Shown here: positions 1-64,000 of the stretch, piece after piece | How the letters are laid out: the number at the start of each line of letters is the position of its first letter | How positions within the stretch are numbered: the stretch's first letter is position 1 | Notes under the pieces: model-generated | What the model was told of the DNA's origin: nothing | The model's database searches: none | The model's input: the letters and a program-made list of their open reading frames with translations, nothing else | DNA from: an uncultured Pseudomonadota bacterium | GTDB taxonomy: Bacteria; Pseudomonadota; Gammaproteobacteria; Methylococcales; Methylomonadaceae | Assembly: GCA_903870545.1 (NCBI GenBank) | Contig: CAIQDI010000018.1 | Coordinates: 62,001-126,000 of the forward strand | Direction: 5' to 3' | Length of the DNA: 64,000 bases | Translations under genes and position numbers: made by a program

Positions 1-1500
1 GCACGCCGAAAAATATTGCTGACTTTCCGCCAATCGACAACTGTGTTCGATTAAACTTTCAATTGCCGCTTGCGTTAACGGCGATGTTTTCGCGTCCGTC
101 GCTTGTTTAATCATCAATTGCGCGAAATGTTGCATCGTTGCTGGCGTGCGTAAAATACGATAATCAAAATCCGCCAACACCCGAAACGACTCGTTAAATT
201 CATCGTCCATCGCTTCCAACAAATAGAAAATATCGCTATTTCCCACCAAAATCATTTTGACATTTAACGGAATAACTTCGGGTTTAAGCGTAATCGTATT
301 AGCACTTTGTTCGGTGTACGGCGATTCGATTTCGATATAACCCGATTTCAACGCCCGTTTCAGCCCTTCCCAAACGAACGGATAATGCAGCACTTTTTCA
401 GCGTCTAAAATCAAATAACCGCCATTCGCTTTGTGCAACGCCCCCGCACAAATTCGCCGATAATGCGGCACGAGCGTTCCTTGGTCGTTGGTATATTCAA
501 CTCGTCCAAACAAATTTTGATAAGTCGGATGCGTTTCATAAATCACTGGCGCACCGCTATCTTGCTTGTAATCAATCAAAATGTTGGGCGCGTATTGTTC
601 TAAAATCAATTTTTTTAACGTGTAATCGCGTTCAATCGGTTCATTCGTGGAAACCGGCATTAAGAAATCGTTAATCGTCAAACGCAGATTTTTTTTCACT
701 TCAGCTAAATACGTCACCACGTCGTCAATTTCGGAATATCGCGCATTTAATTCTTCAAATAACGGCTCAATCGCGGCATCAATCGTTTCATTGTTGAGTT
801 GCGTCATCGAGGCAGCCAATTCTCTGCGCCATTGCGGCAATTCCAATAACACGTCGCTTAAACAATCTTCCAATTCCTCAATCTGTTTTTTAAACATTTC
901 GCGATCTTCGGTCGATAACGCCGCCAATTCCTCGTCGCGAATCGGTTTGTTATCGCACAACGGTAAAAAATTAAACGTGTCATTTTCAGAAAATAAACCA
1001 ATGTTAATTTCACGCGCTTGAGCATCAACGTATTCGGTCGCGTCGCGATAAGTGTGAACAAATTGGCGTTCGACAGCGGTTTTTTTCTGTTGATAACTGG
1101 GATTTTCAAACGCAGCAGGAAATGTCGCGAGAACATTGGTGATTAAATTTTCAATCGCTTTGCAAAAATCTTGTCCGTGTTCAGCGGGTAATTGAACGGC
1201 AATCGGTTCGCGCGAATTGTCGAAATTATCTACATAAGCATAAGACGACGGCGCAGTATGATTGGGCGCGAGGGCGTTTAAATACTGCATAATCATCGAC
1301 AACCGTCCCGAACCGGTTTCGCCCATGACAAAAATGTTGTAGCCAGAATTGGTCATCGAAATGCCGAATTCGAGCGCAGATTGAGCGCGTTCCTGCCCCA
1401 AAATGCTGGTGTGGGAATTCAACGGCGCGGTGAAATCGATGCCGCTCAAATCGATGCGGGCTTTTAAAGTTTCGCTGGTAAGTTTTAGAGAATCGGTCAT
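1..1500 (-). CDS. Lon-like AAA+ protease, N-terminal part (runs off the left edge)
   Basis: Open frame of 500 codons from an ATG at 1498-1500 to the window edge, no stop. Residues 60-68 form a P-loop, GETGSGRLS, with Arg where most P-loops have Lys; this variant is usual in the LonB/YcbZ-like branch of Lon proteases. Residues 360-367, GGYLILDA, match the Walker B strand of that branch, after a long helical insertion (about 110-300). The Ser-Lys protease domain would lie beyond the left edge, so proteolytic activity is inferred from family membership only. Predicted role: ATP-dependent cytoplasmic protein degradation. The next minus-strand gene starts just upstream. Confidence 0.85.
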   Translation of the reverse strand, partial: MTDSLKLTSETLKARIDLSGIDFTAPLNSHTSILGQERAQSALEFGISMTNSGYNIFVMGETGSGRLSMIMQYLNALAPNHTAPSSYAYVDNFDNSREPIAVQLPAEHGQDFCKAIENLITNVLATFPAAFENPSYQQKKTAVERQFVHTYRDATEYVDAQAREINIGLFSENDTFNFLPLCDNKPIRDEELAALSTEDREMFKKQIEELEDCLSDVLLELPQWRRELAASMTQLNNETIDAAIEPLFEELNARYSEIDDVVTYLAEVKKNLRLTINDFLMPVSTNEPIERDYTLKKLILEQYAPNILIDYKQDSGAPVIYETHPTYQNLFGRVEYTNDQGTLVPHYRRICAGALHKANGGYLILDAEKVLHYPFVWEGLKRALKSGYIEIESPYTEQSANTITLKPEVIPLNVKMILVGNSDIFYLLEAMDDEFNESFRVLADFDYRILRTPATMQHFAQLMIKQATDAKTSPLTQAAIESLIEHSCRLAESQQYFSAC

Positions 1501-1504
1501 ATTT

Positions 1505-1819
1505 TTATTTGATGATTAAACTGTTATTGACGGCTTTGACACCTTTGACGGTGCGAGCGAGTTGGACGGCGCGATCGGCTTCTTTTTGTGTATCGATAAA
1601 GCCGCTGAGTTGCACCGTGCCTTTATAACTTTTGACGTTAATATCCAGCATTTTCAAGCGCGAATCGCCTAAAAATGTCGATTTTATTTTGGTCGTGAGA
1701 ACGGTATCGTCGAAATATTCGCCGGTGCTTTCGTGCTTGGTATTTTCCGTGCAGCCACTGATTACGCTGAGTAAAAATAGACTGAGCAACAAACGAGTGA
1801 GAAACTTTAATATGTTCAT
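1505..1819 (-). CDS. BON-domain lipoprotein
   Basis: 104 residues. I chose the ATG at 1817-1819 because it places a lipoprotein signal (hydrophobic stretch ending in VISGC) at the N-terminus; an in-frame ATG 13 codons further upstream is possible, and neither start has a good Shine-Dalgarno. After the lipidated Cys the protein is a single BON domain, with the typical pattern of a helix (DDTVLTTKIKSTFL), a strand with V.SYKGTV.LSG, and a second helix (KEADRAVQLARTVKGV). BON proteins (OsmY/DolP-like) sit in the periplasm or on the outer membrane and bind phospholipid; the exact role here is unknown. Confidence 0.8.
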   Translation of the reverse strand: MNILKFLTRLLLSLFLLSVISGCTENTKHESTGEYFDDTVLTTKIKSTFLGDSRLKMLDINVKSYKGTVQLSGFIDTQKEADRAVQLARTVKGVKAVNNSLIIK

Positions 1820-1920
1820 TTTTGATGACAGGTTCGAGATAAAAGTAGCGCATATCATAACGGTTTCAACGCATACAGGCTATAAACGCGGGACAGTCGA
1901 AAATAATAGGATTTCACGAA

Positions 1921-1954
1921 GCGTCCAAAGTTTGTCGCTTTAATCCTTTACACC
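1921..1954 (+). promoter_or_regulatory. Promoter-like element, copy 1 of 3 (CGTCCA-N5-TGTCGC)
   Basis: Contains CGTCCA, a 5-base spacer, TGTCGC, then TTTAAT and a -10-like TACACC 27 bases after the start of the motif. Copies 2 (3016) and 3 (5269) share the layout with a 4-base spacer and a -10-like box at 26 bases. This copy lies immediately beyond the 3' end of the WYL regulator gene. On the plus strand it would transcribe antisense to that gene; on the other strand it lies about 100 bases upstream of the BON lipoprotein. Function unknown. Confidence 0.5.
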
Positions 1955-1955
1955 T

Positions 1956-2948
1956 TTAGCAATACATTTTGCTTAATGCTTTGACTTCCAACGCAAAGGC
2001 TTGGCGTAATTCCAATGGTTCAAGCACTTCAATTCCCGTTCCGAAACTGCGAAGCCACCAATGTAATTGTTCTGTATTCGTAACAATGGCTTCCAATAAA
2101 TAGTGTTTCTCGTCAATATCACTAATTTTCTGCTTCGCGCAAAGCGGCGTTTCCAGCAACACTTGTTTCAAAAAAACATTAACTTTTAGTTTTAGCGTAA
2201 TTTCTTCCAAATGATTATCGACAGGATAACTAAAACTACCTTGGGTAATGTAATCGTTCAACACAAAATCGGTTGGCACTAACACGACTCGGTCGCTTAA
2301 TTCAGCGTCTTTAAAACGATGCAACGCTAATTGTTTAACGTCGGTGTAATCAAAAATCGTAGCAACCAAATAAATGCTATTGTGGCGAAACACTAAACCC
2401 AACGGATTGATTTCGTAAGTTTTTGGCGATTTGTTCACGGCTTGATAAGTCGCTTTGAAACGCAGACTTTTGAGCAACGCTTCATAAACAACTGCCAAAA
2501 CAGAAGGCTCAATTTCGGCTGGCAACAAAGGCAAATTATTCGGAACAACACCGACTTTCTCAATCCAATGCTCAAATTTCGATTCTTTCAAACGCTTGTC
2601 AGCCAAATCAAAATAACCCGTTAAACGTCCTCGAACCGAAGGTGGTAATAACGGTTCAAGAAACATTTCAGCCAATTTAAAGGTCAAAGCTTCATCCGTT
2701 GACATCATCGGCAATTGCATAGGGCTGGAATTATCAATCCAAAACCAACGCAATGGTTTGGTATTTTCAGTGTTTGCAATCGGAAATAACGGCGACGCTG
2801 AAAGTTTTACCAAGTCGCGTTGTACCGTTCGCAAATCGACGGCGTATCTCATATTTTGCAACTTTTCTAAAATTTCGGGTGTTGAAATCGAATTCGGTGC
2901 TTTCGGAATCAAGCACAGCATATCGAAATAACGTAACAAGCTCTCCAT
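1956..2948 (-). CDS. WYL-domain transcriptional regulator
   Basis: 330 residues. Start at 2946-2948 because AAAGGA lies 6 bases upstream; an in-frame ATG five codons earlier lacks this. The N-terminal 60 residues form a winged helix-turn-helix (STPEILEKLQ then DLRTVQRDLVKL), as in the DeoR-like/YafY family. The middle and C-terminal parts fit a WYL domain and its C-terminal extension (NPLGLVFRHNSIYLVATI region, about residues 180-200). WYL regulators sense nucleic-acid or nucleotide ligands and often control defence or stress genes. Copies of a shared sequence element lie at both ends of the gene and once more near 5270, so these are candidate operators. Ligand and targets are unknown. Confidence 0.85.
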   Translation of the reverse strand: MESLLRYFDMLCLIPKAPNSISTPEILEKLQNMRYAVDLRTVQRDLVKLSASPLFPIANTENTKPLRWFWIDNSSPMQLPMMSTDEALTFKLAEMFLEPLLPPSVRGRLTGYFDLADKRLKESKFEHWIEKVGVVPNNLPLLPAEIEPSVLAVVYEALLKSLRFKATYQAVNKSPKTYEINPLGLVFRHNSIYLVATIFDYTDVKQLALHRFKDAELSDRVVLVPTDFVLNDYITQGSFSYPVDNHLEEITLKLKVNVFLKQVLLETPLCAKQKISDIDEKHYLLEAIVTNTEQLHWWLRSFGTGIEVLEPLELRQAFALEVKALSKMYC

Positions 2949-3015
2949 CGGTTTTCCTTTCAAGTCTATTTATATTTTCAAAAACTATAGCATCAATTGT
3001 TAAATTTTTTATAAA

Positions 3016-3049
3016 AACGTCCAATTTTGTCGCATTGATGTTTTACACT
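3016..3049 (+). promoter_or_regulatory. Promoter-like element, copy 2 of 3
   Basis: CGTCCA-ATTT-TGTCGC followed by ATTGAT and a -10-like TACACT (3044-3049), 26 bases after the start of the motif. It lies in the divergent intergenic region between the WYL regulator and the gene at 3081, and ends 42 bases before that gene's core start. The CGTCCA...TGTCGC part overlaps where a -35 box would be, so it may be an operator or a special promoter. Inference. Confidence 0.55.
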
Positions 3050-3080
3050 GTCACCCAATTAACTAAAACTAAAATCAATT

Positions 3081-3467
3081 ATGAAAAAACGTCGCTACAT
3101 CAAACGCAAAAAAGTTTATCTCCGAACAAAATACCGTTTCAGAGAATCCAAAACGCATCCTGTGTTTAAACAGTTTTTGGCATGGTACGAATTGTATCAA
3201 TCTGAATTCAACTATCCATTACGGCGTTTTACAGAAAATTCGATGTTGATTGATGGCGTGAATGACAAAATTCGCGTTTGTTACGATGGTTGCGAGTTAG
3301 TCGTTTGTGTTTGTTGGCAAGGTTGGTACGAAGAATTTTTTTATTACGGCGCATCGCCTGAACCCACAGCACACGGCTTTATAAATAAATCGCTGCTGCC
3401 TGAATGGCAAACCGTGTATTTTTCAGAAGCCGCGCTGTATGAATTTGATGTTTTTGAAAAACAATGA
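3081..3467 (+). CDS. Hypothetical basic protein
   Basis: 128 residues, not recognised. The first 25 residues are very basic (MKKRRYIKRKKVYLR...), with no signal peptide or membrane segment. The middle has several aromatic residues and Cys (RVCYDGCELVVCVCWQGW) and the C-terminal part is acidic and aromatic. It is divergent from the WYL regulator gene and has the promoter-like element just upstream, so it may belong to that regulon. It converges with the nuclease gene at 3500. The ATG at 3081 has no clear Shine-Dalgarno. Confidence 0.6.
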   Translation: MKKRRYIKRKKVYLRTKYRFRESKTHPVFKQFLAWYELYQSEFNYPLRRFTENSMLIDGVNDKIRVCYDGCELVVCVCWQGWYEEFFYYGASPEPTAHGFINKSLLPEWQTVYFSEAALYEFDVFEKQ

Positions 3468-3499
3468 TGAGCTTTGTTTTTCACCAGCACAGCATTTTT

Positions 3500-4495
3500 T
3501 TATAATTTCGCTGCAACGGTATCAATCAATTGTTCCATTTTTTTCAAATTTGCAATCGTCGCTGGTAAATCAATTAAGCCTTCAGTTGTTGCAATTCGAT
3601 ACTCGTCAGATAATTTTGCAACGCCCATATACGCGCCAACTTTTCCATATTTTTCAATACCAATACTTTGTTCTTTTGCCACTTCAAACAAAGGTTTTCT
3701 GTAATAGTCGCGGAGTTTTGAGCTTTGGTCACGATGACCATTAACTTCTACTTTAAAAATGAACTTATGCTGTTCTAACTGTAAATAAACAGCAAAGTCC
3801 TTGTCATCTAATGTTTTTACTATCCAATGCCACCAAAAACCTAAAAAGCCACCCGACGGATTTGCAACATAATCCCAAGTTCCTCCAAGTTCTTTCTGAA
3901 TTGTTGAATAAAATCCCATCCAAGAATACCAATGCCATTTTTCAAACGGCAAAGTGTTAAAACTTGCGATGCTTGCATCTATTCGTTTTAAACGGAGATA
4001 GTAATCCAACAAAATGTCATTTTTATTAGTCGCAGTGATTACAGAATGATAATTTTTGAGAATAACGAGCATTTTTTCGCGTGTAAAAATTGAATAACCC
4101 GCTTTAATGACTCTGGATAAATTGCTTTGCTCCTCCATTTTGAAATACACAGGAACAACTTTAAATTTTGTGTTTTCATAATGTTTTTCTGCCATTTCAA
4201 CATATTTGAGGTTACTAGCAGACTCACTTGTCCCCGTTTTATCCTCGATAAGAAGAAAGTATTCGCCATTAACTTCGGCAGAAATATCAGTGTGTTTCCA
4301 CTGCATTTTAATCTTTACAGTTTCAACGATGTAATCATCTTTATTGAGCAGTTTTCTAACAAAATCGACAGCACAATCGTGAAGATTTTTATCAATTTCG
4401 GCATATTCTTTGTTTGCCCATGTCAAAAGCCAAGCAATAAAAGCGTCTTGTGATAATTCAGATGTGGCAAAATCGAATAAATTCGGTTTATTCAT
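3500..4495 (-). CDS. PD-(D/E)XK nuclease family protein (PDDEXK_4 type)
   Basis: 331 residues. The N-terminus NLFDFATSELSQDAFIAWLL is the hallmark opening of the PF14281-like family. The probable catalytic residues are D70 (HTDISAEV) and E84/K86 in LLIEDKTGT, matching D...ExK. The rest is mixed alpha/beta with many aromatic residues and no recognised partner domain. Proteins of this family occur in mobile and defence-linked regions; substrate unknown. The next minus-strand gene (4507-5061) ends 11 bases before this gene's start. Confidence 0.8.
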   Translation of the reverse strand: MNKPNLFDFATSELSQDAFIAWLLTWANKEYAEIDKNLHDCAVDFVRKLLNKDDYIVETVKIKMQWKHTDISAEVNGEYFLLIEDKTGTSESASNLKYVEMAEKHYENTKFKVVPVYFKMEEQSNLSRVIKAGYSIFTREKMLVILKNYHSVITATNKNDILLDYYLRLKRIDASIASFNTLPFEKWHWYSWMGFYSTIQKELGGTWDYVANPSGGFLGFWWHWIVKTLDDKDFAVYLQLEQHKFIFKVEVNGHRDQSSKLRDYYRKPLFEVAKEQSIGIEKYGKVGAYMGVAKLSDEYRIATTEGLIDLPATIANLKKMEQLIDTVAAKL

Positions 4496-4506
4496 TTTTA
4501 TACTCC

Positions 4507-5061
4507 TTAAAACCGTCTTGCATTTTCTTGTTGTTCCTGTTTTTGTAAGAATTCATTGGATTCAATAGTAAGATCTCCCTGATCTAGTTTATCAACCATC
4601 ATTCTAAGAATTAAGGCGTTTCCTGATTTATCTTTCCACGATACAGAATTAGTATTGTATTCAACCCCTAGTTTATTTCTTATTACCGAATCTTTATCAA
4701 TATATGGGGTTCCAAATTTTTCTTGGAATCCCCGCTTTAAAATGTTGTGAGTTTCAACATTCGATGCAAACATTCCTGTAACACAAGAAAATAATTCCAT
4801 CTTGTTTTTATCAAAACTTACAGCACAATTCATCTTAATCCCTCCGATTGTAAACATCCCCGAGTTAAGTGTATCAAGGGATTTATCCAAAGAACCTAAC
4901 CCACTGTTAGTTATGCCATTATCTGCCGCTGCATTAACCTGAGCTGGTGTTGATATTCCAGGGATTAACCCAATAACATTTATCTGGTTAGTTAAATTTT
5001 CTGCAAATACAGGTGAGCTGAAAAAAATAATTGCCGCTGCGTTGTAGAGTATGTTTTTCAT
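4507..5061 (-). CDS. Hypothetical secreted protein
   Basis: 184 residues. The first 20 residues form a signal peptide (MKNILYNAAAIIFFSSPVFA, cleavage after VFA). The mature part is a periplasmic-type domain with two Cys (MNCAVSF, FSCVTG) that could pair, and a Gln/Glu-rich tail. The NILKRGFQEKFGTP-type segment resembles small periplasmic proteins of unknown function, but I do not recognise a named family. Upstream of the nuclease gene on the same strand, so the two may be co-transcribed. Confidence 0.65.
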   Translation of the reverse strand: MKNILYNAAAIIFFSSPVFAENLTNQINVIGLIPGISTPAQVNAAADNGITNSGLGSLDKSLDTLNSGMFTIGGIKMNCAVSFDKNKMELFSCVTGMFASNVETHNILKRGFQEKFGTPYIDKDSVIRNKLGVEYNTNSVSWKDKSGNALILRMMVDKLDQGDLTIESNEFLQKQEQQENARRF

Positions 5062-5268
5062 CGATTGGTTATCCTTAAAATTATTATGTTTGTTGCCGAA
5101 TTGTACAGAGATTATTTGATTTTGTAATGCAGCAGATTATTCCACCGTGACAGGTTTATCAGCAATGGTAGAGATGGTGTGACGACCAAATCAAAATACG
5201 TCTTTGATGACCATGAAACGTATAACTCCACAAAAAATTTCTGCGGCAGCTTAAAATTTATTTCACAA

Positions 5269-5302
5269 AACGTCCAGTTATGTCGCGTTAATAAATTATG
5301 AT
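5269..5302 (+). promoter_or_regulatory. Promoter-like element, copy 3 of 3
   Basis: CGTCCA-GTTA-TGTCGC, then GTTAAT and a -10-like TATGAT (5297-5302), 26 bases after the motif start as in copy 2. It ends 48 bases before the sirtuin remnant's ATG and would drive the remnant, the toxin-antitoxin pair and perhaps rtcB. Similarity to copy 1 extends upstream (TTTCACGAA in copy 1, TTTCACAAA here). Confidence 0.55.
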
Positions 5303-5339
5303 TCCCTCGCCCTAAAAAATAACGACGAGAAAATGCAAC

Positions 5340-5474
5340 ATGAACATATTTAACGCGCCAACTATTCCAACCGCCTTAATCGAAAAAATCAAAACCGCTA
5401 AACATTTGGTTGTGCTAATGCACGGCAAAGCAGGTGATATTTTGCCAAAACTTTATGATGAAACTTTTTTATAA
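5340..5474 (+). pseudogene. Sirtuin (Sir2/CobB-like) remnant with an internal deletion
   Basis: 44-residue open frame. Its first 26 residues (…IPTALIEKIKTAKHLVVL) match the N-terminus of bacterial Sir2 deacylases, which continue TGAGISAESGIP. Here it jumps directly to MHGKAGDILPKL, which resembles the C-terminal end of the same family (…GKAGEILP.L). The whole NAD-binding and catalytic core is missing while the frame is kept. This looks like an in-frame internal deletion, so the peptide is unlikely to be an enzyme. It keeps a promoter-like element 48 bases upstream and lies just before the toxin-antitoxin pair. Confidence 0.6.
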
Positions 5475-5489
5475 CTGGAGCAAAAAAAT

Positions 5490-5696
5490 ATGATGACTTT
5501 AACCATTCCTGACGAATTAGAAATGTCATTGAGCATTGCTGCACAAAACAAACACATGACACCGCTAGATTTTGTGATTGGATTACTTAAAAAAAATCTT
5601 GAACAACAAAGCATTCAAGATGATACGGACGCATTATTGATTCACGAGCAATTGATGGAACAGTACGCTGAAACATTTGAAAAATTGGCACAGTGA
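5490..5696 (+). CDS. Antitoxin of a Doc-type module
   Basis: 68 residues. A GGAG at 5477-5480 precedes tandem ATGs (5490 and 5493). The N-terminal TLTIPDELEMSLSIAAQN then a helical stretch suggest a ribbon-helix-helix-like DNA-binding half rather than a classical Phd fold. The acidic helical C-terminus (HEQLMEQYAETFEKLAQ) is the likely toxin-neutralising segment. The stop is one base before the toxin start, which implies translational coupling. Confidence 0.75.
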   Translation: MMTLTIPDELEMSLSIAAQNKHMTPLDFVIGLLKKNLEQQSIQDDTDALLIHEQLMEQYAETFEKLAQ

Positions 5697-5697
5697 A

Positions 5698-6087
5698 ATG
5701 GCGGAATTATTTTTTATCAACAAATCGCTGGCTTTAAAAATGCACCAGCAACAAGTTGAACGTTTTGGCGGTCTAAACGGTGTACGAGATAACGGTTTGC
5801 TTGAATCGGCTTTAGGCGCGGTACAACAAACTTGGCATTACACGCAAGATATTTACGAAGCCGCCGCACAGTATTGTTATTCGATTGTGAATAATCATCC
5901 GTTTTTGGACGGCAACAAACGTACAGCTACCGCTTGTATGCTGGTGTTTTTGGTTAAAAATGGCATTCGACCAACCATCAGTAACGCTTTGCTTTATGAC
6001 ACGGTTATTGCAGTGACCACAAACATGATGCAACGCACAGAATTAGCCGCTTTGCTTAAACAGCATTCTGAAATAAAACACAATTAA
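5698..6087 (+). CDS. doc: Doc-type Fic toxin
   Basis: 129 residues from the ATG at 5698; an in-frame ATG seven codons upstream overlaps the antitoxin, but the chosen start gives the usual Doc length (about 126) and TGA-A-ATG coupling. Motif HPFLDGNKR at 67-75 is the Fic signature in its Doc form (HxFx(D/N)(A/G)NKR). Doc toxins phosphorylate elongation factor Tu and arrest translation. The N-terminal FGGLNGVRDNGLLESAL segment is also typical of Doc proteins. Confidence 0.9.
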   Translation: MAELFFINKSLALKMHQQQVERFGGLNGVRDNGLLESALGAVQQTWHYTQDIYEAAAQYCYSIVNNHPFLDGNKRTATACMLVFLVKNGIRPTISNALLYDTVIAVTTNMMQRTELAALLKQHSEIKHN

Positions 6088-6099
6088 GAAGAGGCAAAA

Positions 6100-7296
6100 A
6101 TGACGATTAAAACGGTGCTGACCGAAGGCAATGTGCCAGTCAAAATTTGGACTGACGAAATTGAAGACCGTGCAAAACAACAACTCAGCAACATTGCGAA
6201 TTTGCCTTTTATTCACAAACACGTCGCCGCGATGCCTGATGTTCATACGGGAATTGGCGCGACGATTGGCAGTGTGATTGCCTGCCACAAAGCGATTATT
6301 CCTGCGGCAGTTGGCGTAGATATTGGCTGTGGGATGATTGCGTGCCGATTGTCTTTGACGGCGAATGACATTGACGAAAAATTGTTAAAAACGCTTTTTG
6401 ACCAAATCAGCCGTGATATTCCTGTCGGACGCGACCAACACAAAGAAGACCGTGCGCTGGTTGAACGGGCGTTGCCGTTTGAAACGCAATTGATGTTGAT
6501 GACTGAAAAACATCCGAAATTGCTTAAATCGTTTGGTAAATCGTCGAGTTGGATTTGCCAAATGGGAACGCTCGGCAGTGGCAATCATTTTATCGAGTTG
6601 TGTTTGGACGAACAGCAACGGCTTTGGATTATGCTGCATTCGGGCAGTCGTGGGATTGGCAACGCCATCGGGAATTATTTTATCGAGTTGGCGCGAAAAG
6701 ATATGGAACAGTGGTTCATTCAATTGCCCGACCGTGATTTGGCGTATTTTCCCGAAGGTTGCGACCATTTCAACGATTACACGCACGCCGTTGATTGGGC
6801 GCAACGTTACGCTTTTGAAAATCGCCAAGCGATGTTGGATTTAGTGTTGGCGGCATTGAAACGGCATCTGCCTCCGTTTGAAATCACCACCGAAGCCGTG
6901 AATTGTCATCACAATTACGTCGCGCATGAACATCATTTTGATGCGAATGTTTGGGTGACGCGAAAAGGCGCAATTCGAGCGCGAGCAGGTGATTTGGGGA
7001 TTATTCCTGGCAGCATGGGTGCGAAATCTTACATTGTGCGTGGCAAAGGAAATCCTGAAAGTTTTCATTCTTGCGCTCACGGGGCTGGTCGAAAAATGAG
7101 CCGCACCGCTGCTGAAAAAGAATTTACGATTGCTGATTTAATCGCACAAACCGAAGGTGTGATTTGTCGCAAAGACAAAGGCGTGCTGGATGAAATTCCG
7201 TCAGCATACAAAGATATTGATGTTGTGATGGCAAATCAAAGTGATTTGGTTGAAGTGGTGCATACGTTGAAGCAGATTTTGTGTGTGAAAGGTTAA
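6100..7296 (+). CDS. rtcB: RNA-splicing ligase RtcB
   Basis: 398 residues, full length. RtcB joins 2',3'-cyclic phosphate or 3'-phosphate RNA ends to 5'-OH ends using GTP and Mn2+, repairing tRNA and rRNA after cleavage. Visible metal and catalytic residues: D74 and C77 in GVDIGCGM, H163 in GSGNHFIEL, H180 in LHSGSRG, H270/H271 in NCHHNYV, and the guanylylated His327 in HGAGR. No rtcA archease gene is next to it. It starts 12 bases after the Doc gene with an AGAAGAGG Shine-Dalgarno, so it may be transcribed with the toxin pair. Confidence 0.95.
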   Translation: MTIKTVLTEGNVPVKIWTDEIEDRAKQQLSNIANLPFIHKHVAAMPDVHTGIGATIGSVIACHKAIIPAAVGVDIGCGMIACRLSLTANDIDEKLLKTLFDQISRDIPVGRDQHKEDRALVERALPFETQLMLMTEKHPKLLKSFGKSSSWICQMGTLGSGNHFIELCLDEQQRLWIMLHSGSRGIGNAIGNYFIELARKDMEQWFIQLPDRDLAYFPEGCDHFNDYTHAVDWAQRYAFENRQAMLDLVLAALKRHLPPFEITTEAVNCHHNYVAHEHHFDANVWVTRKGAIRARAGDLGIIPGSMGAKSYIVRGKGNPESFHSCAHGAGRKMSRTAAEKEFTIADLIAQTEGVICRKDKGVLDEIPSAYKDIDVVMANQSDLVEVVHTLKQILCVKG

Positions 7297-7402
7297 ACAT
7301 ACAACGCGCTCAACACCTTCGTTTCCCGCGCAAACTTTTGGATGATTATTGGCAATGCTATACTTCCCGCTATTATTGATTCCAAATTTTTAGAGAGTTT
7401 AA

Positions 7403-8152
7403 ATGTTTCGTTATTTTCCCCCGCAACACAATCTCCACCCGCACAATTACCGTGATTATTACATTGCCGCATTTACTTTTTTTTGCGTCGCTGTGTGTTT
7501 AATTACCGATGCCGATGCTAGTTTAGAAAAACAAAATGCTTTGGGCGTAAGCGGTTGGGTTTTTTTAATCGGTTGGTTATTGGGTGAAAACAAAGAAATT
7601 CGCGTCCAAGTTTTAATTGCGGTGTTATTTGCAACGGTTGGCGAACATTTCGCGTCACCGTTTATGGGTGGTTACACTTATCGTTTTCACAATGTTCCCG
7701 CTTATGTTCCCGCCGGTCACGGCATGGTGTATTTAACCGCCGTCGCGCTGGGACGTTCTGGATTATTTGTGCGTTACGCGCGGCAAATTGCTTATTTTGT
7801 GGTGGTGGTGTGTGGCGCGTGGTCGTTGTGGGGAATTACGTTTGCCACGCAAGGCGATTGGGTTGGCGCATTATTATTTGTGATATTTCTATTTTATTTA
7901 TTTAAAGGACGTTCGCCGTTGGTTTATTTAGCGGCATTTTTTATTACGACGTGGCTGGAGTTAATCGGCACGGCGGTTGGAACGTGGCAGTGGGCGGCGA
8001 TTGATCCAGTGTTGGGTTTGCCACAAGGAAATCCGCCCAGTGGTGTTGCGGCGTGGTATTGTTTAGTGGATGCTGTGGCGATGGGCGGTTCTGCGCCGGT
8101 GTTGCGAACGGTTAAGAAATCGCGGGATTTTTTACTGAGAAAACTTTCTTGA
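7403..8152 (+). CDS. Hypothetical multi-pass membrane protein
   Basis: 249 residues with about seven hydrophobic segments and a short hydrophilic start (FPPQHNLHPHNYRD). The middle contains GEHFASPFMGGYTYRFHNVP and the AGHGMVYLTAVALGR segment, and the end has an aromatic WQWAAIDPVLGLPQGNPP loop. I do not recognise a family with confidence. An AGAGAG upstream of the ATG serves as ribosome binding site. It stands alone between rtcB and the gene at 8269. Confidence 0.75.
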   Translation: MFRYFPPQHNLHPHNYRDYYIAAFTFFCVAVCLITDADASLEKQNALGVSGWVFLIGWLLGENKEIRVQVLIAVLFATVGEHFASPFMGGYTYRFHNVPAYVPAGHGMVYLTAVALGRSGLFVRYARQIAYFVVVVCGAWSLWGITFATQGDWVGALLFVIFLFYLFKGRSPLVYLAAFFITTWLELIGTAVGTWQWAAIDPVLGLPQGNPPSGVAAWYCLVDAVAMGGSAPVLRTVKKSRDFLLRKLS

Positions 8153-8184
8153 ATTTGAATTTGGCGAAAAACTATTTATCCGTT

Positions 8185-8213
8185 AAGGTTTATTCTTGAT
8201 TTAACCTTTTTTT
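8185..8213 (+). terminator. Probable rho-independent terminator
   Basis: AAGGTT (8185-8190) and AACCTT (8203-8208) form a 6-bp stem with a 12-base loop, followed by a run of five T. Placed just after the membrane protein gene. The stem is short, so weak. Confidence 0.4.
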
Positions 8214-8268
8214 CACATTACTTTGCTAATCTTATCACTTAAAAATCAATGTAACTTTGGAGTTAAAA

Positions 8269-8793
8269 ATGAAAACAAAAGTAGATTTTATTCTTTCGGC
8301 GAATGTCATTGCTGATGCAACCAGTGGGCTTTTACTCGGTGATTTTAATCAGTGGCATCAAGAAAACGGAATTAGTTTAAAAAAGAAGAAGGATGGCTCA
8401 TTTAAAACCACTTTAGAATTGAAAGTGGGTGAGACCTACGAATATCGTTATTTATTGGACGATGGTCGATGGGTGAATGACGACAGAGTAGGGCAGGACA
8501 CGGAAAACTGTGTGGTCGTTGTTTCTGTTGCGGTAAAAAAGCCAGACGATTTGACTAAAATTGAAGGTATTGGGAAAAAAATTGCGGAGTTGTTGGTCGC
8601 TGAAAATATAGTCACGTTTGCCGATTTATCGAGTACGAATGTAAAAACACTGCAAAAAATACTCGATGCGGCGGGCAATAGATTCAAAATTTACAACCCG
8701 GTCGCATGGTCAAAACAAGCTCTATTAGCGGCAAGTGGAAAATGGGACGAACTCAAAACGTTGCAAAAAGAATTAAAAAGCAAAAAAGAATAA
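8269..8793 (+). CDS. Early-set glycogen-binding-like domain fused to helix-hairpin-helix
   Basis: 174 residues from the ATG at 8269, chosen because GGAG lies 6 bases upstream. Residues about 1-85 look like an isoamylase early-set/CBM48 domain (LLGDFNQWHQ, then YEYRYLLDDGRWVNDD), as in AMPK beta and glycogen-branching proteins. Residues about 90-174 contain a helix-hairpin-helix motif (TKIEGIGKKIAELL...ADLSS) as in DNA-interacting or ribosome-linked helix-hairpin-helix domains. Such a sugar-binding plus helix-hairpin-helix combination has no clear biochemical role. The terminator at 8185 separates it from the gene before. Confidence 0.75.
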   Translation: MKTKVDFILSANVIADATSGLLLGDFNQWHQENGISLKKKKDGSFKTTLELKVGETYEYRYLLDDGRWVNDDRVGQDTENCVVVVSVAVKKPDDLTKIEGIGKKIAELLVAENIVTFADLSSTNVKTLQKILDAAGNRFKIYNPVAWSKQALLAASGKWDELKTLQKELKSKKE

Positions 8794-8802
8794 ACGTCTG
8801 AT

Positions 8803-9399
8803 TTAATCGTGGTGGTGGCTGTCTTCGGGCGAAACCGTCACGGCTTCAACTGCCACCCCGTATTTGTAAACCATCAAGCCGCCTAAATCTGCACCGAAAA
8901 TAATTACGCCCAACAAAATGATCGTTAGCGCGTTATAAATTCCCCAACCGTCAACAGGTCGGCGTAATCGCCACGCAGTTAACGCCATCGATAACGCTAA
9001 AATCGAAATTCCCAATTGTTCGTGGCGTTCCATTATGTCGTGAACATTGTGACCGTGCGGCACGGTGTCAGCGGCAATAAATCCCGCCCAAACAGTGAAA
9101 CCCGCAAACACCGTTCCCAGATACAACAAACCGCTCGCAAAATTGCGCCATTCAGTTTTTTTCGCCGCTGTGCCGATTAAATCCACGGCGACAAATAAAC
9201 TCAAAAACGCAATTGGAAAATGTACCAACAACGGGTGAATGTTGGCGAGGCTGGCAATGCCTGTTAACAAACCGGGAAAACTGCCCGACGAATTTCCGTT
9301 CGTCAAACCTTCAAATAACGCCAAAAAACTCGTCAGCATTTCTAAAATTTCGTTGTGACCGTCGGCGTTGCCGTGAATGTAAAACGATAAAGGATTCAT
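8803..9399 (-). CDS. DUF2231 membrane protein
   Basis: 198 residues, with four hydrophobic segments after a 50-residue N-terminal part. IHPLLVHFPIAFLSLF is the signature of the DUF2231 family, with two His that could bind a ligand such as heme. The C-terminus ends in a His cluster (DSHHHD). Function unknown. It converges with the preceding plus-strand gene and lies apart from the next minus-strand gene. Confidence 0.85.
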   Translation of the reverse strand: MNPLSFYIHGNADGHNEILEMLTSFLALFEGLTNGNSSGSFPGLLTGIASLANIHPLLVHFPIAFLSLFVAVDLIGTAAKKTEWRNFASGLLYLGTVFAGFTVWAGFIAADTVPHGHNVHDIMERHEQLGISILALSMALTAWRLRRPVDGWGIYNALTIILLGVIIFGADLGGLMVYKYGVAVEAVTVSPEDSHHHD

Positions 9400-9434
9400 A
9401 AAAACTCGTGGGTTTGAAAATGGTTTTTGTGTGT

Positions 9435-10109
9435 TTAAGACTTTCTAATTTGTAAGATATTTTTGCAGCGTGGGTAGTTTGAACATCCCCAAAACGCTTT
9501 TTCGTTGCTCTGTCGGCGAATCATTTTTTTGTCACAATTCGGGCAGGTTGGCGTGGTGTAATCGCCCGCCGTCGCAATTCGGTATAAATCATTTTGTTGT
9601 TCTGACGTAAGGGATTCAATTGTTTTGATTTGTTCGCGTCCGGTTATTAACGTGATTTTATCTTTGGCGAATTGGATTGCGTCTGCACTAAACGAGGAGG
9701 TTGTGAAAAAATAACCGATTTTTATTTGTTCACTCGCCATCACGCCGTAAAGTTCCCGAATGGGTGCCACACCGACCATTCCACTCCACGCTTTGCATTG
9801 ACCGACACCGACTAATTTGTCCTTTTTGTTGGTCAGTTTTAAATCAATTCCACCGTCCGCCCCCGTATTGGTTACATCTACGTTAAAGCGTCCCTTTTCT
9901 GTCATCGTTAAAAACGCTTTGCAAATTTCTTCGTAACGTTTCCATTCCAGTGACATTAACAACTCCATCGACCATTTGCTGTTTTTTCGGGTTTTGGCGG
10001 GTTCGGATTTTTTGTTTTTACGCGCTTTCAACCAAAGTAAAAACACGCTTGCCGATAGCAATCCAACCATTACAATAACCAACGGTTTCAACAATTCCAC
10101 ACTTATCAT
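9435..10109 (-). CDS. Mrr-like restriction endonuclease-fold protein with zinc ribbon
   Basis: 224 residues. An N-terminal membrane segment (about 8-27) is followed by an Mrr-type endonuclease-fold domain: GADGGIDLKL and VGQCKAW give the D...QxK pattern. The C-terminus is a topoisomerase-type zinc ribbon (CPNCDKK...CSNYPRC). Similar membrane-anchored Mrr-plus-ribbon proteins are widespread and are not necessarily restriction enzymes. The start overlaps the truA stop by 4 bases, so it is co-transcribed downstream of truA. Confidence 0.8.
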   Translation of the reverse strand: MISVELLKPLVIVMVGLLSASVFLLWLKARKNKKSEPAKTRKNSKWSMELLMSLEWKRYEEICKAFLTMTEKGRFNVDVTNTGADGGIDLKLTNKKDKLVGVGQCKAWSGMVGVAPIRELYGVMASEQIKIGYFFTTSSFSADAIQFAKDKITLITGREQIKTIESLTSEQQNDLYRIATAGDYTTPTCPNCDKKMIRRQSNEKAFWGCSNYPRCKNILQIRKS

Positions 10110-10930
10110 TTTATGAATTCTTCTGGGTATTTATCATAACGCCGAGCGTCGGCAGGTAATTTGTTAAAAATAGGATGTTTGGTGATGCCGTAATGGTCGG
10201 GATAATACACGCCTGCTAAATGTAGCCCATCTGAAGGCGCAGTCACACCGCCCAATTGTCTATTTTTCAATTCCAATAATTCGCGCGTCCATGAAATCGG
10301 CTGTTTTTCACAACCAATCGCCATCAACACACCGGCGATATTCCGAACCATGTGATGCAAAAACGCATTCGCCGATAATTCAATAATCACTTTTTCATCT
10401 TCGCGGTGAACATCAATGAAATACATCGTTCGGAACGGACTTTTTGACTGACAACCTTGCGCTCGATACGACGAAAAATCATGATGACCAAGCAAACTTT
10501 GCGCGGCGTGGTGCATTTTTTCAGCATCTAACGGCAATGGACACCATGTTGTTTGGCGGTTTAACGCTGAAGGCGTGTTGCGATTCAAAATGACGTAACG
10601 GTAAAAACGGGCAATCGCCCGATAACGCGCATGAAAATCACCGACCGCATTTTGCGCCCAAATCACCCGCACGTCAGGCGGCAAATGCGTGTTTGTGCCA
10701 CGATGCCACGCTTCTAAACTCCGAATTGACGACGTGTCGAAATGCACAATTTGTTCCGTCGCATGAACGCCCGAATCGGTTCGTCCCGCACATTGCACGG
10801 TAATCGGATGTTGCGCGATTTTACTCAAAGCGAGTTGAAGTTCGTGCTGAATGTTGCGATGTTTGATTTGCCATTGCCAACCAGAAAAACGGCTGCCGTC
10901 GTATTCGATACCTAAAACAATGCGGTTCAT
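10106..10930 (-). CDS. truA: tRNA pseudouridine synthase A
   Basis: 274 residues. TruA converts U38-U40 of the tRNA anticodon stem-loop to pseudouridine. [11 protein letters not shown] holds the catalytic Asp, and [16 protein letters not shown] is the conserved C-terminal helix. Length is normal for the family. It overlaps both neighbours by 4 bases (rnhB upstream, the Mrr-like gene downstream), which indicates one transcript. truA is not usually at this point of the lpx cluster. Confidence 0.96.
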
Positions 10931-11496
10931 TTTTGAAGTAATAACGTTCTGACGGGATTAAACGATTTGCGATGAATCTCTAAAATGCCAAATTGTTCGA
11001 TTTCTTGGCAATGGAGTTTTGTGCCGTAACCTTTGTGTTTTGAAAATTGATAGTGCGGATAGATTTTGGCACATTCGTCCATCGATTCATCACGAGCGAC
11101 TTTGGCTAAAATCGACGCGGCACTGATTTCTTGAACAGTTTTGTCGCCTTGAATAATGGCGCGAGCGGGAATAGTGAGTTTGGGGAGTTGATTGCCGTCA
11201 ATTAAGATTTCGGACGGTTGAATATGCAAACCTTCGATGGCGCGTTGCATCGCTAAAAATGTGGCTTGCAGAATGTTGATGTCGTCGATTTCGTCAACGC
11301 TGGCTTGCGCGATTGACCAACTTAGCGCGTATTTTTTGATTTGTTCGGATAAAAATTCGCGCTTTTTCGCGCTTAACATTTTGGAATCGGCTAAACCAAT
11401 AATCGGAAAATCAGAATTTAAAATGACCGCTGCGGCAAATACATTTCCCGCTAAACACCCGCGTCCGGCTTCGTCTACACCGGCAATTAAAATCAT
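10927..11496 (-). CDS. rnhB: Ribonuclease HII
   Basis: 189 residues. Cleaves RNA in RNA-DNA hybrids and removes misinserted ribonucleotides. [12 protein letters not shown] carries the first two acidic metal ligands, [13 protein letters not shown] the conserved second block, and ILIDGN and SILAKVARD the others. Lies directly after lpxA, as in most gammaproteobacteria, but lpxB, which normally comes between them, is missing. Confidence 0.96.
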
Positions 11497-11498
11497 AA

Positions 11499-12269
11499 TT
11501 AACGTAAAATTCCGCGTGTGACGTTGCGAAGAAAATTCACCATGTTTGATAACTCTTTGCTGTCGCCCGCTAACTCTTCCATTTGTTCAATCGCATCTTC
11601 GAGACGCAAATTCATTTTGTAAATCATTTTGTAGGCTTTGCGAATGAGGCGAATATCTTCAGCCAAAATGCCATTGCGTTCCATGCCAACAGAATTGATG
11701 CCGTGCGGACGAGTCGGACGACCGCCTACCATCACAAACGGTGGAATATCTTGCGTAATCGCGCTGCCCATTGCCGAAAAACTGTATTGACCAATTTGAG
11801 TAAATTGATGCACCAAGGTAAAACCGCCCAAAATGGCGTGATTATTTAAATGGACATGCCCCGCGAGTGACGCACCATTGGCCATAATAACGTGGTCGCC
11901 GACCACACAGTCGTGCGCGACGTGCGTATAAGCCATAAATAAATTATCGCTACCGATTTTCGTCAAACTATTGTCTTGTTGTGTGCCACGGTGCATCGAC
12001 GTATATTCACGAATTACGTTACGGTCGCCCATTTCTAAACGGGTAATTTCATGCGCGTATTTTTTGTCTTGGGGATCTTCGCCAATCGAGCAAAATTGAT
12101 AAATGTGATTATCTTCGCCGAGTGACGTGCGACCTTTAATAACAACGTGCGATTCGATAACCGTACCCGAACCGATTTTAACGTCCGCGCCCACAATAGA
12201 AAACGCACCAACTCGCACACCACAGTCGAGTTCAGCGCGTGGATCAATAAGGGCGGTGGGATGAATCAA
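11499..12269 (-). CDS. lpxA: UDP-N-acetylglucosamine acyltransferase
   Basis: 256 residues. First step of lipid A synthesis: transfer of an R-3-hydroxyacyl chain from ACP to UDP-GlcNAc. The N-terminal two thirds are hexapeptide repeats of a left-handed beta-helix (for example [19 protein letters not shown]). [10 protein letters not shown] includes the catalytic His (His125 in E. coli). The C-terminal helices ([16 protein letters not shown]) are as expected. The ATG is 3 bases after the fabZ stop. Confidence 0.97.
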
Positions 12270-12272
12270 AAC

Positions 12273-12716
12273 TTACTCGACCACAGCCGCACAACGAATT
12301 TCGGCACTTGCCACAAATTCGCCATCGACAGTAGCGTTACATTGAAATGCCCACAAGTTGCGTTTACTTTTAACAAAACGCGCTTCCAACATCAATTGAT
12401 CGCCGGGTACAACCGGACGTTTGAATTTTGCTTTATCAATGCCCGTCAAATAATAAATCATCCCTTTTAATTCTTCGCCCGCTGTTTCGGAAGCCAACAA
12501 ACCGGTCGTTTGTGCCATCGCTTCTAAAATCAATACGCCGGGCATCACCGGTTTTTGCGGAAAATGCCCTTGAAAAAATGGTTCGTTATAAGTGACATTT
12601 TTCACCCCTAATAACCTAACGCCAGGCTCACATTCCACCACTTTATCCACCAATAAAAATGGATAACGGTGCGGAAGAAAGGCTTGAATTTGTAGAATAT
12701 CTAACGTTATAGACAT
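12273..12716 (-). CDS. fabZ: 3-hydroxyacyl-ACP dehydratase
   Basis: 147 residues, a single hot-dog domain. FabZ dehydrates 3-hydroxyacyl-ACP in type II fatty acid synthesis and competes with LpxA for the same acyl-ACP pool. [11 protein letters not shown] and [20 protein letters not shown] hold the catalytic His and Glu. lpxD, which normally separates fabZ from skp in E. coli, is absent here. Confidence 0.97.
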
Positions 12717-12777
12717 GATTTTAATTTCACTTTTTCAGATTATAAGGGGGAAAAGTCGGGCGAATTTAAGCGGTTAA

Positions 12778-13278
12778 TCACTCAGGCATCGAGGTTAATT
12801 TTTGTTGAACTTGCGCGGTTACGTCGATTTGTTCGCTAGCATAAATTACGCCGTCTGTTAATAACAAATCAAAGCCTTGATCTTTCGCAATGCCACGGAT
12901 TGCTTCCACAATGCGACGTTGTAATTTACCTAATTCTTCGTTGCGACGAACGTTGAAGTCTTCGCTGAATTCTTGTTGCGTGCGTTTGAAATCGCGTTTT
13001 TTGTTTAAAATATCTTTTTCTAAATTGCCTCGCGCCGCTTCACCTAACACAGCGGCATCTTTGCCCAAACGCTCTTCCATGTTTTGAATATCTTTTTGTT
13101 GTGAAACAAGTTGTTTGTCGCGGGGCGAGAATTCTTGTTCTAAACGTTTTTTAGCTTTTTCAGCTTGAGGTGCTTTTTCGAGTACCGCTGGAATGTTGAC
13201 AAAGCCCACTTTCAAATCAGCATAACTGATATTTGCCGCAAAAATTAAGCCTAAAAATAACGCGATTTTGGTTTTCAT
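12778..13278 (-). CDS. skp: Periplasmic chaperone Skp (OmpH family)
   Basis: 166 residues with a signal peptide (MKTKIALFLGLIFAANISYA). The mature protein has the Skp layout: a short beta strand (DLKVGFVN), a long charged helical hairpin (about 40-130), and a C-terminal strand. Skp holds unfolded outer membrane proteins in the periplasm for delivery to BamA, which lies immediately upstream. The gap to bamA is about 90 bases. Confidence 0.92.
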   Translation of the reverse strand: MKTKIALFLGLIFAANISYADLKVGFVNIPAVLEKAPQAEKAKKRLEQEFSPRDKQLVSQQKDIQNMEERLGKDAAVLGEAARGNLEKDILNKKRDFKRTQQEFSEDFNVRRNEELGKLQRRIVEAIRGIAKDQGFDLLLTDGVIYASEQIDVTAQVQQKLTSMPE

Positions 13279-13365
13279 AAAAATGGAATTCTCCGAGAGT
13301 TTCGTTGGAAATAAAAAAATAGTGGTTAAATTATAAGTGATAAGCGCGACAAACTAAAAATTGTT

Positions 13366-15786
13366 TTAGAAGTTTTGCCCAAAGTTAAATTGGAAAATTT
13401 GTTTTTGGTCGCCGGTTGTTGTCGTGCCATCTATACCACGAACAATAGGCGAAGCATTTAGTGGCTGTGCGACACTGACGGACAATGCACCGAATGGCGA
13501 CATCCATTCACCCGATAAACCCGCTGAATATCTCATGTTCATATTAAAGCCGTTACTCAACGAACCTGCGTCAAAGAATGTGCCTAAACGCACGGATTTT
13601 GTATCGGGCATAAATGGCACGGGGAAAAACAATTCCGCGCTGCCGACCACTTTCGTTGAGCCACCCAATGGATAATTTTGATACGGACAACTTCCAGCCT
13701 GTGGATAAGTCTGATTCCCCGCCGCATCATTAACAGGCGTTCCGTCAGAATTTTTGATTGGTGTTTTTTTGTAGGCATCACAGCTACCAGTATGCGTATC
13801 ACGAACACCCAACGTATTATTTTTAAAGCCGCGCAACGAACCCGTACCACCCGCAAAATAGTTTTCAAAAAATGGCAAATTATCATTTTTACCATAACCA
13901 TCACCGTAACCCGCTTCACCCACAATACGGAATGTAAAATCTTTCGCAACGGGGAAATACATTTGATGTTTATAGCTCAATTTGTAATATTCCAAATCAC
14001 TACCTGGAACCGTTGCCAACGCGGAAAGCCTTTGTTGTCCGCCTTTGTTTGGGAAAATTGCCCGATTCAATGTGTCATGCGTCCAGCCAATCGCGGGCGC
14101 AAAGGTGAAAAATGAATCGCCATTTTTAGTCATAAAATCGGAAATTTCATCGGATGTGTAAGTGGTTGATTTTAATGTTGTGTATTTAGTATCAAAATCA
14201 AAACGAATTTGGTCAAATTCATTCAACGGCAAACCGAAGTTAATCCCCGCGTTCATGACGTTAGTCGTGTAACTGGCGATGTTAATCGCCGACGCATCAC
14301 GTTTGGTGTAACCCAAATTATAGCCTTGACTCACGCCATCGGTGGTGAAATACGGATTGAAAAAACCAAACTGATAACTGGTCAAATAGTTACTGTTATT
14401 AAACGCTAAATTCACCCGTTTGCCCGAACCAAAAACGTTATCTTGCGAAATGTTCGCGTTCAACACAATCCCTTGAACCTGCGAATAACCGACACCCGCC
14501 ATTAAATTCCCCGACGGTTTTTCGGTGACGCTGTAATTCACATCGATTTCGTCCGCCGTTCCTGTCACTGGCGGCGTTTCAACGCTGACTTCTTCAAAAT
14601 AACCTAAACGTTCCAAACGGGTTTTCGAGCGTTCGATTTTAGAACTCGATGCCCAACTCGCTTCCGTTTGACGCATTTCACGACGCAATACTTCGTCCCG
14701 CGTTTTGGTGTTGCCTTTGATATTGATTCGGCGCACATAAACTCGTTTTGCGGGATCTACAAAAAACGTCATGTTCACGGTTTTCGTGGCTTCGACGATT
14801 TCGGGAATCATGTTGACGTTGGCAAACGCATAACCGTCATCGCCCAAACGATCCGAAATTGCTTTCGATGTTTCGGTCGCACTTTTGCGTGAAAAAACTT
14901 CGCCAGGCCCGACTTTCATTAGCTTGATTAACTCGTCAGCGGGAACAACTAAATTGCCCGCGAGTTTCACTTTATCGAGTTTATAAACGTCGCCTTCTTT
15001 GACGTTAATCGTGACGTAAATATCTTTTTTGTCTGGCGTAATCGCCACTTGCGTCGATTCAATGTTGAAATTGATATAACCACGATCCAAATAATACGAG
15101 CGCAACGTTTCCAAATCTGCGCCGAGTTTTTGTTTCGAATATTGGTCATCTTTGGTATAAAACGACAACAAATTCGAGGTGTTTAATTCGATTTTTTTCA
15201 GCAACGTTGGTTCGTCAAACGTGTTGTTGCCGACGATGTTAATTTCTTTAATTTTCGCGACGCGCCCTTCCGATATTTTGATGAAAATAGCGACGCGGTT
15301 TCGGGTTAAATCCGTGACTTCGGTTTTAATAGTTAAGCCATATTTGCCGTGACTGAGATATTGACGATTGAGTTCTTGTTCAACTTTATCGAGTAACTGC
15401 CGATCAAAGGTTTGACCTTCAGATAAGCCAATTTTTTTGAGTGCTTTGGTTAAATCGTCTTTGCTTAAATCTTTGTTGCCTTCAAATAAAATTTTCGCAA
15501 TCGATGGGCGTTCCACGACGTTGACCACTAATGTTGAACCTTCGCGTTCGACAGAAATGTCTTTGAAAAATCCCGTTTTAAATAGTGATTTAATCGCGGG
15601 TGCCGTGTTGTCTAACGAAAAGCGTTCGCCAACCGTCACGGGCAAATAGTTGTAAACCGTGCCTTCGGAAATGCGTTGTAAGCCTTTGACTTTAATGTCC
15701 CGAACGACAAATTCTTCATCAGCTTGAACGGTTTGCGCGGCGAATAAGCAAAGTAAAATGAGGCGAGAAAGTTTTTTTAATTTCAT
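13366..15786 (-). CDS. bamA: Outer membrane assembly factor BamA
   Basis: 806 residues. I start at the ATG at 15784-15786, because it begins the signal peptide (KLSRLILLCLFAAQTVQA) and a longer reading would put 24 unrelated residues first. Five POTRA domains fill about 25-420, and the 16-strand barrel the rest, ending in the usual aromatic residue (FGQNF). The L6 loop has the conserved RGF element (GSLRGFKNNTLG). BamA inserts beta-barrel proteins into the outer membrane. It heads the minus-strand envelope operon with skp, fabZ, lpxA, rnhB and truA. Confidence 0.96.
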   Translation of the reverse strand: MKLKKLSRLILLCLFAAQTVQADEEFVVRDIKVKGLQRISEGTVYNYLPVTVGERFSLDNTAPAIKSLFKTGFFKDISVEREGSTLVVNVVERPSIAKILFEGNKDLSKDDLTKALKKIGLSEGQTFDRQLLDKVEQELNRQYLSHGKYGLTIKTEVTDLTRNRVAIFIKISEGRVAKIKEINIVGNNTFDEPTLLKKIELNTSNLLSFYTKDDQYSKQKLGADLETLRSYYLDRGYINFNIESTQVAITPDKKDIYVTINVKEGDVYKLDKVKLAGNLVVPADELIKLMKVGPGEVFSRKSATETSKAISDRLGDDGYAFANVNMIPEIVEATKTVNMTFFVDPAKRVYVRRINIKGNTKTRDEVLRREMRQTEASWASSSKIERSKTRLERLGYFEEVSVETPPVTGTADEIDVNYSVTEKPSGNLMAGVGYSQVQGIVLNANISQDNVFGSGKRVNLAFNNSNYLTSYQFGFFNPYFTTDGVSQGYNLGYTKRDASAINIASYTTNVMNAGINFGLPLNEFDQIRFDFDTKYTTLKSTTYTSDEISDFMTKNGDSFFTFAPAIGWTHDTLNRAIFPNKGGQQRLSALATVPGSDLEYYKLSYKHQMYFPVAKDFTFRIVGEAGYGDGYGKNDNLPFFENYFAGGTGSLRGFKNNTLGVRDTHTGSCDAYKKTPIKNSDGTPVNDAAGNQTYPQAGSCPYQNYPLGGSTKVVGSAELFFPVPFMPDTKSVRLGTFFDAGSLSNGFNMNMRYSAGLSGEWMSPFGALSVSVAQPLNASPIVRGIDGTTTTGDQKQIFQFNFGQNF

Positions 15787-15889
15787 AGGCAGGGTTCTAA
15801 CGATTGAAAACGAAAAGGAAACAAGGGTTTGATTGGTGCAAATTGTATCACAAGGCAATTGGCGGCTAATAATTTAAGCGTTTCGCCAT

Positions 15890-15916
15890 AAAAAAAGGGC
15901 ATGAATTATGCCCTTT
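15890..15916 (-). terminator. Rho-independent terminator after the short HvfA-like gene
   Basis: Perfect 9-bp stem AAAGGGCAT/ATGCCCTTT with a 5-base loop, followed on the minus strand by a T run. It separates the HvfA-like genes from bamA. Confidence 0.85.
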
Positions 15917-15944
15917 CTACAAACGAACTCAAAACACCCGAATT

Positions 15945-16196
15945 TTAATGTTTCGGTGCTGCTTTTTTCGCTGCTTCATCGGCAGCGGCTTTCTCTTGAG
16001 CTGCTTTTTCAGCCTCTTCTTTTGATTGGTCTTTGGGTGCTTCCATTTTCATGTTCGCGCCGCACGCCATTTCTGTTTCCGCAAGTTGTAAATATGCCGA
16101 CGGTAATTCAGTTGCACCAAACGGATTTACGTCTGCGCTCGCCATGCCTGAAATCAACGCGGCACTGATTGCCAGAGAAGTTGTCATTTTTTTCAT
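15945..16196 (-). CDS. Short HvfA-like precursor paralogue
   Basis: 83 residues with a signal peptide (MKKMTTSLAISAALISGMASA) and a Shine-Dalgarno AGGA. The mature start, NPFGATEL-S-Y-QLA-EMACGA-MKME, is nearly the same as in the larger neighbour at 16224-16856, so they are tandem duplicates. It keeps only one Cys (EMACGA) and then turns into a Lys/Ala-rich tail without EGxCG repeats. It may be a degenerate copy, or a single-site relative. A terminator follows it. Confidence 0.7.
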   Translation of the reverse strand: MKKMTTSLAISAALISGMASADVNPFGATELPSAYLQLAETEMACGANMKMEAPKDQSKEEAEKAAQEKAAADEAAKKAAPKH

Positions 16197-16223
16197 GTTA
16201 AAAAATCCTGTTCAATTACTTAA

Positions 16224-16856
16224 TTATTTAGGCGGATGCACGTCATACAACGGCGAGTTGTCTAACGGTTTATCGTTCGGTTTTGCTGCGCCACACGCCC
16301 CGTCTTTACCTTTGGTCATTTCGCTACAGCCTTTCATATCGTCGCCGCAACCTTGCATTTTTGCACCACACGCGCCTTCAGTCGTTTTGGCATCGGGACA
16401 ATTTTTCATGTCGTCTTTGCATTGTGCGCCACAACTGCCTTCAGCCGCTTTTTTGTCGCCGCCCATCCCGCTCATCGCGGCACCACACGCGCCTTCTTTT
16501 GACATCGCGCCGTGCATTTCGCCACACGAACCTTCTTTGCCTTTCATCATTGCGCCACAAGCTGCTTCCATGCCGGCTTTCATCTTGTCGCCATTCATCA
16601 TGTCGCCGCATTTACCTTCCGGCGATTTTTCGCCTGATGCGGATTTTTTGCCGGCACACGCGCCTTCAGCCGTTTTCGGTTTTTCCATTTTCATGCCTGC
16701 GCCACACGCCATTTCAGCGGCAGCAAGTTGCATATAACCTGACGATAATTCGGTTGCGCCAAACGGGTTGGTGTCAGCATTCACAGCGGTTGCTGCGAAA
16801 CTTGATATTAACGCTGCGCCCATTGCCATCGCGAACGGAGTAGTCATTTTTTTCAT
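16224..16856 (-). CDS. Candidate HvfA/bufferin-like RiPP metallophore precursor
   Basis: 210 residues with a signal peptide (MKKMTTPFAMAMGAALISSF...) and an AGGAG Shine-Dalgarno. NPFGATELSSGYMQLA after the signal, then a low-complexity region with 13 Cys. Five are in strict EGxCG motifs (EGKCG, EGSCG twice, EGACG twice), and four are close variants (EMACG, EGACA, EAACG, DGACG); others are free (AQCKD, KNCPD, QGCGD, KGCSE). In HvfA, EGKCG-type Cys are converted to copper-binding oxazolone-thioamide pairs by HvfB (DUF692) and HvfC (DUF2063). The Met- and Lys-rich spacers suggest metal contact. No such enzymes are in the window. Family placement rests on motifs; an alternative is an unmodified Cys-rich metal buffer. 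Confidence 0.7.
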   Translation of the reverse strand: MKKMTTPFAMAMGAALISSFAATAVNADTNPFGATELSSGYMQLAAAEMACGAGMKMEKPKTAEGACAGKKSASGEKSPEGKCGDMMNGDKMKAGMEAACGAMMKGKEGSCGEMHGAMSKEGACGAAMSGMGGDKKAAEGSCGAQCKDDMKNCPDAKTTEGACGAKMQGCGDDMKGCSEMTKGKDGACGAAKPNDKPLDNSPLYDVHPPK

Positions 16857-16951
16857 TGTAAAAGCTCCTGAGTCTAAAAATATTATTGTTATGAAAGCAT
16901 CGACAAACTAACTTTTTGCCGATTCCGGCTATGATACCAAAAAAACGAAAA

Positions 16952-18070
16952 CTATCGCCGTTGCTTTATTTCTTGGCTCAATTGATACGCCGCCATCGCA
17001 TATAACGGGCTGTGATTGTAGCGCGTAATCACATAAAAATTGTGCAGTCCCAACCACAATTCGTCACCGTCCAACTGTTGTAACGCGACTAATTTTACGT
17101 TGAGATTCGCGGGCAAATTTTCGGTCGTACTGACGTTGAGACGGCTTAATTGCGCGAGGCTCAAAGTCGGTTTCAAATCTTTATTCAACGCAGATTTATA
17201 CTGATTTCCAATTGCAGTCGCCCGAACGGCAATACCTTGACCGTTTTGCCAATCGTTTTTCGCAAAATAATTCGCCACGCTGGCAATCGCATCGCGCGGA
17301 TTGTGCCAAATATCGCGGTGTCCATCGTGTTCAAAATCTTTGGCTAACGCGCGAAAACTGCTCGGCATAAATTGCGGATAACCCATTGCACCGGCATAAG
17401 AACCCATTGGTTCACGCGGATTCATGTTTTCTTCGCGGCATAACAATAAAAAACTTTCGAGTTCGCCAGTAAAAAACGAACTTCGCGGCGGATACGCAAA
17501 CGCAAGCGTTGCCAACGCATCGAGAACGCGATGATTGCCCATGTTTTTGCCGTAACCTGTTTCTACGCCGATAATCGCCACGATAATTTCAGGCGCAACG
17601 CCCGTTTGTTGTGACACGCTATCTAACGCGGCGGCATTGTCACGCCAAAATTTCACCCCGCCCTCAATGCGCGTTTCAGTGAGAAAAATTTTACGGTATT
17701 TATGCCACGGCAAACCTTCAGACGGTGATGAAATACTTTTCAAAATACCTTCTTTAATCACCGCTGATTGCAATAATTGCGTTAATTCCAGTTCATTAAA
17801 ATGATGTTTAGTTACCATTTGGCGCACGAAATTTTTCACATTTTGGTTGAATGAAAGCGGCGTAGTCGGCGCAATCGTTTCGGGCAATGTCGGTTTGATA
17901 ATCGGGCGCGGCAGCTCCTCTTGAATCGGCGGCGCGACTGGTTCCATTGTCGGTAACGTCGTGATTTCGCGTTCTAGCGTGGTGCTACAAGAAGTTAAAT
18001 TCAATGCAGCTGTCACTGTCAGCGCGTAATAAAAATGACGGGAAAAAGGCAAATGATTCGAGGTATTCAT
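16952..18070 (-). CDS. mltB: Lytic murein transglycosylase B
   Basis: 372 residues. Start at 18068-18070 because it gives a lipoprotein signal ending in ALNLTSC; 16 codons upstream are in frame but unlikely. After a Pro-rich linker, the SLT-like catalytic domain (about 110-370) has the catalytic Glu in GVETGYGKNMG and the substrate-groove motif YAGAMGYPQFMPSS. MltB cleaves the MurNAc-GlcNAc bond of peptidoglycan from the outer membrane side. Usual neighbours (rlpA, rodA) are absent. Confidence 0.93.
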   Translation of the reverse strand: MNTSNHLPFSRHFYYALTVTAALNLTSCSTTLEREITTLPTMEPVAPPIQEELPRPIIKPTLPETIAPTTPLSFNQNVKNFVRQMVTKHHFNELELTQLLQSAVIKEGILKSISSPSEGLPWHKYRKIFLTETRIEGGVKFWRDNAAALDSVSQQTGVAPEIIVAIIGVETGYGKNMGNHRVLDALATLAFAYPPRSSFFTGELESFLLLCREENMNPREPMGSYAGAMGYPQFMPSSFRALAKDFEHDGHRDIWHNPRDAIASVANYFAKNDWQNGQGIAVRATAIGNQYKSALNKDLKPTLSLAQLSRLNVSTTENLPANLNVKLVALQQLDGDELWLGLHNFYVITRYNHSPLYAMAAYQLSQEIKQRR

Positions 18071-18324
18071 GGCATTATTTTTTGAGAGTTGAAAACGAAT
18101 TGAATGTGAGCATAGCATTTTTTGCTTGGTCTATTTTTGAAAATTTATTTCGGCAAATAACCTATAAACACTGCGGCATATCACACAATTTTTTAGTTTT
18201 TTTAGTACGTTTATTTATTAACCTATTGAAAAACGAGATATTATTATTTGGCATAATGCGTGCGAAAGGACGATAGATATTTCGCAGTTTAATCCATTTA
18301 TTTCGTGCAGAGGTTTTAATAATT

Positions 18325-18543
18325 ATGGCTACACAATCAGTTAATTCAAAACAACATAATAATAACAGCGCATTACTAATCGGCGCGGGGCTTGCAGTCG
18401 CTTCAATGATTATTTTACCGGCATTTGCTATGCGATTAGGATTGGGCGCGAGTTTAACGGGAGCGTTACGCATTGCGTTAATGAAAGCCTCGAGTAAAGC
18501 CGTGCAAAGTGCGCGATTGCCAGACGATAAATTAAATTGCTAA
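18325..18543 (+). CDS. Small single-pass membrane protein of the copper cluster
   Basis: 72 residues with a membrane segment at about 17-40 (SALLIGAGLAVASMIILPAF) and a basic tail. Not recognised. AGAGG lies upstream of the ATG. It leads the plus-strand set that continues with a metal-binding peptide, another single-pass protein, an HMA protein and a P1B ATPase, so it is probably a membrane component of that metal system. Confidence 0.6.
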   Translation: MATQSVNSKQHNNNSALLIGAGLAVASMIILPAFAMRLGLGASLTGALRIALMKASSKAVQSARLPDDKLNC

Positions 18544-18623
18544 TCCAAAAAACGTAGTGATTGTAGCAACAACTCAGTTTTGCTACTATGCAATTGAGTT
18601 AGACATCTATTTTGGTGAGTGTG

Positions 18624-18782
18624 ATGAGCAAAGAAAAAAAAGTCTGCGATTTGTGCGGGCTAACTGTTGAAGTTTCAGGATTTACTTTGAAATTAAAAAC
18701 GGGTGAACAAAAATATTTTTGTTGTGATGGCTGTAAAGGTATTTATCAAATGTTGAATGAAGACCAAATTTTAGTCGAATAA
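18624..18782 (+). CDS. Small Cys-rich metal-binding peptide (P-type ATPase metal-binding domain-like)
   Basis: 52 residues, with two metal-site signatures: CDLCG at 8-12 and YFCCDGCKGIYQ at 31-42. The FCCxGC element matches the metal-binding region found at the N-terminus of CcoI/FixI-type copper ATPases. Here it is a free-standing gene of the copper cluster, a possible shuttle to the ATPase at 19823. GGTGAG precedes the ATG. Its small size makes it easy to miss, but the motif and context are strong. Confidence 0.75.
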   Translation: MSKEKKVCDLCGLTVEVSGFTLKLKTGEQKYFCCDGCKGIYQMLNEDQILVE

Positions 18783-18796
18783 TTCGAGGGGCGATT

Positions 18797-19102
18797 ATGG
18801 GAAGCAAAACCGTAAAACAAGTACATAACGCCGTGCAAAATAATGGCGATTCGATGCCGAAGGAAATTTTTAAAGGCTCTATCGCCTCAGCCGTTGTTTA
18901 TAGTGGGAGTAAAGTTATGAGTATTGCAGTTAAAAATCCAGTCGTGGTATTTGGATTAGGTTTAATCACTGGTTTTTTGATTCACAAATACCGCAAAGAT
19001 ATTATCGCTAGCACCACGAAAGTCGTCGATGCGGGTAAAGATTTCGTGTTGCAACAAAAAGAAAACTTAGAAGATTTAGTCGCTGAAACAAAAGAAAATT
19101 AA
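18797..19102 (+). CDS. Hypothetical single-pass membrane protein
   Basis: 101 residues with one hydrophobic stretch (NPVVVFGLGLITGFLIHKY, about 47-65) and a charged C-terminal helix (KENLEDLVAETKEN). GAGG is upstream of the ATG. Not recognised. It sits between the small Cys-rich peptide and the HMA protein, and a strong terminator follows it. Confidence 0.65.
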   Translation: MGSKTVKQVHNAVQNNGDSMPKEIFKGSIASAVVYSGSKVMSIAVKNPVVVFGLGLITGFLIHKYRKDIIASTTKVVDAGKDFVLQQKENLEDLVAETKEN

Positions 19103-19124
19103 GTTTTTTTACGTCCAACTTACC

Positions 19125-19168
19125 AACGGGTTTTTCTAGCAACATGCGAGAAAAACCCGTTTTGTTTT
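19125..19168 (+). terminator. Strong rho-independent terminator in the copper cluster
   Basis: 13-bp perfect stem AACGGGTTTTTCT/AGAAAAACCCGTT with an 11-base loop, then TTGTTTTT. Located between the small membrane genes and the HMA/ATPase genes, so these are probably separate transcription units or attenuated. Confidence 0.85.
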
Positions 19169-19189
19169 TCTACTGATTGCGTTGAGTTT

Positions 19190-19810
19190 ATGTCCATTCA
19201 AAAACAATGTGTGTTACGTCATCGCGCCGAAGGTCACGTTCGATTTCAATTACCCACGGAATTATGTCAAAAAGTGGTGGCTGAAAATGTCGCCACGAAA
19301 ATCAAAGCGATTGACGGTGTTTATCGCGTCAATTTTTACGCGCGACAAGGTAAAGTGTCGATTCGATTTCAAGAAACGGTGTGTGATTTCACGCAATTAG
19401 TTCAGCAACTATTCGCGCTATTTGCCGAATTAGAAAAGTCAGGCGCGTTAATTATTCCCACTGAAAAAAAGCCCACGGCAATCAGCAAATTCACTGCGAA
19501 AGTCAGCGAAAAAGCCGATAAATTTGCGGTAACACGCTGGTTTAAAACAAAAAAAATTGAAGCCAAAGAAACCTTACACGCCGCGAAAATCATTACCAAA
19601 TTAGCAATAAAAAAACCGAATGCGCTGATTAAAGACCCTGAAAAAGCGGTGATTGATTTTTTGAATGATATTTTGGTGTTGTTTTTAATTCGTCTGCATT
19701 GGGATCACATTACAAAATTGTGGCTGTTGAATCCGTTTAAATTCCGTTATGAATGGCTCGCCACGTTTTATATGTTCTTTTTGTTGATTCGTTCGCGCAA
19801 ACCAAAATAA
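19190..19810 (+). CDS. HMA_2-like protein of the copper cluster
   Basis: 206 residues. Residues about 5-65 (RAEGHVRFQLPTELCQK...IDGVYRVNFYARQGKVSIRF) fit a ferredoxin-like heavy-metal-associated fold without the CxxC pair, as in the HMA_2 (PF19991-type) family. A Lys-rich helical middle and a hydrophobic C-terminal end (FYMFFLLIRS) suggest membrane attachment. It lies 12 bases before the P1B ATPase gene, whose N-terminus holds a similar CxxC-less domain. Likely an accessory to it; exact role unknown. Confidence 0.65.
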   Translation: MSIQKQCVLRHRAEGHVRFQLPTELCQKVVAENVATKIKAIDGVYRVNFYARQGKVSIRFQETVCDFTQLVQQLFALFAELEKSGALIIPTEKKPTAISKFTAKVSEKADKFAVTRWFKTKKIEAKETLHAAKIITKLAIKKPNALIKDPEKAVIDFLNDILVLFLIRLHWDHITKLWLLNPFKFRYEWLATFYMFFLLIRSRKPK

Positions 19811-19822
19811 AGGTAAATTTCT

Positions 19823-22258
19823 GTGACTCAAAAAAACTTCCAAATAGTTCATCAACTCGCGCGACGCATTCGGATTGTGTCGCCGATTCTCAAAAATGAC
19901 CAAGAACGCGCGTATATTTTTGAAATTATTTTAAAAAAACGCCCTGAAATTAAGCGCGTGAAAACGGTCTGGGAAATCGGTTCGGTGGTGATTGAATTTG
20001 ATCCCGCTGGTTTGCCGAAGAAAAATCTGCTGATTTTGCTCGAGGCGGTTTTGGGGAATATCGCGCATAAAAATCCAACCTTGCCGCATCACGAAAAGAA
20101 ACATTTTGACGGCACAATTCAAGACATCGATTTAGCGGTTGAAGGTATGAGTTGCGCGTCGTGCGCGTTGTTAATTGAAATGGTGTTGAAGCGTGACGAA
20201 CGGGTGAAAACCGCGAGCGTGAATTTCGGCACGTCAACGTTGAATGTTCAAGGGCAATTAACGAAAGACGACGTGAATAAATTGATTACGCAAATCGGCT
20301 ATCAAACGTATCCGATGGACACGTTGGCGCAACGTAAAAAACTCATTGAAAAAGAACACAATCGCGTTGCCACGGCGCGAAATCGTTTTGTGTGGTCAGC
20401 GATTTTAAGCACGCCCGTGATTCTTGCGGGAATGGCGATGGTTACGTCGCGCAAATTACATTGGATGCAATTAGCGTTGACCACGCCCGTGGTATTTTGG
20501 GCAGGCTTTCCGTTTTTTGCGAAAGCATGGCGGTTAGCTAGGCAACGCGCAGCAAACATGGATTCCCTCATCGCCTTAGGCGTGGGTTCGGCTTACGGTT
20601 ACAGCTTGCCCGCATTTTTGCGACGTAGCGGACATTTATATTTTGAAGCAGCGGCGGCAATTATCACGTTTGTTTTGCTCGGACGATATTTAGAAGAACG
20701 CGCCAAAGGCAAAGCAGGCGAAGCGATTCGGCAATTAGTGGATTTACAGCCGCAAACCGCCACGCGAATTAACGGCGAAATCGAAGAAATTGTGGACGTT
20801 GACGCGCTCGAAATCGACGACATTATTTTGGTGAGACCTGGTGAAAAAATTCCGACCGACGGCGTGGTCATTCACGGCGTTTCAACGGTTGACGAATCTA
20901 TGGTCACGGGTGAAAGTTTGCCCGTCGTGAAAAATATCGGCAACAAAGTTATCGGTGGTTGCGTGAATGGCAGTGGCGCGTTGCATGTTCAAGTCACGGC
21001 AATCGGCATGGACACCGTGTTGGCGGGAATCGTCCACATGGTTGACCAGGCGCAATCAACGAAATTACCGATTCAAAAACACGTCGATAGAATTTCAGCG
21101 GTTTTCGTGCCGTCGGTGATGGCATTATCGGCATTAACATTGGTCGGCTGGCTCGCGGCGGGCGCGTCGTTTAGTTTTGCATTCGGCAACGCAATTACGG
21201 TTTTATTGATTGCTTGCCCGTGCGCGTTAGGATTGGCAACGCCTGCGGCAATCATGGTTGGCGCAGGTCAAGCCGCCCGCGAAGGTATTTACATTCGCAA
21301 CGGTGAAAGTTTAGAAACCGCCGCGAAACTCAACGTTATCGTGTTCGACAAAACAGGCACGATTACCGAAGGCAAACCGAAAGTCACGGATTTATTGAAA
21401 ATTTCACGCTTGAGCGAAACAAATTTAATCAAATTAGCGGCTTCGGCTGAACACAATTCAGAACATTTTTTAGGCAAAGCGATTGTGCTTTATGCGGCTG
21501 AAAAAAATATCAATTTAGAACCTTGTACGCATTTTCAAAGTGAAACGGGACGTGGCATTAAAGCTGAAATCGATGGCAAAAAAATCTTGCTCGGAAACAA
21601 AGCGTGGTTGATTGAACAAAGCGTTTCGATTGATGGTTTGCAAAATGCGGCGGGTGAATTTGCGTCGCAAGGCAAAACGCCTGTTTTCATGGCGATTAAC
21701 GGCAAAGAAGCGGCAGTTTTTGGCATTGCCGATAAAGCGCGACCCGATGCGGCGGCCGCCATTTTACGTTTGAAAAAACAAGGCATTGAAACGTTAATGG
21801 TCACGGGCGACACCGAAAAAACTGCTCATTATATTGCGGCAAAAGTCGGCATTGAAACCGTAATTGCGAACGCCACACCCGAACAAAAATTAACCGTGAT
21901 TCGAGATTATCAAGCGCAAGGCAAAAAAGTCGGCATGATTGGCGACGGCATTAACGACGCGCCCGCTTTGGCGGCGGCGGATGTGGGTTTTGCGATTGGC
22001 ACGGGAACGGATGTGGCGATTGAATCGGCAGATATGACACTCGTTCAAGGTGATATTTCAAAAGTCACGGCGGGCATTGAACTCAGCAAAAAAACGATTA
22101 CCGTCATCAAACAAAATTTGTTTTGGGCGTTCGGTTACAACGTGATTGCGATTCCGATTGCGGCGGCGGGGCGTTTGAATCCAATGATTGCCTCGGCGGC
22201 AATGGCGTTGAGTTCGGTTTCTGTGATTGTGAATTCACTGCGTTTAAATAAAAACTAA
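19823..22258 (+). CDS. Copper-type P1B ATPase
   Basis: 811 residues from a GTG at 19823, with AAAGG upstream. A CxxC-less HMA_2-like domain (about 1-80) and a canonical HMA domain (GMSCASC, C111 and C114) precede the membrane part. The membrane metal site is CPCALG (465-470), phosphorylation Asp is D509 in DKTGT, the hinge is [10 protein letters not shown], and the last helices carry the [13 protein letters not shown] motif of Cu+ ATPases. The SEHP motif of the ATP-binding domain reads SEHF (H548, F549), losing the conserved Pro. It pumps monovalent copper from the cytoplasm or to a cuproenzyme. A DsbD-like membrane protein and pqqDE follow. Confidence 0.9.
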
Positions 22259-22270
22259 AAAGGGATTTTT

Positions 22271-23104
22271 ATGGATCATTCAACGATGGATCACAGCATG
22301 CACGTCATGGCGGCTTCGGGCGGTTTTGATTATGGCTTGGCGTTTATGGCAGGAGTTTTAGGAAGCGGGCATTGTTTGGGAATGTGTGGCGCGTTGGTGT
22401 CAGGTTATTTTATGAATTCGACCGCGACGCGCAGTTATTTACCGTATTTGTTTTATCAATTTGCCCGAATCAGCGTTTATACGATGGTGGGTTTTGCGGC
22501 GGCGGCAATGGGAATGGTGTTAATTTCCAGCGGCATTTTTGGCAAAGTTCAAAGCATTTTGCAAATGTTCATTGGCGCGGTGGTGATTATTTTGGCGTTG
22601 GGAATTTTAGGCTGGATTCCGTTTCAAGGGTCGATTCGTTTGATTCCAATGGCATTTATTCGCAAAGGTTACGCCGCGTCACGCACCAAAGGCGGCATTA
22701 TTGGCGCGTCGTTAGCAGGTTTAATGAATGGTTTAATGCCGTGTCCACTGACATTTGCGATGGCGGTGAAAGCGACTTCTGCGCCGACGATTTTAGACGG
22801 CGGTTTGTTGATGCTCACGTTTGGCGCGGGAACATTGCCCACGATGTTGTTTATTAGCGTGGCGTTTGGCAAAATGAACGCGCATTTTCGCGGTTTGATG
22901 TTGAAATCTGCGGCGTTCATTATGATTGCGATGGGTGCAAATACGATTTATATGGGCTTGTCGTTTTACACGATGGAAACGTTTATGCACCACAATTTCG
23001 TTCACGATGTTAAAAACGAAATTGACGCGGCAATTATGTTTTTGATGCAAATGCTGGAATACTACAAAGGCTTGTTGAATAATTTACAAAACGCAGGCAG
23101 TTAA
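22271..23104 (+). CDS. DsbD_2/TauE-SafE-like membrane protein (putative copper transport)
   Basis: 277 residues with a His/Met-rich N-terminus (MDHSTMDHSMHVMA) and six or more membrane helices. GHCLGMCG near the start and MNGLMPCPLTFAMAVKA in the middle fit the PF13386 family (annotated sulfite exporter TauE/SafE). Members work with copper ATPases in cytochrome oxidase or copper handling. It lies 12 bases after the ATPase gene, supporting a metal role; actual substrate unproven. Confidence 0.8.
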   Translation: MDHSTMDHSMHVMAASGGFDYGLAFMAGVLGSGHCLGMCGALVSGYFMNSTATRSYLPYLFYQFARISVYTMVGFAAAAMGMVLISSGIFGKVQSILQMFIGAVVIILALGILGWIPFQGSIRLIPMAFIRKGYAASRTKGGIIGASLAGLMNGLMPCPLTFAMAVKATSAPTILDGGLLMLTFGAGTLPTMLFISVAFGKMNAHFRGLMLKSAAFIMIAMGANTIYMGLSFYTMETFMHHNFVHDVKNEIDAAIMFLMQMLEYYKGLLNNLQNAGS

Positions 23105-23129
23105 TTTTTTAAACTTACTCTTAACTTTT

Positions 23130-23402
23130 ATGACTTTAAACCCCGAACAATTACTCACTTTTTCGCCGTTGCACCGCTTGCAATGGGAAGAAGTGCAGCA
23201 AAAAACCGTTATTTTATATCCCGAAGGCATGGTCGAATTAAACCAAAGTTCGGCAGAAATTCTGAAACTGTGTGACGGCACGCGCCACCTCGCCCAACTG
23301 GTGCAAGAATTAGAAACCACATTTGAAACGTCAGGTTTAACCGCCGACATTACTGCTTTTTTAGAGGTTGCTTTAGATAATGGCTGGATTACTCAAAACT
23401 AA
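23130..23402 (+). CDS. pqqD: PQQ biosynthesis chaperone PqqD
   Basis: 90 residues. PqqD is the peptide-recognition (RRE) protein that presents the PqqA precursor to Pqq[21 protein letters not shown] is the conserved core segment. The gene overlaps pqqE by 23 bases, as is typical. pqqA, pqqB and pqqC are not next to it, so the pathway must be completed elsewhere. Confidence 0.93.
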
Positions 23403-24510
23403 TACGCCGCCGCGCTGGTTATTGGCGGAATTAACGTATGCGTGTCCGTTGCAATGCCCGTATTGCTCGAATCCGCTCGATTACACAAAATACAAAAGCG
23501 AACTTAGCACCGACGATTGGAAACGTGTGTTGACCGAGGCGCGAAAAATGGGCGCGGTGCAACTTGGTTTTTCAGGCGGCGAACCGCTCACTCGTCCCGA
23601 TTTGGTCGAATTAGTGCAGCACGCGCGGGACTTGGGTTATTACTCGAATCTGATTACCTCCGGTTATGGGCTGACCGAAGAAAAAATTATGCAACTGAAA
23701 ACCGCTGGACTCGACCACATTCAAGTCAGTATTCAAGCCAGTTCGCAAGAATTAAACGACCACATTGCCGGTACTGCGTCGTTTGAACATAAACAAAACG
23801 TGGCGCGATTGGTGAAAAAACACGGTTATCCGATGGTGCTTTGCGTCGTGATTCACCGTGAAAACATTCATCAAATGCCCGAAATTTTGGCAATGGCGGA
23901 AGCGTTGGGCGCGGATTATTTAGAGTTGGCAAACACGCAATACTACGGCTGGGCGCATTTGAATCGGGATTTGTTGTTGCCGACAAAAGAACAATTTGAA
24001 ACGGCTGAAGCCATTGCTCAAGCGTATAAAGAAAAAGTCGCGGGCAAAATGAAAATTTATTACGTCGTGCCAGATTTTTACGAAAACCGCCCGAAAGCGT
24101 GCATGAACGGTTGGGCGACGACATTTTTAACCATCGCGCCAGACGGCGTAGCGTTGCCGTGTCATTCGGCGCGAGATTTACCGAATTTTGATTGCCCGAA
24201 TGTGAATGATTTCAGCGTTTCAGATATTTGGCACGATTCAAAAGCGTTTAATTTCTTTCGCGGTTTTGAATGGATGCAAGAACCGTGTCGGAGTTGCGAC
24301 GAAAAAGAAAAAGATTTTGGCGGCTGTCGTTGCCAAGCCTATTTGTTGACCGGCGACGCAAGCGCAACCGACCCGGTTTGCAGCAAATCCCCGCAACATT
24401 ATGTTGTCGATGAACTGATTGCCACGGCACGAACTTCAGCGTTATCAAGTAATGAAAAACCGCTCGTTTTTCGGAACAGTAAAAATGCAGGAAGACGTTT
24501 GAGTGATTAA
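23380..24510 (+). CDS. pqqE: PQQ biosynthesis radical SAM enzyme PqqE
   Basis: 376 residues. PqqE forms the carbon-carbon bond between Glu and Tyr of PqqA, the first step of PQQ synthesis. The radical SAM cluster motif is CPLQCPYC (C22, C26, C29). The C-terminal SPASM region keeps its Cys ligands (KACMNGW, LPCHSA, EPCRSC, GGCRCQA, DPVC). The sequence follows the standard PqqE pattern closely (for example [20 protein letters not shown]), which argues against another SPASM enzyme. PQQ is the cofactor of methanol dehydrogenases. Confidence 0.96.
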
Positions 24511-25870
24511 CCGCCGTTGCTTTATCAGTATTTTCGTCACGATTTTTACACAAGTTGCGATGGCTGATTATTCACTTTACGATGGTGAACGCGGTGCAAT
24601 TTCAGCAGGTTTAGAAGTTCAAACTGCCATGTTCACTGAAGTGAATAATCAATCAGGTAGTTCTGCGAAGGCACATCTCAGCGATTATTTTTGGGAATTG
24701 AGTGCCAAACCGCATTTGGAAGGCGAATTAAATTTATTCAATGAAAATAAACTGTACGGCGGTTTTAGTTACGTTTACACCAGTACATTAGGTCACGATC
24801 CGTCGGGTTATACGCAAAAAGACGTGACGGTTTATCTGCAAGAAACCGATTACACCGCTTTAGGACGTTACGATAATTATCACTACAAAAATAAAACTGA
24901 AGAATTATATTTAGGTTGGAAGTCAGCGAAATTACTGGATACGGAAGAAAAAGTCACGCTAGATTTATCGGGTGGCAAACAAAATTTTAAATTGGGTTCG
25001 GGATTTTTATTGAATTATGGCGCGGATAATGGCGGCAATCGTGGTGCGGGTTGGATAAACTCTCGTACCGCGTTTAACAATACGATGCTGGGACGTTTGA
25101 ATGTTGACGATGTAAAATTTGAAGGATTTTATTTAGAAACGCGCCCGTTAAATCCGGCTGAAAAACGAATTTATCAAGGCGGCAATATTGAATATAATCA
25201 CTCGGAAACGACCAAATTCGCAGTCAGTTATATTAACACCGGTAATAAACGAATGTTGCACGACGAAGGCTCAATCGATTCGCTTGGCAATCAAACGACA
25301 CACAATCACACTTACGACGCGCGATTTGAATTTTCACCACTGGAAAATACCACTATCAATACCGAATACGTTTACCAAATCAATCAAATTGCTACCACGA
25401 TGACGCACGCTTCAGGTGGTTTTGGACAAATTGAATATAAATTCCAGGATGTATTTTGGCAACCGGCACTTTCTTATCGTTGTGCGATTCAAGGTGAAGG
25501 TTTTGACGGAATGTCACCCGGTTTTGGAACGTGGGGAACGTGGTTTCAAGGTGAAATTACCGGCGAGTGGATTTTGGAGAATTCCAACTTAATCACGCAT
25601 CAAGGGAAATTAGTTTTATCGCCATTTGAAAGCCTCGCGTTGAATTTAATTTATTACAATTTTACGTTCGTCAATCCGGCTGCCTTTGCATTGACTTCGC
25701 CCAATTACGGTAATGAAGTGAATGTATTGGCGGATTGGGAATTTAGTGACGCGCTAGAATTTTCAGCAGGTATCGAAGCATTCATTCCGAATGAAGCCGG
25801 CAAACAATACTTAGGCGACGGTAACAAAGTTTGGTTGCAGGGCATTCTCACAGCCTCTTTTACGTTTTAA
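24503..25870 (+). CDS. Outer membrane beta-barrel protein (porin-like)
   Basis: 455 residues from a GTG at 24503 that overlaps the pqqE stop. A signal peptide ([20 protein letters not shown]) is followed by alternating amphipathic strands, and the chain ends in Phe (ILTASFTF), the usual signal for BamA-assisted insertion. Strand pattern and length resemble alginate-export-like or other porin-type channels, but I cannot assign a substrate. Its translational coupling to pqqE suggests a transport role tied to the cofactor or alcohol pathway; this is inference. Confidence 0.75.
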
Positions 25871-25905
25871 TCTTGATTTGTAGAGACACCATTATCGGAA
25901 TTTTC

Positions 25906-28122
25906 ATGAGAAAAAATACGACCATCAATAAAAAACTGCCTCTTCAAAATAATAAAACGGCAAAGCCCAAAAAATATACGTTAGCATCAATCACCAAGGC
26001 TTTTTGTGGCTTAACGATGACGGGGATTTTAATTTTAACGATTGTAAGTGCGATTCAAGTTGATGGTCTTCTTCGAGAAGAATTGCGAATTAGAATCGGT
26101 GATGTCGTTAATATGATGGCACAAAAAGTGGATGGTGATTTACACAGTCAAGTGCGGACGGTTAACGATGACAAAAGTGCCGCCTTTATTAAACTAAAAA
26201 ATGATTTAGTGGCAATGCGCCAACACGGTACAGAAATCGCGAACGCTTACACCATGCGAATACTCGATAATGGCGAAACGGCTTTTATCGTCGATGGATC
26301 AGAAAAAGATCAAAATGCAACGGGTGATATTTATCCGAAAGAATCGACTAGTAAAGCGTTCACCAATGCTTTCAATGCCACGCCCGATAAAGTGGCTGTG
26401 TATGTGGAACCGGAAATTTATACTGATGATTGGGGAACGTGGTTATCGGCTTACGCGCCTATTTTTACTTCATCAGGCAAACTCGATGGCATTGTTGGCA
26501 TTGATGTTTCTGCGAAAAGTATTCGAGAACATGAAATTAAATACCTGATTACGATAATGATCGCTTCAATATTGGTCGTTATTCTGACGTTACCGTTTGT
26601 GTTTCGCTTGATGAATTTTATTCGCACTATGACCACCGAATTGGAACAAGCCAACCAAAATTTTAGACGTTTATTGGATAATTCCGGACAAGGTTTTTTG
26701 TCATTTGGTGCGAATTTACTTATCGATAATGAATACAGCCGCGCTTGCGAAATGATGCTGGGGGAAATTCCAGTAGGTAAAAACGCCACTGATTTATTTT
26801 TTCCCACCGATAAAAGCAAGGCGGATTTGTTTAGCCTGATTATCGCTTCGGTGCTGAATGAAACTGAAGAATCTGTGCGTGAAAATATGCTGTCGTTGTT
26901 GCCAGCCGAAATTCAATACGGTGAACGGGTTCTGAAAACCGAATATAAAATGCTGGAACATAATAAATTCATGGTTATTTTAACGGACATTACGCAAGAA
27001 CGGCATATTGCAACAATGTTGGAAAAAGAGCGTCAACACCTTGAGTTGATTGTGATGGCAGTTTCCGATAGTCGTAATTTTTTCGACATTATTGATGGGT
27101 TTCGCGTATTTCTCGCTCAATTACCCAGCGAATTGCTGAAAAAAATTCCGCCGCATAATTTGACGAAAGAACTTTACCGTGAAATTCACACTTATAAAGG
27201 TTTATTGAATCAGTTTAGTTTTCCGAATACGCCCAAAGTGCTGCACAATATTGAAAGTGATTTATCGAATTTATTGGCACTCGGCAATACGCTGAAGAGT
27301 TCGCAAATTGCCGCCGCCATTTCGCCGTCTGTGCTGCAAATTTCTTTTGATGAAGATTTAGCGATTCTCACTGACGCGCTGGGCGAAGATTTTTTTATCA
27401 ATGGCGAAAGAATTTTTTTAACGTGCATTCAGGCGTTGCAAATTGAGAAATGGGCAAAGCAGCTTTTACGAGGTGAAACGATAGACACGTCTGCCAAAGA
27501 AATTCGGATATTTCTTAATGATATTAGCGTGTTACGGAAAGTATCTTTTGAAAGCGTGTTAATGGGTTTTGATGGTTTGGTGCGACAAACGGCAAAAAAA
27601 ATGGAGAAAGAAGTTGTGCCTGTTATGGTCATCAACGTTGAAAATGTGGCGATTGATTTGCGTACTTACCAGCCATTTCTACGTTCTTTAATTCATGTGT
27701 TTCGTAATGCAGTCGTTCACGGCATAGAAAGTCCAGAAGAGCGTTGGGAAGTTGACAAAGAGCCGGTTGGCATGATTACTTGTCATATTTTCCAAGAGCA
27801 AAATGCCATTAAATTAACCATAGCGGATGATGGGGCGGGCATCAATCTCAACCTGTTGCGCGAACGTGTGGTAGCGGAGGGAATCCACACCGTCGATGAA
27901 ATTGCTAGCGTGTCGGATGACGATATGATGCAATTTATTTTTATGGATACGATTAGTACCCTGTGTGAAGTGACGGAATTAGCGGGACGCGGCGTTGGCT
28001 TATCCGCCGTGTTGAATGAAACACACAATTTAGGTGGTGAAGTTAAGGTTAAAACGGTTATTGGACAAGGCACGGAATTTTTATTTACGTTGCCCTTAAT
28101 TATGAAAAAAAATCTTGAATGA
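25906..28122 (+). CDS. CheA-like membrane histidine kinase with sensor, Hpt and ATPase domains
   Basis: 738 residues from the ATG at 25906 (an in-frame extension of 25 codons lies inside the previous gene). The order is a membrane helix (about 30-50), an extracytoplasmic sensor (about 55-205), a second helix (about 215-238), a PAS-like region (about 250-300), an Hpt-like domain with the phosphorylatable His428 in HTYKG, and a CheA-type ATPase domain (RNAVVHGIESPEER, N601). There is no CheW-like domain. The neighbours CheX and CheY point to a phosphotransfer set not coupled to a canonical receptor array. Confidence 0.8.
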   Translation: MRKNTTINKKLPLQNNKTAKPKKYTLASITKAFCGLTMTGILILTIVSAIQVDGLLREELRIRIGDVVNMMAQKVDGDLHSQVRTVNDDKSAAFIKLKNDLVAMRQHGTEIANAYTMRILDNGETAFIVDGSEKDQNATGDIYPKESTSKAFTNAFNATPDKVAVYVEPEIYTDDWGTWLSAYAPIFTSSGKLDGIVGIDVSAKSIREHEIKYLITIMIASILVVILTLPFVFRLMNFIRTMTTELEQANQNFRRLLDNSGQGFLSFGANLLIDNEYSRACEMMLGEIPVGKNATDLFFPTDKSKADLFSLIIASVLNETEESVRENMLSLLPAEIQYGERVLKTEYKMLEHNKFMVILTDITQERHIATMLEKERQHLELIVMAVSDSRNFFDIIDGFRVFLAQLPSELLKKIPPHNLTKELYREIHTYKGLLNQFSFPNTPKVLHNIESDLSNLLALGNTLKSSQIAAAISPSVLQISFDEDLAILTDALGEDFFINGERIFLTCIQALQIEKWAKQLLRGETIDTSAKEIRIFLNDISVLRKVSFESVLMGFDGLVRQTAKKMEKEVVPVMVINVENVAIDLRTYQPFLRSLIHVFRNAVVHGIESPEERWEVDKEPVGMITCHIFQEQNAIKLTIADDGAGINLNLLRERVVAEGIHTVDEIASVSDDDMMQFIFMDTISTLCEVTELAGRGVGLSAVLNETHNLGGEVKVKTVIGQGTEFLFTLPLIMKKNLE

Positions 28123-28136
28123 GATGGGAGGCTGGT

Positions 28137-28658
28137 GTGCCACAAAAACAGCTAATCATAGAAGTGATGGAGTCTGTCATAAAAAGAACACGCGCTTATT
28201 TTAAAAGCGAATTCGATATTAGCGTGACTAAAAATAAAAACATGATTGGCAATATGAATGAGATTGCTTTGCTCGATGTGACCGCCTTAATTAGGATACG
28301 CGGTGCCATCAATTTGTTGGTAGTGTTCAGTTTTGAGACCTCTTTAATCAATGCCATTTATTACCTAATGACTTTGGATTTGGGCATTGAGGCGAGCGAA
28401 GTTGAAAAGTATCGTAAAGCCGCCGCCGGCGATGTGATCAATATCGTTTTGGGACATTCAACCATAGATTTGCAGCGATTAGACATGAGCGGTATTAAAA
28501 TTACACCGCCCAAAATTTTGAATAATACCAATGCCATTCGAGAGATAAAATACACCATGTTTTATACACAACATTTAGAAACATCGCTAGGTAATATGGC
28601 GATTAGCTTAGTAGGTGCGGAAAAACTTTTTAGCACCAATTTTTGTTTGATGGAGTAA
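28137..28658 (+). CDS. CheX-like CheY phosphatase
   Basis: 173 residues from a GTG at 28137 with GGGAGG 5 bases upstream; an ATG at 28119 overlapping the kinase stop is an alternative. The ATG-to-GTG choice does not change the domain. MIGNMNEIALLDVTALIRIRG resembles the CheX/FliY family, which dephosphorylates CheY. KYRKAAAGDVINIVLGHSTI matches the region holding the active-site Glu/Asn in such proteins, but those residues are not certain here. Translated between kinase and response regulator. Confidence 0.75.
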   Translation: MPQKQLIIEVMESVIKRTRAYFKSEFDISVTKNKNMIGNMNEIALLDVTALIRIRGAINLLVVFSFETSLINAIYYLMTLDLGIEASEVEKYRKAAAGDVINIVLGHSTIDLQRLDMSGIKITPPKILNNTNAIREIKYTMFYTQHLETSLGNMAISLVGAEKLFSTNFCLME

Positions 28659-28664
28659 ATAACC

Positions 28665-29057
28665 ATGGCAACTATGTTGACTATTTTAGTCGTCGATGAT
28701 TCACCTATTATTATCGGAAAATTAAAGGTGCTTTTGCACACAATCGGTTACAAAGTCATTCAAACTGCTGAAAATGGTAAAGAAGCAATTGAAGCGTATA
28801 AACAGTGCAAACCGGATGTGGTAACGATGGATATTACCATGCCAGAAATGGACGGTATCGAAGCGACGCAAGCCATTATGAGTGAATTCCCCGACGCAAA
28901 AATTGTTATGGTCACGTCGCATGGACAAGAAAAAATGGTGCTTGATGCGCTTAAAGCTGGCGCAAAAGGCTATGTTTTAAAACCATTTCAACAACAGAAA
29001 GTGTATGAGGCAATTCAAAAGGCGTGTAAAAGACCGGTAGAACTTCATTTTTGTTAA
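28665..29057 (+). CDS. CheY-like response regulator (stand-alone)
   Basis: 130 residues, a receiver domain only. LVVDDSP holds the acidic pocket, VVTMDITMPEMDG the phosphorylation Asp, and VTSHG and YVLKPFQ the Thr/Ser and Lys. No output domain, as in CheY. Six bases after cheX, so probably translated together, and likely the target of the kinase at 25906. Confidence 0.92.
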   Translation: MATMLTILVVDDSPIIIGKLKVLLHTIGYKVIQTAENGKEAIEAYKQCKPDVVTMDITMPEMDGIEATQAIMSEFPDAKIVMVTSHGQEKMVLDALKAGAKGYVLKPFQQQKVYEAIQKACKRPVELHFC

Positions 29058-29094
29058 GTTTTGTTCTTTTCAACACCCGTTAAATTGCCAAAAA

Positions 29095-30696
29095 TTACGC
29101 TTGCAAAGATTTAGCAACGGCTTCGGCGACTTTTATGCCGTCGATTGCCGCTGATAAAATTCCCCCTGCATAACCAGCACCTTCACCTGCCGGATACAAT
29201 CCAACCGTATTTAAACTTTGAAATTGTACGTTGCGTTTAATTCGAATCGGCGACGAGGTGCGCGTTTCAACAGCTGTTAACAGTGCGTCGTGCATGGCAA
29301 AGCCTTTTATTTTTTTATCAAATTCTGGCAAGGCTTCCCGAATGGCGGCAACGGCGTAATCGGGTAATGCCGCGCTTAAATCGCCCAATTTCACCGATGG
29401 CGTGTAAGACGGTTGCACACTGCCAAACGTGGTCGAAGGGCGTTTTGCCAAGAAATCACCGACCAATTGTGCGGGTGCAGCGTAATTTTCACCGCCTAAC
29501 AAAAACGCCTGCCGTTCCCAATGCCGTTGTAAATCAACACCCGCTAAAACGTGTTCAGGATAATCGATTTCAGGCGTAATACCGACCACGATTGCGCTGT
29601 TTGCGTTGCGTTCATTGCGCGAATACTGGCTCATGCCATTGGTGACAACGTGACCCGCTTCCGAAGTCGCCGCCACCACTGTTCCACCTGGACACATACA
29701 AAAACTGTAAACCGACCGTCCATTTTTGCAATGATGCACCAGTTTATAATCCGCCGCGCCCAATAACGGATGCCCCGCATCGTTGCCAAAACTGCATTGA
29801 TCAATTAACGATTGTGGATGTTCAATCCGAAAACCCATCGAAAATGGCTTCGCTTCCATATAAACGCCGTTTCGTTGCAACATCGAAAACGTGTCGCGTG
29901 CGCTGTGACCAATCGCCAAAATAACGTGCGAACTTTCAAGTGTTTCGCCATTCGATAATTGCACGCCTTGAACGTGACCCTTTTCAATCAACACTTCATC
30001 GACGCGACTTTCAAAACGAATTTCGCCGCCCAACGATTCAATCGTGGCGCGAATTTTTTCCAACATCGTCACCAAGCGAAACGTGCCAATGTGCGGTTTG
30101 CTTAAATATAAAATTTCAGGCGGTGCGCCGGCTTTGACGAATTCTTGTAGCACTTTCCGCCCGTAAAAATTCGGATCTTTAATTTGCGTGTACAGTTTTC
30201 CATCTGAAAAAGTTCCCGCGCCACCTTCGCCAAATTGCACGTTGGATTCGGCGTTGAATTGGCTTTTTCGCCACAATGCAAACGTATCTTTTGTGCGTTC
30301 GCGCACGGATTTACCGCGTTCCAACATAATGGGCTTGAAACCCATTTGCGCTAAAATTAACGTCGCTAATAATCCGCACGGCCCCGAACCGATAATAATT
30401 GGACGGTTTTTCGGTGGCGTAATCGCTCGCGTGATTAAAGAGTATTCGGTATTCGGCGTAACGCTAATGTGAGCATCATCGGCAAAACGCGCTAAAATTT
30501 CAGCTTCATTTTTCACGTCAACATCGAGGGTGTAAACCAGTAAAATGCCATTGCGTTTCCGCGCATCGTGACCTTGGCGAAAAATACGACTGCTGACAAA
30601 TTCATTTAAATGGATTTGTAACCGATTAAGTACCGCCGATTGCAAATCATCGGCAGAATGATTGAGTGGAAGTTTGAGTTCGGTAATTCGTAACAT
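29095..30696 (-). CDS. FAD-dependent dehydrogenase (COG2509-like)
   Basis: 533 residues. A GSGPCGLLATLILAQMG Rossmann motif (about residues 102-118) follows an N-terminal 95-residue domain, and ERGKSVRERTKDTFALW and QFGEGGAGTFSDGKLYT are signatures of the COG2509 family. The C-terminal GLYPAGEGAGYAGGILSAA contacts FAD. Members are annotated NAD(P)/FAD-dependent oxidoreductases with no established substrate. It is a single transcription unit on the minus strand. Confidence 0.88.
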   Translation of the reverse strand: MLRITELKLPLNHSADDLQSAVLNRLQIHLNEFVSSRIFRQGHDARKRNGILLVYTLDVDVKNEAEILARFADDAHISVTPNTEYSLITRAITPPKNRPIIIGSGPCGLLATLILAQMGFKPIMLERGKSVRERTKDTFALWRKSQFNAESNVQFGEGGAGTFSDGKLYTQIKDPNFYGRKVLQEFVKAGAPPEILYLSKPHIGTFRLVTMLEKIRATIESLGGEIRFESRVDEVLIEKGHVQGVQLSNGETLESSHVILAIGHSARDTFSMLQRNGVYMEAKPFSMGFRIEHPQSLIDQCSFGNDAGHPLLGAADYKLVHHCKNGRSVYSFCMCPGGTVVAATSEAGHVVTNGMSQYSRNERNANSAIVVGITPEIDYPEHVLAGVDLQRHWERQAFLLGGENYAAPAQLVGDFLAKRPSTTFGSVQPSYTPSVKLGDLSAALPDYAVAAIREALPEFDKKIKGFAMHDALLTAVETRTSSPIRIKRNVQFQSLNTVGLYPAGEGAGYAGGILSAAIDGIKVAEAVAKSLQA

Positions 30697-30837
30697 GAGT
30701 TTTTAAAAAGTCGGATTGGTTAAAAGGCGGATAAACATTATTTATTTTGTCGGTTGATTAGGGATATTGTAAAATGGCGACCAAGTCGCTAGTGCGACAT
30801 TTATAAATTAAAAAACAATCAATCACCGGAAAATAAA

Positions 30838-31233
30838 ATGGACATATCCCCAGAATTATTACAAAAAAAGATTCTTATTGTTGATGATGCCGCTTCAATG
30901 CGGACGTTGACGAAAGCTATTTTACGCGAAGCGGGCTTTGCTCACGTTGCCGACGTTCCAGGTGGACGTGAAGCATTACTAATGATGGCAAAACTTAAAT
31001 TCAACGTAGTAATTTGTGATTGGAATATGCCTGTAATGAGCGGTATTGAGTTGTATCAAGCCGTCAAAGCAGACGATAAATTGGTTACGCCGCCGTGGAT
31101 TATGCTGACCTCGTCTTCGGAAGGCGACAAAGTAAAAGAAGCCATTTTAGCCGGCATTACGTCTTACATTGTGAAACCGTTTAAACCTGATAATTTGATT
31201 TCGCAGATTGTTGCCAAGCTAAAAGCCGGTTAA
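30838..31233 (+). CDS. CheY-like response regulator
   Basis: 131 residues, receiver domain only. ILIVDDAASMR, VVICDWNMPVMSG (phospho-Asp) and IVKPFKPD mark the active site. A second single-domain regulator in the window, resembling CheY of flagellar or pilus systems. No kinase gene lies next to it. A 13-bp hairpin follows it. Confidence 0.92.
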   Translation: MDISPELLQKKILIVDDAASMRTLTKAILREAGFAHVADVPGGREALLMMAKLKFNVVICDWNMPVMSGIELYQAVKADDKLVTPPWIMLTSSSEGDKVKEAILAGITSYIVKPFKPDNLISQIVAKLKAG

Positions 31234-31242
31234 TTCTCAACA

Positions 31243-31273
31243 ACGTAATCACGGCAATGCGCCGTGATTACGT
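31243..31273. terminator. Long hairpin between convergent genes
   Basis: Perfect 13-bp stem ACGTAATCACGGC/GCCGTGATTACGT with a 5-base loop. It lies between convergent cheY-like and topA genes and can end transcription on both sides, though there is no clear T run. Confidence 0.6.
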
Positions 31274-31283
31274 CCCAAACGCT

Positions 31284-33578
31284 TTACTCCGCTTCGTGCG
31301 ACTCTTCTATTGTCTCTACATAATGACAACTCTTTTGCGGACACACTTTTTGTGTGCCGTGCTTTTTACTTTCTTTCAGCGTTAATAACGCCCCATTACA
31401 CGTTGGACAAGGTTCGTTAAGCGGTGCATTCCACAGCGCGTAATCGCACGTTGGATAGTTTTCACACGAATAGAATATCTTCCCGCTTCGTGCTTTGCGT
31501 TTAAAAATTTGTCCTTTTTGACATTGTGGACAACGCACGCCGGTATCAATCGGCTTTTCAATCGGTTCAATGTAACGGCAATCTGGATAACCGGTGCAAC
31601 CAATAAATTTCCCGTATTTGCTGCTTTTATACACCAACGGCGACGTACATTCAGGGCATTCACGTCCTTCAACCAGTTCGGGTTCATTCGATGCAGAATC
31701 ATTTAAATTGCGCGTGTACGAACATTCTGGGTAATCGGTACAACCAATAAAACGCCCATTTCGTCCCAATCGAATCGATAAACCTTTGTTACACAGCGGA
31801 CACAATTCATCAATCGCTTCCTGCGTCACATCTTTGCGTTGCACCGAGGCTTCTTTTTCAATAATTAACGCGCCAAACGGCTGCCAAAAACTGTGCATCA
31901 ACGGAATCCACTCTTTTTCACCCCGCGCCACTTCGTCTAATTCGTCTTCTAAATTCGCCGTAAAACTGTAATCAACGTATTTTGTGAAATGTTCGGTTAA
32001 AAACTTATTCACAATTCGCCCTACGTCGGTCGGGTAAAAACGTTTCGTTTCGAGCGTGACATATTCCCGATTTTGCAACGTGGAAATAATGGATGAATAC
32101 GTTGAAGGGCGACCAATGCCGTGTTCTTCTAAGGCTTTAACCAAACTCGCTTCGCCGTAACGCGGTGGCGGTTCGGTGAAATGTTGCGCGATTATTACGT
32201 CGTTCAATTGCACGGTATCGCCTTCTTTTAACGCTGGCAGAAAATTCTCTTTGTCGTCACCCTCTTTAGAATCGTCTTTGCCTTCCAAATAAACAGCCAT
32301 AAAACCCGCAATCGCGACGGATGAACCTGTGGCGCGGAAAACATTTTTGCCGTCGTCACAACTCAAATCAATCGCCACGCTGTTCAACGTTGCGTGAATC
32401 ATTTGACACGCAATCGTGCGTTTCCAAATCAATTCGTATAATTTGAACTGTTCAGCGGTCAAATACGTTTGAATTTTGCTCGGCAAATGACGTGCCGAAG
32501 TTGGACGCACCGCTTCATGGGCTTCTTGGGCGTTTTTAGATTTTGTTTTAAATTTTGGCGGCTCTTTCGGAACGTTATCCACGCCGTACATTTCGCCGAT
32601 TAACGCACGAATATCTTCCACCGCTTCCGCCGATAAATTCACCGAATCCGTCCGCATATAAGTAATCAAACCAGCCGTTTCGCCGCCAATATCGATACCT
32701 TCATAAAGTTGCTGGGCAACGGTCATGGTGCGTTTGGTGGTAAAACCCAGCTTTCGCGCGGCTTCTTGTTGCAGCGTTGAGGTAATAAACGGCGGCGCAG
32801 GATTGCTTTTGCGTTGTTTCTTTTCGAGTTTCGCAACGGTTAATTCCCCGCTCGCAGCTTCGAGTAAAACTTGTCGCGTCAGCGTGGCTAAATCTTCGTT
32901 ATGAATGCTGAACTGCGTCATTTTTTCGCCAGAAAAATAAGTCAATTTCGCTTTAAACGCTTGTTCCAATGCAAATACTGCCGCATCAATCGACCAGTAT
33001 TCACGATTTTTAAACGCTTCAATTTCTAATTCGCGTTCCACAATTAAGCGCAACGCGGGACTTTGCACGCGACCCGCCGACAAACCGCGTCGAATTTTTT
33101 TCCACAACAACGGCGATAATTTAAAGCCCACTAAATAATCCAACGCGCGACGAGCTTGTTGCGCGTAAACCAAGTTGTAATTGAGTTCCGCTGGCGCGGC
33201 AATCGCTTCGGTGACAGCTTTTTTAGTGATTTCGTGAAAGGCGACACGATGCACCGTTTTATTTTTTAATAAGTTTTTTTCGTTTAATAATTCTAATAAA
33301 TGCCACGAAATCGCTTCACCTTCGCGATCAGGATCGGTGGCTAAATAAAGCGTATCAGCACTTTTTAAGGCTTTGGTAATCGCTTGAACGTGGCGTTGAT
33401 TGCGTTCAATCAACTCATATTTCATGGCGAAATCATTTTGCGGATCGACCGCGCCTTCTTTCGGTACTAAATCGCGAACGTGACCGTAAGACGCGAGAAC
33501 GTGAAAATCTTTGCCAAGATATTTTTCAATGGTTTTTGCTTTGGCGGGTGATTCCACAATGACGAGGTTTTTACTCAT
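31284..33578 (-). CDS. topA: DNA topoisomerase I
   Basis: 764 residues. Relaxes negative supercoils by a type IA mechanism. The N-terminal Toprim domain (NLVIVESPAKAKTIEKYLG) includes DPDREGEAISWHLLE; TYMRTDSVNL contains the catalytic Tyr. The C-terminal third has three clear four-Cys zinc ribbons and a fourth partial one (CPTCNGALL...CPQKSCHY). Length is shorter than E. coli TopA (865) but normal for many relatives. smg and dprA lie upstream on the same strand. Confidence 0.96.
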   Translation of the reverse strand: MSKNLVIVESPAKAKTIEKYLGKDFHVLASYGHVRDLVPKEGAVDPQNDFAMKYELIERNQRHVQAITKALKSADTLYLATDPDREGEAISWHLLELLNEKNLLKNKTVHRVAFHEITKKAVTEAIAAPAELNYNLVYAQQARRALDYLVGFKLSPLLWKKIRRGLSAGRVQSPALRLIVERELEIEAFKNREYWSIDAAVFALEQAFKAKLTYFSGEKMTQFSIHNEDLATLTRQVLLEAASGELTVAKLEKKQRKSNPAPPFITSTLQQEAARKLGFTTKRTMTVAQQLYEGIDIGGETAGLITYMRTDSVNLSAEAVEDIRALIGEMYGVDNVPKEPPKFKTKSKNAQEAHEAVRPTSARHLPSKIQTYLTAEQFKLYELIWKRTIACQMIHATLNSVAIDLSCDDGKNVFRATGSSVAIAGFMAVYLEGKDDSKEGDDKENFLPALKEGDTVQLNDVIIAQHFTEPPPRYGEASLVKALEEHGIGRPSTYSSIISTLQNREYVTLETKRFYPTDVGRIVNKFLTEHFTKYVDYSFTANLEDELDEVARGEKEWIPLMHSFWQPFGALIIEKEASVQRKDVTQEAIDELCPLCNKGLSIRLGRNGRFIGCTDYPECSYTRNLNDSASNEPELVEGRECPECTSPLVYKSSKYGKFIGCTGYPDCRYIEPIEKPIDTGVRCPQCQKGQIFKRKARSGKIFYSCENYPTCDYALWNAPLNEPCPTCNGALLTLKESKKHGTQKVCPQKSCHYVETIEESHEAE

Positions 33579-33602
33579 TTAATCCGTTCCGTTTGATAAA
33601 AT

Positions 33603-34070
33603 TTAATGTAGATAAGTGGGAATCAAGTCGTAAATCATATCTTCCATTCGAGACAAAGCCAGTTCTTCATCGGGTTGATTTAAAAGTACAATTAACACAA
33701 TCCATTTCAATTTTTCCAGCGTCAGCGTTTCATTTAACGCAATGGCGCGATCCAAAACCAATTCACGATTGACCGAATTCAAAATCCCGGTGCGTTCTAA
33801 TGTCATCATTAAATCTTGGCATTCCACATCTAAACGCTGTTTTTCAAACGGGCTAAAAACGCGAAATGATAACGAGGCTTGCGCGGCAATATCAAGGTCT
33901 TCAATTGCTAACGATTCCAGCCAATCAAAGGCTTTTGTCACGTCTTTATGTTCAAAACCTGCTTCGAGTAACTCCGTTGTCACCATATCGTTATCGGGCG
34001 AGACTTCGCTGTCATCATCCATATAGTTTTCAAAGAGATACATCAACACATCAAAAATATTTTCTTTCAT
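33603..34070 (-). CDS. smg: Smg protein (DUF494)
   Basis: 155 residues, acidic. MKENIFDVLMYLFENYMDDD at the start is the signature of the DUF494 (Smg) family, whose biochemical role is unknown. It lies between dprA and topA, the standard gammaproteobacterial arrangement. Confidence 0.9.
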   Translation of the reverse strand: MKENIFDVLMYLFENYMDDDSEVSPDNDMVTTELLEAGFEHKDVTKAFDWLESLAIEDLDIAAQASLSFRVFSPFEKQRLDVECQDLMMTLERTGILNSVNRELVLDRAIALNETLTLEKLKWIVLIVLLNQPDEELALSRMEDMIYDLIPTYLH

Positions 34071-34082
34071 AATTCCTAGCTA

Positions 34083-35186
34083 TTATTTTACGCGAATGTA
34101 GCAACCACCAGCGATTGCTTCAATGTGACCCTGCAGTTCTAACAAAAAGAGTTGCGCGGCGATGCTTTCCACGGATTGAGACGAACTTTCGACCAAATCA
34201 TCAATAGACGTGGGGCTAAACATCACTAGATTCAATAATGTTTGTTGCTCAAGGTCAAGTAATGATTGTTCTGGCTCGGATTGTAAAAAGCTAATGCGTT
34301 GTTTATATTGGCTTAACTCGTCGATAATATCTTGTGGCGATTCGACAAGTTTTGCGCCTTCGCGAATCATGGCGTTGCAACCGCGTGAAAGGGGACTGTA
34401 AATCGAACCTGGAATGGCGAACACTTCGCGATTTTGTTCTAACGCCATGCGGGCGGTAATTAACGAACCGCTTTTTTGAGCCGCTTCAACCACTAATAAA
34501 CCTTGGCACAATCCGCTAATAATGCGATTGCGGCGCGGGAAATTTGAGGCTTTCGCGGTGGTTCCAGGTGGAAATTCTGAAATCATCACACCGGTATTCA
34601 CAATTTCGAGAGCCAAATCGCGATTGCTGGACGGATAAACGCGATCTAAACCCGTTCCCGCCACCGCAATGGTAAAACCGCTCGCGCTCAATGTGCCTTG
34701 ATGTGCCGTCGCATCGATGCCTAACGCCAAGCCGCTGGTAATCGCAAAACCGTATTGGCTTAACGCAAAGGCAAAATCAAACGCGGTTTTGTTGCCCAAC
34801 GCGGACGGATTACGACTGCCAACAATTGCAATTTGTGGATACGCTAAAACGTGCGAATTACCGCGAACAAACAGCAACGGCGGTGGATCGTAAATTTCTT
34901 TCAGTAGTTCAGGATAAAGCGGATGCGTGATTTTTAACACGTCGTTATTTGGTTGCGCTAACCATTGCAAATCGTACTCTACCGCCGCCCAATCGAAATT
35001 CGTAATCGCTTCCGCGAACGTTTTTTTTATGCCCCACGACAATAATTCAGCTTGATTCGTGGTGAAAATTTCCTCGGGCGTGTGGTCTTCCGTGAAATTA
35101 GCGAATGTTTTACAACCAATTCCTTCAACACGAAGCAATGCCAACCAGTATTTAATATCTGCGTCCTGGCAATTTAGTATTTTCAT
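34083..35186 (-). CDS. dprA: DNA processing protein DprA
   Basis: 367 residues. DprA loads RecA on incoming single-stranded DNA during natural transformation. An N-terminal SAM-like helical part precedes a Rossmann domain: IAIVGSRNPSALG, ITSGLALGIDATAHQG, and RRNRIISGLCQGLLVVEAAQ are the typical blocks. A C-terminal winged-helix-like tail (STSIDDLVESSSQSVES-type segment) is present. The start overlaps the LysM gene stop by 4 bases. Confidence 0.95.
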   Translation of the reverse strand: MKILNCQDADIKYWLALLRVEGIGCKTFANFTEDHTPEEIFTTNQAELLSWGIKKTFAEAITNFDWAAVEYDLQWLAQPNNDVLKITHPLYPELLKEIYDPPPLLFVRGNSHVLAYPQIAIVGSRNPSALGNKTAFDFAFALSQYGFAITSGLALGIDATAHQGTLSASGFTIAVAGTGLDRVYPSSNRDLALEIVNTGVMISEFPPGTTAKASNFPRRNRIISGLCQGLLVVEAAQKSGSLITARMALEQNREVFAIPGSIYSPLSRGCNAMIREGAKLVESPQDIIDELSQYKQRISFLQSEPEQSLLDLEQQTLLNLVMFSPTSIDDLVESSSQSVESIAAQLFLLELQGHIEAIAGGCYIRVK

Positions 35187-36307
35187 TGCGTTTTTACATC
35201 GTCCAAACGGTGAATATCGTGATTCACTTGCATCACGAGCGCGTAACTCAAATGCTCAAATGCACGGAAAATCATAATTTTCCCCGCCATTTCATCAGGC
35301 AATTGCACGTTTTCAGCATCATCACGATAGGTGTCGATAATGGTTTTACCGCGCTGATACACCATCAATTCATGTCCGGTGATTAAACCGTCCGCGCTGC
35401 CTTTGTCGATAACCACTACGCTATATAAACCAATCAACGACCGACCATTTATAACACTGATAATTTGACCGTGCAAAGGCTGTTCGGGCGGACGTGGGAA
35501 AAAATTCAGCGTATTTTCGACTTCAATATCCGGCATAATTCGATCACCGGTACGAATTTCGAGCGAACCTTTGGTAATAATTAACGTGGCGGGATCACCA
35601 TTTGTCTGTAACGTCGCATTGGCAACATATTTGGCTTCGTGACCTAAAACTTCATTCGTTTCCGCGTTGTAATAAGTTTCTCCGGCTCGATACAGCGTGT
35701 ACTTTTCCGTCAAATTCTCGTCGTCCAAACCGCGTACATAAACTTTATCGCCCGCACCGGCGATTAAATGCCCTTCGTGAAAACCGATAACGTAAGGTGA
35801 ATTTTTAAATTCATCTTCGCCCACCACTTTTGGCGATGTCAAAAATGTGGCAATTTGGTCGTGCGGAATTAAGTTAATCGGTTGTTCAAGTTCACTTTCA
35901 CGCGAACACGGCAATACTTTTCCATTTTTATCGAGTAAAAAACTTTGTCGTCCTTTTTCATATTCACTCGGTTTTAGCACGCACGGTTTATCGGTGCGTA
36001 ACTCTTGCGGACGCGACAAACTCAGCTGCGGTTGACCGTTGACCAAACTGAAATAAATCGTGTCATTCGGATAAATTAAATTGGGATTTTTGATTTGACT
36101 ATTAGTTTCCCATAGTTTTTTCCATTGCCACGGATGTTGTAAAAATTTACCTGAAATATCCCATAACGTATCACCTGTGACGACGGTATATTTTTCAGGG
36201 TGTGTTGGATTGAGTGTGATTTCGTCGGCATGACCGACTGTCAACACGCAACAATCAATCAAGAAACCAATTAAAAAAGTGGATAATGTGGAACGTGTAT
36301 TTTTCAT
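35183..36307 (-). CDS. LysM-domain periplasmic protein
   Basis: 374 residues. A signal peptide-like start (SFLIGFLIDCCVLTVGHA) is followed by one LysM domain (YTVVTGDTLWDISGKFLQHP, about residues 40-85), which binds peptidoglycan. The rest is a beta-rich region of unknown function. This gene is the standard neighbour upstream of dprA and divergent from def in many gammaproteobacteria. Confidence 0.88.
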   Translation of the reverse strand: MKNTRSTLSTFLIGFLIDCCVLTVGHADEITLNPTHPEKYTVVTGDTLWDISGKFLQHPWQWKKLWETNSQIKNPNLIYPNDTIYFSLVNGQPQLSLSRPQELRTDKPCVLKPSEYEKGRQSFLLDKNGKVLPCSRESELEQPINLIPHDQIATFLTSPKVVGEDEFKNSPYVIGFHEGHLIAGAGDKVYVRGLDDENLTEKYTLYRAGETYYNAETNEVLGHEAKYVANATLQTNGDPATLIITKGSLEIRTGDRIMPDIEVENTLNFFPRPPEQPLHGQIISVINGRSLIGLYSVVVIDKGSADGLITGHELMVYQRGKTIIDTYRDDAENVQLPDEMAGKIMIFRAFEHLSYALVMQVNHDIHRLDDVKTQ

Positions 36308-36389
36308 GTGTCTATTTCAAAGTTGAAGCGAATTCGGATAGAATTCAAGCCTAATTTAAACATTTTCAATCATTATAGTGGAGAGTGCA

Positions 36390-36899
36390 TTGAGTATTCT
36401 AACGATTCTCGAATTTCCGGACGAGCAACTGCGTAAAAAAGCCGCGCCGGTCAAAAACATAGACGACAACATCAAACAACTTATTGACGATATGCTTGAA
36501 ACCATGTATCACGCTGGCGGTATTGGTTTGGCGGCGACGCAAGTAAATGTGCATTTACAAATTTTAGTGATCGACACCAGCGAACAAAAAAATGATCCGT
36601 TGTGCTTGTTAAATCCTGAAATTATCAGTAAAGAAGGCGCGTTTGAATACAAAGAAGGCTGTCTTTCCGTGCCAGAAATTTTTGAAAAAATTATTCGTCC
36701 GTCTCATATTACGGTGAAAGGGCTAAATCGTCACGGTGAAGCGATTGAAATTGAAGCAATTGATTTACTTTCGACCTGCATTCAGCATGAAATGGATCAC
36801 TTGCGCGGTAAATTATTTGTCGATTATTTATCAACACTGAAACGCCAACGCATCAAAACTAAATTAGAAAAAATGCACCGATTAGAAGGCAAAGAATGA
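36390..36899 (+). CDS. def: Peptide deformylase
   Basis: 169 residues from a TTG at 36390 with GGAG 6 bases upstream; the resulting start ([14 protein letters not shown]) matches other Def proteins (a GTG at 36378 is less likely). Removes formyl from N-terminal fMet. Motifs: [17 protein letters not shown] and HEMDHLRG, the last with two metal ligand His and catalytic Glu. Couples to fmt, which overlaps by 4 bases. Confidence 0.95.
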
Positions 36900-37819
36900 A
36901 GATTATTTTTGCTGGAACGCCCGAATTTGCGGTGCCGAGTTTGCAAAAATTGATTGATTTAGGGCATGAGATTTGCGCGGTTTATACGCAACCCGATAGA
37001 CCGGCGGGACGCGGTCAACATTTGCAGCCGCCGCCAGTTAAAGAGTTGGCGTTGGCGCATGATATTCCAGTTTTGCAACCGTTGACGTTGAAAACGGACG
37101 ACGCATTGCACACGTTTCAAAATTTCAATGCCGATTTAATGGTCGTGGTCGCTTACGGAATGATTTTGCCGCAAACGATTTTAGATGCGCCGCGTTTGGG
37201 CTGCATTAACGGACACGGTTCGTTATTGCCGCGTTGGCGCGGAGCTGCGCCGATTCAACGCGCGATTATTGCGGGCGACGACGAAACGGGCGTGACGATT
37301 ATGCAAATCGTGAAAAAACTGGATGCGGGCGATATGTTGCACAAAGAAATTTATGCGATTAAATCGACGGACACGGCGGCATCGGTTCACGATGAATTGT
37401 CAAAATTGAGCGCAATTGGTTTAGAAAAAGTGTTGCTGCAAATCGAAAATGGCGAATTACACGCCGAACCCCAAGACGAAAATTTGGTGACGTATGCGGC
37501 GAAATTGACCAAAGAAGAAGCGGCGATTGATTGGACGCAATCGGCAGAAATGTTGGTGCGAAAAATTCACGGTTTAAATCCGTGGCCGGTCGCTCACACG
37601 ATTTATAACGGTTTGGTGATGAAAATTTGGAACGCGGAAGTGTTGAATGAATCAACGAATTTAGAAGCGGGACAAACACGTTGCACGTCTAAAACGTTGG
37701 ACGTAGCAACGGGCGATTATTTTTTGCGAATTCATGAATTACAAATGCCCAATGGTAAACGCATGAGCGCGACGGCGTTTTTAGCGGCGCATGATTTAAA
37801 TAGCGAAAAGTTGGGGTGA
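36896..37819 (+). CDS. fmt: Methionyl-tRNA formyltransferase
   Basis: 307 residues. Formylates Met-tRNA(fMet) with 10-formyl-THF. [20 protein letters not shown] contains the substrate-binding Asn and catalytic His, and DAGDML the catalytic Asp. The C-terminal domain is complete (residues about 205-307). The stop TGA lies inside GTGA, whose GTG is the start of the next gene, a defence-type helicase; rsmB, normally next, is moved 8.8 kb away. Confidence 0.95.
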
Positions 37820-40800
37820 CGAATCCAAACTCAGGCATTCGCGATAATCACCGCTTCGGAAAAGTCGGTGATTTTTTAAAAGAAAAAATTCAACCCGCCG
37901 CACAGCTACGTTTTGTATCTGCTTATTTTAGTATTTTTGGTTTTGAAGCGTTGCGCGAGCAATTACTCGACATTGATAAACTGCAATTTTTATTCGGTGA
38001 ACCCACGTTTGTTAAGTCGCTCGATGTTGAGCAATCTCAGGCAAAATCGTTTGATGTTATCGAACAAAATTTATGGCTCAATAACCGCCTGAATCAAAAA
38101 GCGATTGCGAAAACGTGTGCGGATTGGATAAATGAAAAAGTCGAAATTCGCTCGCTGATTCAAACAAATTTGCTGCACGGTAAACTTTATCACATTGACA
38201 ATAATGGCGTGGAATCCGCGTTGCTCGGTAGTTCAAACTTCACGTTGCACGGTTTGGGCGAAGGAAATTCCAACATCGAATTGAATTTAGTGGTGGATAG
38301 CGACCGTGACAGACAGGATTTAAAACGCTGGTTTGATGGGATTTGGAACGACAAAACGTTGGTCAAAGATGTGAAGCAAGACGTGTTGAACTATTTAACG
38401 CAGCTTTATCACAACCATTCGCCGCAGTTTATTTATTACAAAACGCTTTATCACGTTTTTTATGAAGACTGGCAACGCTATCAAGAGCAACGTGCCGCGA
38501 CTGAAAAAAGTTTACATAAATCCGAAATTTGGAACACCTTATTTGATTTCCAAAAAGAAGGCGTGGTTCACGCGATTACTAAAATTGAAACACATAACGG
38601 TTGCATTTTAGCGGACAGCGTAGGGCTGGGAAAAACTTACGAAGCCCTTGCCGTCATTAAGTATTTCGAGATGAAACATCACAGAGTTTTGGTTTTATGC
38701 CCCAAAAAACTCAATGAAAACTGGCTGCTTTATTCATCGCGTTATGAACGCCAATTGAATCCGCTGAAAAATGATAAATTGAATTACATTGTGTTGAGCC
38801 ACACCGATTTAAGTCGTGAAAAAGGTTTATCGAACGGGCTGGAATTAAGCGATTTCGATTGGTCAGATTTTGATTTAATTGTGATCGACGAATCGCATAA
38901 TTTTCGGAACGACAATAAAGCTAAAAACGGTAAATCACGTTACCAACGTTTGCTGGAAGACGTGATTCAAGCGGGTGAAAAAACCAAAGTTTTATTATTG
39001 TCGGCAACGCCCGTGAATAATGATTTGTCGGATTTATATAATCAAATTCGTTTTATTAGTGCGGATGATAAACACGCTTTCGCGAACATTGGTGTTGTCG
39101 ATACCAAAAAAACATTGAAAGCGGCGCAAAATGCTTTTCACGATGCTGTTAAAAATAAACGTCAAGCGCAATTATCTCAACACCTGAATGCAGATTTTTT
39201 CAAATTACTCGACGCGATTACCATTGCCCGTTCACGCAAACATATTGAACGGCATTATCCCAATGTGGCTAAAGAATTAGGCGGTTTTCCTAAGCGCACC
39301 GCGCCGCAATCCATTTATTACGAGATGGACACGCTTGGCGTATTTCCGTCATTTGTTGATATAGAAAAAGAAATTTCCGCTTATCAATTATCGTTATTCA
39401 ATCCGACGAAATACCTGCTCAACGAATTCCGTGATTTGCCTGAATATCAAAGCAAAGTAAAAAACTTCACGCAAGAAAACCGTGAGCATTATTTAATCGG
39501 CATGATGAAAATGAATTTTCTGAAACGTCTTGAAAGTTCTGTCGTTTCGTTTGCGGACACGATGAATCGAACGGTTATTAAAATTGAATTGTTGATTGAA
39601 AAAATACAGCAATTTGAAGACATCGAAAATTTAACTGAAAACGATTTTAACGAGGATGACGATTTAAGTGACGCGCTAGCGGTGGGTAAAAAAATTAAAT
39701 TTCAATTGAAACATTTGGATTGTTCGCGCTGGTTGCAGGATTTAGAAAGCGATAAACACCAACTCTCGAAATTGCGAGATGATGCAAAAAATGTCACGTC
39801 ACAACGTGATGGAAAATTGCACGAATTAAAACGGTTGATTACCCATAAAATCGCTCATCCAACCATTGATAAACAAGGCAAATCAATCAAAAAAGTGCTG
39901 ATTTTTACCGCGTTTTCTGACACAGCGCGTTATTTGTACGACGCACTGAAAGCCGATTTAACCGAGTTAGGCGTTCATTCTGGTTTGGTGACGGGTTCAA
40001 AATGTGAAGCGACTTTAGGCGCGACAAATTTCAATGACGTGTTAATCAATTTTTCACCTACTTCTAAAAAACGCAGTGGTTTTAAAAATACGCTCACCGA
40101 AGAAATTGATATTTTGATTGCCACGGATTGTATTTCGGAAGGGCAAAATTTGCAGGATTGCGATTGGGTGATTAACTACGATATTCATTGGAATCCCGTG
40201 CGATTGATTCAACGTTTTGGACGGATTGACCGAATTAACAGTCAAAATAAAACCGTTTCGATGATTAACTTTTGGGCGACGGCTGAACTCGATCAGTATT
40301 TGAATTTGAAAAATCGGGTTGAAGCGCGAATGGCGTTGGTGGATATTTCTGCCACAGGTTCGGATAATTTATTGCTCACCGAAGACGATGCTAACGATGA
40401 ATTAAATTATCGTGATGAACAGCTAAAACGCATGAAAGATGAAGTGCTGGATTTGGAACAACTCAACGATGGCGCGACGCTAACGGATTTTAATTTTGAT
40501 GATTTTCGGGCTGATTTGGGCGGCTATTTGGATTTAGAACGCGACAAATTAGCCAACGCGCCACTCGGACTTTATGGCATCGTGCCTGAACAACCCGATT
40601 TGAATATCCACAAAGGCGTTATTTTTTGTCTGCAACAAAAAGTGTATCAGCAAGAAAAGGGTCAGCAAGTCAATCCGCTCACGCCATTTTTTCTGATTTA
40701 TATTCAAGACGATGGCAAAGTTAGGCATAATTTTGTTGAAGCCAAGCAGACGCTCGAAATGTTCAAATTATTGTGCGTCGGTAAAGATAAACCTTACGAA

Positions 40801-41031
40801 GCGTTGTGCCAATTATTCGATGACCAAACGAGTGACGGAAACGACATGGCGTATTATTACGACTTAGTGGCAAAATCGGTCGATGCGATTAGTGAAGCCT
40901 TCCAAGAAAAAGAAATTATAAAATTAGCAACGGGACGTGGCGCGTTGTTGCCCATCTTTTCAGAACAAATCACAAACCCAACCGATTTTACGTTGGTCAC
41001 ATGGCTAGTTATTAGCGGAGAAAACACATGA
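37816..41031 (+). CDS. PLD-nuclease and SNF2-type helicase fusion (defence-linked)
   Basis: 1071 residues from a GTG that overlaps fmt's stop (GTGA); no strong Shine-Dalgarno, so the start could differ. The N-terminal part (about 20-190) is PLD-like with one HKD-type motif (HGKLYHIDNNGVESALLGS, then SNFT). The helicase part has Walker A GLGKTYEA, DESHNF (motif II), LSATPVNN (III) and QRFGRIDR (VI). PLD-plus-SNF2 helicases act in DISARM-like and related anti-phage systems; this one pairs with the methylase at 41593. Cleavage activity is not shown. Confidence 0.85.
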   Translation: MTNPNSGIRDNHRFGKVGDFLKEKIQPAAQLRFVSAYFSIFGFEALREQLLDIDKLQFLFGEPTFVKSLDVEQSQAKSFDVIEQNLWLNNRLNQKAIAKTCADWINEKVEIRSLIQTNLLHGKLYHIDNNGVESALLGSSNFTLHGLGEGNSNIELNLVVDSDRDRQDLKRWFDGIWNDKTLVKDVKQDVLNYLTQLYHNHSPQFIYYKTLYHVFYEDWQRYQEQRAATEKSLHKSEIWNTLFDFQKEGVVHAITKIETHNGCILADSVGLGKTYEALAVIKYFEMKHHRVLVLCPKKLNENWLLYSSRYERQLNPLKNDKLNYIVLSHTDLSREKGLSNGLELSDFDWSDFDLIVIDESHNFRNDNKAKNGKSRYQRLLEDVIQAGEKTKVLLLSATPVNNDLSDLYNQIRFISADDKHAFANIGVVDTKKTLKAAQNAFHDAVKNKRQAQLSQHLNADFFKLLDAITIARSRKHIERHYPNVAKELGGFPKRTAPQSIYYEMDTLGVFPSFVDIEKEISAYQLSLFNPTKYLLNEFRDLPEYQSKVKNFTQENREHYLIGMMKMNFLKRLESSVVSFADTMNRTVIKIELLIEKIQQFEDIENLTENDFNEDDDLSDALAVGKKIKFQLKHLDCSRWLQDLESDKHQLSKLRDDAKNVTSQRDGKLHELKRLITHKIAHPTIDKQGKSIKKVLIFTAFSDTARYLYDALKADLTELGVHSGLVTGSKCEATLGATNFNDVLINFSPTSKKRSGFKNTLTEEIDILIATDCISEGQNLQDCDWVINYDIHWNPVRLIQRFGRIDRINSQNKTVSMINFWATAELDQYLNLKNRVEARMALVDISATGSDNLLLTEDDANDELNYRDEQLKRMKDEVLDLEQLNDGATLTDFNFDDFRADLGGYLDLERDKLANAPLGLYGIVPEQPDLNIHKGVIFCLQQKVYQQEKGQQVNPLTPFFLIYIQDDGKVRHNFVEAKQTLEMFKLLCVGKDKPYEALCQLFDDQTSDGNDMAYYYDLVAKSVDAISEAFQEKEIIKLATGRGALLPIFSEQITNPTDFTLVTWLVISGENT

Positions 41032-41600
41032 AAAAAATACAACCCACACTCAACGCATTCACTCGTGACGAATACTTTGATTTAGAAAAAAGCGCGGAAA
41101 TCAAACACGAATTTTTTAATGGTGAAATTTTCGCTATGTCTGGCGGGTCGTTTAATCATGCTCGAATTTCAGGTAATACGTTTTCAGCATTTAATGTGAA
41201 ATTACGCGGCAAATGTTGCACACCCACTAACAGCGATATGCGAATTGAAACGCCGAACGGTTTAATTACTTATCCCGATACGGCAATTTTTTGTGGAACG
41301 CCAGAATTAACAGAAAATCAATGTGCGTTACTCAATCCAGTCGTAATTATCGAAGTCTTATCACCGTCAACACGGCGTTATGATGAAGGTGGGAAATTTA
41401 CGTTGTACCGTTCTATTCCCAGTTTTCAAGATTATTTGTTGATTGATTCTGAAAAAGTGTTTGTTCAACATTTTCATAAAATTAGCCACAATGAATGGCT
41501 TTTACATGATTATTTCGATTTATCGGATTCGATTGTATTAAGTAGCATTCAAGAAACCATTCATTTGCACGAAATCTACGACGGCATTCAACATGATTAA
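41028..41600 (+). CDS. Uma2-family putative endonuclease
   Basis: 190 residues. GGAG 7 bases upstream of the ATG, which overlaps the helicase stop (ATGA). The Uma2 (DUF820) family has a PD-(D/E)XK-like fold: YFDLEKSAEIKHEFFNGEI (start), PDTAIFC and VIIEVLSPSTRRYD (the E...D part), and the DYLLIDSEKV strand. Function is unproven in general. Inserted between helicase and methylase genes; overlaps the methylase start by 8 bases. Confidence 0.85.
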   Translation: MKKIQPTLNAFTRDEYFDLEKSAEIKHEFFNGEIFAMSGGSFNHARISGNTFSAFNVKLRGKCCTPTNSDMRIETPNGLITYPDTAIFCGTPELTENQCALLNPVVIIEVLSPSTRRYDEGGKFTLYRSIPSFQDYLLIDSEKVFVQHFHKISHNEWLLHDYFDLSDSIVLSSIQETIHLHEIYDGIQHD

Positions 41601-44600
41601 CAAAGACACGCTTCAAACGCTCATCAACCAATTTGCTGACGGCGATTTGAGAACTAACGCCCTCGATTTTTTTACGTCGCTGGGTTATGCCAGTTCGCGG
41701 ATGCAAAATAAAACCGTGACAGAAATTTTTGGTTATCGGCATGATGAAATGTCTAATTCTGCCTTTTTGTTTCAATTAGCGGCTGATAATTTAGACGGCG
41801 TTCAAGCTCTTCCAGAACCTGTTGATAATACGATTATGCAATCGTATATGTTCGTGGCGATTGAATTAAAACAGCCACATTATTCACGTTCCGATTTGGT
41901 TAAAATCACCCGTGAACTCAACAAAAGTCAGCAACCGATTTTGATTTTATTCAAATACGGGAACGCGCTGACGTTATCGGTGATTCATCGTCGATTAAAT
42001 AAAAATGACGACAGCAAAGACGTGTTAGAAAAAGTCACGCTGATTAAAGATATTCGCCTCGAAAATACGCATCGAGCGCATTTGGATATTTTGAGCGAAT
42101 TGGCGTTTTCAAATTTAAAACCTAAACCCACGAATTTCGTTGAATTGCATCACGCTTGGCAAAAAGTTTTAAATACAAAAGAACTCAACAAACAATTCTA
42201 CGAAAAATTATTCGACTGGTATTTGTTCGCGCTTTCGGAAGTGAAATTCCCGCAAATTCGCGCCGAAGCAGATTTGGTCGCCGACGAGCAACATCAAAGC
42301 GAATCGCTCATCCGCTTATTAACGCGGCTGTTGTTTGTTTGGTTCATGAAAGAAAAAGGCTTAATCAATCCTGAACTTTTTGAACCCAAAACACTCGCCA
42401 AAATGCTCAAAAATTTCACCGGCGAAAATTCTAACGACACGATTTTTTACAAAGCGATTTTGCAAAATCTGTTTTTTGCTACGCTCAATATGCCGATTGA
42501 TAAACGCAAAGTGATTTATGACGGTTTCGCGCCAAAAGATTACGGCAATCAACTCGTTTATCGTTATGCGGATTTATTTGAAGCTGAAAACTTCGTGGAA
42601 CATTTTGAAAACATTCCCTTTTTAAACGGCGGTTTGTTCGATTGTTTAGACCAACGAAAAACCGACGATTCGCCTGAAATTCGTCTTGATGGGTTTAGCA
42701 CGCAAGCCAAAAAACAAGCCATCGCGCCCGATAAACTCTTTTTCGGTGAATACAAAAACGTCGATTTAAGTGGCGCGTACGACAACAAAAAGAAATCAAA
42801 CGTTACGGTTTATGGCTTAATCGATATTTTGCAAAACCATAAATTCACCGTCGAAGAAAATACGCCGCTCGAAGAAGATATTGCGCTCGACCCCGAATTG
42901 TTGGGACAAGTTTTTGAGAATTTGCTCGCCGCTTACAATCCTGAAACGGGTACAACTGCACGCAAACAAACTGGTTCGTTTTATACGCCGCGTGAAATTG
43001 TCGATTACATGGTGGATGAATCGTTGATTGCGTATTTTGAATCATCTTTTCCCCCTTTGAAGGGGGAAGCCGTAGCGATAGCGAAGGCAGGGGGATGTGC
43101 TTTTGATTTTGATGTTGAGCTTAAAGCACATCCCCCCTACCCCCCTTCAAAGGGGGGAGAGCAGCTTTCATTACGACATCTTCTCAGTTATAACGAAACT
43201 CAAAACCCGTTCGACGCGCCACAAACCAACGCTTTAATTTCTGCCATCGACAACCTAAAAATCCTCGATCCTGCCTGCGGTTCGGGCGCATTTCCCATGG
43301 GAATTTTGCACAAACTCGTTTTCGTGTTGTCCAAACTCGACCCCAAAAATGAACAATGGCGCGACCGTCAAATTGCCAAACTCAAAACCATCGACGACAG
43401 CGCATTACGCGAAAAAGCTACTCAAGTCATTCACGATGCGTTTGAAAACAACGAACTCGATTATGGACGCAAACTTTTCTTAATCGAAAACTGCATCCAC
43501 GGCGTAGACATTCAACCCATCGCCACCCAAATCAGCAAATTACGCTTTTTCATTTCGCTCATCGTTGACCAAAAATCGCACGGCGATAAATCCAACAACT
43601 TCGGCATTCGTCCGTTGCCCAACTTGGATTTTAAAATTATCGCCGCCAACACCTTAATCGCCGCGCCTCAAGAAGATGAAGCGATGGGCGTAAAAGTTGA
43701 TTCATTTTTTGAGAATTTCAGTGACTTAACACACGATTATTTCAAAGTCGCCAACCCCGACGATAAACGAAAACTTCGCGACAAAATCGAAACGCTCATC
43801 AACGCAAAATGCGACGAAAAACTTCGCGGCATCAAATCGTTAAGCCACAACGAAACCAAAAATAAAAAACAAATCGACCAGCTCGAAAGCCACCAAAAAC
43901 TTTGGCAAAGTTACGCCAATTTGTTCAAACACGAAGCCGTTGCGTTCTTTGAACCCCGCTATTTCTTCCCGCAACTTTCGGGCGGTTTTGATATTGTGAT
44001 TGGCAATCCGCCTTATGTATTCGCAAGAAATAGCGCAGAAAAAGGCATTACCGAACAAGATAAAAAGTATTTTTACGGCAATTTCAAACTGGCGAAATAC
44101 CAAGTTAATTTGTATCCATTGTTTATTGAAAAAGGTCACAATCTAATTAAAAACACGGGCATTCTTTGTTACATCACGCCGAATAATTGGCTAACGATAA
44201 ACACGAACAAAGATTTAAGAAAGTTCGTGTTGGAATGTTCAAATGTAAAAATCGTTAATTTTTACGCGAAAGTTTTTGAAAGTGCGGCGGTTGATAGTTG
44301 CATCATTACGTTTTCAAAAAGTGGCGAAAATCAAGAAGTCGATTTGTTTGAATATACCGATTCATTAACGTTAATTCACAGCGCACCCGCCAATTATTTT
44401 TTGAGTAAAAAAGATTACGTCATTAACGTAGAAGCATTTAAGAATAATCAATCCCTCGGTTTAATCGACAAAATTGAAGCCGTATCTGTTGAACTTAGTG
44501 AGCTTGCGGACGTTAAAGTTGGTTTGAAAGCATATCAAATCGGAAAAGGTAAGCCGCAACAAACTGAAGTAGAAAAAAATACTCGAACATTTCACGCTAA

Positions 44601-45159
44601 AGAAAAATTAGACGATAGCTACATTAAATATTTTGATGGGAAAGATGTTTGTCGTTATCAAATGGGTTGGAGTGGAGAATTTTTAAAATATGGTAGCCAT
44701 TTAGCTGAACCAAGAAACAACTTTGTATTATTTTCTACAAAAAGAATTTTGATAAGACAAATTCCATCAAAACCACCTTATTGCATTCATGCGTGTTTAA
44801 TTGAAGAAACTGCTTTAAACGATTTAAATTCGATGAATTTAGTGCGCTTCAAAGAATCGCCCGAATTTATTTTGGCGGTTTTAAATTCACGTTTGATTTC
44901 TTATTGGTTCGTTCATAAATTTGGCAAAATGCAACGAGGTGTTTTTCCACAATTCAAAGTGAATGAATTGGCTAGTTTTCCCATTCCAAAAATCACCGCC
45001 GACCAGCAACAGCCGTTTATAAAATTAGTGGACAAAATCCTTGCCGATAAAAAAGCAGGCAACGACACCCGCGCTTTGGAACGTGAGATTGATGTGTTGG
45101 TTTATGGGCTTTATGGGTTGAGTGAAGAGGAGATTTTGATTGTGGAGGGTGGGAAATGA
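41593..45159 (+). CDS. Eco57I-type methylase/restriction protein
   Basis: 1188 residues. The N-terminal region has VAIELKQ (91-93 ELK) resembling a nuclease ExK motif, followed by about 350 mostly helical residues. GSFYTPREIVDYMV (about 460), DPACGSG (motif I, residue 559) and NPPYV (motif IV, about 805) define an adenine-N6 methyltransferase of the type IIG/Eco57I and PglX-like group. About 39 residues between the GSFYTP and DPACGSG motifs derive from an inserted palindromic element (43051-43157). The C-terminal tail GLSEEEILIVEGGK recurs downstream as non-coding repeats. Likely a restriction-modification or DISARM-like enzyme. Confidence 0.88.
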   Translation: MINKDTLQTLINQFADGDLRTNALDFFTSLGYASSRMQNKTVTEIFGYRHDEMSNSAFLFQLAADNLDGVQALPEPVDNTIMQSYMFVAIELKQPHYSRSDLVKITRELNKSQQPILILFKYGNALTLSVIHRRLNKNDDSKDVLEKVTLIKDIRLENTHRAHLDILSELAFSNLKPKPTNFVELHHAWQKVLNTKELNKQFYEKLFDWYLFALSEVKFPQIRAEADLVADEQHQSESLIRLLTRLLFVWFMKEKGLINPELFEPKTLAKMLKNFTGENSNDTIFYKAILQNLFFATLNMPIDKRKVIYDGFAPKDYGNQLVYRYADLFEAENFVEHFENIPFLNGGLFDCLDQRKTDDSPEIRLDGFSTQAKKQAIAPDKLFFGEYKNVDLSGAYDNKKKSNVTVYGLIDILQNHKFTVEENTPLEEDIALDPELLGQVFENLLAAYNPETGTTARKQTGSFYTPREIVDYMVDESLIAYFESSFPPLKGEAVAIAKAGGCAFDFDVELKAHPPYPPSKGGEQLSLRHLLSYNETQNPFDAPQTNALISAIDNLKILDPACGSGAFPMGILHKLVFVLSKLDPKNEQWRDRQIAKLKTIDDSALREKATQVIHDAFENNELDYGRKLFLIENCIHGVDIQPIATQISKLRFFISLIVDQKSHGDKSNNFGIRPLPNLDFKIIAANTLIAAPQEDEAMGVKVDSFFENFSDLTHDYFKVANPDDKRKLRDKIETLINAKCDEKLRGIKSLSHNETKNKKQIDQLESHQKLWQSYANLFKHEAVAFFEPRYFFPQLSGGFDIVIGNPPYVFARNSAEKGITEQDKKYFYGNFKLAKYQVNLYPLFIEKGHNLIKNTGILCYITPNNWLTINTNKDLRKFVLECSNVKIVNFYAKVFESAAVDSCIITFSKSGENQEVDLFEYTDSLTLIHSAPANYFLSKKDYVINVEAFKNNQSLGLIDKIEAVSVELSELADVKVGLKAYQIGKGKPQQTEVEKNTRTFHAKEKLDDSYIKYFDGKDVCRYQMGWSGEFLKYGSHLAEPRNNFVLFSTKRILIRQIPSKPPYCIHACLIEETALNDLNSMNLVRFKESPEFILAVLNSRLISYWFVHKFGKMQRGVFPQFKVNELASFPIPKITADQQQPFIKLVDKILADKKAGNDTRALEREIDVLVYGLYGLSEEEILIVEGGK
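43051..43157. repeat. Palindromic REP/MITE-like element inserted in frame in the methylase gene
   Basis: The left end has CCCCCTTTGAAGGGGG and continues to AGGGGGATGTGCTTTT; the right end is its inverted counterpart, AAAGCACATCCCCCC then CCCCCCTTCAAAGGGGGG. The element keeps the reading frame open and adds PPLKGEAVAIAKAGGCAF and PPYPPSKGGE to the protein. A relative of the left unit lies at 46502-46551. Confidence 0.75.
45111..45159 (+). repeat. Tail repeat R1: native 3' end of the methylase gene
   Basis: Encodes YGLSEEEILIVEGGK plus stop and carries GGAGGG, the ribosome binding site for the antitoxin that starts in the same ATGA. Degenerate copies follow at 45635, 46349 and 46561. Confidence 0.7.
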
Positions 45160-45371
45160 ATGCGGTCATGTCATTAAACGATGTTAGAACCAAAGAATTA
45201 TTAACCGAAGTGATGGTTGATTTAATCAAAAACAAACGCGAAGTTTTGCATGAAATCATGTTGGAAGCGTTAGAAGAAGTGGGATTAGCCAACGCGATTA
45301 TGGATGGCAGACAAAATGATTTTGTGTCGGAAGATGAGATTTTTGCCATTTTGAACGGTGCGAATGAGTGA
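45156..45371 (+). CDS. Antitoxin of a RelE-type pair
   Basis: 71 residues. Starts in the ATGA overlapping the methylase stop, with GGAGGG upstream. Mostly helical (LLTEVMVDLIKNKREVLHEI) with an acidic end (DDFVSEDEIFAIL-like). Not assigned to a named antitoxin fold, but the stop overlaps the toxin start (GTGA). Confidence 0.7.
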   Translation: MNAVMSLNDVRTKELLTEVMVDLIKNKREVLHEIMLEALEEVGLANAIMDGRQNDFVSEDEIFAILNGANE

Positions 45372-45634
45372 AAGTAAAATTTGAAGCGAAGTTTGCGAAG
45401 GATTTACGCACGATTCGAGAGCCGAAAATGTTGAGCAAAGTGCAAGAAATTATTGGCGAATGTAAATCGGCAAGCAGTTTGTCAGAACTTAATCACGTTA
45501 AGAAAATGCAAGGTTATGAGCGTTTTTATCGGATTCGTTTGGGTGATTATCGAATTGGGCTTGAACTTGTCGATGGTGAACTCATTTTCACGCGCTTTTT
45601 GCATCGTAAAGAAGTTTATAAGTATTTTCCGTAA
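45368..45634 (+). CDS. RelE/ParE-family toxin
   Basis: 88 residues from a GTG at 45368. KVKFEAKFAKDLRTI and KMQGYERFYRIRLGDYRIGL are typical of the RelE/ParE superfamily (YRIRxGDYRI core), and FTRFLHRKEVYKYFP is the characteristic tail. Such toxins cleave mRNA in the ribosome or poison gyrase. Translation is coupled to the antitoxin. Confidence 0.88.
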   Translation: MKVKFEAKFAKDLRTIREPKMLSKVQEIIGECKSASSLSELNHVKKMQGYERFYRIRLGDYRIGLELVDGELIFTRFLHRKEVYKYFP

Positions 45635-45668
45635 AGGAGATTTTGATTGTGGAGGGTTGGAAATAATG
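45635..45668 (+). repeat. Tail repeat R2
   Basis: AGGAGATTTTGATTGTGGAG and following bases match R1 closely; in one frame it reads KEILIVEGWK-stop. It lies between the RelE toxin and the next antitoxin, and its GGAGG and final ATG form the start signal of that antitoxin gene. Confidence 0.7.
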
Positions 45669-45938
45669 CAAATTACAGCCGAGCTTGATGCTCAACATTT
45701 AGAAAAACTGCATGAATTAGAGTTGTTGTTACGAAAAACGCCGTCAGAATTGATTACGTTGGCGATTGATGTTGTTACAAAATCCGAAAAGCCTTTGAAC
45801 CCGAATGAACCAGAATTAAACGAAGGACAATGTGCGTATCAACTGATGCAGCAATCGGGATTTATTGGCAGTTTTGAAGATGATGGCGATTTGTCTGAAA
45901 ATTACAAAGCGTATTTGGATTGGTCGGACAAAGTATGA
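45666..45938 (+). CDS. VapB-like antitoxin
   Basis: 90 residues, starting at 45666; the longer open frame upstream only extends into the toxin gene before. Beta-strand then helix (MQITAELDAQHLEKLHELEL) suggests a ribbon-helix-helix DNA-binding end. The stop overlaps the PIN toxin start (ATGA). Confidence 0.75.
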   Translation: MQITAELDAQHLEKLHELELLLRKTPSELITLAIDVVTKSEKPLNPNEPELNEGQCAYQLMQQSGFIGSFEDDGDLSENYKAYLDWSDKV

Positions 45939-46348
45939 TTATTGCCGATTCAGGTTTTTGGTTAGCGTTGGGTGATAAGCGCGACAAACATCATCAGCGA
46001 GCCAATCTTTTTGCTAAAACGTGTAAAGAACGATTGATTACCACACACGCGGTGATGACGAAAGTTTGCCATCTTTTACTGAAACGGCAAGGCGTTGAAG
46101 CACAATTGCAGTTTATGGAAATGTACCGATTGGGTGCGTTTGATGTGTTTGAAATACAGGAAATTCATAAAGACCGATTAGTGACATTGATGCGGCAATA
46201 TCAAGATTTACCGATGGATTTTGCGGATGCTTCGATGGTTTTGGTTGCCGAACATTTGGGGCATGGCAGAATTTTAAGCACAGACCAGCGTGATTTTCAT
46301 ACTTACCGCTGGAAAAATACGCGCCCTTTTGAAAATTTGTTGTTTTGA
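45935..46348 (+). CDS. VapC-like PIN toxin
   Basis: 137 residues from the ATG that overlaps the antitoxin stop. IIADSGFWLALGD has the first acidic ligand (D5) and MDFADASMVLVAE and LSTDQRDF the others of a PIN ribonuclease. VapC toxins cleave tRNA or rRNA. Degenerate tail repeat R3 follows one base after the stop. Confidence 0.88.
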   Translation: MIIADSGFWLALGDKRDKHHQRANLFAKTCKERLITTHAVMTKVCHLLLKRQGVEAQLQFMEMYRLGAFDVFEIQEIHKDRLVTLMRQYQDLPMDFADASMVLVAEHLGHGRILSTDQRDFHTYRWKNTRPFENLLF

Positions 46349-46394
46349 TGGGTTGAGCAACGAGGAGATTTTAATTGTGGAAGGTGGTAAATAA
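46349..46394 (+). repeat. Tail repeat R3
   Basis: Decodes as GLSNEEILIVEGGK-stop, the longest of the copies apart from R1, and shares nearly all bases with it. It has no gene directly after it and is followed by the palindromic repeat. Confidence 0.75.
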
Positions 46395-46418
46395 AGTTTA
46401 TCTGGAGCATTAGAGAAA

Positions 46419-46551
46419 ATCCCCAGCCTTGCAGGCTGCCCCCTTCAAAAAAGGGGGCGAAAGATTAAAAAGCGTGTGCGTTTGCTTTACCGTCTTTTTT
46501 CCCCTTTTTGAAGGGGGAAGCGGCGATAGCCGCAGGGGGATTTGCTTTTAA
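46419..46551. repeat. Palindromic REP/MITE-like element before rsmB
   Basis: Left unit TCCCCAGCCTTGCAGGC, CCCCCTTCAAAAAAGGGGG; right unit CCCCTTTTTGAAGGGGGAAG then CGGCGATAGCCGCAGGGGG and TTTGCTTTT. The right unit corresponds to the left end of the element at 43051-43157. Inverted pair, probably one mobile repeat family. Part of the 242-base stretch between the last toxin and rsmB, otherwise without a gene. Confidence 0.7.
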
Positions 46552-46560
46552 GTTTTCGAT

Positions 46561-46593
46561 AAAGGAAATTTTGATTATTGAAGGAAAAAAATG
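46561..46593 (+). repeat. Tail repeat R4, ribosome binding site of rsmB
   Basis: Degenerate copy that reads KEILIIEGKK-stop. AAGGA at 46581-46585 lies 5 bases before the rsmB ATG, which overlaps the repeat's stop (ATGA). Confidence 0.6.
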
Positions 46594-47880
46594 AATACAC
46601 GACTTATTGCCGCCCGAACATTGGTGCGGGTTTTAGACGGTGGGCAATCGCTCACTTCTGCGTTAGAACACACGTTGCAAGCTCTTGAAAACCCGAAAGA
46701 TAAGGCATTTGTGCAAGCGGTTTGTTACGGCGCGTGCCGTTATTATCATCGGCTGCAATTCATTTTGTCGCAGCTGCTAGACAAGCCGATTAAAGACGCT
46801 GAAATTTACGCGCTGGCGTTGGTCGGCTTGTATCAATTGGCGTTTATGCGGGTGAAAACACACGCGGCGGTTTCCGAAACGGTCGATGCCACGCGTAAAA
46901 AATCGTGGGCAAAAAATCTAATTAACGCCTTATTGCGCCGTTATTTGCGCGAACACGAAAGCCTCGAAGCGCAAGCCAATTTGAATCCGACGGCGTTGCA
47001 CAGCCACCCAAAATGGTTGATTGCTCGCGTTGAAAATGATTGGGGAAGTGAAAATGCCGCGCGAATTTTTCACGCAAATAATGAGTTGCCGCCGATGATG
47101 TTGCGCGTGAATGCGTTGCAAACGTCGCGCGAAAATTATTTGGTACAATTGGCAAATTTAGAAATTGAAGCCGAAGCCGTTGAAACGTGTCCGTCCGCGA
47201 TTCAGTTAATTAAACCCGTTGGCGTGACAGCGTTGCCGAATTTTGAACGTGGCGCGGTATCCGTTCAAGACACGGCAGCACAATTTGCCGCAGGATTATT
47301 GGAATTGAGGGCAGGGCAGCGAATTTTAGATTTATGTGCCGCGCCAGCAGGAAAAACCGCGCACATTTTGGAATCACAACCTGATTTGGAGTGCGTCGCG
47401 GTCGATATTGATGCCACGCGAATGTTGCGCGTCGAAACGAATTTACAGCGTTTGAATTTAGCCGCGCAATTGATTGTCGGCGATGCCACGCAACCCGAAA
47501 TTTGGTGGGACGGCAAATGTTTTGACCGCATTTTGGTCGATGCGCCGTGTTCTGCGTTGGGCGTGATTCGCCGTCATCCCGATATTAAATTGTTGCGTCG
47601 TGCCGATGATTTAATTGCTTTACCCGCGTTGCAAGCCGCGATTTTAAAAGCCGCGTGGTCGATGTTGAAAGAAGACGGTTTGTTAGTTTATGCAACGTGT
47701 TCCATTTTAAAAGCTGAAAACGAAGACCAAATCGCGCAATTTTTAGCGGAACATGCCGACGCGCAAGAAATTCCTTTTGATGCCAATCCCGCCAAACACG
47801 GCTGGCAAATTTTGACCGGTGACGATAATAGCGACGGTTTTTATTACGCCCGCTTACGCAAAGTTAGTTTGGCGGCATAG
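46591..47880 (+). CDS. rsmB: 16S rRNA m5C967 methyltransferase
   Basis: 429 residues. An N-terminal NusB-like RNA-binding domain (about 1-135) precedes a SAM methyltransferase domain: LDLCAAPAGKTAHI (motif I), VDAPCSALGVIRR (catalytic Cys region) and VYATCSI (catalytic Cys). Methylates C967 of 16S rRNA. Normally follows fmt directly; here the defence island separates them. The usual DUF4390-ntrYX continuation is missing. Confidence 0.95.
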   Translation: MNTRLIAARTLVRVLDGGQSLTSALEHTLQALENPKDKAFVQAVCYGACRYYHRLQFILSQLLDKPIKDAEIYALALVGLYQLAFMRVKTHAAVSETVDATRKKSWAKNLINALLRRYLREHESLEAQANLNPTALHSHPKWLIARVENDWGSENAARIFHANNELPPMMLRVNALQTSRENYLVQLANLEIEAEAVETCPSAIQLIKPVGVTALPNFERGAVSVQDTAAQFAAGLLELRAGQRILDLCAAPAGKTAHILESQPDLECVAVDIDATRMLRVETNLQRLNLAAQLIVGDATQPEIWWDGKCFDRILVDAPCSALGVIRRHPDIKLLRRADDLIALPALQAAILKAAWSMLKEDGLLVYATCSILKAENEDQIAQFLAEHADAQEIPFDANPAKHGWQILTGDDNSDGFYYARLRKVSLAA

Positions 47881-47921
47881 GAATTGCTGTTATTTTTATA
47901 AATTTAAAGTGAGGTAAAACT

Positions 47922-48152
47922 ATGAACATTGCAGAAACTGTTTATCAACACGTTAAAGCTATGCCGCCGATACAAGCGATGGAAGTTTTACATTTTGTCG
48001 AATTTTTAGAAACTAAACCCGAGTTCAAGCGTCAACAAACCGCTAAAAATGAATTACTTCTATTTATGCAAAATTTGCCAGTTGCAAATCGGAACGATGC
48101 GGAAATTGATGCTGAATTTTTTGCTATGCGTGACGAATGGGACAACGCATGA
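47922..48152 (+). CDS. DUF2281-like antitoxin
   Basis: 76 residues. MNIAETVYQHVKAMPPIQAMEVLHFVEFLE is the type of N-terminus found in DUF2281 antitoxins paired with PIN toxins. GTGAGG precedes the ATG. The stop overlaps the toxin start (ATGA). Confidence 0.8.
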   Translation: MNIAETVYQHVKAMPPIQAMEVLHFVEFLETKPEFKRQQTAKNELLLFMQNLPVANRNDAEIDAEFFAMRDEWDNA

Positions 48153-48547
48153 AATTGTTTTTAGATGCCTGCGTCATTATTTATTGTCTCGAATCAGAGG
48201 CAGAACATGGTCACGTTTCGCGTTCATTAGTCATGTCAGAGTTGCAAAATAACGCACAGTTAATGGTTTCCAGATTATCTTTTTTGGAATGTCGAGTTTT
48301 ACCCTTAAAAACAAAAAATGAAAATTTGCTGAAGCACTACGACCAATTTTTTAAAGCGAATAATCTGCAAATCATCGAATTAACAGCCGATGTTATAAAT
48401 TTAGCCGCCGATTTGAGAGCAAAATATCCTATAAAAACCCCTGATGCTTTACAAATAGCATGCGCGTTAAAATCGAAAGCCGATATTTTCGTGACAGGTG
48501 ATAAACGATTGACCATCATTGAAGAAATCACCATTCAACTGGTTTAA
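48149..48547 (+). CDS. VapC-like PIN toxin
   Basis: 132 residues from the ATG at 48149. LFLDACVIIYCLE has the first Asp, TPDALQIACAL the central pair and VTGDKRL the last Asp of the PIN fold. Different from the PIN toxin at 45935 in sequence and partner, so two independent modules flank rsmB. Confidence 0.88.
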   Translation: MKLFLDACVIIYCLESEAEHGHVSRSLVMSELQNNAQLMVSRLSFLECRVLPLKTKNENLLKHYDQFFKANNLQIIELTADVINLAADLRAKYPIKTPDALQIACALKSKADIFVTGDKRLTIIEEITIQLV

Positions 48548-48581
48548 ATTTACCCACATTTTATTTTTTTGAGAACACCAC

Positions 48582-50717
48582 ATGACAAAATCTAAAACTA
48601 TTTCTGCCTTTGAAACCTTTTTAGAACAAGCGCAGCAGAACAATATGGACATCATGGAATTGTTATCGGCAGGCGATTTATTAACGCCGAATCAGCAAAT
48701 CGAATTGTACGAAACCTGGATTAAACACAGCGATTCGCCGGTTCGTTATGCCGCCTATTTCAATTTAGCGGTTATTTTTGATCAACAAAAATTGTCTGCA
48801 AAAGCCGAACAAGCTTATCGTGATTCCATCGAAATTCACCCTGATTTTATTCAAGGGCAATTCAATTTGGGCGCGAATTTAGAACGCCAAAATCGTATCG
48901 AAGATGCGTTAAATCAATGGCGCAGCATTATTTCAAAATACGAATATATTGCGCTGTCGGATGACGACAAAAAAATCTATATTTTGGCGTTGAACAGTTT
49001 GGGGCGCGTGTTAGAAATTGAGCGTAATTTCCACGAATCCGAACAATTTTTAACGCAAAGTTTGTTACTCAATCCTGACCAACCGAAAGTGATTTCACAC
49101 TGGGTGCATTTGCGTCAAAAACAATGCGAATGGCCGGTTTATAAATCGGTTTTAGGTGTGACGAAAGCGGCGATGATTGCCGGAACATCGGCGTTGGCGA
49201 TGTTAAGCGCGTCGAATAATCCGCAAGAACAACTCGAAAATTCACAAAATTTTGTGGAAGAAAAAGTCGATAAAAATTTGCCCAATTTGGTTGAAAATCA
49301 AGCTCCGTATCATCACCAAAAAATTCGGATTGGTTATTTGTCGTCCGATTTTCGCACGCACGCGGTGTCACTTTTAACCGTTGAACTCTACGAATTGCAT
49401 AACCGTGACAAGTTTGAAATTATCGGTTTTTGTCTCACGCCGCCGGATGATTCAGCGTTGCGAGCGCGAGTCATTGGCGCGATGGACGAGTTTATTTCGG
49501 TTGCGGATATGACCGACGAAGAAGCCGCGCGGTGCATTCATTCACACGAAATTGATTTGCTGGTGGATTTGCAAGGTTTAACCTCAGGCGTGCGACCGAA
49601 CATTTTGGCGTATCGTCCCGCGCCGGTTCAAGTAACGTATTTGGGTTTCCCCGGCACGACCGCGTTGCCGAATATCGATTATGTGATTGGCGACAAATTT
49701 TTGATTCCGCCCGAATTAGCGACGTATTTCAGCGAAACACCGCTTTATATGCCGCACGTTTTTCAAGTTTCCGACCGTCAACGTCCGGTGGGTGAAAAAC
49801 CGACTCGCGCCAGTTGTGAATTGCCCGACGAAGCGTTTGTGTTTTGCTCGTTTAACAATAATTATAAAATCACTGAAGAGATATTTGCCTGTTGGATGCG
49901 AATTTTAAAACGGGTGCCGGACAGCGTGTTGTGGTTGTTGGCGGATAATGAATGGGCGCACGACAACATGGTGAATGCCGCCGCCGCGCACGGCATTGAA
50001 AAAGACCGTTTGATTTTTGCGTCACGGGTTACGCCTGCCGATTATTTGGCGCGTTATCAAGTCGCAGATATATTTTTGGATTGCACGCCGTTTAACGGTG
50101 GCACAACTGCGAATGATGCGTTATTTATGGGCTTGCCGATTTTGACCTTGACCGGCAAAACCTTTGCGTCGCGCATGGCGGGAAGTTTGCTGCATTCATT
50201 GAGTTTGGATGAATTGATTACTTACAATTTTGACGATTACGAAGCCAAAGCCGTGGAATTAGCGGCAAATCGTCCACACGTTGCCGATTTGCGCCGCAGC
50301 ATTGAAGCGCGTCGTTCGACCTGCAACTTATTCAATATGCCGCAACAAGTCCACGACATCGAAGCGTTGTACGAAAAAGCGATTGTTCAAGGGATTCCAA
50401 CTAAACAAAGCAAAACGATTACAATTTCAAACGCTGAAAATCAAAGCGAATTTGCCATTTTGAGTTTGTTTTATGGCATTGTGATTCGCATGAAACGTGC
50501 GCCAAAGGAAACCAGTCAGCCACACATTCACGCGGATTTCCAAGGTGCAACGGCGCGAATCACGCTAAATCCGTGTGAATTAACACAAAGCACTTTGCCG
50601 ACACGACAAGAACGTTTAGTTTTAGCGTGGGTGGAAATTCACCAAGACGATTTGTTGGCTGTGTGGAATTTAGTGAATAACGGACAAACGCCCGTCACAA
50701 TTGATGGTTTAAAATAA
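48582..50717 (+). CDS. OGT-like protein O-GlcNAc transferase (TPR-GT41)
   Basis: 711 residues. N-terminal TPR repeats (about 60-190, for example QAYRDSIEIHPDFIQGQFNL) lead to a GT41 catalytic region: RIGYLSSDFRTHAVSLL, DLLVDLQGLTSGVRPNILAY, APVQVTYLGFPGTT, CSFNNNYKITEEI, and FLDCTPFNGGTTANDALFMG. It resembles eukaryotic OGT/SPINDLY homologues in bacteria, which glycosylate flagellins, pili or adhesins. The last 100 residues are an extra segment. A methyltransferase gene follows; target unknown. Confidence 0.85.
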   Translation: MTKSKTISAFETFLEQAQQNNMDIMELLSAGDLLTPNQQIELYETWIKHSDSPVRYAAYFNLAVIFDQQKLSAKAEQAYRDSIEIHPDFIQGQFNLGANLERQNRIEDALNQWRSIISKYEYIALSDDDKKIYILALNSLGRVLEIERNFHESEQFLTQSLLLNPDQPKVISHWVHLRQKQCEWPVYKSVLGVTKAAMIAGTSALAMLSASNNPQEQLENSQNFVEEKVDKNLPNLVENQAPYHHQKIRIGYLSSDFRTHAVSLLTVELYELHNRDKFEIIGFCLTPPDDSALRARVIGAMDEFISVADMTDEEAARCIHSHEIDLLVDLQGLTSGVRPNILAYRPAPVQVTYLGFPGTTALPNIDYVIGDKFLIPPELATYFSETPLYMPHVFQVSDRQRPVGEKPTRASCELPDEAFVFCSFNNNYKITEEIFACWMRILKRVPDSVLWLLADNEWAHDNMVNAAAAHGIEKDRLIFASRVTPADYLARYQVADIFLDCTPFNGGTTANDALFMGLPILTLTGKTFASRMAGSLLHSLSLDELITYNFDDYEAKAVELAANRPHVADLRRSIEARRSTCNLFNMPQQVHDIEALYEKAIVQGIPTKQSKTITISNAENQSEFAILSLFYGIVIRMKRAPKETSQPHIHADFQGATARITLNPCELTQSTLPTRQERLVLAWVEIHQDDLLAVWNLVNNGQTPVTIDGLK

Positions 50718-50752
50718 ATAATCCGCATTTTTAATTTAATTGAGAGAAATCT

Positions 50753-51349
50753 ATGAAATCATTTTTACACGTTGGCTGCGGCCCGAAACGTCAAAATCAA
50801 ACCACGCCTGGTTTTAATCCTGAAGAATGGACAGAAATTCGGTTTGATATTGATGAATCTGTTCAACCTGATTTGGTCGGCACCATGACCGACATGAGTT
50901 CGGTGGCAACGGAATCAATGGACGCGCTTTTTTCCAGTCACAACATTGAACATTTGTATCCGCATGAAGTTCCCGTAGCGTTGAGTGAGTTTTTGCGGGT
51001 GTTGAAACCAGACGGTTTTGCGGTGATTACTTGCCCTGATTTGCAATCGGTGTGTGCGCTGGTCGCGGAAGATAAATTAACCGATGCGGCTTATGTTTCA
51101 CCGGCTGGCGACATTACGCCGTTAGATATTTTGTACGGACACCGTCCACCGATGGCGCGGGGCAATTTGTACATGGCGCACCGTTGTGGCTTTACCAAAA
51201 AAACGTTGTCTACTGATTTACAAGCGGCAGGTTTTGCCATGATTGGCGTGGTGAGTAAGCCGCAGCATTTTGCATTGTGGGCAATTGCCAGCAAAAAACC
51301 TATGGAACGCGACGAAATCATTGCGCTGATGCAACTCCACGGTATTTAA
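50753..51349 (+). CDS. Class I SAM-dependent methyltransferase
   Basis: 198 residues. FLHVGCGPKRQ is the SAM-binding motif I, DIDESVQPDLVG the acidic strand, SSHNIEHLYPHEVPVALSEF and VLKPDGFAVITCPD the following ones. The type resembles glycan- or sugar-linked methyltransferases beside glycosyltransferases. Lies 35 bases after the OGT-like gene. Confidence 0.85.
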   Translation: MKSFLHVGCGPKRQNQTTPGFNPEEWTEIRFDIDESVQPDLVGTMTDMSSVATESMDALFSSHNIEHLYPHEVPVALSEFLRVLKPDGFAVITCPDLQSVCALVAEDKLTDAAYVSPAGDITPLDILYGHRPPMARGNLYMAHRCGFTKKTLSTDLQAAGFAMIGVVSKPQHFALWAIASKKPMERDEIIALMQLHGI

Positions 51350-51357
51350 AAAATCTC

Positions 51358-51801
51358 ATGACAATCTACAAACACATTCTACTTGCCGTCGATTTTTCAA
51401 AAGACACGGATTTTCTTGTCGAACGCACGGCTGAAATAGCGTTACAAAATAACGCAACACTGAGCCTCGTTCACATTTTAGATAACATTCCCATGCCCGA
51501 TACGAGTTACGGTACGATTATTTCGTTGGATGATGAAACGGATAATGCGTTGTTGGAACAAGAAAAAGCCAAGCTCAATCAGCTTGGCGCGACATTGAAT
51601 GTGCCAGAAAATCAGCGATGGTTAATTTGGGGTTCACCGAAAGAGGAAATTTGCACTCTTGCCGAACAAGAAAAGGTCGATTTAATTATAGTTGGCTCGC
51701 ACGGTCGGCACGGATTGGCGTTATTATTTGGCTCAACTGCAAACGGCGTATTGCATCATGCGCCGTGTGATGTTTTGGCGGTTCGATTGAAAAACGCATA
51801 A
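51358..51801 (+). CDS. Universal stress protein (UspA family)
   Basis: 147 residues from the ATG at 51358, nine bases after the methyltransferase stop. HILLAVDFSKDTD at the start and GSHGRHGLALLFGSTANGVL near the end (ATP-binding G-2x-G-9x-G(S/T) pattern) are typical. Provides stress resistance by an unspecified mechanism. Confidence 0.92.
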   Translation: MTIYKHILLAVDFSKDTDFLVERTAEIALQNNATLSLVHILDNIPMPDTSYGTIISLDDETDNALLEQEKAKLNQLGATLNVPENQRWLIWGSPKEEICTLAEQEKVDLIIVGSHGRHGLALLFGSTANGVLHHAPCDVLAVRLKNA

Positions 51802-51820
51802 AATTTTTTAGGAGAGCAGA

Positions 51821-54472
51821 ATGTTTGAAAATATGAAATTAGGCACGAAATTAGTATCAAGTTTTGTGATTGTCGCCGTCATCAGTTTGATTATTGGCAC
51901 CATTAGCGTGTTCAATATGAGTAGTCTTGATAGCTATATCGGCAAAATATATTACAAAGATTTAATCGGCATCTCCTACATTAAAGAAGCTAAAAATAAT
52001 CGTTTGGATGTTGGGCGACGTTGGCGAAATGCGTTATTGGTGACTAGCCACGAAGAAAAATTACAGTCTGTTGAATTGGTCAAACAAAATATCGCGTTGT
52101 ACAGAGAAAATATGCACAAAGGTGGCGATTTGTTTTATACCGAAAAAGGTAAAGCGGTGTTGCACGAGCTTTATAAAACGACAGAAGAGTGGGAGCGTTT
52201 AACATTGCAAATGTCTGAAATGATTGTGACGCAAAATTTAATGGGATTGACACCTGAATTTAATGCTATTCGTATTCGTCAAGAACCACTCGGCAAAGCG
52301 ATTAGTTTACAAATAGACGAATTAAATAATTTAAAAGAGAAGGCGGCTGAAGAAACAGTTAACGAAGCTGCTCAATTATATTCGCGTAGTTTAATACTAA
52401 TGATTGTGCTAATTGCCTTCGGTTTTATAGTCAGCGTGTTGATTGGACTAGCATTTTCACGCTACTTAATGCGTCAATTAGGCGGCGAATTAACGGACGC
52501 GATTAGCCAGGTAAAACGTGTATCCGCCGGCAATTTAAATAGCACGATTGGCTTACAACCACGCGACGACAGCAGTTTGCTTTATGCGTTACGCACCATG
52601 CAAGAAACAATTAACGCACTGATTTTGGCGCAGCGTGTGATGGCGAAAAAACACCACGACGGTTATATTAGTGAAAAAATTGACACTTCTAAATTCCAAG
52701 GTGCTTACCACGATATGGCGCAGGATGTTAACGAATTAGTGCAGTCACATATTTCAGTAAAAATGCACGTTGTAGAAGTTGTTTCTCAATACGCACGCGG
52801 TGATTTTAGAACGGATTTTGATCGTTTACCGGCTGAAAAAGCTAAAATTACCGACGCGATTGATTCGGTAAAAACCTCATTATTAGACGTGAATAAAGAA
52901 ATCGAAATGTTAGCGGTGGCAGGCGCACACGGTGATTTTTCAAAACGCAGTGACGCGAATCGTTTCGAATTTATGTTCAAAGAGATGCTCACCAATTTAA
53001 ACACCTTGGTCGAAAGCTGTGACAAGGGGTTTGGTGACGTATTGCGAATGTCGAATGCGTTGGCACAAGGCGATTTAACCCAAAAAATTACCCATGATTA
53101 TGTGGGAATGTTCGACAAAGTTAAAAATGGAATGAATGGCACCGTCGAAAATTTAAAAGCGTTGGTTAGCGAAATTAAAGAGGCGAGCGATACCATTAAC
53201 ACGGCTTCACAAGAAATTGCAGCGGGTAATAATGATTTGTCGCACCGCACCGAACAACAGGCAGCAAGTTTAGAAGAAACGGCGGCGAGTATGCAAGAGT
53301 TGACTTCCACCGTGCAAACAAACAGCGAAAATGCAAAATACGCCAATCATTTGGCGTTAGCCTCTTCTGATCTTGCCCGAAAAGGTGTGGCGGCAGTGAA
53401 TGAAGTGGTCACGACCATGCAAGGCATTAACGAATCCTCTCGCAAAGTGGTCGATATTATTACTGTGATTGATGGTATTGCGTTTCAAACTAACATTTTG
53501 GCGTTGAATGCGGCGGTTGAAGCAGCTCGCGCCGGTGAACAAGGTCGAGGTTTTGCGGTAGTGGCGACGGAAGTTCGTAGTTTGGCACAACGCGCCGCCG
53601 CTGCCGCTGGAGAAATTAAAGCCTTGATTAGCGATTCGGTGGATAAAGTGGAAGACGGTTCATCGTTAGTCACAAAAGCCGGAAAAACAATGGAGGAAAT
53701 TGTTACGTCGATTCAAAATGTGACGACCACCATTTCGCAAATTACCTCAGCTTCCTCGGAACAAACCACCGGAATTGAACAGGTTAATCAAGCGATTAGC
53801 GAAATGGATGATGTGACGCAACGCAATGCCGCATTAGTCGAAGAAGCCGCTGCTGCCGCTGAAGCATTAGAAGAACAAGCCCGTCATTTGTCGGTGACGA
53901 TGAGTAATTTTAAAATCGCAGGCGACGACCAAGAATCGGTCGCTGTCGTAAAAAGTTATGAACCGAGTGCGGCGGTAGAAGTCGCGGTAAAACAGACTGC
54001 GCTGACGAAACCCGTTGCAATAACAGAAGTTCTCGACATTGATTTGGATAGCGCGTTGAAAAAACATTCCGATTGGAAAGTGAAATTACGAACCGCGATT
54101 AGCAATCAAGAAACGCTCGATGTCGCCACCATTTCAAAAGATAATTGCTGCGATTTGGGGCAATGGTTGCATCACGAAGACACGCATCCGCAAATTGCCC
54201 ATTTGAAAAGTTACCAAAATTGCATGAATCAACACGCTGCCTTTCATCTTGAAGCGGGTAAAGTGGCGGCCATTATCAACGCCAAAAAGTACGATCAAGC
54301 ACAACATTTGTTGGGCAGTGATTCAAATTTTAGCAAGGTTTCTAACGCCGTCGGTGTGTCTATTATGCGATTAAAAAAAGATACTTTGCCCAAACCTGCG
54401 CCAATTAAAAATTCAGGTAACAGTAAAGTGATTGAAGCCTCGTCCTTTTCGGATGATTGGGAAGAGTTTTAA
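51821..54472 (+). CDS. Methyl-accepting chemotaxis protein with CZB domain
   Basis: 883 residues. Two membrane helices (about 10-30 and 190-212) enclose a 4-helix-bundle sensor, followed by HAMP and HAMP-like segments and the MCP signalling domain ([20 protein letters not shown]). The C-terminal part carries a CZB (chemoreceptor zinc-binding) domain: [27 protein letters not shown] and [12 protein letters not shown]. The end, DWEEF, fits the CheR/CheB tether pentapeptide (xWxxF). So it is a zinc- or redox-sensing high-abundance-type receptor. Confidence 0.93.
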
Positions 54473-55253
<781 letters not shown>

Positions 55254-55258
55254 GATAA

Positions 55259-55507
<249 letters not shown>

Positions 55508-55549
55508 TTATTTGGTAAAGTAGATTTTCTAATTTGCCACTACCAGCAC

Positions 55550-56998
55550 ATGATGGTTAAAAAATATTTCAATTTGGCTTTATTGACACTGCTTTTTTTG
55601 GTTTTGTTTCTTGGACTGATAGAGAAAAAATATGTGTTGGCGTGGATTGATAACAATGTTACGAATGTATTTTTAAATCAATTCTTAAATCAAATTTTTT
55701 TGCATCAAGTGCCTATTTTTTTATGGTTGCTGGGTACACTGTTAATTATTTATTACACGCGCGTGTTTTTTTGGAAAATGTATTATCCTAAAAAGAACGG
55801 CACGTTACCGCCTAAAATCATTCGTGATATTTTTGGATTAGTCGTTTGGGTTGTTTCTATTTTCTTAGCTGTTGTGTATTTATTTGACCAAGATTTGAGC
55901 GTTTTATTCGCTTCATCAACTATTATTGTGGGAGTGTTGGGGTTTTCGTTACGCGGTATGATCGCCGATTTTTTTTACGGATTAGCAACCACCATAGAAC
56001 AACCTTATCGTTTGGGCGATTGGATTGAACTAAATAATACCAAAAGCTTGATTGGTAAAGTTGTACACATCACTTGGCGATCGACAACGATTGTTTCCAC
56101 TGAAAATATTCACACCATTTTGCCGCATAGCGTGATTGCGGCAAATAATTTCAATAATTATTCCTATCCTGATCCTTTATGGCGGAGCAGTTTTAAAATA
56201 ATTTTAGGCAATGAAATTACGTTGTATGAAGTAGAACGTCTGGTTTTTTCGGCGATTAAACAAGTCAAAGAAACAGCAAAAATCGACCGTACTCCTGTTA
56301 TAAAAATCGCTCAATTTTTGCCAGAAGGCATTGAATGGCTAGTCTGTTTTTGGGTGCTTGATTATCCAATGGAATCCTCAATTCGACTTCAAATTCAACA
56401 TAACCTTCTGCGAAATTTGAATTATTGCGGCATTACACTTCCCAGTAAAAAGTTAGAAGTTGCTACACATTCGCACGTAGTAAAGTCTAAAACAGCAGGC
56501 GGTTGGATAAAAAAATTAGAATTTTTCGCGGATTTAAATGAATTCGAATGTGAACAACTTGCTAAAAAAGCAGTCAGGCGTTTATTAGTTAAAGATGAAG
56601 TCTTATTTGAACAAGGTGATACCGGTAGTTCATTGTTTTTTGTGTATCAAGGATTGCTAGATGTATTTGTGAAAAATAACGAAGGCGTTAATGTGAGGGT
56701 CGATCAATTTAAGGCGGGTAGTATTTTTGGTGAAATGTCTTTGTTGACCGATGAGCCTTATACCGTGACGATTATTCCACACATAGATAGCGTGGTTTAT
56801 GAAATTCAAAAAATGATGATTGAACCGTATTTGCGCGAATATCCGTTATTTTTAGAGCATATCGAAATGTTATTGGCGGAGCGAAAACTACAATCGGTTA
56901 ATTTTTTTGAGCATGTTAATGAGACTGATGAAACAATACGGGAAAGTATTTTGATGGAAGTACACCAAAAAATTCGCAAATTATTTAATTTGCCGTAG
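55550..56998 (+). CDS. MscS-like channel with cyclic-nucleotide-binding domain
   Basis: 482 residues. Three to four membrane helices (last about 120-142, ASSTIIVGVLGFSLRG lining the pore), a MscS beta domain (YRLGDWIELNN, about 155-220), and a C-terminal cNMP-binding domain (about 340-450) with VLFEQGDTGSSLFFVYQGLLDVF and IFGEMSLLTDEPYT. The cNMP phosphate loop usually has FGExxLL..xxRxA/S; here the Arg is replaced by Tyr/Thr (EPYTVT), so binding may be altered. Start at 55550 (ATG) with an alternative at 55553. Confidence 0.88.
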   Translation: MMVKKYFNLALLTLLFLVLFLGLIEKKYVLAWIDNNVTNVFLNQFLNQIFLHQVPIFLWLLGTLLIIYYTRVFFWKMYYPKKNGTLPPKIIRDIFGLVVWVVSIFLAVVYLFDQDLSVLFASSTIIVGVLGFSLRGMIADFFYGLATTIEQPYRLGDWIELNNTKSLIGKVVHITWRSTTIVSTENIHTILPHSVIAANNFNNYSYPDPLWRSSFKIILGNEITLYEVERLVFSAIKQVKETAKIDRTPVIKIAQFLPEGIEWLVCFWVLDYPMESSIRLQIQHNLLRNLNYCGITLPSKKLEVATHSHVVKSKTAGGWIKKLEFFADLNEFECEQLAKKAVRRLLVKDEVLFEQGDTGSSLFFVYQGLLDVFVKNNEGVNVRVDQFKAGSIFGEMSLLTDEPYTVTIIPHIDSVVYEIQKMMIEPYLREYPLFLEHIEMLLAERKLQSVNFFEHVNETDETIRESILMEVHQKIRKLFNLP

Positions 56999-57029
56999 CA
57001 GTTTAAAACCGCTACGGCACGCAGTTTTT
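56991..57029 (+). terminator. Rho-independent terminator after the MscS-like gene
   Basis: 9-bp stem TGCCGTAGC/GCTACGGCA with an 11-base loop, then CGCAGTTTTT. The TAG stop of the gene (56996-56998) is inside the left stem arm. Confidence 0.8.
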
Positions 57030-58740
57030 AAGCTAATTTTGCCTGAATAAATTTCAAAATATCTGTCATCGCAATATCTTCAGCTTGTTCATCGGTTCGA
57101 CCTTTGTATTCAATCGTTCCCGCGTCCAACCCTTTGTCGCCCATCACCAATAAATGCGGAATGCCGATTAAATCCATATCCGAGAACATAAAACCAGCGC
57201 GAACTTTTCTATCGTCGAGTAACACTTCAATGCCGGCGTTCACCAACTGTTGATATAAATTTTCTGTCGCTGCGCGTAAACGTTCCGATTTGTGCATATT
57301 CATCGGGCAAATCGCCACTTGAAACGGGGCTAAATTTGCCGACCAAATAATGCCGCGTGCGTCGTGATTTTGTTCCACTGCCGCCGCCACCACTCGTGAA
57401 ATGCCAATTCCGTAACAGCCCATCAACATGATTTGGTTTTTACCGCCTTCGTTGATGACACCGGCTTTCATTGCTTCGCTGTATTTGGTGCCGAGTTGGA
57501 AAATATGTCCGACTTCGATGCCGCGTGCAATGGTCAATGTGCCTTTGCCATCTGGACTGACATCACCTTCGACCACGGTTCGCATATCGGCAACGTGTTC
57601 GGGCAACGGCAAATCACGTTTCCAATTTACACCTTGATAATGTTTGCCGTCTTGATTCGCGCCACACACAAAATCCGCCATCACGATAACGCTACGGTCG
57701 GCAATAATGGGAATCGTCAACCCCAACGCACCAATCGAACCCGCTTGGCAACCGCACGCGCGTTGAATTTCTTCGTCGCTGGCAAATTGCAACGGTGAGG
57801 CGACGCTGGCGATTTTTTCAACTTTGATTTCGTTCAATTCGTGGTCGCCACGCAATAATAACGCGACTAATTCACCTTCTTCTGCGCCTTTCACGATTAA
57901 AGTTTTCAAGCATTGCGTCGCCGAAATGTTCAAAAATTCACACACGTCAACGATGCTATGTTGATTCGGCGTGTCGATAATCGACATAGTTTGCGTTGCG
58001 GCTGGACGAGTTTGCGTCGGCATTATTGCTTCGGCTTTTTCAACATTCGCCGCGTAATCACTTTCCGTTGAAAAGGCAATCGCATCTTCGCCCGAATCCG
58101 CCAACACATGAAATTCGTGCGAAATCGCACCACCAATCGAACCCGAATCCGCTACAACGGCGCGAAATTTCAAACCAAAATGCGTGAAAATTGATGTGTA
58201 AGCGGCGTGCATCACCTCGTAAGTTTCGTGCAAACTTTCTTCGGTTAAATGAAACGAATACGCATCTTTCATAATGAATTCACGCGAACGCATCACGCCA
58301 AAACGCGGGCGAATTTCATCACGGAATTTCGTTTGAATTTGAAAATAGGTAATCGGCAATTGTTTATAACTTTTGATTTCGTGCCGCGCCATGTCGGTAA
58401 TGATTTCTTCATGCGTCGGGCCGAGGCAAAAATCACGCCCGTGACGATCTTTCAATCGCGCCAATTCCGCACCGTATTGATCCCAACGTCCCGTTTCTTG
58501 CCACAATTCAGCCGGTTGCAATCCTGGCATCAGCACTTCTAACGCGCCGGTTTTTTCCATTTCGGTGCGGACAATGCGTTCAACTTTACGCAACACACGC
58601 AATCCCAACGGCAACCAAGTATATAAACCCGTTGCTAATTTGCGGATTAAACCAGCGCGAATCATCAATTGATGGCTAATAATTTCCGCGTCAGACGGCG
58701 TTTCTTTGACTGTATTTAAAGGAAAGGAGGAAGTTCGCAT
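57028..58740 (-). CDS. proS: Prolyl-tRNA synthetase
   Basis: 570 residues, the long bacterial type with an editing insertion (about 225-380). Charges tRNA-Pro. Class II motifs: motif 1 VMHAAY/region [17 protein letters not shown], motif 2 [21 protein letters not shown], motif 3 [13 protein letters not shown]. The ATG at 58738-58740 gives [20 protein letters not shown], the normal start. Confidence 0.96.
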
Positions 58741-58806
58741 GATGATTTTAATGTTTAAAGTAAGTGAGAAAACCGCTATTTTACCGCGTTCGGATAATGA
58801 ACAGGC

Positions 58807-58840
58807 AAAAAAAAGCTCTCTTTATTTTCATAAAGAGAGC
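58807..58840 (-). terminator. Rho-independent terminator of the small membrane gene
   Basis: 10-bp stem GCTCTCTTTA/TAAAGAGAGC with a 6-base loop, followed on the minus strand by a T run. It lies in the 173-base gap between proS and the gene at 58914. Confidence 0.85.
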
Positions 58841-58913
58841 GAGAGGTCAAACAGGACAATGAGGAGTCAATGTTTGTTACAAAATAACAGGAGGTAGAAT
58901 GTTTGGGCAAAAC

Positions 58914-59066
58914 TCAGCTGTAAAATTGACGGTTCAAATGTACATTGCTGAAAATAGCAGCCGATGCAAATAATACGGTTGAAATAATGAATTCACCCGA
59001 AATAAATCCAACAATGCCGACGATAAACATCAAGGCAATCAATACATCTCTAGTGAAAGCGTTCAT
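58914..59066 (-). CDS. Small membrane protein
   Basis: 50 residues from the ATG at 59064-59066, chosen for AAAGGAAC 6 bases upstream; an in-frame ATG 27 codons earlier has no ribosome site. One or two hydrophobic stretches (VLIALMFIVGIVGFI, FIISTVLFASAAIF). Not recognised. Has its own terminator downstream. Confidence 0.6.
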   Translation of the reverse strand: MNAFTRDVLIALMFIVGIVGFISGEFIISTVLFASAAIFSNVHLNRQFYS

Positions 59067-59208
59067 GATAATGTTCCTTTGGTTGGTGTAAAAAATGTAA
59101 ATAACTAACTTGGGGCAAAGTATACAGACGTACCGATTCGTTGACAATACAGTAGTTTATTGATTCATAGTTTCTTATTTGAGCATAAATGAATTCGCTG
59201 CGCTGCCG

Positions 59209-59334
59209 AAGAGGCTAAAATTTATCAGTAAATCGACAGTATTTAAAGTGCCTCCAAAGAGGCTAAAAGTACGAATATTATTTATCCTGAGGTGTATCAT
59301 CTAAAACCTAACAAGGACTGATTTCGTTAGGTTT
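59209..59334 (+). other. Repeats and hairpin upstream of the NtrY-like gene
   Basis: Part of a 383-base stretch without a convincing gene. AAGAGGCTAAAA occurs twice, 48 bases apart (59209 and 59257). AAACCTAAC/GTTAGGTTT (59304-59312 and 59326-59334) forms a 9-bp hairpin. Possible regulatory leader; no further evidence. Confidence 0.35.
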
Positions 59335-59449
59335 AGTGCGAACAGATATTTTTTATTTTAACCGAAGACGAATTCACACATATTTTAAAAATGTTTTCGA
59401 TTGTGAAAGAGAGTGTGAAAGTGGCGGCGATGGTGGAGTTCAAAAAATC

Positions 59450-61591
59450 ATGCGATTTCCCAAAATAAAACTTCCAGCGGGTTTATCGATTGCCATTTTA
59501 TGTGGCTTGATTTTATTGTCGTTGCAATTGATGAGCAGCGCGACGCAAGAATCGTCGAAACTTAGCGCGATGTATTCGTGGTTATTGCTGGTGAACGGCG
59601 TGGGAACGGTGGCGTTATTGGGCTTGGTAGGCGCGAATTTATATTCACTTGCTCGCCAACTCAAGCGGCGCGAAGCCGGTTCACGCCTGACAATTCGCAT
59701 GGTGTCATTGTTCGTGGTGCTTTCGCTCGCGCCAGCGGGAATCGTGTTTTATTTTTCGATGCAGTTTTTGCATCAAGGCATCGACAGTTGGTTTAACGTT
59801 GAAATGGATCGCGCGATGGAAGACGCGCTCGAACTCAGTCAAGCCTCGCTCGATCAGCGGATTCGCTGGAATAAAGCGCAAACGCAGCAACTCGCCGAAA
59901 AAATAGCGGAATTGCCCGAAGCGCACGCCACGTTAGAAATGGAAAATTTTCGGGTGCAATCGGGCGCGGCAGAAATGACGTTATTTTCGCGTCAAAACCG
60001 AATTATCGCGTCAAGCAGTGCGAATCCGAGTGATATTTTGCCCAGTTTGCCCGATGAAAATACGTGGTTACAATTGCGCCAAAATAGTGAATTCGCAGCA
60101 CTTGCGCCAGTTCGAGATGATGCGTTAATGATTCGCGTCATTCTCACCGTGAAATCGAAAGAATTGCGTTATTTGCAGGCGTTGTATCCGGTGCCGGTGC
60201 GAATTGCGGATTTAGCGGATTCGGTTGAATTTGCCTTTGTGCGTTATCAAGAAATGAATTTTTTGCGTGATTCGCTGAAAATGACTTTTTCGCTCGCGTT
60301 GTCATTAGTGTTGTTAATGAGTTTATTGGCGGCGATTTGGATTGCGTTTATCAGCATTCGCACCATTGTTGCGCCAGTAAAAGAACTGGTGAAAGGCACT
60401 CAATCTGTGGCTTCGGGACAATATGACCAACAATTGCCGGTGATGGCGCAAGACGATTTGGGATTTTTGGTGGAATCGTTCAACGAAATGACTCAACGAA
60501 TTGCACGAGCCAGCCAAGAAACGCGCATGGCGAGTTTTGAAGTTGAAAATCAACGCGCTTATTTAGAAACGATTTTGGCGAATTTAACGGCGGGCGTGAT
60601 GAGTTTCGATGCGAATCATAAAATTCGCACCGCGAATCAAGCGGCATTCCAAATTTTTCATGTGTCCGCGTCACAGTTTGTCGGCGAAACGCTGTTGAAA
60701 TTAGCGGACGATTACACCGAATTAGCCGAACCGTTAAAAGCGATTCAGCGTTTTTTAGAACAAGCCGAAGGCATTTGGCAACAACGCTTAGTTTTTTTGG
60801 GTTCAAACGGACGACAAGAATTATTATGTCGTGGCACGCCGTTATTTTCACAAAATGGACGCAAAGTCGGCGCGGTGGTGGTGTTCGACGATGTAACGGA
60901 TTTAATTCAAGCTCAAAAAAATGCGGCGTGGGGCGAAGTGGCGCGACGTTTGGCGCATGAAATTAAAAATCCGCTCACCCCGATTAAATTATCGGCGGAA
61001 CGTTTGCAGCACAAATTAGCGGATAAATTAGAGGCAGCCGATGCGGATATGTTGCAACGCTCGACGCGCACCATTGTCCAACAAGTCGAAGCAATGAAAG
61101 AAATGGTGGATGACTTTTCGGAGTACGCGAAACCGTCTAAAAAACAGGCAGTGAATGTCGATTTGTCGGCGTTGATTCAAGAGGTTTTGTCGTTATATGT
61201 GTTAAAAGCGGGGGTGAAATTCAACGTGAATTATGAAAATAATGCGCTGATGATTCATGGCGATCCGGTCAGTATTAGGCAGGTTTTGCACAATTTAATT
61301 AAAAACGCGCTGGAAGCGATTGACGACCAAGGTCAGGTTGACATTGACGTGCATCGAGTACAAAAAAATAATATTAACTTCATTGAAATCGCGTTGCACG
61401 ATGATGGCGTGGGAATTAAAGACGAACAAATTGAACATATTTTTGAACCGTACGTCACCACAAAAATAAAAGGCACGGGTTTAGGTTTGGCGATTGTGAA
61501 AAAGATTATTGAGGAACACGGTGGCGCGATTTGGGTGGATTCTAGTCGCAAAATTGGCGCGGGATTTGTCATTCAACTACCTGCTTTATGA
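59450..61591 (+). CDS. ntrY: NtrY-like sensor histidine kinase
   Basis: 713 residues from the ATG at 59450 (GGAG 11 bases upstream); an upstream extension of 38 codons is unlikely. Three or four membrane helices (about 12-32, 45-65, 83-105, 275-300), HAMP (about 300-350), PAS (about 365-470), HisKA with H in RRLAHEIKNPLTPIKLSAER, and HATPase (NLIKNALEAIDD, DDGVGI, GTGLGLAIVKK). NtrY acts in nitrogen and redox control together with NtrX. Here no ntrX follows and the kinase is not next to rsmB, its usual place. Confidence 0.85.
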   Translation: MRFPKIKLPAGLSIAILCGLILLSLQLMSSATQESSKLSAMYSWLLLVNGVGTVALLGLVGANLYSLARQLKRREAGSRLTIRMVSLFVVLSLAPAGIVFYFSMQFLHQGIDSWFNVEMDRAMEDALELSQASLDQRIRWNKAQTQQLAEKIAELPEAHATLEMENFRVQSGAAEMTLFSRQNRIIASSSANPSDILPSLPDENTWLQLRQNSEFAALAPVRDDALMIRVILTVKSKELRYLQALYPVPVRIADLADSVEFAFVRYQEMNFLRDSLKMTFSLALSLVLLMSLLAAIWIAFISIRTIVAPVKELVKGTQSVASGQYDQQLPVMAQDDLGFLVESFNEMTQRIARASQETRMASFEVENQRAYLETILANLTAGVMSFDANHKIRTANQAAFQIFHVSASQFVGETLLKLADDYTELAEPLKAIQRFLEQAEGIWQQRLVFLGSNGRQELLCRGTPLFSQNGRKVGAVVVFDDVTDLIQAQKNAAWGEVARRLAHEIKNPLTPIKLSAERLQHKLADKLEAADADMLQRSTRTIVQQVEAMKEMVDDFSEYAKPSKKQAVNVDLSALIQEVLSLYVLKAGVKFNVNYENNALMIHGDPVSIRQVLHNLIKNALEAIDDQGQVDIDVHRVQKNNINFIEIALHDDGVGIKDEQIEHIFEPYVTTKIKGTGLGLAIVKKIIEEHGGAIWVDSSRKIGAGFVIQLPAL

Positions 61592-61632
61592 ATCCAAAAC
61601 AATCTCAACACAAACATTTTTATAAAAATAGA

Positions 61633-61661
61633 TTGTATAAAATCAATTAAAACAATATACT
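61633..61661 (+). promoter_or_regulatory. Sigma-70-like promoter of the initiator tRNA
   Basis: TTGTAT, a 17-base spacer and TATACT, ending 13 bases before the tRNA. Near-ideal spacing for vegetative sigma factor. Confidence 0.75.
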
Positions 61662-61674
61662 GTGAAACATCAAT

Positions 61675-61751
<77 letters not shown>

Positions 61752-61763
61752 GATTTCTAAATG

Positions 61764-61783
61764 CCCCATTTTTGGGGTTTTTT
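61764..61783 (+). terminator. Weak terminator after the tRNA
   Basis: CCCCA/TGGGG 5-bp stem with a T run starting directly after. Short stem, partial termination at most. Confidence 0.4.
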
Positions 61784-61843
61784 ATTTTCTAGGATTTGAG
61801 TTAGGTGACTTATTCCATGCCTGAAAATTGAACGTAATAATGG

Positions 61844-61867
61844 AAGAGCCTGTGGCTCTTTTTTTTT
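61844..61867 (+). terminator. Terminator between tRNA and rimP
   Basis: 7-bp stem AAGAGCC/GGCTCTT with a TGT loop and nine T. Lets the tRNA be expressed apart from the downstream nusA operon. Confidence 0.8.
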
Positions 61868-61890
61868 GATTAAAATTAAGCGAGGACATC

Positions 61891-62376
61891 ATGAAGCAAG
61901 CTCCAGAACATCTGCTTGCGTTAATCGAACCTGTGGTTGAAGGGTTAGGTTATGACTGTGTCGGGGTGGAATATAATCCGCATCCTAAAAACGGTCTGTT
62001 ACGCATTTATATTGACCATGCGAATGGTATTTTAGTAGAAGATTGCACCAAAGTGAGTCACCAAGTTAGCGGCGTATTAGACGTTGAAGATCCGATTTCA
62101 GATAATTATTCCCTAGAAGTTTCGTCGCCAGGTGAAGATCGCCCTTTTTACAAAATTAGTCAATTTAGCCAATATATGGGCAGTACGGTCATGGTTCATT
62201 TATTCTCACCGGTCAATGGTCGGCGCAAAATCACGGGAAAAATTGTTCTAGTTGAAGACGATGTTATTACGCTAGAAGAAAACGAAGAATTATTACCCAT
62301 TCCCTTTGCAGCAATGAGCAAAGCACGCTTAGTTCCCGATTATTTACTCGCCAAAGGAGGGCGTAGTGGCAAATAA
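61891..62376 (+). CDS. rimP: Ribosome maturation factor RimP
   Basis: 161 residues. Needed for 30S subunit maturation. N-terminal alpha/beta domain (GYDCVGVEYNPHPKNGLLRIYID) with the SLEVSSPGEDRPFY motif, and a C-terminal SH3-like barrel. Overlaps the nusA start by 11 bases. Confidence 0.95.
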   Translation: MKQAPEHLLALIEPVVEGLGYDCVGVEYNPHPKNGLLRIYIDHANGILVEDCTKVSHQVSGVLDVEDPISDNYSLEVSSPGEDRPFYKISQFSQYMGSTVMVHLFSPVNGRRKITGKIVLVEDDVITLEENEELLPIPFAAMSKARLVPDYLLAKGGRSGK

Positions 62377-63904
62377 AGAAATTTTGTTAGTCGTAGATGT
62401 TTTTGCCAATGAAAAAGAAATTGAAAAAGAAATCGTCTTTCAAGCCATTGAAGCGGCATTAGAAGCGGCAACAGTAAAACGTTACGGTGGCAACATTAAA
62501 GCGCAAGTCGCTATCGATCGCAAAAATGGCGATTATTTAACGCATCGTTGCTGGGATGTCGTTGCGCCGGATTCTGCATTGGGTAGAGATGTTGAATTTC
62601 CAATGAGTCAAATTTTGCTCGAAGTGGCACAATTCGATGACCCTGACGCGAAAATTGGCGACGTGATTTATGAAGAAATTGAATCAGTAGATTTCGGTCG
62701 CATTGCCGCTCAAACCGCGAAACAAGTCATTATCCAAAAAATACGCGATGCTGAACGCAATAAAATTGTCGATGCGTATAAATCCCGCATTGGCGAATTA
62801 GTGACAGGTACCGTCAAACGCATCGACAAAGGCAGTGTTTATTTGGAATTGGGCGGACACGTTGAAGCCTATATTGCGAAAGAAGATATGATTCCGCGCG
62901 AAGCCATGCGTTTAGGTGATCGAATTCGTGGCTACTTGAAAGATGTTCGCATTGAAGCGCGGGGGCCACAATTGTTTGTCAGCCGTAATGCGCCCGAATT
63001 ATTGACTGCACTATTTCGTTTGGAAGTGCCTGAAATTGCCGAAGGCACTATTTCAATCATGGCGGCAGCGCGTGATCCCGGTTCGCGGGCAAAATTAGCG
63101 GTGAAAAGTAACGATCCACGTTTAGATGCCATCGGCACCTGCGTCGGAATGCGCGGTTCACGAGTTCAATCTGTGACCAATGAACTCGCCGGCGAGCGCG
63201 TCGATATTATTATTTGGCATCCTAGCGACGCACAGTTTGTGATTAACGCGATGTCACCCGCAGAAATTCAATCGATTGTGGTCGATGAAGATAAACACAG
63301 CATGGATTTAGCGGTGGCTTCAATAAGTTTATCGCAAGCAATTGGGCGTGGCGGTCAAAATGTACGTTTAGCGAGCCAACTTACCGGCTGGGAATTAAAC
63401 GTTATTGATGCGTCGAAAGCCGAAGAAAAGAGCGAAGCTGAAGCGAATAAAATCACACAAATGTTTATTGATTTGTTGGATATTGATGACGAAATTGCGG
63501 TGATTTTGGTCGAAGTCGGTTTCAATACCATCGAAGAAATTGCTTATGTGCCGTCTAACGAATTATTAGAAATCGACGGGTTCGATGAAGAAATTGTTGA
63601 AGAATTACGCAGTCGAGCAAAAGATGCGCTATTGATTCGCGCCATTGCCGCAGAAGAAAGTATTGAGGTTTCTGTACAACCGGATGAGGCTATAGCAGTA
63701 CCGAATGAAGCATTGCTCACGATGGAAGGCATGGACGCTAAATTAGCGCATGAACTGGCAAATAGCGGCATTGTGACATTAGATGATTTAGCCGAACAAG
63801 CCGTTGACGATTTATTAAAATTCGCGGGTGTTGATGAAGATCGTGCCGCAAAACTAATCATGAAAGCTCGTGAGCCGTGGTTTGCCGAATCAGCAACCGA
63901 ATAG
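62366..63904 (+). CDS. nusA: Transcription elongation/termination factor NusA
   Basis: 512 residues from a GTG at 62366 with AAAGGAGG upstream. N-terminal domain (about 1-125), S1 (GELVTGTVKRIDKGSVYLELGG, about 135-200), two KH domains (GMRGSRVQSVTNELAGERVD and AIGRGGQNVRLASQLTGW), and two acidic C-terminal repeats (about 360-505). Binds RNA polymerase and modulates pausing and antitermination. Confidence 0.97.
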   Translation: MANKEILLVVDVFANEKEIEKEIVFQAIEAALEAATVKRYGGNIKAQVAIDRKNGDYLTHRCWDVVAPDSALGRDVEFPMSQILLEVAQFDDPDAKIGDVIYEEIESVDFGRIAAQTAKQVIIQKIRDAERNKIVDAYKSRIGELVTGTVKRIDKGSVYLELGGHVEAYIAKEDMIPREAMRLGDRIRGYLKDVRIEARGPQLFVSRNAPELLTALFRLEVPEIAEGTISIMAAARDPGSRAKLAVKSNDPRLDAIGTCVGMRGSRVQSVTNELAGERVDIIIWHPSDAQFVINAMSPAEIQSIVVDEDKHSMDLAVASISLSQAIGRGGQNVRLASQLTGWELNVIDASKAEEKSEAEANKITQMFIDLLDIDDEIAVILVEVGFNTIEEIAYVPSNELLEIDGFDEEIVEELRSRAKDALLIRAIAAEESIEVSVQPDEAIAVPNEALLTMEGMDAKLAHELANSGIVTLDDLAEQAVDDLLKFAGVDEDRAAKLIMKAREPWFAESATE

Positions 63905-63917
63905 AGGAGAGAAGAAT

Positions 63918-64000
63918 ATGAGCATAAAAACAGTACGTCAGTTGGCAGAAACCGTCAAAATTCCGTTGGACCGTTTGTTGGTACAATTGAAAGAAGCAGG
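63918..64000 (+). CDS. infB: Translation initiation factor IF-2, N-terminal start (partial)
   Basis: 27 codons and a bit before the window ends: MSIKTVRQLAETVKIPLDRL and following match the IF2_N domain. GGAGAG precedes the ATG, and the position right after nusA is universal. The GTPase part lies outside the window. Confidence 0.93.
   Translation, partial: MSIKTVRQLAETVKIPLDRLLVQLKEA

Follow-up and report, generated by a model that had tools for sequence, protein, structure and literature searches.

Two tandem genes in the window, the 64,000-nucleotide stretch of DNA analysed here, are best read as precursors of a modified peptide that are, in our judgement, probably matured in trans by an HvfB-HvfC enzyme pair encoded on another contig of the same genome (C10). 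Maturation in trans appears most likely because the enzymes that are missing from the window exist elsewhere in the genome. The genes and their surroundings are as follows.

13366..15858, minus strand: bamA, as we take the gene to be from its sequence; downstream neighbour outside the system (longest ORF; the true start is probably an ATG near 15786)
15890..15916, minus strand: hairpin AAAGGGCAT-AATTC-ATGCCCTTT and then a T run, after the small gene (found by eye)
15945..16196, minus strand: small paralogue of 83 amino acids with a Lys/Ala/Glu tail (ORF list, alignment, pN/pS)
16224..16856, minus strand: large putative HvfA-type precursor of 210 amino acids (ORF list, sequence reading)
16894..16942, minus strand: conserved upstream element of the precursor unit (patterns and covariance model)
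16952..18118, minus strand: lytic transglycosylase (SLT_2), upstream neighbour outside the system (family match)

The sequence-only reading had described two tandem HvfA-like genes with a signal peptide and an NPFGATEL leader, the larger with 13 cysteines, five of them in EGxCG, and this description was borne out. Both proteins start with MKK and carry that leader behind a Sec-type signal, judged by reading of the sequence rather than by a program; in the large precursor the start is followed by a hydrophobic stretch up to VNA. Its leader, NPFGATELSSGYMQLA (also given as DTNPFGATELSSGYMQLA), precedes a part rich in Lys, Gly, Met and Cys. The EGxCG cysteines are located at positions 83, 111, 124, 142 and 163, and, set against a repeated EGKCG, one of these five motifs is EGKCG proper. 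Four further cysteines are found in the motifs EMACG, EGACA, EAACG and DGACG, and four lie outside ExxCG-like motifs (AQCKD, KNCPD, QGCGD and KGCSE). Cysteine makes up 7.1% of the mature part and methionine 9.9% (18 of 182 residues), the latter a feature that the earlier reading had passed over. The small gene follows 27 nt downstream on the minus strand. Its product had been described as a paralogue with the same signal and leader and one cysteine, which is correct; this cysteine is part of EMACGANMKM.

A homology search up to an E value of 10 returned from this genome the two window genes alone. The codon pattern for EGxCG (GARGGNNNNTGYGGN) matched the genome nine times, five times in the large gene and four times as scattered singles, while the reversed control gave 12 matches; EGxCG is clustered nowhere in the genome except in the large precursor. 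Searches with Pfam and NCBIfam profiles found no family above cut-off for either protein, and neither matched the NCBIfam HvfA models NF050188 and NF050137. The missing HvfA match is a weak counter-argument since the 13-Cys relative L014, which is adjacent to hvfB, also fails; of five operon-borne homologues, four pass NF050137, none passes the cut-off of NF050188 and L014 matches neither. The window proteins share homology, including the leader, with precursors located directly upstream of hvfB, and by this homology they would be diverged HvfA-type precursors rather than certified members of the family. Genes for an MNIO (DUF692) and a DUF2063 protein are not linked to them. Such linkage is usual and not defining, since stand-alone and tandem MNIO precursors, including stand-alone bufferin precursors, are on record in the accessible text of PMC12452194. 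AlphaFold2 gave no confident fold for the large precursor together with nine homologues (mean pLDDT 39.5), a result consistent with a flexible RiPP precursor without being evidence for one.

The genome (39 contigs, 2.68 Mb, 98.3% complete) encodes one DUF692 and one DUF2063 protein, and the two genes overlap each other on contig C10. The claim that no modification enzymes are present in the window therefore stands, as does the first of the two possibilities raised for these apparently orphan genes, that their enzymes lie elsewhere: the genome has a single hvfB-hvfC pair, of the appropriate class, and a refutation by absence of both domains from the genome has failed. The gene mnmE lies 12 nt before the pair. 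Because yidC and dnaA are located on the same 20-kb stretch, hvfBC is positioned near the likely replication origin. No ORF resembling a precursor was detected within the 20 kb around hvfBC; one LNPF string occurs there, without cysteine.

The MNIO passes the HvfB model NF003818 (445 bits, cut-off 360), and the DUF2063 protein passes the HvfC model NF050145 (291.6 bits, cut-off 142) and also exceeds the cut-off of PF09836. The MNIO stays below the cut-off for BufB (287.8 versus 310 bits) and far below that for MbnB (54.9 versus 325 bits). For HvfB the available part of PMC13419390 names N175, D242 and H244, and for FonB that of PMC12668002 names Arg15, Arg16, Asp249 and Phe250, the two Arg and the Phe being substrate residues of the Lys-Cys (EGKCG) class. 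Residues were matched by motif and not by numbering, in all 47 MNIO loci given and with no residue filter (47 of the 76 DUF692 places, plus loci added later). All 47 MNIOs compared, among them the 17 HvfB proteins of the genus, agree in the active-site motif residues. Both the second Arg and the Phe occur in every HvfB from the genus (17) and from the family's other genera (17), whereas the remaining 13 MNIOs all have Lys, Thr or Pro and Asp or Asn in their place. The first Arg is shared by these 34 HvfB and by 10 of the 13 other MNIOs. Judged from these residues, the MNIO of this genome belongs with the class that processes EGKCG. Related FonBC enzymes accept EAACG/EGACG and DGKCG motifs, according to the excerpted text of PMC12668002.

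The separation of precursor and enzymes is a property of the genus. Both precursor and hvfB were mapped in 16 of its 18 genomes and are unlinked in every one of these, a count that reflects one genus-level split (with a second in G036) and not many independent events. Among family genomes of other genera that have both, 17 of 18 have the precursor immediately before hvfB, and the two are adjacent in 15 of 16 genomes from the remainder of the order. The count is based on 72 of 88 precursor rows and 73 of 76 DUF692 rows; the rows omitted are 16 second segments of genes already included and three fragments (two in G030, one in G002), respectively. A candidate split in G060 was set aside as probably spurious, being a weak match (E 0.007) with an internal stop. 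A full DUF692 gene is present in 17 of the 18 genus genomes and DUF2063 in all 18; the DUF692 match in G002 (91% complete) covers 26 residues and is below cut-off. No precursor was found in G017 (72% complete), and eight genomes of the order are without a precursor match. The named relatives are MAGs, one of them being the isolate UBA10906, which is listed as an uncultured clade of lake Methylococcales in the accessible portion of PMC11192741.

Most of the relatives' assemblies are fragmented, so that the split might be an artefact of assembly or binning, with the enzymes in reality located beside the precursors. This is extremely improbable: in this genome both loci lie deep inside their contigs, the precursors on one of 215 kb and hvfBC on one of 114 kb, with unrelated genes on either side, and a tblastn search (E <= 1e-5) of the genus precursor loci, covering 1.5 kb or 5 kb per side where contigs allow, found neither HvfB nor HvfC. 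The agreement of all 16 genomes likewise argues against an artefact.

The gene immediately before hvfB is mnmE in 7 of the 18 genus genomes; it is another one in the remaining genomes inspected, and G009 and G011 gave no mnmE match. The precursor adjoins bamA in 6 of 17. The split is old in the genus, and both halves have relocated further within it.

Several loci of relatives show arrangements of their own. In G036, from another genus, a second, independent split is seen, with genes that read as sigma-like, anti-sigma-like and DoxX-like together with hvfB and hvfC and no precursor on one contig (L146), and the precursors on two further contigs (L144 and L145). The family genome G023 (98% complete) has a precursor (L143, 5418-5801), followed by genes that read as ECF sigma-like and small anti-sigma-like, and neither DUF692 nor DUF2063 was found there; a gap is possible because mnmE is unmatched as well. 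A second, different precursor with DFGVTEL and no NPF is located in the genus genome G001 (L150, 2916-6519), close to ECF sigma and DoxX genes (Pfam) and an anti-sigma-like gene, with no MNIO in the 8 kb. Genes 3' of hvfC (L063, 5996-9169) recur in the genus members L147, L149 and L155-L157; they encode proteins of 142 and 130 amino acids without Pfam match and a protein of about 628 amino acids with a DCC1-like thiol-disulfide oxidoreductase domain. The precursor locus of L073, titled Methylomagnum ishizawai, is nearly identical to that of the Methyloglobulus record L072, and one of the two titles is probably wrong.

A homologue of the precursor is present in 17 of the 18 genus genomes, this one included, and this distribution together with the low pN/pS shows that the gene pair is not a chance find. 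Among 19 aligned precursors from 19 genomes, chosen with an NPF filter, the leader positions E, GYMQ and A and the three-Cys core CGxMM...KMK.G.E..CG.MMK..EG.CG are invariant. With a wider pattern, NPF is replaced by LFG (G005, G009, G013) or VFG (G002, G015) in 5 of 17 genus genomes and by SPF in four further loci (L072, L073, L080, L082). Since NPF varies, the firm leader signature is FG.TEL plus GYMQ; by reading, FG[AV]T[EQ]L and GYMQxA are found in all genus genomes that have a precursor (17 of 17). In the large gene pN/pS is 0.10-0.16 for residues 1-126 (10 copies), with the lowest value, 0.10, for leader and first motif versus 0.14 and 0.16. Most genus members have a 6-Cys form of the precursor, which is without the extra 7-Cys segment (CxxxMKxC...EGACGAKMxGCGExMxGC) of the 13-Cys form; this segment also occurs in operon-borne precursors outside the genus (L014, L022, L027, L072, L073).

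One could regard hvfBC and the precursors as relicts of a decaying system that are drifting apart. The genome G005 would fit such a decay, having hvfB and hvfC apart (L148 and L149) and a large precursor with only four cysteines in ExxCG-type motifs, and so would the loss of the second cysteine in 5 of 10 small paralogues. Against this stand the intact active-site motifs of all 17 HvfB, a pN/pS of 0.10-0.19 across leader and core, and the retention of the system in nearly all genomes of the genus, and we consider decay very unlikely. In G005 hvfB is followed, by reading, by a DUF3293 gene and a transposase-like fragment, and hvfC retains its genus-typical neighbours.

A more serious alternative, still unlikely in our view, is that the proteins are unmodified periplasmic Cys/Met-rich buffers of copper(I), which keep signal and leader by descent while HvfBC serves another substrate. 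The high content of methionine and cysteine would suit such a role, as would the missing HvfA profile match, the 8 of 13 cysteines outside EGxCG in the large precursor and the small paralogue, of which all copies keep just M-x-C-G-A-x-M-K-M. In addition, the authors of PMC12452194, in the text available, allow that precursors unlinked to an MNIO stay unmodified. Yet the HvfB substrate residues are of the EGKCG class, no other EGxCG cluster is present in the genome and none near hvfBC, and the lowest pN/pS falls on leader and first motif, a constraint that an unmodified buffer would not need. We therefore prefer maturation by the enzymes of C10. The near-universal co-retention of precursor and enzymes cannot show that one depends on the other.

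The small paralogue is present in 10 of the 18 genus genomes. All 10 aligned copies keep the leader NPF..TEL and EMxCGAxMKM with one invariant cysteine; the second cysteine (EGACA) is kept in five of them. The pN/pS of 0.19 for leader and motif versus 0.55 for the tail (9 copies) shows that selection acts on the site. Both genes had been taken for precursors; the small protein is an uncertain substrate, since related FonBC left a one-repeat peptide unmodified in vitro (PMC12668002, accessible part). By analogy, the small protein might be modified poorly, compete for HvfC or, as it is, act as a Cys/Met ligand of Cu(I). A one-site substrate or an HvfC-binding competitor seems most likely, if weakly so.

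Upstream of the large gene, an extended -10-like sequence, TTTTGGTATCATA, is followed by the inverted repeat ATCGGCAAA-AAGTTAG-TTTGTCGAT. Across relatives the element consists of TTTGGTATNATAA, 6-8 nt and an inverted repeat TCGAYR...YRTCGA whose loop varies in length, about 25-90 nt ahead of the start codon (farther in G003). All 17 first precursors in the genus conform to a loose pattern; in G001, G006, G007, G009, G012 and G016 one pair of the six-pair arms is mismatched, and the second precursor of G015 is without the element. By reading, it was also seen in 6 of 12 inspected upstream regions from other genera. A covariance model trained on 17 of the 23 element-bearing upstream regions had a single match in this genome, upstream of the precursor (E 6e-7; 150 of 994 first-look candidates scored). 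In 27 sources it had eight matches, of which L080 alone (E 4.5e-4) is independent of the training set, the match in L073 being nearly identical to L072. No match was found in the 20 kb around hvfBC or in the other genus hvfBC loci searched, and the pattern was not seen in the 160 nt before hvfB in six of six genus genomes inspected.

The element is thus common to the precursor unit and some canonical hvfABC operons, and the upstream regions indicate that it stayed with the precursor. Since it was not seen before hvfB, the precursor and not the enzymes might be the regulated part. Its position suggests that it forms the 5' end of the transcript, and the inverted repeat might be either an RNA hairpin in the 5' UTR or a DNA operator. 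In six alignment cells both sides had changed (27 of 500 shuffles reached this number), 97.1% of the cells are paired (44 of 500 shuffles), and the covariation score was matched in 10 of 500; the three inner pairs shuffled separately in 22 sequences gave 382 of 5000. The covariation in the inverted repeat is weak and suggestive only. An ECF sigma/anti-sigma pair was considered as a regulator because some relatives have such genes beside the precursor; as a general regulator it was rejected, an anti-sigma homologue being without match in this genome and matched in 3 of 37 genomes overall.

The hairpin at 15890..15916 is probably a terminator that parts the precursor pair from bamA; it was not among the sites listed by a consensus terminator scan, which gave five terminator-like sites versus 2.5 (sd 1.9) in shuffles. 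The corresponding promoter scan gave two sites versus 2.0 in shuffles, and an Rfam search of 14500-18500 found nothing. On the opposite strand, at a distance of about 3 kb from the precursor genes, the window encodes a heavy-metal P-type ATPase and then a DsbD_2-type membrane protein (19823-23104, plus strand). The DsbD_2-type gene is followed by a radical SAM/SPASM gene (23380-24510), and the ORF just before the latter is presumably PqqD-like. The genome has a gene for subunit A of pMMO/AMO, so that the organism is presumably a methanotroph.

Among known systems, the oxazolin/Buf_EGKCG group (the captophorins oxazolin, fontiphorin and gonophorin; bulbicupramide) is closest in having a Sec signal, a leader and repeated ExxCG-type motifs, with an HvfB-class MNIO and a DUF2063 partner in the genome. 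It differs in linkage, the precursors here being unlinked from hvfBC throughout the genus, in the motifs, which here are mostly EG[AS]CG plus EMACG/EAACG/DGACG, and in the methionine content, the mini-paralogue and DoxX, which was absent among the neighbouring genes searched. Buf1 (DUF2282) and Buf2 (6 or 12 Cys) are likewise exported Cys-rich precursors for an MNIO and a DUF2063 protein; here, however, no DUF2282 domain was found above cut-off in either window protein, the motif is another one, and the MNIO is below the BufB cut-off and has residues of another class. A copper peptide made by an MNIO in a methanotroph, as is putative here, recalls methanobactin (MbnABC). Methanobactin precursors are short and leader-only, whereas the precursor here is long and has a Sec signal, and its MNIO is not of the MbnB class. 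EGxCG had been ascribed to HvfA and bufferins alike; it marks the oxazolin/Buf_EGKCG group, while Buf1 and Buf2 bufferins are other families, as stated in the available text of PMC12452194. The oxazolone-thioamide chemistry assumed earlier has been superseded, the product of HvfB-class enzymes now being assigned as a 5-thiooxazole in revision of the earlier oxazolin structure (PMC12668002 and PMC13419390, in their accessible parts). A related cluster from Microbulbifer is treated in PMC12538549, as far as its available text shows. Among the matches listed by our literature search, which was mostly without subscription papers, no title dealt with a split arrangement in methanotrophs.

We propose that the two genes of the window represent the precursor side of an oxazolin/captophorin-type RiPP system that is dispersed in the genome of a presumed Methylococcales methanotroph. 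The Cys/Met-rich precursor and its mini-paralogue would be made from a unit of their own under the promoter/inverted-repeat element. HvfC would recognise the leader in the cytoplasm, and HvfB would turn EGxCG-type cysteines into 5-thiooxazoles in trans, both enzymes being supplied from their place after mnmE on C10. The modified product would leave by the Sec pathway and then buffer periplasmic copper. Modification, copper binding, leader recognition and function of the precursor are predictions from sequence comparison. A further idea is tentative and rather doubtful: in this genus a one-operon RiPP might have become dispersed and uncoupled in dosage, with the enzymes at unrelated loci (here near the likely origin) and the precursors alone under a regulated element. 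The mini-paralogue, consisting of a leader and one EMxCGAxMKM site, would be a new functional part, serving as a copper carrier with a single warhead or as a decoy whose leader titrates HvfBC.

Whether enzymes at another locus modify unlinked MNIO precursors, or whether these stay unmodified, is a question left open in the available text of PMC12452194, in which a Legionella genome with eight precursor and seven MNIO genes is named. The genus described here would offer a clean test of action at a distance because, genus-wide, it sets a single precursor pair against a single enzyme pair at another locus of the same genome. The natural variants EMACG, EAACG, DGACG and EGACA, together with the one-site paralogue, would probe how the enzyme chooses its cysteines.
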